Positions 1-25,923 of a stretch of DNA of 25,923 bases are shown here, piece after piece; the first letter of the stretch is position 1; each line of letters begins with the position of its first letter. A program made the position numbers and the translations under genes. This DNA is from a virus. Where the stretch lies: IMG/VR virus record IMGVR_UViG_3300031722_000149, positions 1-25,923 of that record; one strand, written 5' to 3'. The notes below the pieces were generated by a model, which did not search any database, was not told where the DNA came from, and worked only from the letters and a program-made list of their open reading frames with translations.

Positions 1-1
1 A

Positions 2-331
2 GTAGTCGCGGCGGCGGTATTGTCTCAGACAACCGTACCGACAACCGGAACAGAATTGACTCCAGTCTGTACCGACCTTGGAATGCCCCGTGGTGTTGGA
101 AGGTTGTTTACTGGATCTACGTGGGTGTCTACCCCTCAGATTCTTTATCCAGTATTTCAGTTTGGAGCAGCTCTAGCTACTTCTGTATATCAGATCAGCG
201 ATTGTATTGACGTCGTAGACGGAAGTATTATCCTTGAACCCGGTTCAGGATTTATGCTTCAAGGTGTTGCGGCAGCGGGTACTACTCCTCTCGTAATCTT
301 CGGTATTGTCTGGGAAGAACTGACAATCTAA
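2..331 (+). CDS. C-terminal part of a probable virion structural protein (5' end outside window)
   Basis: This is the only gene on the + strand. The reading frame is open to the left edge, so the TTG at 20 is probably not the true start and about 109 C-terminal residues are seen. The protein is rich in Gly, Ala, Thr and Val and alternates short hydrophobic stretches, as in beta-rich phage virion proteins. It ends in LVIFGIVWEELTI. No catalytic motif is visible. It stops directly before a strong terminator and faces the opposite strand from all replication genes, which is how late (virion) and early genes are often arranged in phages. The structural role is inferred from composition and position; the exact component (capsid decoration, fibre or tail) is unknown. 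Confidence 0.6.
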   Translation, partial: VVAAAVLSQTTVPTTGTELTPVCTDLGMPRGVGRLFTGSTWVSTPQILYPVFQFGAALATSVYQISDCIDVVDGSIILEPGSGFMLQGVAAAGTTPLVIFGIVWEELTI

Positions 332-335
332 AGGT

Positions 336-363
336 AAGCCCCTCATTGCGAGGGGCTTTTTAT
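336..363 (+). terminator. Rho-independent terminator of the + strand gene
   Basis: The perfect 8-bp stem AAGCCCCT/AGGGGCTT (336-343 with 351-358) has a 7-base loop and is followed on the + strand by TTTTATT. It starts 4 bases after the stop codon. The hairpin also lies just beyond the end of the converging - strand operon, but on that strand the tail (ACCTTTAG) is weak, so two-way action is only possible. Confidence 0.85.
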
Positions 364-956
364 TAAGCTACGCTAGACACCCCATTTCGTATACTCACTG
401 TATGTATCTTATCTGCCACAGACTCTATCAAGTCACTATGTGTAACAAAGATAATCTGCAATCCCAAAGCACTCGTAACCTCTTTCAATACTTCTGCAAA
501 CCTTGGTTGTCTATCCCTAGACAAATGCTTCATACTTTCATCCAGTAGTATTACGTTAGGGGAATCACTCAAAGACCAACAAGCTAGACGCAAAGCAATA
601 CAAGCACAATCAACAACACCACAACCCGAAGCTTCCAAGAGATCAATTTCATCTTCATCCTTAAAAAATATAAGTCGTGCAGCAGATTTACCATATGCCA
701 CTTTGAACTCTACCTTGAAGGTATATGTATCAGGAAACACAGTATCCAGAATCTTATTAACTATACCCTCTATATGAAGGATAAGTTTCTGCTGTGTCTC
801 CATAGCTGCCTGTTGGATAGCTACTTGGAGGAATTCGGTAGCTATTTGCTTCTCATGGAGGACAGCAAGTAATTCTCGTAGTTCTGTTGCTTGCTTAATG
901 AGAATCTCTTGTTGCCCCCTTTTCCTTTGAATAATAGCTTTGTACTTATCTATCAT
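363..956 (-). CDS. Rad50/SbcC-like ATPase, C-terminal half as a separate gene
   Basis: This 197-residue protein has only the C-terminal half of an SMC/Rad50-type ATPase. A helical start (residues 1-65) leads to a signature-like segment LEASGCGVVD (107-116), Walker B NVILLDE (134-140, with D139 and E140), a D-loop region SRDRQ (146-150) and the H-loop VTHSD (H173). There is no Walker A. The missing N-terminal half is a separate gene at 2477-3550. In phage T4 the equivalent gp46 is one chain that works with gp47 in end resection and recombination. The gene begins inside the stop of the preceding coiled-coil gene (ATGA, 953-956), so translation is probably coupled. It closes the operon. The family assignment is firm; that the two halves assemble into one ATPase is inferred. 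Confidence 0.88.
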   Translation of the reverse strand: MIDKYKAIIQRKRGQQEILIKQATELRELLAVLHEKQIATEFLQVAIQQAAMETQQKLILHIEGIVNKILDTVFPDTYTFKVEFKVAYGKSAARLIFFKDEDEIDLLEASGCGVVDCACIALRLACWSLSDSPNVILLDESMKHLSRDRQPRFAEVLKEVTSALGLQIIFVTHSDLIESVADKIHTVSIRNGVSSVA

Positions 957-1198
957 ACCAATCCCCAGTTAGTAAGCCCCTTCAACTCTTCATACCATTT
1001 TTCTATAAGAGCATCATTTTCCTGCATCTCTTTCTTCTTGGAGTCTATGAGGGCTTCTACTTCTTCAAGGGTAGAGACCCCATAAAGGCGTTTCCAATCC
1101 GCTTGGATAGTCTCTATAGCACCATCTGCACGAGACTTCTTCTCTTTTAATGTAGTAATCTTGGCTTTGATTTCTTCAAATCGTTTAACATCTATCAT
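953..1198 (-). CDS. Small coiled-coil protein, possible detached arm of the split Rad50
   Basis: The 81 residues are rich in Lys, Glu, Asp and Ile with heptad-like spacing (IKAKITTLKEKK and later EALIDSKKKEMQEN), so most of the chain should be a coiled coil. There are no cysteines and no catalytic motif. It overlaps the gene before it (ATGA at 1195-1198) and the Rad50 C-half after it (ATGA at 953-956). It sits where the ascending coiled-coil arm of an intact Rad50 would lie, so it may supply the arm as a separate chain. A small regulator of the nuclease is an alternative. The gene is well supported by its RBS and overlaps; the role is inferred. Confidence 0.8.
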   Translation of the reverse strand: MIDVKRFEEIKAKITTLKEKKSRADGAIETIQADWKRLYGVSTLEEVEALIDSKKKEMQENDALIEKWYEELKGLTNWGLV

Positions 1199-1341
1199 AT
1201 TGCAACTCCTATGCTATTAAAGAACAACTTGATAGTAAACACATCAAGCCACAACAAAGTAAATAATCCTGCTACAGCAAGCATTAATCCTACTATTACT
1301 GTACCCAATCCCATAGCCACCTTCGTTTCATTTGACGCCAT
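1195..1341 (-). CDS. Small membrane protein (48 aa) in the Mre11-Rad50 operon
   Basis: ATG at 1341 follows the strong RBS AGAGGTGG by 6-7 bases and begins inside the end of the Mre11 gene. The protein has a polar start (MASNETK) and a long hydrophobic stretch from about residue 10 to 31 (GLGTVIVGLMLAVAGLF and on), then LLWLDVFTIKLFFN. This fits one, perhaps two, membrane helices. Its stop overlaps the next start (ATGA at 1195-1198). A membrane protein in a recombination operon is unexpected, and no family is recognised. Confidence 0.75.
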   Translation of the reverse strand: MASNETKVAMGLGTVIVGLMLAVAGLFTLLWLDVFTIKLFFNSIGVAI

Positions 1342-2221
1342 TTCGTACCACCTCTTTAAGTTCATCTAAAATATCTTCCATACCTTTGGGAAGTTCTTTT
1401 CCCTCAAGGTAAGACAGAAGGTTTGTCATAAAAGAAAGAGACACACGATCTCCATCTTTCCTTAGCACTTCTATAGCTTCTGCTATACGAGCATCTTTCT
1501 CTAACCGTGCTGTAAGATGATCCCGTGTGAGCATCTCTATGGGGTTAGATAAAAGAATGGGTTCTACTATCTCTTTCTCAGTGTCTACGAAGTAGACGGT
1601 AGGAGTATAGTCGAACTCGTTCACAGTCTGGATAGTAGCACATCCGGGATTGATTACCCACCTATCATCTTTATGATACACAAAGCTCTTATGCATATCC
1701 CCACAAAGTACGTACTTTGTGTCAAACAAGGTAGTAAGATGTCCTGCGGTAGTAGCATTGGCTCCGAAAGGAATTTCATCCTCTGTGGGAAAGGTAAGAG
1801 TGTGTACTATGGTAATTTCGTCATTAAGCCCAGCACTGTGCTGAAATCTACCATCTATGATCTCTTCGTTTGATCGAAGGTATTGAATCTTACCCTCTAC
1901 AGCTTGCAAAATTCCTATACTTCCTTTATGTGACATATCCTCTCTATGCCAAATGAGCGAATGATTACCCCCAATCATGAACCAGTTGTTTCTGAGATAA
2001 TGCTGTACCATAAAAATAAACATAGAAATAAGCTCGTCACCTACCCGAGGAGAATCCAGAAGATCTCCTGTACATACAATGTGAGCATCCAATTTATTAG
2101 CTTTATCTATAATCTCTTTAAGTATCTTTTCTTGAAAGATCATCCATTCTTCATCTGTCTCCCGCCTACATGAGGCTACATCCATCCTTAAATGGTTATC
2201 GCCCGTGACTACATATCTCAT
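1328..2221 (-). CDS. Mre11/SbcD-like nuclease (T4 gp47 type)
   Basis: This 297-residue calcineurin-like metallophosphoesterase has all the metal-binding motifs in order: DNH (D8, H10), GDLLD (D53), GGNHS (N86, H87), VHT (H140) and CGDMH (H177). The length fits a compact phage Mre11/SbcD, which with a Rad50/SbcC partner trims DNA ends for recombination and recombination-dependent replication. Residues after about 225 are charged and helical and could form the Rad50-binding cap. The start overlaps the end of the preceding small gene (ATGA at 2218-2221). It lies between the two Rad50 half-genes. The family call is secure. Confidence 0.93.
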   Translation of the reverse strand: MRYVVTGDNHLRMDVASCRRETDEEWMIFQEKILKEIIDKANKLDAHIVCTGDLLDSPRVGDELISMFIFMVQHYLRNNWFMIGGNHSLIWHREDMSHKGSIGILQAVEGKIQYLRSNEEIIDGRFQHSAGLNDEITIVHTLTFPTEDEIPFGANATTAGHLTTLFDTKYVLCGDMHKSFVYHKDDRWVINPGCATIQTVNEFDYTPTVYFVDTEKEIVEPILLSNPIEMLTRDHLTARLEKDARIAEAIEVLRKDGDRVSLSFMTNLLSYLEGKELPKGMEDILDELKEVVRNGVK

Positions 2222-2475
2222 AATACCTCCTTAAACTCTGGAAAATAACGTACATCCTGTTCGTGGATAAAATACTTATCTACACTACCATCAGGTAATA
2301 TATCAGCAAATCTCCCATAATTATCTATTACCACACTCGGCCCAAGATAGTAAAACCACTTTCCACAGATATGTTGGAACTTTGGTGGATTATCTGGTAT
2401 AAGGCGTTCATAATAAACCTGTACTCCATACCCCATAGTATTTATGTATACTGGTGTTCGCAGTTCTTTTGCCAT
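2218..2475 (-). CDS. Conserved-looking small protein between Rad50 N-half and Mre11
   Basis: The 85-residue protein begins MAKELRTPVYI at an ATG one base after the Rad50 N-half stop (TAGTATG), which suggests re-initiation since no clear Shine-Dalgarno is present. A longer version from TTG at 2532 is possible but would overlap the conserved zinc-hook codons of its neighbour by more than 50 bases. The sequence is rich in Tyr, Phe and Pro and looks like a compact beta-rich fold. No motif is recognised. Its place in the nuclease operon suggests an accessory role. Confidence 0.72.
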   Translation of the reverse strand: MAKELRTPVYINTMGYGVQVYYERLIPDNPPKFQHICGKWFYYLGPSVVIDNYGRFADILPDGSVDKYFIHEQDVRYFPEFKEVL

Positions 2476-2476
2476 A

Positions 2477-3550
2477 CTAGAACGCACATGTAGTATGCTC
2501 AAGTGCTTTACCACACAAAGGACACACATCAACTAGGGCCACTTCCTTTTCTAAAGGATCCAATTCTTCTGTAGTATACTCAAGGATATCTGCACTATTC
2601 TTGTACTGTGTGATAGTAATAGTAGCTGTGTTTACCTCTGTCTTTATGACACCAGTATCCTCTACCATCCGGTCTATTTTGCGCACTAGTTTATCCATCA
2701 TAGATACATCTACAGAAGCCTCTTTATTGTATTGAGTGTATCTATCAATAGATGCTTGAGCATCGTTAATATAGCTACTATGCGTGTTTCGGAGGGCTAT
2801 TTGGGCCATTATAGCATCATCTAGCTCAACTGCCCTAGAGATACAGGCGCAAGTATCGAGTATTTGCCCTTGACGGCGAAGCTCATATACTGAACGCTCA
2901 ATATCTCCTGTAGACTCAAGGATAGTGTCATTCTCGCCCTCAAGTTTCTCTATCCTACCTGTGAGCTTCTCTGCCTTTTCAAGCCACTCGAATTCAGTTA
3001 GTTCCTTTTCTGCACGAACTAGATTAGTGTTAGCTGTAGTGATATCTGTCCCTATCTTGCGTCTCTTGACCTCTACAGCACCTTGATAGAGGTCTGCTTC
3101 CTCCATATTGACTATCTTGTTGAGGAAACGAGCTACATCTCCGGGGGAATCCGATAGAAGGAAAGGGGCATCCAACTGTCTCTGGATATTGATCTCAGAG
3201 AAGTTGAGTAGCTTCTGCACCTGTTCTGGCACTGTAGTACCCACTGCTTCTAGCGGAAGTTCTCCGTTGATAATATATGCATTTATACTACCACGGACAC
3301 GCTCAACTGTGGTACCATCCTCTAGGGTAAGGATGACACGGCAGTCTTCCTTTTGCTTCTTACCATTAAACGCCCACCACGATATTACAGATAAACCGGA
3401 TGGCGCGTTCTGTGTTACATAACGGATAGCTCTCATGAGTGCTGATTTACCACTATCTGATGTACCCGATATGATATTAATGCCTTTGTCGAATTCCACA
3501 AGGGTGTGCTTATGCGATTGGAAATTAAATAACTCTACGGATTTAATCAA
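2477..3550 (-). CDS. Rad50/SbcC-like ATPase, N-terminal half ending at the zinc hook
   Basis: The protein starts MIKSVELFNFQSHKHT, a typical Rad50/RecF opening, with Walker A GTSDSGKS at residues 29-36. Coiled coil follows from about residue 150 to 335. It stops 11 residues after CPLCGK (C343, C346), which matches the zinc-hook motif CxxC that normally sits at the tip of the coiled coil in the middle of Rad50. Signature, Walker B and H-loop are absent here and occur in the gene at 363-956. The 357-residue chain is therefore a half-protein ending at the hook. The start is TTG at 3550 with a good RBS (GGAG, 6 bases before). It overlaps the preceding small gene by 8 bases. Confidence 0.92.
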   Translation of the reverse strand: MIKSVELFNFQSHKHTLVEFDKGINIISGTSDSGKSALMRAIRYVTQNAPSGLSVISWWAFNGKKQKEDCRVILTLEDGTTVERVRGSINAYIINGELPLEAVGTTVPEQVQKLLNFSEINIQRQLDAPFLLSDSPGDVARFLNKIVNMEEADLYQGAVEVKRRKIGTDITTANTNLVRAEKELTEFEWLEKAEKLTGRIEKLEGENDTILESTGDIERSVYELRRQGQILDTCACISRAVELDDAIMAQIALRNTHSSYINDAQASIDRYTQYNKEASVDVSMMDKLVRKIDRMVEDTGVIKTEVNTATITITQYKNSADILEYTTEELDPLEKEVALVDVCPLCGKALEHTTCAF

Positions 3551-3716
3551 CTAGAACTCCTTTTTGACCTTCAAAGAACTCTTCTATTTCGTCCTGTAGA
3601 CCTTGAGATATATAATCATCTTGTTGTAGTTCAAACTGAACTGAACGTAAAAGATCCCTTGCTTGCCTTAAATAGCTTATCTCTTTTGATATATCCACGT
3701 AATCCTGTAAATTCAT
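3543..3716 (-). CDS. Small acidic helical protein (57 aa)
   Basis: ATG at 3716 lies behind a perfect AAGGAGG and inside the stop of the membrane-protein gene (ATGA at 3713-3716). The product (MNLQDYVDISKEISYLRQAR and on) is highly helical and acidic, with no Cys and no catalytic motif. It ends 8 bases inside the Rad50 N-half gene, so the two are probably coupled. The function is unknown. Confidence 0.75.
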   Translation of the reverse strand: MNLQDYVDISKEISYLRQARDLLRSVQFELQQDDYISQGLQDEIEEFFEGQKGVLVD

Positions 3717-4714
3717 TTTCTATCCTCCTTCAAAAATAGCGCCATAGATGCTCCTATCGGAGCTATCAGATCCACAAATATTGCAGCGAATAAACTAAGA
3801 ACAAACTGTATAACAGATGCCCTTATCCCAAAAGTCTCCTCTATCATTTCATAGAAGTTCTTTGCAGGAACCTCTGTATCACCTATAACTGACAACAAAC
3901 TTGCCTTTTTAGTAGATATAGCATTCAGCTGTGCTGTCTGCTGTGCTATATAAATCTCAGCATTATTGATATTATAAGACAAATTGTTATATTCCTTCGT
4001 CCCGTACCCCAGCGGGTATATTTGCTGATTATACCTTATAAGGGATAATTTCTTATTGTCTATAAGTAATTGTATATCCTTCTCTTGCTTTTCATACTGA
4101 GTATACAGCATTTGATTAGTGTTGTCAACTTTAGTTATATGAGTAGCTTCCTTAAAGGTTTCCTTCTGTTTGTTATACATTCCGATACTCGTCGCTGACA
4201 TACTGTATGCTGTTACTATAACCCATAGGATTCCTATACCCATGGCTTGAGGGATTTTCTTCTCTTTCCAGAATAATACTACCATAGAGGCTGCGGATAC
4301 CATGAAAAGGGAGATAAGTGCAGACAGAGAGAACGCCCAGAACAAAGGATATGATTCCAGTAAGTATGTTGATGTATTTCTGATACCTACCATAGAAGCC
4401 CCTACAGCAAGGACGGCGAATATTATACGCAATATAATAATGGACTTGTTATAGGAAGTGTCTTTTTTGATACGTTTGGGTGTCTTAATAGGAACGATTC
4501 CTAGTTTCATAGGAGTAATAGCTGAATCAGATGGTACGACCAACCTATATGTGTTGTTGCTGTTTTTAATAACAAGACTGTCCCTGCGCAGGAGATTAAG
4601 CACGTAAGATGCTTTTCTTGCAGCTAACATTAGCGAGTTGGAGATCTGTTGCACAGATAGCTCACCTGATTTGAGCAGTTCTTGTATCTTCTGTTTAGCT
4701 TCTAAATCTGTCAT
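3713..4714 (-). CDS. Winged-helix domain fused to a four-helix membrane protein
   Basis: Residues 1-60 look like a winged helix-turn-helix: ELLKSGELSVQQISNSLMLA, then ARKASYVLNLLRRDSLVIKN and a wing NTYRLV. A linker rich in Lys and Pro follows. Probable membrane helices lie near 91-111, 121-148 and 157-178; a long Gln/Lys/Asn-rich helical region covers about 180-275; a last helix lies near 300-328. The gene is the first of the Mre11-Rad50 operon and has its own consensus promoter and SD (AAGGAGC). A DNA-binding-like domain on a membrane protein could tether DNA or sense a membrane signal; both ideas are inference. No known family is recognised. Confidence 0.85.
   Translation of the reverse strand: MTDLEAKQKIQELLKSGELSVQQISNSLMLAARKASYVLNLLRRDSLVIKNSNNTYRLVVPSDSAITPMKLGIVPIKTPKRIKKDTSYNKSIIILRIIFAVLAVGASMVGIRNTSTYLLESYPLFWAFSLSALISLFMVSAASMVVLFWKEKKIPQAMGIGILWVIVTAYSMSATSIGMYNKQKETFKEATHITKVDNTNQMLYTQYEKQEKDIQLLIDNKKLSLIRYNQQIYPLGYGTKEYNNLSYNINNAEIYIAQQTAQLNAISTKKASLLSVIGDTEVPAKNFYEMIEETFGIRASVIQFVLSLFAAIFVDLIAPIGASMALFLKEDRK
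4100..4128 (-). promoter_or_regulatory. Possible internal promoter inside the membrane-protein gene
   Basis: TTGACA (4123-4128) and TATACT (4100-4105) are separated by exactly 17 bases on the - strand, within the coding sequence of the winged-helix membrane protein. It could raise expression of the downstream Rad50/Mre11 genes independently. A chance match inside coding DNA is also possible. Confidence 0.4.
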
Positions 4715-4732
4715 GTTGCTCCTTAAATAGAA

Positions 4733-4760
4733 TACCCCCCTATATTAGCATAGGGGGGTA
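4733..4760. repeat. Perfect 11-bp inverted repeat over the operon promoter (candidate operator)
   Basis: TACCCCCCTAT (4733-4743) and ATAGGGGGGTA (4750-4760) are exact complements around a 6-base centre. The repeat covers the -10 box and much of the spacer and ends 9 bases past the -10 box, so most of it would not be in the promoter's own RNA. A repressor site fits better than a leader hairpin. It also follows the HNH gene by 13 bases and could help terminate read-through, although the U-tract is poor. Confidence 0.7.
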
Positions 4761-4770
4761 AGTTTGTCAA
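4742..4770 (-). promoter_or_regulatory. Consensus sigma70-type promoter of the Mre11-Rad50 operon
   Basis: A -35 box TTGACA (4765-4770), a 17-base spacer and a -10 box TAATAT (4742-4747) lie upstream of the winged-helix membrane-protein gene. The predicted start of transcription near 4735 leaves a leader of about 20 bases with the SD AAGGAGC. The promoter is covered by a perfect palindrome. Confidence 0.85.
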
Positions 4771-4772
4771 GT

Positions 4773-5522
4773 CTATATATGGATTTCAGATTCACTCAAT
4801 ATAGGACGTTCATGTTTATTGACCCTGCCATACCGTATTTCCGCCTCTTTTCTTGCATCTATAGCTTCTTCTATGGTACTAAAACATCCCAAAGAGATAA
4901 AGGATGTCTTGCTAATCCATATTCCTGTAGTCCATTTTTTTGTATCATTTCTAAAACGCACACCCACAGTACCCGAAGAATTCCTACGAGGTATCCTGTG
5001 TATTAGTTTAGACATTTCATCAGCCAGATCTATGCCACTGTAATTATCAACCGGAAAATTTAATTTGGCAAATTCTCCGAAATAATACAGTGATGCTATA
5101 TCATACGCCCGTGCGGCTTCATCTAACGTATCCCACATATTCAAAGATAATTGTTTGTAGTTTACTTTAATAAAAGCATGATATCTGGTGGGGAAAGAGC
5201 CACGTAATCTCACCCCTTTATAACCACTAGTGTTATTCTTTGGTTTGATGCAGTTTCTATTATTTCCTTTATGTGTACATCTACGCAGATTACGTTTTCT
5301 ATTATCTAATGTATTACCGTCTATATGATCTATAACAACCCCATCTCCGGGAATACACTCCATAATAAACCTATGTAAGGGTGTAGGTATAGGACTTATC
5401 TTGCTGATACTTGCATGAAAGTACGGATGCCTATTATCCTTATAAGACCATCCATGCGCCATTATCCTCTCATAGTCTTCGTCGTCAATAAGGACTTTAT
5501 ATCCCTTTATGTCTATTTCCAT
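4773..5522 (-). CDS. HNH homing endonuclease with two AP2 DNA-binding domains
   Basis: The 249-residue protein has an N-terminal beta-rich segment (IKGYKVLIDDEDYERI), an HNH nuclease core LHRFIM...DHIDGNTLDNRKRNLRRCTH (about 49-84), a first AP2 domain beginning SGYKGVRLRG (about 99-157) and a second beginning SGTVGVRF (about 182-235). This is the architecture of phage homing endonucleases, which cut intron-less or gene-less alleles and spread by repair. It is free-standing and flanked on both sides by perfect 11-bp inverted repeats (4733-4760 and 5540-5566). SD AGGAGG lies just before the ATG. A second, shorter relative lies at 20888-21403. Confidence 0.92.
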   Translation of the reverse strand: MEIDIKGYKVLIDDEDYERIMAHGWSYKDNRHPYFHASISKISPIPTPLHRFIMECIPGDGVVIDHIDGNTLDNRKRNLRRCTHKGNNRNCIKPKNNTSGYKGVRLRGSFPTRYHAFIKVNYKQLSLNMWDTLDEAARAYDIASLYYFGEFAKLNFPVDNYSGIDLADEMSKLIHRIPRRNSSGTVGVRFRNDTKKWTTGIWISKTSFISLGCFSTIEEAIDARKEAEIRYGRVNKHERPILSESEIHI

Positions 5523-5539
5523 TCATCCTCCTATAAATG

Positions 5540-5566
5540 TACCCAGCATAACAACTATGCTGGGTA
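5540..5566 (-). terminator. Perfect hairpin between two HNH genes, possible terminator
   Basis: TACCCAGCATA (5540-5550) pairs exactly with TATGCTGGGTA (5556-5566) around a 5-base loop, just past the stop of the HNH gene at 5572. The following bases on the - strand (CATTTATAG) make only a weak U-tract, so termination may be partial, or the hairpin may act in RNA processing. Confidence 0.55.
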
Positions 5567-5571
5567 CAGCG

Positions 5572-5955
5572 TTACCACGGTCTAAATGTGTCTATACCCT
5601 CATAAAAGAAATACTCTTTTACTATATCTGCCATCCGTTGGAACATCTCGCAGATATTCTGATATCTCAACATAAGGTGAGATTCTGTATGGCAGGTGTA
5701 GCATAGGATCATAAAGTCTTCTGGTTTCTCATAAGGTGCCGAAGTATACCGGATATGATGGGTATGAAACTTTCTACACTTCCATTTCTTAATACGTGGT
5801 TGCCAAACCCATTCGTCTTTGCCACATATGGCGCATACAGTGTCTTTAGGCTCTCGTAAAGCTTTGGATTTGATACGCCACCAAGGACTCATTTCATAGG
5901 CCCTTACAGAATCACAATGCTCTGGTGGAGCAATTACTTTCTTCTTGCGCGCCAC
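5572..5955 (-). CDS. HNH endonuclease (127 aa)
   Basis: The fold-defining residues are visible: a zinc pair CAICGK (about 41-46), the nuclease core HTHHIRY (about 64-70) and a second zinc pair CYTCH (about 85-89). The N terminus is basic (MARKKK). Unlike the two HNH-AP2 genes it has no AP2 repeat and resembles small phage HNH nucleases found in replication regions. The start is GTG at 5955, with weak SD spacing and only 2 bases after the preceding stop, so coupling is likely. A role in recombination, packaging or homing cannot be separated from the sequence. Confidence 0.85.
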   Translation of the reverse strand: MARKKKVIAPPEHCDSVRAYEMSPWWRIKSKALREPKDTVCAICGKDEWVWQPRIKKWKCRKFHTHHIRYTSAPYEKPEDFMILCYTCHTESHLMLRYQNICEMFQRMADIVKEYFFYEGIDTFRPW

Positions 5956-5957
5956 CC

Positions 5958-6116
5958 CTAGTTACCCTTCAAGATTTTCTGATACTTCTGAATGAAGCCT
6001 AGCACTGTAGTAAAAGTCTGTTTGGAAATCTTCTTGGATACATACTGATCTTTCAGTTCACTAGTATCCTTATCCATAGTTTCCAAGCATGTAACGACTT
6101 CTTTCGCTTTGCTCAC
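5958..6116 (-). CDS. Small basic helical protein downstream of UvsX (52 aa)
   Basis: A GTG start at 6116 follows GAGGAGG, which is formed by the last codons of the RecA-like gene, so the two are translationally linked. The product (MSKAKEVVTCLETMDKDTSE and on) is Lys-rich and predicted helical, ending FIQKYQKILKGN. No motif is recognised. It may be a RecA-associated accessory protein, judged only from position. Confidence 0.7.
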   Translation of the reverse strand: MSKAKEVVTCLETMDKDTSELKDQYVSKKISKQTFTTVLGFIQKYQKILKGN

Positions 6117-6117
6117 T

Positions 6118-7227
6118 TTAGTCCTCCTCGAATTTTGCTGGCCGTTGAATCTTTATGGAGTCTTCAATAGCCTCCCATGCTTCTATGACACGGCGTTTTA
6201 CTTCTTTACGAAGTTTATGTTCTTCAATATATTTGAAGAGTTCATCCCGTGTCATCTCCTCACTATCATCCCATGTAACTTTGAGAGCACCGTCTTTTTT
6301 CTTTTTCAATTCCCCTTCTGGTGTACGAAAGTTATACAGGAAATCCAACTCATCTCCGAGGCTGTCGATTCCATAGGTGAAATGTATAGTAACAAAACAC
6401 TTACGGAATGGTCTTGTGTGGCGCACTTTCTCGGCTGTAGTTTGAATTATAGCAGACACAGCACGGTCTTTAATTTCATCTTTCTGACGAAGTTTACTTA
6501 CTATACGAGCAGATTCATAGAACTTCAACGCCTCACCACCAGAAGTACGTGATTTAGGAGCGTACATTCCAGCACCTACATTAGCCCGTTCTTGTGAGAT
6601 AATATAAAGTATCGCATGCTTCTTCTTTAGTTTGCACGTAAGTTCTCTAAAGAATTCCTGACTAAGGAACTTCTGCATAGACATCATGTAACTACCCTCG
6701 TCAAACTCTTTATCCTTATCATAGGCTTCACGTCGTTTAAGTTTACGTGCTACTGTATCACAGTCTGTTACTGAGTCAAGGGAGTCTAGTACATAGACGC
6801 CACATTCATCAGGTTTAAGAGAATCCAACCACTTGTTGAGATCCCAATCCCAATCTTGTACAGTAGCTACATCTCTACCGTAATCTTCTTGTCCTCCAAA
6901 CATATCAAATCCATAGAGGCTTTGGGTATCAAATGTATTGCCATTTTCCGGGTCACAATATCGCCACCTAAATTTACCTTTGTACTTATGGTAGTTTGCA
7001 GCAATACATTCTGTTGCCTTGTATGACTTGGATGATCCTGAATCACCATGGTCACGTACTATCGTCCCTTCCAAATACCCCATACCAAATCCTGCCGCCT
7101 CACCTGCACCGACTACAAGATCTAAAATCGTGTGCCCTGTAGTGAAATAAAGGGAGGGAGCATCTTCTGTTTTGGTTGTATCTCTAGCTAGTGCTTTCTT
7201 TGCTGCTTTCATCGTTTTGTCTTCCAC
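6118..7227 (-). CDS. uvsX: RecA/UvsX-like recombinase
   Basis: The 369-residue RecA-family ATPase carries a Walker A variant GDSGSSKS (61-68), Walker B GVYVLDSLDS (143-152) and an L2-like segment SGGEALKFYESARIVSKLR typical of RecA/UvsX. Like T4 UvsX it is expected to polymerise on single-stranded DNA and drive strand invasion for recombination-dependent replication. Neighbours fit: an SSB and a UvsY-like mediator are upstream, Mre11-Rad50 downstream. The GTG start at 7227 has AAGGAGG five bases before; an ATG at codon 6 is an alternative. The Walker A departs from the usual GPESSGKT at several positions. Confidence 0.9.
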   Translation of the reverse strand: MEDKTMKAAKKALARDTTKTEDAPSLYFTTGHTILDLVVGAGEAAGFGMGYLEGTIVRDHGDSGSSKSYKATECIAANYHKYKGKFRWRYCDPENGNTFDTQSLYGFDMFGGQEDYGRDVATVQDWDWDLNKWLDSLKPDECGVYVLDSLDSVTDCDTVARKLKRREAYDKDKEFDEGSYMMSMQKFLSQEFFRELTCKLKKKHAILYIISQERANVGAGMYAPKSRTSGGEALKFYESARIVSKLRQKDEIKDRAVSAIIQTTAEKVRHTRPFRKCFVTIHFTYGIDSLGDELDFLYNFRTPEGELKKKKDGALKVTWDDSEEMTRDELFKYIEEHKLRKEVKRRVIEAWEAIEDSIKIQRPAKFEED

Positions 7228-7238
7228 GTATCCTCCTT

Positions 7239-7275
7239 ATAAAAAAGCCGGAGGAAAGTATATCCTCCCTCCGGC
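7239..7275 (-). terminator. Strong intrinsic terminator after the SSB gene
   Basis: On the - strand GCCGGAGG (7268-7275) pairs with CCTCCGGC (7247-7254), followed directly by TTTTTTAT. It lies 12 bases past the SSB stop. The next SD (AAGGAGG) starts immediately after the U-tract, so UvsX expression would need read-through or a promoter not obvious here. The arrangement would make SSB more abundant than UvsX. Confidence 0.9.
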
Positions 7276-7286
7276 ACTAATCTAGC

Positions 7287-8267
7287 CTACTGTGCTTTCA
7301 CACATTTCTTCCAAAGGGTGCAATCATCACAAGAATCGAAGTCCCCGTTTGATTTTCCAAAGACACCATTCTTGACAGGGCATTTAGGAACGTCTTCTTC
7401 CTCTTTAACTACTTTCTTAGCCGGGGGTGCTTCATCATCGTCATCCTCTTTAACTACTTTCTTACGCGCCGGAGGTTCATCGTCGTCTTCATCACGAGCA
7501 ACCTTCTTCCTTGCAGGAGACTCTTCCTCTTCTTCGGTATCTGCACCGTTCATAAGGGCAGCAATATCGTCGTAAGACATTTCCTCAATCAAACGATCAA
7601 ATCCGATTGCGTCGTCCTCAAACTCAGAGACATCATCTTCTCGGGCAACAAGTGTCACTGAGGAGGCTTTAATGAATTTCTTTCCATTAAAGTAATCTTC
7701 TGCTCCTATGATCTTGACAGTAAGACCCTTTTCAATATCAGCAAAGAACCGTACTTCTTTACCTTTCTTGGCGGCCTCTTTATCGGCATCATCCTGCGCT
7801 GCTTTCAAAGGTTTCTCAAAGTCTTTGGCGTTTGTCTCAAAGATCTGGAGTCCCTTATCTGGATTATCACAATCCACAATATTATAGAATAAGCGAAGCC
7901 GTGCATAAGGTACAGCATCCTTTTCTTCTTTGGTACGTGCTGTCTTATTCATTTCCTCTGCAAGTTCACAGATAGGACATGGCTTGCCATAGTTCTTGTT
8001 CGGACAAGCAATACTCTTGCGTCCTGCACCAACATCCTTATGAACATATAACGGAAGCGAATAAAAAAGATCACCTTTTTCAAGTGCTCCTTTAGCTACA
8101 AGCGGATGCTTCTTACCAATAGGGAAGGGGATAATATTAAATTTTTGTCCTCCCTCTACCAATTTGTAGAACTCATGCTTACCATCTACCTTGCTGAAAT
8201 CCAATGCATTGAAATTGTTTCCTGCACCCTTGCCCATTTGTTCGCGCTGTTTTCCCCAGTCTCCCAT
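7287..8267 (-). CDS. gp32-like single-stranded DNA-binding protein with a repeated acidic tail
   Basis: The N terminus (GNNFNALDFSKVDGKHEFYK) and the zinc site H76, C88, C97, C100 (LYVHKDVG...ACPN...KPCPIC) match T4 gp32-type SSBs, which coat ssDNA and recruit polymerase and recombinase through an acidic tail. After about residue 240 a tail has three imperfect copies of a motif with (A)RKKV or AKKV followed by an Asp/Glu run. A short Cys-containing end (CPVKNG...CDDCTLWKKC) follows, which could bind a second zinc and is not part of the usual gp32 layout. A strong terminator follows. Confidence 0.88.
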   Translation of the reverse strand: MGDWGKQREQMGKGAGNNFNALDFSKVDGKHEFYKLVEGGQKFNIIPFPIGKKHPLVAKGALEKGDLFYSLPLYVHKDVGAGRKSIACPNKNYGKPCPICELAEEMNKTARTKEEKDAVPYARLRLFYNIVDCDNPDKGLQIFETNAKDFEKPLKAAQDDADKEAAKKGKEVRFFADIEKGLTVKIIGAEDYFNGKKFIKASSVTLVAREDDVSEFEDDAIGFDRLIEEMSYDDIAALMNGADTEEEEESPARKKVARDEDDDEPPARKKVVKEDDDDEAPPAKKVVKEEEDVPKCPVKNGVFGKSNGDFDSCDDCTLWKKCVKAQ

Positions 8268-8290
8268 AATTGTTTCTCCTTTCGTGTTCG

Positions 8291-8740
8291 TTATCGTTTT
8301 TCGTTAAGTCTGTCTCGTGCAGACTGTGCCGACATCCCTGTGTCCCCAGAGTAATACGAGGAAATCTGTAACTTTACAAGATTATCCAACATACTCTTCT
8401 GATTATCCAAAGAACTCATAATGCCCCAAAGAGTATCCACAGCATGCTGTGCAATTTGAAGCGCCTCTCTTGCAGACGTTACCTCGCCGTCATCGTTTAA
8501 TAACGCGCTGTATGTGGCCTCTGTTGCTTTAAGATCTGTGGGGCAATTACGTCTCCAATACAAATCCCTTTCTGCCTCTTTACTTTTGAGACGATCTTTA
8601 GCAGCGTCCAGCTCACCGCGAGCGGTGCTGTACTGCTGTGCGTAGATGTAGTACTTTGTAGCAAATACTTCACACTCGTCGTCAAGATGCATTTTGTCTA
8701 CTACAAGATCATCCTCGATAGATACCCCTACGTTCTTCAT
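8291..8740 (-). CDS. Coiled-coil protein, probable UvsY-like recombination mediator
   Basis: The 149-residue protein is mostly helical. The central part (KYYIYAQQYSTARGELDAAKDRLKSKE in parts) resembles the layout of T4-type UvsY, which helps UvsX load on SSB-coated DNA. It lies directly upstream of SSB and UvsX in the same direction, the same functional set as in T4-like phages. ATGA overlap with the preceding gene (8737-8740) indicates coupling. Identity to UvsY is too low to be sure by eye; the call rests on size, helical layout and neighbours. SD AGGAGG is present. Confidence 0.62.
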   Translation of the reverse strand: MKNVGVSIEDDLVVDKMHLDDECEVFATKYYIYAQQYSTARGELDAAKDRLKSKEAERDLYWRRNCPTDLKATEATYSALLNDDGEVTSAREALQIAQHAVDTLWGIMSSLDNQKSMLDNLVKLQISSYYSGDTGMSAQSARDRLNEKR

Positions 8741-8934
8741 TCTTCCTCCTTAACAATAGCCAGATGTCCGTCAAATACAAACCCGCACCCCAGCAAGAAA
8801 CTTTCGATGTGTGTAAGTACTCCAAGACTATCTCCATCATACAGACAATCTGCATGAAAACTAGATAGGTTCGATTGCACCACATCACCGTCATCCACAA
8901 ACTCCCGAATCAAAGTGAAATTTTCACCTTCCAT
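8737..8934 (-). CDS. Small conserved phage-type protein of unknown function (65 aa)
   Basis: ATG at 8934 is 0 bases after the stop of the ThyX-like gene and follows GGGGG. The acidic product has LTHIESFLLGCGFVFDGHLA near its end. This 'fLxGaGyvFdG' pattern recurs in short phage proteins of unknown function. It overlaps the mediator gene by 4 bases (ATGA). Confidence 0.7.
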   Translation of the reverse strand: MEGENFTLIREFVDDGDVVQSNLSSFHADCLYDGDSLGVLTHIESFLLGCGFVFDGHLAIVKEEE

Positions 8935-9543
8935 TTATACCCCCTTCTCAATAGTAATGAACTCTGGAAAAGGCAACTGTTTAAGAAGCTCGTCCAGAAA
9001 CCTATGCCATATAGGAAGTCTGTGATTCCTCCTATCGAAATAAATGTGCCGTAGCGTCTGATAATTTGTACATACTATACGCCTCTGTAAAAAAGACTCT
9101 GGGAGCATTTGCTTGATAGACTCAATCGGCATCCTTGCAAGAACAGCATTTTCCATATTTCTGATGGCATCGACCACAGCATCAGTGACTCCCTCATTAT
9201 CAACATGAAAGTCATCCACAGAAAGTTCTGTATCTTTGATACGTTTCTGGAGCCGATGGACACTACTTTCTGACATTTCTGTACAGCCTATGCGGTAGGT
9301 ATCAAATTCTGACCACCAATACCTTGGCATAGTAAGATCTAACCACACCGTAGCCATACGAGTAACCTTTGCTGCGCTATCTCCCTCAAGTATCAATTTC
9401 TTTAGGAGTTCCACGTCATCAAGAAATAAGTTGACTCCACGAGATGCCTGTACAATCTCCTCATTAGATACACTATTAAAAGATAGCCGCATAGCTTCAC
9501 ATGCTATATCTAGTCCCTCAGTCCTCAGTACTTTTACTTCCAT
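8935..9543 (-). CDS. ThyX-like protein lacking the canonical RHR flavin motif
   Basis: The C-terminal half (LPESFLQRRIVCTNYQTLRH, then LPIWHRFLDELLKQLP) resembles flavin-dependent thymidylate synthase ThyX, and the middle (LDLTMPRYWWSEFDTYRIG, S92) lies where ThyX has its RHRxxSxNxxSxR motif. That motif is not intact: the arginines/histidine are replaced by PRYWWSEFDTYR. The protein may therefore be a diverged thymidylate-type enzyme or a ThyX-fold protein with another job. Nucleotide metabolism fits the neighbours (DUF3310, dUTPase, NrdD). The start at 9543 overlaps the previous gene by 26 bases and has GGAG upstream. Confidence is good for the fold, low for activity. Confidence 0.62.
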   Translation of the reverse strand: MEVKVLRTEGLDIACEAMRLSFNSVSNEEIVQASRGVNLFLDDVELLKKLILEGDSAAKVTRMATVWLDLTMPRYWWSEFDTYRIGCTEMSESSVHRLQKRIKDTELSVDDFHVDNEGVTDAVVDAIRNMENAVLARMPIESIKQMLPESFLQRRIVCTNYQTLRHIYFDRRNHRLPIWHRFLDELLKQLPFPEFITIEKGV

Positions 9544-9979
9544 CTTCCAACTCCTTTACTAGCCGTGTAGCATACCAAATTGCTTTCTTAATATCTTCTG
9601 CTGGTGCAATCTTTTTTTCATACCGCCACGCATATTTAAGCATATTTCCTTTAAGGAATCCGTTAAATGCTTCCTGTGACATAGATGCTTTAATGGCATC
9701 TATACATTCAATTTCTCCTGATGCATAATGGCTAGGATGAGATACAGGATCATGCTCAGAGTACAAAGGAAGTTTTACTGCATCTTCTGATGCTTGTGCA
9801 AGAAGGAAGTCTTTACATATCTGTACACTTAGTGGACTTATCATATCAGAATCGGTCTTAGTACACGCCTTATAACATGGGCAATCTGTATCACTACCTT
9901 GTAAATAATCAGAACATTCTAGTTCTGAACAGCGTCCCTCGTTTTCTACTATCTTTTTTGCTTTTTCAATTGATGTCAT
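9518..9979 (-). CDS. DUF3310-type protein with a Cys-rich N terminus
   Basis: The C-terminal part (from about residue 78: PVSHPSHYASGEIECIDAIK, then LKGNMLKYAWRYEKK and IKKAIWYATRLVKEL) matches the DUF3310 pattern found in many phages, often placed with nucleotide metabolism genes and sometimes annotated as a nucleotide kinase without proof. The N-terminal 60 residues hold six cysteines (C17, C22, C33, C35, C39, C55), perhaps a zinc site and not part of the usual domain. SD GGAGGG precedes ATG 9979. Confidence 0.75.
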   Translation of the reverse strand: MTSIEKAKKIVENEGRCSELECSDYLQGSDTDCPCYKACTKTDSDMISPLSVQICKDFLLAQASEDAVKLPLYSEHDPVSHPSHYASGEIECIDAIKASMSQEAFNGFLKGNMLKYAWRYEKKIAPAEDIKKAIWYATRLVKELEDGSKSTED

Positions 9980-10166
9980 CTATACCCTCCGATAATGTAT
10001 TTATTGCTCTTCCTATTTGATGTTTGCAGAACATCTCGCACTTCCCGTTCTTGATAGGCATCTCTGCAAACCACGACTGTCTATATGGATTTATCGTAGC
10101 GGTATATCTATAGCAATCATGCTTCCTACTGCAATCTACCCCTTTACACTTAGTAATATCACTAAT
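9966..10166 (-). CDS. Cys-rich small phage protein with an apparent ATT start
   Basis: The frame reads (M)SDITKCKGVDCSRKHDCYR..., ends EGIDDIN, and has cysteines at 7, 12, 18, 43 and 47. Short phage proteins beginning MxDITKC with this Cys pattern are common, so the start is expected at position 10166, but the codon there is ATT. A good SD (GGAGG) lies 6 bases upstream, and there is no ATG, GTG or TTG in frame between the SD and the conserved residues. The frame overlaps the next gene by 14 bases. The protein is likely real; AUU initiation, or a changed base in the sequence, explains the start. Confidence 0.65.
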   Translation of the reverse strand: MSDITKCKGVDCSRKHDCYRYTATINPYRQSWFAEMPIKNGKCEMFCKHQIGRAINTLSEGIDDIN

Positions 10167-10167
10167 G

Positions 10168-10344
10168 TTACACCTCCGTAATATTCGTCCATTTCTGATT
10201 AGGTAATACTTGCCTACCTACCATAATTTCGTTTGCCATACCCCTAGCCATAGAAGCGATAGCTTGCTGGACGTATGCTTTGTTTGCATATCGTGCCTGT
10301 ATCTCTTCTAGGCGTTCTCGACTCATAGGTGCTGAATTTGACAT
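10168..10344 (-). CDS. Small helical protein (58 aa)
   Basis: ATG 10344 overlaps the dUTPase stop (TAATG), so it is probably made by re-initiation. The product has an amphipathic helix (MSRERLEEIQARYANKAYV) and ends KWTNITEV; its last codons provide the SD of the next gene. No family is recognised. Confidence 0.7.
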   Translation of the reverse strand: MSNSAPMSRERLEEIQARYANKAYVQQAIASMARGMANEIMVGRQVLPNQKWTNITEV

Positions 10345-10784
10345 TATTTACCGCTGCTCCCGAATCCGTTCGTACCCCTGTCTGAATCGGATAATTCTTG
10401 AATTTCTATAACATCTATAAGAGGGAGTTCAAGGATAATACCTTGGGCGATTCTATCACCCTTAGTGATCATATATGGTCTGTCACTATTGTTATATAGC
10501 TTTACCTTTATCTCCCCACGGAATGCTTGATCTATGACTCCTGCTCCAGAAGCCTCAACACCAAAGTTAAAGGCCATACCCGAACGGGACTTCACGATCA
10601 TACATGCTTTAGTACCTTTTGCACAGTCCAATGGTTCCCATGCCACACCTGTTCCTAGTATAGCTCTCTTACCAGCATGGATAGTGCATCCTACTTGGGC
10701 GTATAGATCTATACCAGCATCCCTATCGTTCTTATAGGTGGGCAGGATGGCATCGGTATGTAATTTCTTGAATCCTACGTTCAT
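10344..10784 (-). CDS. dut: dUTPase (deoxyuridine triphosphatase)
   Basis: The 146-residue protein has the five motifs of trimeric dUTPases in order: DAGIDLYA (22-29), KSRSGM (65-70), GVIDQAFRGEIKV (82-94, catalytic D85), GDRIAQ (109-114) and RGTNGFGSSG (136-145). It hydrolyses dUTP to dUMP and pyrophosphate, which keeps uracil out of phage DNA and supplies dUMP for thymidylate synthesis. The length is standard. The start overlaps the end of the preceding gene (ATGA at 10781-10784). Confidence 0.96.
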   Translation of the reverse strand: MNVGFKKLHTDAILPTYKNDRDAGIDLYAQVGCTIHAGKRAILGTGVAWEPLDCAKGTKACMIVKSRSGMAFNFGVEASGAGVIDQAFRGEIKVKLYNNSDRPYMITKGDRIAQGIILELPLIDVIEIQELSDSDRGTNGFGSSGK

Positions 10785-11416
10785 TTGTTCTCCATGAGGT
10801 ATTCAAGTGCTTCTTTTTTGTTATTGAACATAAACAGCCTTGCTCCATTAATATTAGAGACATCATCAAGTGCCTCTTTACATGTAGAATAGGTCTTTCC
10901 ATTGAAAGTGCTTTCTGTAGTAGACATACTATACCAACTATAAGCATCGTACACACCTAGCAACAAATGGGTATATGTGTTTGATCCTCGATATGTCAAA
11001 CCATATATTTTAGTGAGATCATACACAATCCCTTCTGGTTTGTTGATAATTTCTTTGAGTTTTGCGGTCTCTGCCTCAATAGCCTCAAGCCTCTTCATAG
11101 CTTCTTTCTTATCCATATCTTTGCCTCCTATTAATGTTCCTCCGTCAAGAGTATCTCCCTTGGCGTATGTTCTGATTGTATTACCCATCGCATCAATTTC
11201 TACTAAATGTAAAAGACACACATAAATCCTGCCCATATGTGTATTCTGAAATGCAGGTACATTAGTATAGTCGTCCTCTAGCAAGGTGAGTATATCTCCC
11301 ACGTCATTAAGCACTGTTTTAATAATTACTTTCCACCGTCGCTGTGCTTCTTTCCCACCAACATAAATAGACTTTCCTGATGCAAAATATCTCCACGGTG
11401 ATTCTTTCTTACCCAT
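10781..11416 (-). CDS. Fused or nested double ORF with a duplicated initiation region
   Basis: ATG 11416 with SD TAGGAGG opens a 211-residue frame. Exactly 300 bases inside, at ATG 11116, the DNA repeats the RBS-plus-start region: 33 of 34 bases from ATTAATAGGAGG through the codons for M(G/D)KKE match. The repeat is in frame, so the chain holds ...LIGGKDMDKKEAM in the middle. Residues 1-100 (beta-rich) and 101-211 (MDKKEAMKRLEAIEAETAKL, then IYGLTYRGSNTYTHLLLG) look unrelated. The ORF may yield both a long fusion and a 111-residue internal product, or be a recent fusion of two adjacent genes. No family is recognised for either part. Confidence 0.75.
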   Translation of the reverse strand: MGKKESPWRYFASGKSIYVGGKEAQRRWKVIIKTVLNDVGDILTLLEDDYTNVPAFQNTHMGRIYVCLLHLVEIDAMGNTIRTYAKGDTLDGGTLIGGKDMDKKEAMKRLEAIEAETAKLKEIINKPEGIVYDLTKIYGLTYRGSNTYTHLLLGVYDAYSWYSMSTTESTFNGKTYSTCKEALDDVSNINGARLFMFNNKKEALEYLMENK

Positions 11417-11430
11417 ATCTTTGCCTCCTA

Positions 11431-11589
11431 TTAATACAGACCACACATATGCAGTCCTGACATAAGTAATGCTCCACTTAGAACTGCTTCATAAAAAAGC
11501 AGACATTTTACAGCTAAGCCCCCATTTTTGATACCACACAGCACAAAACAGCTCACCAAATTAATACTCGCCAAAATAAGATAAAACAT
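11431..11589 (-). CDS. Small two-helix membrane protein (52 aa)
   Basis: ATG 11589 follows AAGGAGG at good spacing. Hydrophobic stretches FYLILASINLVSCFVLCGI and LLFYEAVLSGALLMSG are probable membrane helices with a short basic loop (KNGGLAVK). It is one of several very small membrane proteins in this genome. The role is unknown; too little is visible to call it a holin. Confidence 0.7.
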   Translation of the reverse strand: MFYLILASINLVSCFVLCGIKNGGLAVKCLLFYEAVLSGALLMSGLHMCGLY

Positions 11590-11604
11590 ACCTTACCTCC
11601 TTAT

Positions 11605-11766
11605 TTAGGAAAAAAATATTGTATTACCTATGTTTATAAGAGCACATGTGAACATTATTAATGCCCACACCATATCCCCCGTAGTTCTACTTTTCCACCA
11701 TAGATAGATATCATACCCACATACAGCAAAACTAGCCACCACAGAAATAACTGCTACTATCCACAT
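11605..11766 (-). CDS. Small two-helix membrane protein (53 aa)
   Basis: ATG 11766 has SD AAGGAGG and is the first gene after the promoter at 11795-11823. Helix 1 is about residues 2-23 (MWIVAVISVVASFAVCGYDI), helix 2 about 32-52 (MVWALIMFTCALINIGNTIF). A WWKSRTTG loop joins them. No family is recognised. Confidence 0.7.
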   Translation of the reverse strand: MWIVAVISVVASFAVCGYDIYLWWKSRTTGDMVWALIMFTCALINIGNTIFFS

Positions 11767-11785
11767 ACTCAACCTCCTTAAATTC

Positions 11786-11816
11786 CTTATCTATAGTATA
11801 CACAACTATAGATAAG
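11786..11816. repeat. Perfect 11-bp inverted repeat over the promoter (candidate operator)
   Basis: CTTATCTATAG (11786-11796) and CTATAGATAAG (11806-11816) are exact complements around a 9-base centre. The repeat begins 9 bases past the -10 box, the same offset as at 4733-4760, and reaches to within one base of the -35 box. The arm sequence differs from that site. No U-tract follows, so an operator is more likely than a terminator. Confidence 0.65.
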
Positions 11817-11823
11817 TTGTCAA
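11795..11823 (-). promoter_or_regulatory. Consensus promoter downstream of NrdD
   Basis: TTGACA (11818-11823), a 17-base spacer and TATACT (11795-11800) precede the small membrane genes and the dUTPase group. The -35 box lies 6 bases beyond the NrdD stop. Confidence 0.85.
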
Positions 11824-11829
11824 GTGCCT

Positions 11830-13632
11830 CTACTCAGTGATAAAAGCGACGCGATGCTTCTTTTCTTCCTTCTTACCCATATTCCAATTCTTTATAGCAC
11901 GATAGTATCCTACTATCCTTGCATAAACTTCGGTTTCTTTACCACAAGTAAGGCAGATTGGTTGCTCACCATCCAGATACCCATGATCAGAACAGATAGA
12001 ATATACAGGAGAAATGGAAAAATAAGGGATCTTATAATTCTGACATACCTTTTTCACCAACTCTTTACATGCCCCGGCATCTGCCATTCGTTCTCCGAGC
12101 ATAATATGAAACACCGTTCCACCAGTATACTTTGTCTGCAACGGTTCTTGTCTATCAAGAGCATCTATAATATCGGGGGTAAAGTCAACAGGAAGCTGGC
12201 TTGAGTTAGTATAATAAGGCACATCGACTCCAGAAGTAATAATATTTGGGAAGTTTTCTTTGTCATGTCGTGCTAGCCTATAAGATGTAGATTCTGCCGG
12301 AGTAGCTTCAAGATTATAAAGGTGGCCTGTTTCTTCTTGGTATGAAACGAGAACATCCCGCATATAAGAAAGAACCTTTTCTGCCAAGTCTGCTCCCGCT
12401 TGCGTAGTTATGTCTTCCCCTAGAAGATTAAGACAAGCCTCATTCATTCCTACCAATCCGATTGTATTAAAATGGTTATTGAAATTTCGGAGATATCGTT
12501 TAGTATACGGATACATCCCCATATCAAACCACTCCGTTAATTTAGTACGTTTAATCTCAAGACTCTGTTTTGCTATCTCCATAGCAGCACAAATCTTTTC
12601 TTTGAAAAGCCATTGCTGTGTTCCCGGTTCTATTTCCTCTTTTTTAGCAAGATACGCCAACTGAGGAAGGTTGATTGTTACAACTCCAATAGATCCCGTA
12701 AACTCATCCGAGCCAAACAACCCACCACCACGTTTTCTTAACTCACGCTTATCAAGACGGAGACGACAACACATAGACCGCACATCATCCGGCTTCATAT
12801 CGGAGTTAATGAAGTTAGCAAAATAAGGAGTCCCATATTTTGATGCCATGGTGAACAATAAACTTGTGTTTTCGTGTTCCCAATCAAATTCATTGGTAAT
12901 GTTGTAAGTGGGAATAGGGTATTGGAAACCTCTGCTATTAGCATCTCCCTCCAACATGACTTCGATGAAAATACGATTAACCGTGTCTATTTCTTTCTGA
13001 CAATCCCCGTAAGTAAAATCTTGTATTTCTCCACCTACAATAGCTTGTATGTCTTTAAGATCATTCGGGCATACCCAATCAAGTGTGATGTTACTGAACG
13101 GCGCCTGAGTCCCCCAACGAGATGGAGTATTGATTCCATAGATAAATGTTTGCATACACTGACGCACTTCCTTATCTGTTAGATTATCTTTTTTAATAAA
13201 TGGAGCAGTATACGTATCAAATGAAGCTAGCGCTTGTGCACCTACCCATTCATTCTGTGTTATGCCCAGAAAATTTACTATCTGTTGCATAAGTGTATTT
13301 AGGTGTCTTGCTGGTGCAGAAGTAATTTTATCAGGAACACCACCAAGGCCCTCCATGATCAACTGCTTAATACTCCATCCCGCACAATAGGGGGCAAGCA
13401 TACATAAATCATGTATATGAATAGTTGTATTTTTATGTGCATCTGTAATTTCTTTTGGGTACACCTCATTAAGCCAATAATTAGCTGCAGTAGCACCAGC
13501 ACTATGCAAGATCAATCCTCCTATAGAGAATCCTACATTAGAATTCTCCTGTACACGCCAATCGTATTGGTCAATATACCCGTCTACTGTTTCTTTTACG
13601 AACTCTTGTTCATTTCGTTGCTTCTTACTCAT
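11830..13632 (-). CDS. nrdD: Anaerobic (class III) ribonucleoside-triphosphate reductase
   Basis: The 600-residue enzyme reduces NTPs to dNTPs by glycyl-radical chemistry. Visible signs are LAPYCAGWS (thiyl Cys region), SRGFQYPIPTYNIT, RSMCCRLRLD, a C-terminal zinc-type segment with C547, C560 and C563 (ICSDHGY...ICLTC) and the glycyl-radical site ARIVGYYR (G575), then NWNMGKK. The chosen start MSKKQRN at 13632 has AAGGAG 7 bases upstream; an upstream in-frame start would read through the preceding gene in another frame. No N-terminal ATP-cone is evident. Its activase NrdG (radical SAM) is not in this window, so the phage may encode it elsewhere or use the host's. Confidence 0.95.
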   Translation of the reverse strand: MSKKQRNEQEFVKETVDGYIDQYDWRVQENSNVGFSIGGLILHSAGATAANYWLNEVYPKEITDAHKNTTIHIHDLCMLAPYCAGWSIKQLIMEGLGGVPDKITSAPARHLNTLMQQIVNFLGITQNEWVGAQALASFDTYTAPFIKKDNLTDKEVRQCMQTFIYGINTPSRWGTQAPFSNITLDWVCPNDLKDIQAIVGGEIQDFTYGDCQKEIDTVNRIFIEVMLEGDANSRGFQYPIPTYNITNEFDWEHENTSLLFTMASKYGTPYFANFINSDMKPDDVRSMCCRLRLDKRELRKRGGGLFGSDEFTGSIGVVTINLPQLAYLAKKEEIEPGTQQWLFKEKICAAMEIAKQSLEIKRTKLTEWFDMGMYPYTKRYLRNFNNHFNTIGLVGMNEACLNLLGEDITTQAGADLAEKVLSYMRDVLVSYQEETGHLYNLEATPAESTSYRLARHDKENFPNIITSGVDVPYYTNSSQLPVDFTPDIIDALDRQEPLQTKYTGGTVFHIMLGERMADAGACKELVKKVCQNYKIPYFSISPVYSICSDHGYLDGEQPICLTCGKETEVYARIVGYYRAIKNWNMGKKEEKKHRVAFITE

Positions 13633-13744
13633 CGTTGTGCTCCTTATATGTTTCTCTGGGAAAATTTGTTCTTGCCCTATTCCCCAATAATTCAATTGCT
13701 TTCTTAGCATATGCACGTTTCTGTTCTTCTATAGACGGTTTCAT
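13625..13744 (-). CDS. Very small protein upstream of NrdD (39 aa)
   Basis: ATG 13744 overlaps the stop of the preceding gene (ATGA at 13741-13744). The product is basic and helical (MKPSIEEQKRAYAKKAIELL, then GNRARTNFPRE). Its last codons contain the SD and start of NrdD, so it may mainly couple translation. No family is recognised. Confidence 0.6.
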   Translation of the reverse strand: MKPSIEEQKRAYAKKAIELLGNRARTNFPRETYKEHNDE

Positions 13745-13893
13745 CGTCCCACCTTCACAAACTTATACATTTCCCCATCGAATTCTACAATAGCATCTTC
13801 CTTGGCTTTTTTCTTGTATGTGTCTCGTATCTCCCATGCACCCCAAACAACGCCTATGACAAAACTAAGCAAAACGCTTACTAATAGCAACAT
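13741..13893 (-). CDS. Single-pass small membrane protein (50 aa)
   Basis: ATG 13893 with SD AAAGGAG. One N-terminal membrane helix (MLLLVSVLLSFVIGVVWGAW), then a charged tail (EIRDTYKKKAKEDAIVEFDG). The layout fits an inner-membrane protein with a cytoplasmic tail; the function is unknown. Confidence 0.7.
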   Translation of the reverse strand: MLLLVSVLLSFVIGVVWGAWEIRDTYKKKAKEDAIVEFDGEMYKFVKVGR

Positions 13894-13894
13894 A

Positions 13895-14059
13895 CTATTC
13901 TCCTTTCTCTACAAGTGCTTTTTTCTTAAACAGCTCAAGCTCTGCACGAGTATTAAGTAGCTCCTGCGCCAGAAGAGGCACCATTGCAACATCTATATAG
14001 CTATATTTGGGTAATGTACTAGCCATTTTCAACAACTCACTATTACTAAATTCTATCAC
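13895..14059 (-). CDS. Small helical protein with GTG start (54 aa)
   Basis: GTG 14059 follows AGGAGG by 5 bases; the overlapping ATG two bases before it meets a stop at once. The product (MIEFSNSELLKMASTLPKYS and on) ends in a charged helix LLNTRAELELFKKKALVEKGE. It is the first gene after the terminator at 14076-14112. No family is recognised. Confidence 0.65.
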   Translation of the reverse strand: MIEFSNSELLKMASTLPKYSYIDVAMVPLLAQELLNTRAELELFKKKALVEKGE

Positions 14060-14075
14060 ATAATCCTCCTAGAGT

Positions 14076-14112
14076 GAAAAAGACCCCTCTAGCAGTTCAG
14101 ACTAGAGGGGAG
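14076..14112 (-). terminator. Strong intrinsic terminator
   Basis: On the - strand CCCCTCTAG (14102-14110) pairs perfectly with CTAGAGGGG (14084-14092) around a 9-base loop and is followed by TCTTTTTCAC. It separates the small-gene group above from the NrdD group below. Confidence 0.88.
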
Positions 14113-14129
14113 CACTTCACATCATGCTT

Positions 14130-14267
14130 TTAGATAACTACTTGGTACGTTTCCACGTTAAAACACCGTCCCCAGAACATATTCCAGACACAAAACATCT
14201 CTTTTTCACCCTCTTTGTACCTACTTCTGTAAGTCAAAGGTAACAATTGCTTCAAGTACCACATCAT
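14130..14267 (-). CDS. Small basic protein (45 aa)
   Basis: ATG 14267 overlaps the stop of the preceding gene (ATGA at 14264-14267). The product has LLPLTYRSRYKEGEKEMFCV then WGRCFNVETYQVVI. Short phage proteins with a 'LPLTYRxRYKE ... W.GRCF' pattern are known but uncharacterised. It ends before a terminator. Confidence 0.68.
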   Translation of the reverse strand: MMWYLKQLLPLTYRSRYKEGEKEMFCVWNMFWGRCFNVETYQVVI

Positions 14268-14485
14268 GAAAACAGTTTCCCGATCCAGAGCACTACGGCT
14301 CCCAAAGCGGCAATGACTGCCCCAATAAGGACAACTCCACCACTAATCGTCTCTACCGTAATACCGCATACGATAAGTACAGCCACAGACACAACAAACG
14401 CCACCGCAGCGACGGTCTTTACCGTCTTGTTAGCGAAGAACCCCTTAACCTTACTGTACCCCACAACAACTTCTTTCTCGTCCAT
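14264..14485 (-). CDS. Small two-helix membrane protein (73 aa)
   Basis: Start ATG 14485 with SD AGGAGG. A basic N terminus (MDEKEVVVGYSKVKGFFANK) is followed by helices near 24-43 and 48-70 (ISGGVVLIGAVIAALGAVVL). The size and layout would also fit a holin, but no lysis genes are nearby, so it is left as a membrane protein of unknown role. Confidence 0.75.
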   Translation of the reverse strand: MDEKEVVVGYSKVKGFFANKTVKTVAAVAFVVSVAVLIVCGITVETISGGVVLIGAVIAALGAVVLWIGKLFS

Positions 14486-14553
14486 AAAAGCCTCCTATAT
14501 AGTGAAAGGGTAGTTAATTTATCACATCCTTATATAGAATACAATAGATACCC

Positions 14554-14865
14554 TTATCTACCTTTGAACACGTAATGCCCACCACGAACCTCAGAATACC
14601 AATACTGGATCCAGAAAATCCTGCATTTCTTCTGCATATACTCTATCATGGTTTCACATCCGCTCCACCCCCCGGTGGATAATTCAAGCACATTTACTTC
14701 TTTTGGGGGATACCAATCGTCCAACCCACGCCCCATACGGGCGTGTCCACTCCCACACCCATTAAACAGTTTCACTATAAGTGCAAATGCTTCCGCCTCT
14801 GGTAAATCATCTAACAAGTTTAATTGTGCAAATTCCACGTCTTCTGGGTATCCGTCACTGTCCAT
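14554..14865 (-). CDS. Hypothetical protein (103 aa)
   Basis: ATG 14865 has SD AGGGAG, overlapping the end of the preceding gene by 11 bases. It is acidic at the N terminus, with Gly/Trp-rich stretches (FNGCGSGHARMGRGLDDWYP, WIQYWYSEVRGGHYVF). No family or motif is recognised. Confidence 0.72.
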   Translation of the reverse strand: MDSDGYPEDVEFAQLNLLDDLPEAEAFALIVKLFNGCGSGHARMGRGLDDWYPPKEVNVLELSTGGWSGCETMIEYMQKKCRIFWIQYWYSEVRGGHYVFKGR

Positions 14866-15013
14866 AAAAAATCTCCCTATCTGCTTTATTCCGTTCTAAC
14901 TCTTTTACTTTATCATCAAGCCCATCTATGAGATACAATAGGAATTCCTCTGTTTCTGATAGATTGTATTCCCTTAACTTCTTTATGATCATTTTATACT
15001 CATTTTCATGCAT
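14855..15013 (-). CDS. Small acidic helical protein (52 aa)
   Basis: ATG 15013 with SD GGAGG. MHENEYKMIIKKLREYNLSE then TEEFLLYLIDGLDDKVKELE is strongly helical, possibly a coiled coil. No family is recognised. Confidence 0.68.
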   Translation of the reverse strand: MHENEYKMIIKKLREYNLSETEEFLLYLIDGLDDKVKELERNKADREIFYGQ

Positions 15014-15024
15014 ATCCTGCCTCC

Positions 15025-15198
15025 TTACATATACACATTACGCAATACTTGCCGTTTCAACTTCCTACTATCTGCCTGTTGCTGCTGTACAACAAGAAGT
15101 AACTCACGGATAACCTCGTAAAATAGTTTTTGATGCTCATCTGCTTTCCACTCACGGAAATCTCCGTCTAGTTTGTATATAATATCCTGTACTTCCAT
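15025..15198 (-). CDS. Small Gln-rich helical protein (57 aa)
   Basis: ATG 15198 overlaps the preceding stop (TAATG), with CGGGGGA upstream. A longer start in the same frame would run back into the neighbour and is rejected. The product holds LLLVVQQQQADSRKLKRQVL, a likely amphipathic helix. The function is unknown. Confidence 0.68.
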   Translation of the reverse strand: MEVQDIIYKLDGDFREWKADEHQKLFYEVIRELLLVVQQQQADSRKLKRQVLRNVYM

Positions 15199-15524
15199 TA
15201 TTCCCCCGCTCCCAGAGAAAATACGTTGTTTCCTGTAACACACACACCACCAGTAATATTACCTGATGTATCATAAAAAGTGTAATTATTTCCTTCTTTC
15301 ACGTAGGAGTCGAATTTGTAATACTGATACCCAGAAAGGAAATTACCATATATAGCGGTATATTTGTACTGATACGCTACATGTGGTGGTGGTACTGTAT
15401 CACTACACGCTTTTACTGTTATAACCACCGCTAATATAGCAGCTATGAGACATATTATACCAAATATTTCCCTAAGAACATTAAAAATCTTCTCATTCCT
15501 ACTCATTTCGGTTACTTTCTCCAT
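15198..15524 (-). CDS. Membrane-anchored small protein (108 aa)
   Basis: ATG 15524 with SD GGAGGG. Residues 1-18 are polar/basic, and a membrane helix spans about 21-40 (IFGIICLIAAILAVVITVKA) followed by Cys. The rest is a polar, Tyr-rich, probably beta-structured segment (YQYKYTAIYGNFLSGYQYYK) predicted outside the membrane. Such a signal-anchor protein could alter the host surface. No family is recognised. Confidence 0.72.
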   Translation of the reverse strand: MEKVTEMSRNEKIFNVLREIFGIICLIAAILAVVITVKACSDTVPPPHVAYQYKYTAIYGNFLSGYQYYKFDSYVKEGNNYTFYDTSGNITGGVCVTGNNVFSLGAGE

Positions 15525-15543
15525 ACTTCCCTCCTATAATCTC

Positions 15544-15617
15544 CGTGTTCGACCTGATTTGAACAGATAGTGCATCCTCATTTACTAGAGGTGTGTTTAC
15601 CATTTCACCACGAACAC
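15544..15617 (-). tRNA. tRNA-like gene with an abnormal anticodon arm (Tyr GTA possible)
   Basis: A 74-base cloverleaf is visible: a perfect 7-bp acceptor stem GTGTTCG/CGAACAC, a D arm (GTG, loop with GG, CAC) and a T arm ATCTG-TTCAAAT-CAGGT with discriminator G. The anticodon arm is wrong: 4 bp (CCTC/GAGG) around an 8-base loop TAGTAAAT, one base short of the normal 17-base arm, without T at position 33. Counting from the 3' side gives anticodon GTA. The well-kept outer stems suggest selection or recent decay. No CCA is encoded. Confidence 0.6.
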
Positions 15618-15727
15618 ATGTAAAAAGAAAGGTGAGCCGAGAGAAGAATTCCTTATCCTCCCGGCGACCTTTACTCCAGTTTTCGTCTCCGCAGGGTTCT
15701 CCCCCGACTTGTTCTGGCAAACAGAAT

Positions 15728-15802
15728 CTATTTATCTTTAGAAAAATAGAAAACGTAACGTATAGCAAGGACAACATTCTTTATAGCTCGTAATATACTC
15801 AT
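15728..15802 (-). CDS. Possible micro-protein (24 aa)
   Basis: ATG 15802 overlaps the stop of the 33-residue gene (ATGA at 15799-15802). MSILRAIKNVVLAIRYVFYF plus SKDK is basic and amphipathic or membrane-active. Only the overlap and composition support it. The 110 bases after it, up to the tRNA-like gene, hold a GC-rich hairpin near 15638-15665 but no gene that I can support. Confidence 0.4.
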   Translation of the reverse strand: MSILRAIKNVVLAIRYVFYFSKDK

Positions 15803-15900
15803 GGTTTAATCCCCCCAATCATAATTACTGCCACAATCCATATAATCTCTGCAACAATACACCCTATCACAAATCCAATTAAAAGTCTATTATTTTGCAT
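15799..15900 (-). CDS. Single-pass membrane micro-protein (33 aa)
   Basis: ATG 15900 with SD GAGGAGG. MQNNRLLIGFVIGCIVAEII then WIVAVIMIGGIKP is nearly all membrane helix. No family is recognised. Confidence 0.65.
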   Translation of the reverse strand: MQNNRLLIGFVIGCIVAEIIWIVAVIMIGGIKP

Positions 15901-15909
15901 ACAACCTCC

Positions 15910-16389
15910 TCAATAAAAGAGATCATCAAAGTCATAATAAAATGCTACCGGAAAATCACACACCCTTCCTGTTTTAGGATCTATTTGTACCCCATCCACC
16001 CTTACCAGAGCATGGTCTGTCGCACCCCCCGTACCAACATGTCTTGCAGAAGAGTCTACACACAAGAACTGCCCTTTAATGTCGAACTTAATATAAAGGA
16101 TATCAAGGTACATAAGAGCCATCTCCTCACAATCACTATATCCTAGTTCCACGGTCTTAGTAAGAGAATTCACTACCTCAGACCCCGTAGGATCTGCTTG
16201 GTACCGAATATGGGACTTAATCCACGGGGTGATATCAGCCTGTGTTTTTACAGAAGAGAACTCTCCCCGATAGATTGCGGTACGAAAGATAGTCTTATAC
16301 TGCATATCCTCAGCAGATCCAGAAGAAGATGGTAGTACGCATCCCATAAGAGCAACAACCACTATAACCAACCCAAAAAGTCTTTTCAT
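15910..16389 (-). CDS. Lipoprotein with a transglutaminase-like (Cys-His-Asp) domain
   Basis: The start MKRLFGLVIV at 16389 has SD AGGAGG and its own promoter. Residues 1-17 form a lipoprotein signal with lipobox-like LMGC (C17). The mature part has the three-part catalytic pattern of transglutaminase-like cysteine enzymes: YSDCEEMA (C87), TDHALV (H126) and QIDPKTG (D137). At 159 residues it is a compact version. Such domains can be proteases, amidases or transferases; the substrate is unknown. An export signal on a phage early-region protein suggests action at the host envelope, for example superinfection exclusion, but that is inference. A longer in-frame start at 16443 would run through the promoter. 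Confidence 0.82.
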   Translation of the reverse strand: MKRLFGLVIVVVALMGCVLPSSSGSAEDMQYKTIFRTAIYRGEFSSVKTQADITPWIKSHIRYQADPTGSEVVNSLTKTVELGYSDCEEMALMYLDILYIKFDIKGQFLCVDSSARHVGTGGATDHALVRVDGVQIDPKTGRVCDFPVAFYYDFDDLFY

Positions 16390-16414
16390 AAAATACCTCC
16401 TATCCAATGACATA

Positions 16415-16443
16415 AATATACTACACAGAGGACAATAAGTCAA
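16415..16443 (-). promoter_or_regulatory. Promoter of the lipoprotein gene
   Basis: TTGACT (16438-16443), a 17-base spacer and TATATT (16415-16420) lie directly upstream of the lipoprotein gene. The -35 overlaps the stop of the preceding gene. A leader of about 20 bases with AGGAGG follows. Confidence 0.78.
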
Positions 16444-16898
16444 GTGATTTCTTTATATTTTTCCTCCAGTCTGTTTTCAGCATCGGGAAGGTCATAAGGT
16501 GGTGTTAAGCCTTGTAACTCTGCGACTTTATTCTGGGCTTTTTTAACTTCAGACCATGCGGATTTCAGTTTTTTTTCAGCCTCGCACTCCGCGCATTTTT
16601 TGGCGTGATATTCTTTTTTTATATATCCGAGATAGATATAGGCTTTGTCTGGCTCGCGTGATAATTCAAGTATTGATTTTTCAAACCTACATATATCCTC
16701 TTCCGGGTTTTCTGCTTCGAGTTCTGCAAGATATTCCTCTGCAAGACGCAACCCTTCCATGATAACAATGTCAGGATCGTTTTTCTGGTCAGCCGGAATA
16801 CTCATGTGCCAACGTTCTTTACCACTGCATAAATCAAATAGTTTCTGCTTTGATTTTCCGATTGCCTCGCGTGCTTCTTTAACTTTCTGTAAGTTCAT
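16440..16898 (-). CDS. Coiled-coil protein with Cys pair (152 aa)
   Basis: ATG 16898 overlaps the preceding stop (ATGA at 16895-16898) and has AAGGAG eight bases before; a GTG three codons upstream sits on the SD itself and is unlikely. The protein is Lys/Glu-rich and helical with a CAECEAEKKLKSAWSEVKKA segment. No family is recognised. Its 3' end carries the next promoter. Confidence 0.72.
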   Translation of the reverse strand: MNLQKVKEAREAIGKSKQKLFDLCSGKERWHMSIPADQKNDPDIVIMEGLRLAEEYLAELEAENPEEDICRFEKSILELSREPDKAYIYLGYIKKEYHAKKCAECEAEKKLKSAWSEVKKAQNKVAELQGLTPPYDLPDAENRLEEKYKEIT

Positions 16899-17164
16899 TC
16901 TGCACACTCCTTTGTTTGTTCAAGGATATTGTTACAAACGGTTTCTACTCCACCGCCCTTGTATGTTAATCCGAGTTGACCTATTTCTTCCCTAACTTTA
17001 TTCATAAGCTCACGTGCTTCGAGTAAATCGTCGGCGTACTTGCTTACGTACGTTTCACCATGCGGACAATGCCAGTTTTCAGGTTGTGACAATGCCAATT
17101 CACAATCTGAACAATATAGTCCACATGTTTTATCAGACATAGCCTGTGCATTCGATACTTTCAT
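16895..17164 (-). CDS. Small zinc-binding-like protein (89 aa)
   Basis: ATG 17164 overlaps the preceding stop (ATGA). Cysteines in CGLYCSDCELA and WHCPHGETYV suggest a zinc site in the first 40 residues; the rest is helical (DDLLEARELMNKVREEIGQL). It belongs to a run of Cys-rich genes from 16.4 to 18.8 kb. Confidence 0.72.
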   Translation of the reverse strand: MKVSNAQAMSDKTCGLYCSDCELALSQPENWHCPHGETYVSKYADDLLEARELMNKVREEIGQLGLTYKGGGVETVCNNILEQTKECAE

Positions 17165-17349
17165 ACCCTTATCCCTCCGTTTATGATTACTGCGTCAGCT
17201 TGAACTTGTTGTTGGATATTGGCGGGTGCGTCTTGATCGTCTGGAGAATGCCAGCTACCAAAGTTAAAACAATTTCCGCAAACATTCATACCTTCGGCTT
17301 TATTTCTCCAAACACAGCCGTCACAACTCCCGTTCGCATCTCCGAACAT
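17161..17349 (-). CDS. Small zinc-ribbon-like protein (62 aa)
   Basis: ATG 17349 with SD GGGAGGG. Two CxxC pairs, CDGC (9-12) and CGNC (24-27), and WHS suggest a small zinc ribbon. The family is not recognised. Confidence 0.7.
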   Translation of the reverse strand: MFGDANGSCDGCVWRNKAEGMNVCGNCFNFGSWHSPDDQDAPANIQQQVQADAVIINGGIRV

Positions 17350-17383
17350 TTAATCCCTCCCGCCAATTTGGCTCGTATCCGTG

Positions 17384-17407
17384 TAAAACCGCAGGTTTTA
17401 TGCGGTT
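17384..17407. repeat. Two overlapping, mutually exclusive inverted repeats
   Basis: TAAAACC/GGTTTTA (17384-17390 with 17394-17400) and AACCGCA/TGCGGTT (17387-17393 with 17401-17407) share bases, so an RNA can form only one at a time. On the - strand the second is followed by TTAC, a weak terminator tail. The pair looks like a simple attenuator between the genes at 17469 and 17349. Confidence 0.5.
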
Positions 17408-17427
17408 AAAGAGTCCATCCAACATTT

Positions 17428-17463
17428 GCTTAACTCGCGAGCTACTGCGAGTCGAGTTTAAGC
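17428..17463. repeat. Imperfect inverted repeat downstream of the 76-residue gene
   Basis: GCTTAACTCG (17428-17437) pairs with CGAGTTTAAGC (17453-17463) with one bulged base. Inner bases offer the alternative hairpin ACTCGC/GCGAGT. No U-tract follows. Confidence 0.5.
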
Positions 17464-17468
17464 AGTTG

Positions 17469-17699
17469 TTAGGTACTGTCTGCCTGTTCTTCAAGATAAA
17501 GATCTTTCGCTTTTTGTATGCCGTTTTTGCTTCCTGCAAAAGTACATTTCTTTATGAACCGAAGGTACTGATTTTGCTTTGCGCAATAATTCCATGTACA
17601 CTCGCCGCTTTTATTCGTATAGCCAGAATGAAACCGAGGGAAATTAAAATAAGGGCATTGACCAATTTCTCTTCCACGGCAATTATTCCAAACTTTCAC
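17469..17699 (-). CDS. Cys-rich protein with GTG start (76 aa)
   Basis: GTG 17699 follows GGGAGG by 6 bases; the ATG two bases upstream meets a stop at once. Cysteines lie in NNCRGREIGQCPYF, GECTWNYCAK and FIKKCTFAG, a pattern of small phage zinc proteins. The function is unknown. Confidence 0.66.
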   Translation of the reverse strand: MKVWNNCRGREIGQCPYFNFPRFHSGYTNKSGECTWNYCAKQNQYLRFIKKCTFAGSKNGIQKAKDLYLEEQADST

Positions 17700-17719
17700 A
17701 TAAACCTCCCGTTCGATGT

Positions 17720-17739
17720 CGGTAAAACTTGTTTTACCG
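17720..17739. repeat. Inverted repeat upstream of the 76-residue gene
   Basis: CGGTAAAAC and GTTTTACCG are exact complements around TT (+ strand), a 20-base dyad between two genes. It could be a protein-binding site or a leader hairpin for the next gene; no promoter boxes fit around it. Confidence 0.5.
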
Positions 17740-17760
17740 CGAGAATCGACCTAACATCAT

Positions 17761-17931
17761 TTATACAGTTCCGTATAACTTCCCAACTATTCCCTTCCAC
17801 CACCGCGCAAGTCTTGACGGGATAGTTTCACGCCAATCATATAGATATAAGTCGAACGGCTTAAAATATCTTTTGACTCTCTTATATGTTTTACCGTCAC
17901 AAGTCGTTCTCCCGTTATCCTTGATTTTCAT
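17761..17931 (-). CDS. Small basic protein (56 aa)
   Basis: ATG 17931 with GGAGG in the last codons of the preceding gene. MKIKDNGRTTCDGKTYKRVK then FDLYLYDWRETIPSRLARWW is very basic and aromatic and could bind nucleic acid. No family is recognised. Confidence 0.62.
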   Translation of the reverse strand: MKIKDNGRTTCDGKTYKRVKRYFKPFDLYLYDWRETIPSRLARWWKGIVGKLYGTV

Positions 17932-17933
17932 GA

Positions 17934-18098
17934 CTAACCTCCGGCTTCGTATTGTTCGATTAGTTGAAGCAGTATCCCTCTCGCGTCAGAAAAAACATTA
18001 ACGTGCTGTCCGGGACAGTTTTTGAGTGCCCATTCAAACGCATCTTCTGTTTTTTCTTTCGCTAATCTATCACATACAATATCAACTGTTACTTTCAT
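17934..18098 (-). CDS. Small protein downstream of the Lar-like gene (54 aa)
   Basis: ATG 18098 overlaps the Lar-like stop (ATGA at 18095-18098). MKVTVDIVCDRLAKEKTEDA, then ILLQLIEQYEAGG. No family is recognised. Confidence 0.65.
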   Translation of the reverse strand: MKVTVDIVCDRLAKEKTEDAFEWALKNCPGQHVNVFSDARGILLQLIEQYEAGG

Positions 18099-18427
18099 GG
18101 CTGACCTGCCTTGAGTTCTTCAAGTAACGTGTTTATGACATCAAAAGAATCTGTATAGTCAACGGGATTCATTTCATCTAAATCAAGAAACATTTGCTTT
18201 GCAATTTCCAGTACCTCGATTTTTGCTAGACGTTCCGCGGTGCGAGTGTTCCATTTGATAAGTACTTCTGGTTTATCGCCCCATATAGGAATCGACAAAC
18301 CACACTTTGTACATTCTATCTGTTCATGGTCTGAACAAACATCTGGCAAAGATGTTGTATTGAAAACTACTACACCTCCACACAAAGGGCACGGCTTCAA
18401 TTCTTCCTTGATTTTTGTATCGTCCAT
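18095..18427 (-). CDS. Lar-like (restriction alleviation type) zinc protein
   Basis: LKPCPLCGG near the N terminus (C13, C16), CTKCG (C39, C42) and a following VLIKWNTR (W59, N60) form the Lar/restriction-alleviation pattern common in phages. Rac prophage Lar reduces type I restriction in E. coli by favouring modification; many relatives are of untested function. The C-terminal half (helical, acidic) extends past the usual domain. SD GGGGGA precedes ATG 18427. The family call is good; an anti-restriction activity is only suggested. Confidence 0.78.
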   Translation of the reverse strand: MDDTKIKEELKPCPLCGGVVVFNTTSLPDVCSDHEQIECTKCGLSIPIWGDKPEVLIKWNTRTAERLAKIEVLEIAKQMFLDLDEMNPVDYTDSFDVINTLLEELKAGQP

Positions 18428-18428
18428 T

Positions 18429-18803
18429 TTATTCCCCCTGCCTTTCGTTGTATTCTTTGAGCGCTGACTTTATAACTTCAATTGCGCGCATACCATTTAT
18501 CATAGGATGACAGCTTGGAGTATCGAAAGAATACTTTTCCGCTATCTCGTCTTCGAGCGACTTCGGAAGGGTTCGGGTGTAGTCTATTTTTGAAAGAATG
18601 ATTGCTGTTTCTGATCGCCAGAACCTAGCTTCTGCAACGTCGGAACCTTCCGGCGCTTCGTCCCATACTCCCGGTAATGAGGCAAGGGCTTCGACGCACT
18701 TACTTGCTGTTCCATGCTCTGGCATTTTGCAATCCATGCATGACCGACTATTGCACTTCTTCGCGTCTTCGCGCATCTCTGGCGTGATAATTACTTCTGA
18801 CAT
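18429..18803 (-). CDS. Hypothetical Cys-containing protein (124 aa)
   Basis: ATG 18803 with SD GGAGGA. Cysteines cluster at the start (KKCNSRSCMDCKMPEHGTAS, then C at about 36), consistent with a zinc site; the rest is helical, ending VIKSALKEYNERQGE. Downstream is the Lar-like gene. No family is recognised. Confidence 0.72.
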   Translation of the reverse strand: MSEVIITPEMREDAKKCNSRSCMDCKMPEHGTASKCVEALASLPGVWDEAPEGSDVAEARFWRSETAIILSKIDYTRTLPKSLEDEIAEKYSFDTPSCHPMINGMRAIEVIKSALKEYNERQGE

Positions 18804-19009
18804 AAGCGTTCCTCCTGTAAATCTACTTCAGGTACTATGATAAACTTCCCATCATCCCAATCTATACCACAATAAGCGTCTTTGATGCCTACTACCAACG
18901 AACCCCCAAACCCAGAACTAGGTAGTTGTATCCCCACGACATCTGCCCCTTTTCTAAGGCAAATTCGTAGTTGGGATCCTATTTTATCATATAGGTGCTG
19001 TAATGTCAT
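18791..19009 (-). CDS. Hypothetical beta-rich protein (72 aa)
   Basis: MTLQHLYDKIGSQLRICLRK at 19009 follows GGGAGGGG and overlaps the preceding stop (ATGA). It has GFGGSLVVGIKDAYCGIDWD, probably beta strands. The function is unknown. Confidence 0.7.
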   Translation of the reverse strand: MTLQHLYDKIGSQLRICLRKGADVVGIQLPSSGFGGSLVVGIKDAYCGIDWDDGKFIIVPEVDLQEERLCQK

Positions 19010-19098
19010 TTTATCCCCTCCCACTTATCTGCAATATATGCCATAACAGCAAACAACAGAACTAAAGCTAAAACAGTCAAACCTTGTCCTACTGACAT
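19006..19098 (-). CDS. Single-pass membrane micro-protein (30 aa)
   Basis: ATG 19098 with AAAGGGG upstream, ATGA overlap with the next gene (19006-19009). MSVGQGLTVLALVLLFAVMA then YIADKWEGIK is a membrane helix with a charged end. Confidence 0.62.
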   Translation of the reverse strand: MSVGQGLTVLALVLLFAVMAYIADKWEGIK

Positions 19099-19101
19099 AA
19101 T

Positions 19102-19833
19102 CTACCCCTTTGTCAATTCATATACAACCTTGGCATTTTTTCCTGTATGTAGTCTCCATGTAGTACCGTCAAAAGAAGGTACAAAACCGCGTTCGTACAA
19201 CTTAACACACGATGAAAAATCAAACTCGTATTCATATTCAACGAAACTAGATGTATACGCCCAGACCGAAGCCCAGACCGAATCCCAGACCGAATCCCCG
19301 ACCGAAGCCCAGACCGAATCCCAGACCGAATCCCCGACCGAAGCCCAGATCGAAGCCCAGACCGAAGCCCCTACCGAAGCCCAGACCGAAGCCCAGACCG
19401 AAGCCCCTACCGAATCCCCGACCGAAGCCCAGACCGAATCCCCTACCGAATCCCCTACCGAAGCCCATTCCTTTAGAAGTGCTATATCTGCTTCTGTGAC
19501 CTTTACCACCTTGTTTAGCGGGTTTTTGATTTTTTTGGTAACAAGGGCAGGAACAATATTTTTGAAGTTAAGTGTGTTCACCCAATTTTCCGCTGCTTCG
19601 TGGTCATGCCCTTCTACAGGCTCATCTAACGTGAACTCCGTCGTCAAAGGGTTATACTCATACTTTGACCATCTATCCTGCATATTAGCCGGGACATTAG
19701 TGCCTGTCAGTATCCATGTATGAGAATCGGGAGAGTCATCTGACTTATTATCAATAAGCGCCTTTCTTACCGACCAATCAGAATACAAGAAATTGCCATA
19801 TCCATCCCCAACAAAACTAAAAAATTTACACAT
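19102..19833 (-). CDS. Protein with 17 tandem (W/G)(A/D)SV tetrapeptide repeats
   Basis: The 243-residue protein has a non-repeated N-terminal 120 residues (MCKFFSFVGDGYGNF, then VTKKIKNPLNKVVKVTEADI), a central tetrapeptide array and a short C-terminal part (SSFVEYEYEFDFSSCVKLYE, then GTTWRLHTGKNAKVVYEL). In the array position 1 is W or G, position 2 A or D, then S and V (one I). The regular small/hydrophobic pattern suggests a solenoid, similar in spirit to pentapeptide-repeat proteins but with a period of four. Related repeats occur in other phage proteins without a known function. SD AAGGAAGG is present. Confidence 0.8.
   Translation of the reverse strand: MCKFFSFVGDGYGNFLYSDWSVRKALIDNKSDDSPDSHTWILTGTNVPANMQDRWSKYEYNPLTTEFTLDEPVEGHDHEAAENWVNTLNFKNIVPALVTKKIKNPLNKVVKVTEADIALLKEWASVGDSVGDSVWASVGDSVGASVWASVWASVGASVWASIWASVGDSVWDSVWASVGDSVWDSVWASVWAYTSSFVEYEYEFDFSSCVKLYERGFVPSFDGTTWRLHTGKNAKVVYELTKG
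19259..19462. repeat. 17-unit, 12-bp tandem repeat inside a gene
   Basis: On the + strand the unit is (g/t)ccc(a/c/t)gaccgaa-like and repeats without gaps for 204 bases. All three frames of both strands stay nearly open through it, which creates false long ORFs. Variation is limited to two sites per unit (TGG/GGG and GCT/GAT codons), apart from one GTC-to-ATC change. Confidence 0.95.
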
Positions 19834-19861
19834 AATTTACCTTCCTTTGGTTTCTCAACCC

Positions 19862-19963
19862 CTACATTCCATTCAACTTCCAATAAATATTCCATGCAAT
19901 AAGGGGCAGAATAAATCCACCTATAATTACACCCCCAAAAAACCATACCATATCTAAACTCAT
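19862..19963 (-). CDS. Single-pass membrane micro-protein (33 aa)
   Basis: ATG 19963 with AAGGAGG, directly downstream of a promoter. MSLDMVWFFGGVIIGGFILP then LIAWNIYWKLNGM forms one membrane helix. Confidence 0.66.
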   Translation of the reverse strand: MSLDMVWFFGGVIIGGFILPLIAWNIYWKLNGM

Positions 19964-19982
19964 AAGCTACCTCCTTAACTCT

Positions 19983-20441
19983 CTATATATCATACCACGG
20001 TTGCTCCCCAGTGTCAAGTAGTTTTTGCTCTTCTGTCACATATTTCGCTTTATTTTCTACTTTCATGGCTTTCCAAGAATCTTTGAGTTTCTTCCACTCT
20101 CCGTTAGCTTTTAACTCCCGCATAATAGCCCTTTTACACTTGGGGCATACCTTAAACTTCTTCGATATAAAGCACAGCCCTATAGATTTAGGGGTTATAT
20201 TGTCTTTTACATATGCTCCACAGAAAGTATAATGCCGTTTCTCTAGTTTTCGCTGTATCTGAACTTTCTTAGATGTGTCCCATGCTTTCTGTGTAAGGAT
20301 CATATACTGACTTTCATTGTATAGGTGGTATACCCCTTCCACTGTTCTAACCCATAGCCCATATTTATTTGGTGTGAACCCCGGCATGAAAGGATCCCCG
20401 AAGGGGATACGGGGCATCTTTGGGTTGGGCACCTTACTCAT
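19983..20441 (-). CDS. Hypothetical basic protein with CxxC zinc motif (152 aa)
   Basis: ATG 20441 overlaps the preceding stop (ATGA at 20438-20441). It is rich in Lys and Pro at the N terminus (MSKVPNPKMPRIPFGDPF), with FCGAYVKD, GLCFISKKFKVCPKCKRA (zinc pair) in the middle and a charged helical tail. A nucleic-acid role is possible. No family is recognised. The promoter for the following small genes lies in its 3' end. Confidence 0.74.
   Translation of the reverse strand: MSKVPNPKMPRIPFGDPFMPGFTPNKYGLWVRTVEGVYHLYNESQYMILTQKAWDTSKKVQIQRKLEKRHYTFCGAYVKDNITPKSIGLCFISKKFKVCPKCKRAIMRELKANGEWKKLKDSWKAMKVENKAKYVTEEQKLLDTGEQPWYDI
19989..20017 (-). promoter_or_regulatory. Promoter upstream of the repeat-protein group
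   Basis: TTGACA (20012-20017), 17-base spacer, TATGAT (19989-19994), ending over the stop of the 152-residue gene. The 33-residue membrane protein and the tetrapeptide-repeat protein follow. Confidence 0.8.
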
Positions 20442-20677
20442 GTTGGGGCCTCTTCATCAGCACAGCAACGTACTTGCTTGTTTCTTAGAGAGGGGTCTCT
20501 CTTGTTATCCCAAAAGGCGCCGTCATATCGGAATCCCCTACAATATGCACAAAATGCTACACATGCATATGATCCTATGCTCGGTTTAGACTTGCCCACC
20601 ATTATATCCGATTTATGGGGGCACTTGGGATATAAATACCCCTTAGAATCATCTGTATCAAAATCATATATTTTCAT
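20438..20677 (-). CDS. Small Cys-rich protein (79 aa)
   Basis: ATG 20677 lies 5 bases after AGGAGG; a GTG two codons earlier overlaps the SD. Cysteines occur in YPKCPHKSD, YACVAFCAYCRGF and RCCADEE, suggesting zinc binding. It is the first gene after a fully consensus promoter. The function is unknown. Confidence 0.7.
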   Translation of the reverse strand: MKIYDFDTDDSKGYLYPKCPHKSDIMVGKSKPSIGSYACVAFCAYCRGFRYDGAFWDNKRDPSLRNKQVRCCADEEAPT

Positions 20678-20700
20678 ATACACCTCCTGTAACTATTTGG

Positions 20701-20729
20701 ATTATACCACTTATTAATTACTGTGTCAA
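20701..20729 (-). promoter_or_regulatory. Fully consensus promoter
   Basis: TTGACA (20724-20729), 17-base spacer, TATAAT (20701-20706): the exact sigma70 consensus. The -35 overlaps the 3' end of the gene before it. It should be among the strongest promoters in the window. Confidence 0.9.
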
Positions 20730-20894
20730 TGTGTTATTATTGTTTTTGGTATAAACACGGTCTTCTGCACCAAGAATATCTGGATGATGCCCTATAAAAA
20801 AAGCAAGTGAATCAAGTTCTTTACTTACAGTGTACTCCCCGAGAATAGTGTTACACATACGCTTAATCATTTTAAGATCTTCTGTGTCTAACAT
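20718..20894 (-). CDS. Small protein after the HNH-AP2 gene (58 aa)
   Basis: ATG 20894 overlaps the end of the HNH gene, with AGGAGAGG upstream. MLDTEDLKMIKRMCNTILGE then LAFFIGHHPDILGAEDRVYT. Its last codons encode the -35 box of the next promoter. No family is recognised. Confidence 0.66.
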   Translation of the reverse strand: MLDTEDLKMIKRMCNTILGEYTVSKELDSLAFFIGHHPDILGAEDRVYTKNNNNTLTQ

Positions 20895-21403
20895 ACATCC
20901 TCTCCTCTCGGAAAATTAGTAGCTGCGAACTCTTTATGGTAGTATATAGCAGCCATGTCATATCTTCTTGCTGGTGTTTCTGGGTTATCATAATAGCCAT
21001 CGAACTTAAGCCCATCATCAGTATTAATACTCATACAGTAATTATTATGCTCCATGCAATGGGGTACACCTTTGTACCCCGAAGAGTTTGTTCTCTGTGC
21101 TCCCCGATTTCGCATATTTTCTTTATGTGTACATCTCCTAAGATTACTCTTTTGGTTATTTAGTGTGTTCCTATCTATATGATCTATCACAACGCCACCA
21201 TGCTTTGTACACTTCATTATGAATCTATGTAAAGAAGCTGTCAAGTTTTTCTGGCCTCCTTTACGCGATCCGTTGGCTATAAAATAGGAAAGCCCATTTT
21301 TGTTAAACTCTGCTTTGTTAAAATACCATTTTCTGGTATTTATTCTTTCTACATCCTCGTCATCAACTAATACTTTATATCCTTGTATATCTAGTTCTGT
21401 CAT
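20888..21403 (-). CDS. HNH endonuclease with one AP2-like domain
   Basis: The 171-residue protein shares its layout with the protein at 4773-5522: IQGYKVLVDDEDVERI, then LHRFIMKC...DHIDRNTLNNQKSNLRRCTH (HNH core, about 58-100) and an AP2 domain from SGYKGVPHCM (about 108-166). It lacks the second AP2 domain. Free-standing homing endonucleases like this often sit next to conserved genes; here it follows DNA polymerase. SD AAGGAGG precedes ATG 21403. Confidence 0.9.
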   Translation of the reverse strand: MTELDIQGYKVLVDDEDVERINTRKWYFNKAEFNKNGLSYFIANGSRKGGQKNLTASLHRFIMKCTKHGGVVIDHIDRNTLNNQKSNLRRCTHKENMRNRGAQRTNSSGYKGVPHCMEHNNYCMSINTDDGLKFDGYYDNPETPARRYDMAAIYYHKEFAATNFPRGEDVC

Positions 21404-21412
21404 ACCGCCTCC

Positions 21413-24028
21413 TTACAAATCTCTTTCCTCTGGTTTTTTGGGTTTGCATAAATCCCCATTCAACTCACCGCAATCATACATTATTGCCCACGTTCCGTCA
21501 AGAGCGCTACGCTCTTTTTCTACTACAAGTGGGATAGTTATCCAAGTCCATTCTTTTTGTATAGCTTGCGTAGTATAAAACCAAACCCAGTAATCTATAA
21601 TACTCTCTTCATCTGGGTATACGTCCCATAGATGGCTGTCATGAATCTCGCCAATTAGTATAGACTTCCAATTTAATTCCTCTGCCTTTTCTTGCATCCT
21701 ATTTATAATCCACAATAACGCATGTGCAGCAGATCCTTGTGGTGGGCCGTTAAAGCTGTTATTGCGACTCATAGGACATGATAATCTAAAACCAGTTAAA
21801 GTATCAACATATCCTACATGCTGGTACTCCTTCCACTGTCTCTTTCGCCATTCGTCGTGTAACCCAAACATTTCTGGCCCCCAGAAACGCTCCTCTGCTT
21901 TTTGTACTACTTTTTCATATTGTGTATACTCAGTAATACCCTTACTAGCAAGGTGGGCAAGTAATGCTGGTGTTTCTACTATATACTCCCACAAAGATTT
22001 AGCTACTTGTACATAATACGATCCATACAGGAGGGCGAATGTTCCATCTCCCTTAACTGCACTTCTGTATTCTTTTGTGACCTCTGCCCTTTCCATGAGA
22101 AACAACCACACCCCAAAATCCTTATGCATGTCAGATCCCGGTTCTAGTAGGTACTCTTCAAACTTATGATCTCCGCTATAAAATAAATTAAAGTACGTTT
22201 CAGCTCCATGCAGGTCGTATTCTATAATTCTACAACCCTCTCTAGGGGCTATAATGGAACGTACAATTTTACGTTTCTCTGGATCACGCTTGTAATTATT
22301 TTGCGCGTTGGGCGAATTCGAACTTGTCCTAAATGTATCTACAGTATTGGCATTGTAGTAGGGATGCACTATATTGTCTACAGCCTCTCGCTTCCAGCCA
22401 TTTATATAGGTGGAACACATTTTAGACAACTCTCTCCATTTGAGTATTTTAAAGAGAAATGGCAGACCTATCTTTGTGAGGGATTCCTCATCCAATGACG
22501 CATTCCCTGTCTTTGTGTAACCAACTGGTTTTATTTTCATAATATCGAAAAGCAGGTGTCCTAATTGCTGCGAACTGTTAAAATTAAACGGTGTTTCTTT
22601 ATCCCATAACTTAGCTTCTTCTGTAGCAAGTATCTCCTGTTTCTTTTCTTCTACAAGTTTCTGTAACTGCTCTTCTACTTTATCGAAATCCTTAGAAGAA
22701 ACCCTAAAACCATTATACGACATCTTAGCAAGCGTAACAGAGGATTCTGTCAGAAGTTTATTTCCTACTAATTGGAATTCCTCAAATAACCCCATCTGTA
22801 GTTCATATATACGAAAGGTGAATAAAGAGTCCATAGCGCAATACTGTGTTAGTTCTCCCATAGGGGCATCATCTATTTTATTGAATGCGTTAGCACCGTA
22901 CAACTTTTCATCTGCTGTGGAACTCTTCAAATATTTATCACAGCTATCATCGTATCCTATAACACCAAAATGCTTATATACAGCGTATTTTAGTCCTGTA
23001 GCACCCCAGTTTCTTAGTTGGTGTTCACCCAGCATGGTATCATGCAGCCAGTTAAGAGGCCACTCTCCACACATAAGTTTACTCCATGTCGCTTCGAATT
23101 GAAGATTGTGGGATATCTTTTTTGTGTCTGATAATAGAAAATTTCTCCACACAAGTCTAAACATCTTATCATCAAAGAACGGAAAAGCATAAGATACACT
23201 ACCATTACTGATAGATACACATCGTATGTGGTGTCCTTTAGTATACCCCTTGCGACCACTGGTTTCGTAGTCAAAGGCGCACTTGTCCCAGCTCATCGCC
23301 TCCTCGATCCACCCCAAAGCAACATCTACGTCCTGAGTTGTTTTACACAACGAGACGTAATCCACAACTTCAACCTTCCGAGTATAAAGGGAGCAGGCGT
23401 TATAAAGGTGGTCTTTCCACAGATTAAACACCGCTCTATCACGTTCCCAGAGTGGTTTACCACGTTTTCCATCCTCATACTCTTTCGTGTCCATAAGCTC
23501 TTCCACAGACCACGTAGGGCATATCCACACTTGAAGCTCCTGATCTGGAATGCATTCTCCATAGAATTTGTTATAAGGGGTGCCTGTAAGCCGTCCACTA
23601 ATACGAGGATGGACTATGGCGTCAAACGGAGTGGATCCAAGTAGGATAACTACATTGGGGTCTAGTCTTTTAAGGAATCGTTTTAATCTAGGAGCGCAAT
23701 ACCCGACCTCCACCTTCTTCGGGTGCCGGTTTCGGGGGGTGCGACAGCCAAGGACAGGAATATAATAGCAATCTTCTTCTAGGGAGATACCTATATCGTC
23801 CAAGGCGCGGGTGAGAAATGTGTAGTCTTTACCACAGGATAATTCTCCTGTGTCATCTTGATCAAATTCGGGATGAGAGTAAAGTATAGCTATGCCAAGT
23901 TTTCCTTTACCTGTATAGGAAAGGTGCGGAGAGTGACAAAGGTCGATAAGACCACATTCTGAGCAATCCTCTCGTGCCTCTTTAATTACCTCGCCTACAT
24001 CTTTTTTGAAAAAACCCTTTTTAGCCAT
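21413..24028 (-). CDS. Family A DNA polymerase with N-terminal UDG-like domain and 3'-5' exonuclease
   Basis: The 871-residue replicative polymerase starts MAKKGFFKKD at 24028 (SD GGTGG); an upstream in-frame start at 24103 would translate the tRNA-like element. Residues 1-190 resemble family 4-type uracil-DNA glycosylases (CSECGLIDLC with C22, C25, C31, then RTPRNRHPKKVE). The exonuclease has DYETSG (D253), ISHNLQFE (N308) and YCAMD (D400). Polymerase motifs are A EYDLHGAE (D605), B RSAVKGDGTFALLYG (R655, K659) and C IHDSH (D797), where the usual HDE is HDS. A UDG-like domain on a phage Pol is known from SPO1-type polymerases. It would copy the phage genome with SSB and UvsX. Confidence 0.95.
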   Translation of the reverse strand: MAKKGFFKKDVGEVIKEAREDCSECGLIDLCHSPHLSYTGKGKLGIAILYSHPEFDQDDTGELSCGKDYTFLTRALDDIGISLEEDCYYIPVLGCRTPRNRHPKKVEVGYCAPRLKRFLKRLDPNVVILLGSTPFDAIVHPRISGRLTGTPYNKFYGECIPDQELQVWICPTWSVEELMDTKEYEDGKRGKPLWERDRAVFNLWKDHLYNACSLYTRKVEVVDYVSLCKTTQDVDVALGWIEEAMSWDKCAFDYETSGRKGYTKGHHIRCVSISNGSVSYAFPFFDDKMFRLVWRNFLLSDTKKISHNLQFEATWSKLMCGEWPLNWLHDTMLGEHQLRNWGATGLKYAVYKHFGVIGYDDSCDKYLKSSTADEKLYGANAFNKIDDAPMGELTQYCAMDSLFTFRIYELQMGLFEEFQLVGNKLLTESSVTLAKMSYNGFRVSSKDFDKVEEQLQKLVEEKKQEILATEEAKLWDKETPFNFNSSQQLGHLLFDIMKIKPVGYTKTGNASLDEESLTKIGLPFLFKILKWRELSKMCSTYINGWKREAVDNIVHPYYNANTVDTFRTSSNSPNAQNNYKRDPEKRKIVRSIIAPREGCRIIEYDLHGAETYFNLFYSGDHKFEEYLLEPGSDMHKDFGVWLFLMERAEVTKEYRSAVKGDGTFALLYGSYYVQVAKSLWEYIVETPALLAHLASKGITEYTQYEKVVQKAEERFWGPEMFGLHDEWRKRQWKEYQHVGYVDTLTGFRLSCPMSRNNSFNGPPQGSAAHALLWIINRMQEKAEELNWKSILIGEIHDSHLWDVYPDEESIIDYWVWFYTTQAIQKEWTWITIPLVVEKERSALDGTWAIMYDCGELNGDLCKPKKPEERDL
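21473..21501 (-). promoter_or_regulatory. Possible promoter for the HNH-AP2 gene inside the polymerase 3' end
   Basis: TTGACG (21496-21501), 17-base spacer, TATGAT (21473-21478) lie about 70 bases before the HNH start. A homing endonuclease with its own promoter would be usual, but the match is within coding DNA and may be chance. Confidence 0.42.
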
Positions 24029-24048
24029 TATATTACCACCTTGTTGTA

Positions 24049-24131
24049 TGAAACCTGCGGGGGTCGAACCCGCTCTACGTCGGCGTGATTTACCACGTGC
24101 CAACCGTTGTGCTTCCGGTACACTATGATTC
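24049..24131 (-). tRNA. Degenerate tRNA-like element just before the polymerase gene
   Basis: A perfect T arm GCGGG-TTCGACC-CCCGC (24057-24073), a 5-base variable loop GTAGA and a five-pair anticodon stem GTTGG/CCGAC (24100-24104 with 24079-24083, one G-U) are spaced exactly as in a tRNA. The anticodon loop, however, is 16 bases instead of 7 and contains a small inner stem CGTG/CACG. A 5' acceptor strand fits the 3' strand AGGTTTC only with mismatches. It may be a tRNA relic, a tRNA with an insertion in the anticodon loop, or a tRNA mimic. The amino acid cannot be assigned. Confidence 0.5.
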
Positions 24132-24171
24132 CTTGTCCCTCGTTTCTAGCATCGGGGAGTTGCTGTAAATA

Positions 24172-24417
24172 CTAGATATTCTGCTTCAAAAACTGCTCTA
24201 TCCTGTTCCTCGATGCACTACCTGTGTGCCTTGCTACTTCTACTCCGTCTTCTTGGATAATGATAGTAGGAACACACTTGATGTTATACTGCTCTACACG
24301 TGGATCTTCGTCATAGAGACGAATTTCCTTTACATCAGGAAAGAACACCTTTACCTGTGGTAGCATAACTTTACAGACACCACAATAATCTGTCTTCAGG
24401 AATAATACTTCTTTCAT
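24172..24417 (-). CDS. Thioredoxin/glutaredoxin-like protein
   Basis: The 81-residue protein begins MKEVLFLKTDYCGVCK, with redox pair C12-G-V-C15 at the end of the first strand, and has KCVPTIII, where Pro is the conserved cis-proline before the last strands. This is the compact thioredoxin fold. It could reduce disulphides generally or supply electrons to a reductase. NrdD-type enzymes often use formate, so a link to NrdD is not assured. ATG 24417 overlaps the stop of a 17-residue leader (ATGA), so translation is probably coupled. The family is clear. Confidence 0.9.
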   Translation of the reverse strand: MKEVLFLKTDYCGVCKVMLPQVKVFFPDVKEIRLYDEDPRVEQYNIKCVPTIIIQEDGVEVARHTGSASRNRIEQFLKQNI

Positions 24418-24467
24418 GGCATTCCCACAAAAATGAGAATCCAAAACAACGCCAAAACCCTTTTCAT
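24414..24467 (-). CDS. Micro-leader peptide (17 aa) in front of the thioredoxin-like gene
   Basis: ATG 24467 has a strong SD (AAGGAGG) and reads MKRVLALFWILIFVGMP, then stops by overlapping the thioredoxin start (ATGA). The thioredoxin gene itself has only a weak SD. The leader is basic then fully hydrophobic, like a tiny membrane peptide. It may exist to couple translation, or be a membrane peptide in its own right. Confidence 0.6.
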   Translation of the reverse strand: MKRVLALFWILIFVGMP

Positions 24468-24491
24468 ATATACACCTCCTTGCAATCCTAA

Positions 24492-24520
24492 TGTCAGGAA
24501 AAGTGTTAATTCTCCTGACA
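24492..24520. repeat. Inverted repeat at the start of the thioredoxin leader RNA
   Basis: TGTCAGGA (24492-24499) and TCCTGACA (24513-24520) are exact complements around a 13-base centre and begin where transcription should start, 7 bases past the -10 box. It could be a 5' stabilising hairpin or an operator. Confidence 0.6.
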
Positions 24521-24526
24521 AAACAT

Positions 24527-24555
24527 ATTCTACACTACTTGCTCTTCTCTGTCAA
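24527..24555 (-). promoter_or_regulatory. Promoter of the thioredoxin-polymerase genes
   Basis: TTGACA (24550-24555), 17-base spacer, TAGAAT (24527-24532). It follows the end of the preceding gene and drives the micro-leader, the thioredoxin-like gene and probably DNA polymerase. Confidence 0.82.
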
Positions 24556-24562
24556 GCCTCGT

Positions 24563-24883
24563 TTATCTTGATACCGATATCCTTGCTTCTGGATAGTTTT
24601 CACATGCAGTCGCATATTTTTCCAGCCATGGAAGGAAATGTATATATAATCCCCATCCGTTAGAACTATCAAACGTCTTGTAAAATTCAGGGTAGTTTTT
24701 CATTACTTCTATTCCATCTTTCAACATCGGAAGTATATGTTTTGCTTTTGAACAGTTTATCTCCTCTGGTCTCCAGCAAGCATAATATACTCCGCAAGCT
24801 GAAGCCATTTTACCCAAGTTATGTGTGATGTTAGCATCAAAAACTGTTTCACGTTTTAATTTCAATGTGACGTCTAAACTCAT
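24563..24883 (-). CDS. Conserved phage protein of unknown function (106 aa)
   Basis: MSLDVTLKLKR, FDANITHNLGKMASACG, YYACWRPEEINCSKA and a C-terminal SSNGWGLYIHFLPWLEKYAT form a pattern seen in many phage proteins (MSLDV..., ITHNLxxMA, WRPEE, NGWG). No activity is known to me for this family. ATG 24883 has SD AGGAGG. It lies between the tRNA-Trp gene and the next promoter. Confidence 0.78.
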   Translation of the reverse strand: MSLDVTLKLKRETVFDANITHNLGKMASACGVYYACWRPEEINCSKAKHILPMLKDGIEVMKNYPEFYKTFDSSNGWGLYIHFLPWLEKYATACENYPEARISVSR

Positions 24884-24904
24884 ATATACCTCCTATAAAA
24901 ATAG

Positions 24905-24977
24905 CGCACCGAGAAGGACTCGAACCTCCGTCTAACGGTTTTGGAGACCGTCGCTCTAGCCACTAAGCTACCGATGC
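24905..24977 (-). tRNA. tRNA-Trp (anticodon CCA)
   Basis: The full cloverleaf spans 73 bases: acceptor GCATCGG/TCGGTGC, D arm GCTTAGTGGCTAGAGC, anticodon loop CTCCAAA (CCA), T arm GGAGG-TTCGAGT-CCTTC, discriminator G. CCA is not encoded. It is the last of the four-tRNA cluster. Confidence 0.95.
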
Positions 24978-24985
24978 AAAAAAAC

Positions 24986-25057
24986 TTAGGCTAGTAGGAA
25001 TTGACCCTACGCATAACGGGATCAAAGCCCGTTGCCTTGCCACTTGGCTATAGCCCA
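24986..25057 (-). tRNA. tRNA-Gln (anticodon TTG)
   Basis: The 72-base cloverleaf has acceptor TGGGCTA/TAGCCTA (one G-U), anticodon stem ACGGG/CCCGT with loop CTTTGAT (TTG), T arm GTAGG-GTCAATT-CCTAC, discriminator A. It reads CAA and CAG by wobble. Confidence 0.93.
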
Positions 25058-25063
25058 AAGAAA

Positions 25064-25136
25064 GGTGCCCGGTGGAACTTGCATCCACTATCACTTGATC
25101 CACAATCAAGGGCAACACTACGTCTGCCTCGGACAC
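25064..25136 (-). tRNA. tRNA-His (anticodon GTG), no encoded G-1
   Basis: The 73-base cloverleaf has acceptor GTGTCCG/CGGGCAC (one G-U), anticodon stem CTTGA/TCAAG with loop TTGTGGA (GTG), T arm GTGGA-TGCAAGT-TCCAC and C73. Bacterial tRNA-His normally carries G at -1 facing C73. Here the -1 base is T, and it is the only base between this gene and tRNA-Glu. Confidence 0.9.
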
Positions 25137-25137
25137 A

Positions 25138-25209
25138 TAGAGCATATCAGAATCGAACTGATAATTACGGGCTGAAAACCCGTCGTGATAACCGTTTCAC
25201 TAATGCTCC
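25138..25209 (-). tRNA. tRNA-Glu (anticodon TTC)
   Basis: The 72-base cloverleaf has acceptor GGAGCAT/ATGCTCT (first pair G-U), anticodon stem ACGGG/CCCGT with loop TTTTCAG (TTC), T arm ATCAG-TTCGATT-CTGAT, discriminator A. It ends one base before tRNA-His. Confidence 0.93.
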
Positions 25210-25213
25210 GTGT

Positions 25214-25322
25214 TCCGCGTTCCAATCATCGCGGAGTTGATGCTAAGATTCGATCAACGTGCGGTCAAATCACGTCGCCCTCTCGAATAACCAGAAGAAC
25301 TGAATTTGGTATCCGTTCTTCT
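25214..25322 (-). ncRNA. Multi-hairpin leader RNA before the tRNA cluster
   Basis: From the predicted transcription start (about 25323) to tRNA-Glu the RNA can form four stems in a row: AGAAGAAC/GTTCTTCT (25293-25322, right at the 5' end), ACGTG/CACGT (25257-25275), GTTGAT/ATCAAC (25236-25258, shares two bases with the former) and TCCGCG/CGCGGA (25214-25235). There is no ORF of note. The arms do not form a tRNA: no T-loop consensus and no acceptor stem. It may be a processing leader or an independent small RNA. Confidence 0.5.
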
Positions 25323-25329
25323 TGTTTGA

Positions 25330-25358
25330 AAGATATCATATTTCACAAACTTTGTCAA
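25330..25358 (-). promoter_or_regulatory. Promoter of the tRNA cluster
   Basis: TTGACA (25353-25358), 17-base spacer, TATCTT (25330-25335). The -35 overlaps the stop codon of the gene before it. The 5' hairpin of the leader begins about 7 bases past the -10 box. Confidence 0.8.
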
Positions 25359-25669
25359 CTGCACGCTAATCCACCAACGCAATAATCATCCGATTTATAT
25401 GAGATATTGTTTTCTCTTAGGAAATCCCCAAGAGCATCCAATTCTTTAACCAAGTCCCATGACTCAATATGATCTCTAAATACTATAGCATATGTATCTG
25501 GATCCCCTGAATACCCTTCATCCCCCCAATGGATATAACTATATTTTGTATCCGATAGAATTCCATCCAGAAATCCCCATTCATCATAATTCTCATCCCC
25601 ATTCCATGATTCGGGGAAACAAACAATCTCATACCCTATTCCAAAATTAGCATTAAAATCTACTCCCAT
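25355..25669 (-). CDS. Small acidic hypothetical protein (104 aa)
   Basis: ATG 25669 has SD AAAGGAGG. MGVDFNANFGIGYEIVCFPE, then YSYIHWGDEGYSGDPDTYAI and a helical KELDALGDFLRENNI. The protein is strongly acidic and aromatic, a style common in phage proteins and DNA mimics, though nothing specific is recognised. Confidence 0.74.
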   Translation of the reverse strand: MGVDFNANFGIGYEIVCFPESWNGDENYDEWGFLDGILSDTKYSYIHWGDEGYSGDPDTYAIVFRDHIESWDLVKELDALGDFLRENNISYKSDDYCVGGLACS

Positions 25670-25682
25670 ATCATTCCTCCTT

Positions 25683-25923
25683 TTATTGTAAAGTTACTTT
25701 AGCAGATAACTTTGAATCCACACAAAACTTACCCATAGCCAGACATTGCAACACTATAGCCGTATCATACGTCTTTGGCTCATATCTGTCAACTATCGAC
25801 TTTACGTGAAGTATTCCTTTACTCCGTTCCTCTTTAGTGTTATACAACGCCAGCAACTTCGCTACGTGTCCCAATTTACGCTTATCTTCCGCTACGTTCG
25901 CCTCACTCAGCTCCCCGTCATCT
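25683..25923 (-). CDS. C-terminal end of a hypothetical protein (5' end outside window)
   Basis: The frame is open to the right edge, so the TTG at 25874 is not a required start and 79 C-terminal residues are seen (LSEANVAEDKRKLGHVAKLL, then VDRYEPKTYDTAIVLQCLAM). The chain is helical. No motif is recognised. Confidence 0.65.
   Translation of the reverse strand, partial: DDGELSEANVAEDKRKLGHVAKLLALYNTKEERSKGILHVKSIVDRYEPKTYDTAIVLQCLAMGKFCVDSKLSAKVTLQ
25764..25792 (-). promoter_or_regulatory. Possible internal promoter
   Basis: TTGACA (25787-25792), 17-base spacer, TATGAT (25764-25769) inside the 3' end of the cut-off gene, about 90 bases before the 104-residue gene. It may be real or chance. 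Confidence 0.42.

Follow-up and report, generated by a model that had tools for sequence, protein, structure and literature searches.

Cellular Rad50 is normally one long hairpin-shaped protein that acts in DNA-break repair, and it belongs to the most conserved DNA-repair machines, with a continuous head-hook-head arm that is thought to be central to its function. The window analysed here, a 25,923-nucleotide stretch of viral DNA (IMGVR_UViG_3300031722_000149), raises the question of whether a working Mre11-Rad50 complex can be built from a Rad50 that is encoded in pieces, with its zinc hook at the end of a chain. The reading we favor, with a probability of about 80%, is that the window encodes a functional three-chain Mre11-Rad50 in which a small protein, here called s, and the first helix of the Rad50 C-half would make up the descending arm, its assembly and activity being predicted from sequence comparison.

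Rad50 is encoded in two halves with Mre11 between them

All genes of the set lie on the minus strand. The Rad50 N-half (2477..3550; 357 aa) starts at a TTG codon preceded by AAAGGAG and carries Walker A (GTSDSGKS), the Q-loop (Q125) and an ascending coiled-coil arm with a terminal hook, whose CPLC motif (343-346) is followed by exactly 11 residues (GKALEHTTCAF) and a stop codon. The C-half (363..956; 197 aa) provides the last return-arm helix, a signature-like GCG (ASGCGVVD), Walker B (VILLDE), the D-loop and the H-loop (FVTH), and inspection of its sequence found no Walker A. Together the two halves hold the complete Rad50 motif set, each motif once. Between them lie an 85-aa ORF (2218..2475), a Mre11/SbcD-like nuclease (1328..2221; 297 aa), a 56-aa membrane micro-protein (1195..1365) and s, a small two-helix coiled-coil protein (953..1198; 81 aa) that directly precedes the C-half, with Mre11 upstream, and is the proposed descending (return) arm. 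The original prediction of a Rad50 split at the zinc hook, with Walker A confined to one half, Mre11 between the halves and a separate coiled coil just before the second, is thus borne out, and every ORF was recovered where it had been placed. Its further statement that all starts overlap holds for most of the set: stop and start codons overlap as ATGA at the 85-aa/Mre11, membrane ORF/s and s/C-half junctions, and Mre11 and the membrane ORF share 38 nt, but the 85-aa ORF, which begins with ATG, does not overlap the N-half.

Profile searches matched the N-half to AAA_23 (E 1.1e-11) and phrog_16465 (E 4.5e-31), the C-half to phrog_15167 (E 1.3e-27), and Mre11 to Metallophos and phrog_100 (E 9.5e-7); family and PHROG searches returned no match for the 85-aa ORF. 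More generally, PHROGs 16465 ('exonuclease'), 15167 ('ATPase') and 18563 (unknown) already cover N-halves, C-halves and part of the s proteins of phages. They are filed as separate families, and no entry in the library connects them as parts of a single protein.

The split set forms a large family in phages

A search of phages at the DNA level gave no matches, nor did tblastn with Mre11 in phages at 1e-5. A genome scan was made with alignment A2 (the deep alignment A3 gave no usable pattern), and its weakest matches (L226-L235), which look like other AAA ATPases and lack s and Mre11, served as a negative group. The same gene order, which had been suggested as something to seek in other phages, was found. 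The three-piece design is repeated in more than a hundred phage loci, and 94 non-redundant viral loci have both Rad50 halves, arranged as N-M-s-C in 53, N-s-C-M in 40 and with a Mre11/N fusion in 1. Each of the 94 encodes a single s, whose gene usually abuts that of the C-half, and about 44 bacterial loci with both halves always include s as well. A reversed-protein control for the s search gave 2-3 matches in 16,506. When the window 81-mer and gp34 of a Bacillus phage were used as seeds, their matches (104 and 106) had 102 members in common, a convergence that indicates that the s proteins are one family. Among 18 records in which the genes are dispersed, most have both N and C, and 6 have no detectable s.

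Since no viral ORF matched both the N-half and the C-half profiles, we class the set as a split variant and not as ordinary Mre11-Rad50. In the negative group, a single 628-aa ORF (L226) weakly matched both profiles and was lost at a stricter cut-off. A literature search found no matching description of a three-piece Rad50, and the relatives of the window set constitute a large, undescribed family.

The two other small proteins of the window, earlier noted as interleaved with the set, are not part of the machine in general: in many relatives the gaps between the genes are too short to hold them. In one such locus (L089), the N-half and Mre11 are spaced by -1 nt, and the 237 nt between Mre11 and the C-half hold s alone. 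Variants of both are carried by another relative (L003). The 85-aa and 56-aa membrane micro-proteins are probably passengers.

Sequence and fold matches to Rad50 and Mre11

A CxxC motif lies 4-19 residues before the C-terminus in 98 of 101 viral N-halves, and 34 of 35 bacterial N-halves have a CxxC hook; among the few members that lack the hook are Magritte and L062, which has CPFH. Across 54 N-half sequences, G29, G34, K35, Q125, C343 and C346 are invariant. In the C-half, D139 and E140 are invariant, and G111, G113, R123, Q167 and H173 are nearly so. The family signature reads GGG, not SGG[EQ], and the window has Cys (GCG) where nearly all relatives have Gly. The Mre11 metal ligands D8, H10, D53, H140 and H177 are each kept in at least 101 of 104 sequences; N86 is found in 78 (Q in 24) and H175 in 76, with D in the other 28, including the window. 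The N-half end (CPLCGKALEHTTC) might also be read as a self-contained CCHC zinc finger, but this is not a general feature: many relatives stop 4-6 residues past CxxC and have neither Cys nor His in that tail.

An AF2 model of the window N-half (mean pLDDT 81.8) has a single straight helix (189-338) running to the hook, with no internal hairpin, and its fold matches the Rad50 N-lobe. Among solved structures, the C-half has its best relatives in the C-lobe chains of P. furiosus Rad50 (E 1e-19 to 1e-20), and solved Rad50 is the top PDB relative for both half profiles. The set thus shares with Mre11-Rad50/SbcCD (P. furiosus and M. jannaschii Rad50; SbcC-SbcD) its ATPase lobes, zinc-hook motif, coiled-coil arm and calcineurin-fold nuclease partner. 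Canonical Rad50/SbcC, in contrast, is a single chain that carries the hook at its midpoint, and here the N-half, s and C-half are separate, the hook is at a chain end and the signature is GGG. The two halves could join without a covalent link, because the two lobes of the P. furiosus Rad50 head are individual chains in solved structures (1f2t, 1ii8). In that crystallised catalytic domain (1f2t, 1f2u, 1ii8) the N-lobe and C-lobe make up one head, although it is a laboratory construct that lacks full arms, hook and s.

A natural fusion places s after the hook

In one viral locus (L152), a single 771-aa chain comprises Mre11 (1-302), the N-half (313-639; hook CPLC at 630) and, after the hook, a domain resembling s (683-761; E about 1e-9); the C-half is a separate chain. 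This fusion was aligned with N-halves only. Its predicted structure, of poor quality (pLDDT 65.9, pTM 0.32), has a helix-hook-helices layout. It is because L152 fuses the s-like domain after the hook that we place s on the return arm. The original proposal that an extra protein, here the small coiled coil s, provides this arm gains strong support from family comparison, locus co-occurrence and this fusion. Mre11 is likewise joined to the Rad50 N-terminus in Mimivirus R555 and other Mre11/Rad50 fusions (PMC3175470), among which the phage fusion 0305phi8-36 is reported to lack one P-loop segment; the passages of that source on these proteins describe fusion, not fission, and contain neither a split nor a small third chain.

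The N arms range from 145 to about 350 residues, and the lengths of s and the C-half hardly vary, so that in long-armed members pairing cannot extend along the full arm. The shortest N arms (about 145-154 residues) come close to s (77-81) plus the first C-half helix (about 60). The independence of s length from N-arm length would also suit a working split Mre11-Rad50 in which s sits on the head or hook as an accessory, whether assembly factor, clamp or regulator, and so would its alignment, in which a break between two helices might let it fold back on itself, and the dispersed genomes that have no clear s. A PDB search with s returned generic coiled coils only. An accessory role is nonetheless unlikely, given that s occurs in every compact locus and is covalently attached after the hook in L152.

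Genomic setting in phages and Tissierellales

Upstream of the set, in the same gene cluster and on the same strand, the window encodes a UvsX/RecA-like recombinase (6118..7227), and further genes on that strand encode a gp32-like single-strand binding protein (7287..8267; a weak match, E 0.0056) and a UvsY-like recombination mediator (8291..8740; phrog_231, E 2.1e-6). The neighbours scanned in the window are replication, recombination and nucleotide genes. T4 gp46/gp47, a phage end-processing complex of recombination-dependent replication, is found with UvsX, UvsY and gp32; gp46, however, is a single chain, and the window proteins reach phrog_77 weakly at best (C-half, E 0.017).

The three-piece Rad50 is not a phage-only oddity, as it is also a recA-adjacent chromosomal module in Tissierellales, with the order recA-mre11-N-s-C-rny. 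A split C-half is present in 107 of 199 Tissierellales genomes, canonical SbcD in 69 and both in 2, counted without regard to phylogeny. This exclusion test was based on SbcD because the curated cut-off for SbcC is too strict, being met in 1 of 14 controls.

Might the set instead be a defence system of the SMC-like type, such as Lamassu or Gabija? The N-lobe does match LmuB, GajA and PtuA models, but these matches are confined to the shared ATPase lobe, and no effector partner (LmuA nuclease, GajB helicase) was found among the window neighbours scanned. The SbcD-like Mre11 keeps its metal ligands, the set is complementary to SbcD, and it lies with uvsX/uvsY/ssb in the phage and with recA and rny in bacteria, all of which makes a defence role highly improbable.

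That a split intein or trans-splicing reunites the halves in a single chain, post-transcriptionally or post-translationally, is scarcely credible. Intein-like insertions do occur inside the N-half P-loop of three relatives (L056, L062, L082), but they are complete, in cis and at another site; N-halves end in hook tails and C-halves start with helix starts, with no intein ends, and what follows the hook in the L152 fusion is s, not the C-half.

The split itself is neither a sequencing error, because a related contig (IMGVR_UViG_3300030019_000715; identity to the window 98% for s, 96% for the N-half, 95% for the C-half and 87% for Mre11) keeps the gene order and every frame intact and a second contig carries the N-half at 100% identity, nor chance, because more than 130 divergent loci show the same arrangement with unbroken frames. 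Decay or mis-assembly (a frameshift, pseudogene or assembly error), for which the metagenomic and probably fragmentary nature of the source contig might speak, is refuted by these intact frames and by the other genes that sit between the halves, and its probability is negligible.

A proposed three-chain Mre11-Rad50

The three-chain reading has its observed basis in sequence anatomy, family conservation, linkage, fusion and mutual exclusion with SbcD; chain assembly, arm pairing, zinc binding and the ATPase and nuclease activities are predictions from sequence. Points that weigh against it are the poor L152 model, the variable N arms beside a nearly constant s and C-half, the few members with no hook or no detectable s, the Cys in the window signature and an exclusion count made without regard to phylogeny. 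The N-half would supply the Walker-A lobe and the entire ascending arm, ending in the zinc hook, and s and the N-terminal helix of the C-half would pack on it as the descending arm. The signature/Walker-B/H-loop lobe of the C-half would bind the N-lobe non-covalently to complete an ABC head. A pair of these heads and a Mre11 dimer would give the ATP-gated nuclease typical of such complexes, and zinc would be shared between two terminal hooks. In the window phage this complex would act with UvsX, UvsY and the gp32-like protein in DNA-end processing for recombination-dependent replication, as gp46/gp47 does in T4, and in Tissierellales it would be the resident end-processing complex that replaces SbcCD.

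More tentatively, the family may be an old, separate Mre11-Rad50 lineage with a detachable descending-arm subunit, s, at which its ring can open; it would have spread among phages and been adopted by Tissierellales as their sole SbcCD. This is possible, if doubtful. If it is true, the opening at s between heads and hook would be a DNA-entry gate that one-chain Rad50 does not have. That a Rad50 interrupted at the hook occurs naturally and widely suggests that a covalent link is not essential to the hairpin, and its small separable parts could be used to test communication between arm, hook and head. The set would also provide a replacement for SbcCD beside recA in an order whose members would otherwise score as lacking SbcCD, and many phage proteins now listed as unrelated or hypothetical gain a proposed function from it.

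A Rad50 split at the zinc hook

The window carries, on its minus strand, a Rad50 N-half (2477-3550; TTG start after AAAGGAG, GTSDSGKS, a Q-loop and the C-terminal end VCPLCGKALEHTTCAF) and a separate C-half (363-956) that has ASGCGVVD, VILLDE and FVTH and is without Walker A. Between them, on the same strand, lie Mre11 (1328-2221), the 81-residue coiled-coil protein s (953-1198), an 85-residue ORF and a 56-residue membrane protein, most of these genes being linked by stop/start codon overlaps. All ORFs of the original prediction were recovered, with unchanged coordinates. A sequencing error as the source of the split is opposed by a relative contig (IMGVR_UViG_3300030019_000715) in which gene order is identical and every frame is open, at 98% (s), 96% (N-half), 95% (C-half) and 87% (Mre11) identity. 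The signature motif of the window clade is ASGCGVV (window 363-956; related locus L002:6001-6591) and that of nearly all relatives SGGG; motif V of the window Mre11 (1328-2221) is GDMH, not GHxH, an Asp common to 28 of 104 relatives.

No description of a split Rad50/SbcC was found in the open-access literature searched. Two papers describe Mre11/Rad50 fusions, including a phage fusion without one P-loop segment (PMC3175470), and SbcC/SbcD as nearly universal in jumbo phages (PMC7824862); a term search of PMC7824862 gave no mention of a split.

The split forms a phage family

Relatives occur in Bacillus phage vB_BboS-125 (gp32, an N-half ending in CPLCEQTHKGGGC, plus gp34 and gp35), Microbacterium phage Magritte (genes 2 and 155), Tunturiibacter phage Tunturi_5 and a 485-kb uncultured phage. 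Three viral-contig scans seeded with these relatives added 181 loci, and profiles built from viral loci gave 101 non-redundant N-halves and 109 C-halves. The search of other phages that the original prediction had proposed gave 94 non-redundant viral loci with both halves; split Rad50 is a family, not an accident. No ORF in the viral loci searched matched both half-profiles, and this is not due to limited profile reach, since profiles of this kind do pick up solved Rad50 constructs in which one chain holds both lobes. CxxC falls within the last 30 residues of 98/101 N-halves, followed by 4-19 residues. Of the other three, Magritte lacks a hook, L062 has a CPFH variant, and in L152 more protein follows the hook.

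Three phage relatives carry intein-like insertions within the N-half P-loop, placed at the Walker A lysine/serine or close to it (L056:4257-6263, L062:3029-5383, L082:1536-3740). Extra stretches at the C-half N-termini of L184, L037, L077, L135, L027 and L011 (e.g. MSLKDLL, MGLTELF, MGSLKDVF, MPSLKDMF) look like short clamp-binding peptides.

A proposed third chain accompanies the two halves

The small protein s (77-81 residues), positioned directly ahead of the C-half, is present in 94/94 of the two-half loci, ordered N-Mre11-s-C in 53, N-s-C-Mre11 in 40, plus L152; it lies within 30 nt of the C-half in 63/94. Each of 108 s-bearing loci has exactly one copy, against a background of 2-3 matches in 16,506 reversed proteins. 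Iterated profiles seeded separately with the window protein and vB_BboS-125 gp34 converged (102 common to sets of 104 and 106). Eighteen genomes with dispersed genes were searched over the whole record: 17 have the C-half and 16 the N-half, and 12 hold an s candidate, some of them weak. The single-chain fusion of L152 joins Mre11 (1-302) to an N-half (313-639, CPLC at 630). Beyond CPLC, residues 683-761 resemble s (E about 1e-9), a match backed by an independent profile comparison (E 1.6e-4).

In the AF2 model (54 relatives; mean pLDDT 81.8), the N-half forms a lobe, a helix (150-185) and one helix (189-338) reaching the hook; the model matches the fold of the Rad50 N-lobe. The best solved relatives of the C-half profile are P. 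furiosus Rad50 C-lobe chains; several of them come from crystals in which N and C were separate chains, a laboratory precedent for non-covalent joining. The L152 model, poor overall (pTM 0.32), places helix 470-607, the hook, then helices 639-665, 669-722 and 726-767. N-arms span 145-248 residues in the aligned set, and s plus the first C-half helix about 140; this mismatch in long-armed members is a weak point of the three-chain reading.

Judged by sequence, the split set behaves as Mre11-Rad50 in every test made, and one tested trait differs: canonical Rad50 is a single chain, whereas the split set forms separate chains. The constancy of s and the s-like stretch after the L152 hook support the predicted three-chain reading, in which N-half, s and C-half would assemble with Mre11. 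Among the interleaved genes, the Rad50 halves, s and Mre11 stand as putative machine parts; the 85-residue and membrane proteins, which the prediction had described as interleaved, are probably passengers.

Further genes of the window cluster encode a UvsX-like recombinase, a UvsY-like mediator, dUTPase, NrdD and a family A DNA polymerase, and one more product weakly matches gp32; T4-style recombination-dependent replication would be expected to have such a set. The polymerase (21413-24103) has an N-terminal uracil-DNA-glycosylase-like domain. Free-standing HNH endonuclease genes lie at 4773-5522 and 20888-21403, one with AP2; in vB_BboS-125 (L005) the AP2 gene gp33 sits between the N-half and s. 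At 3713-4714, immediately before the N-half operon on its upstream side, lies the gene for a 333-residue multi-pass membrane protein that also has a helical stretch; it is conserved in related locus L003 and has no family match.

A chromosomal version in Tissierellales

Scanning of species genomes yielded about 35 true bacterial loci, mostly Bacillota. The Tissierellales gene order is rimO, pgsA and cinA-like genes (apparent identities), then recA-mre11-N-s-C-rny. Curated models confirm recA and rny, and recA-M-N-s-C-rny recurs in 18 loci. The module is chromosomal and housekeeping-like there. Across 199 Tissierellales genomes, the split C-half (E < 1e-30) occurs in 107 and SbcD (above its curated cut-off) in 69, with both in 2 and neither in 25 (Fisher p 3.5e-29, uncorrected for relatedness). 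SbcD exceeded its cut-off in only 3 of 30 genomes searched (Dethiobacter, Brevibacillus and Sutcliffiella), where an SbcC search found ORFs of about 1150-1230 residues matching both SbcC ends. A midpoint-rooted tree built on both halves unites the chromosomal loci, L219 and L221 in a single clade (support 0.994) lying within phage diversity. This placement suggests that split Rad50 may have been transferred from phages to bacterial chromosomes.
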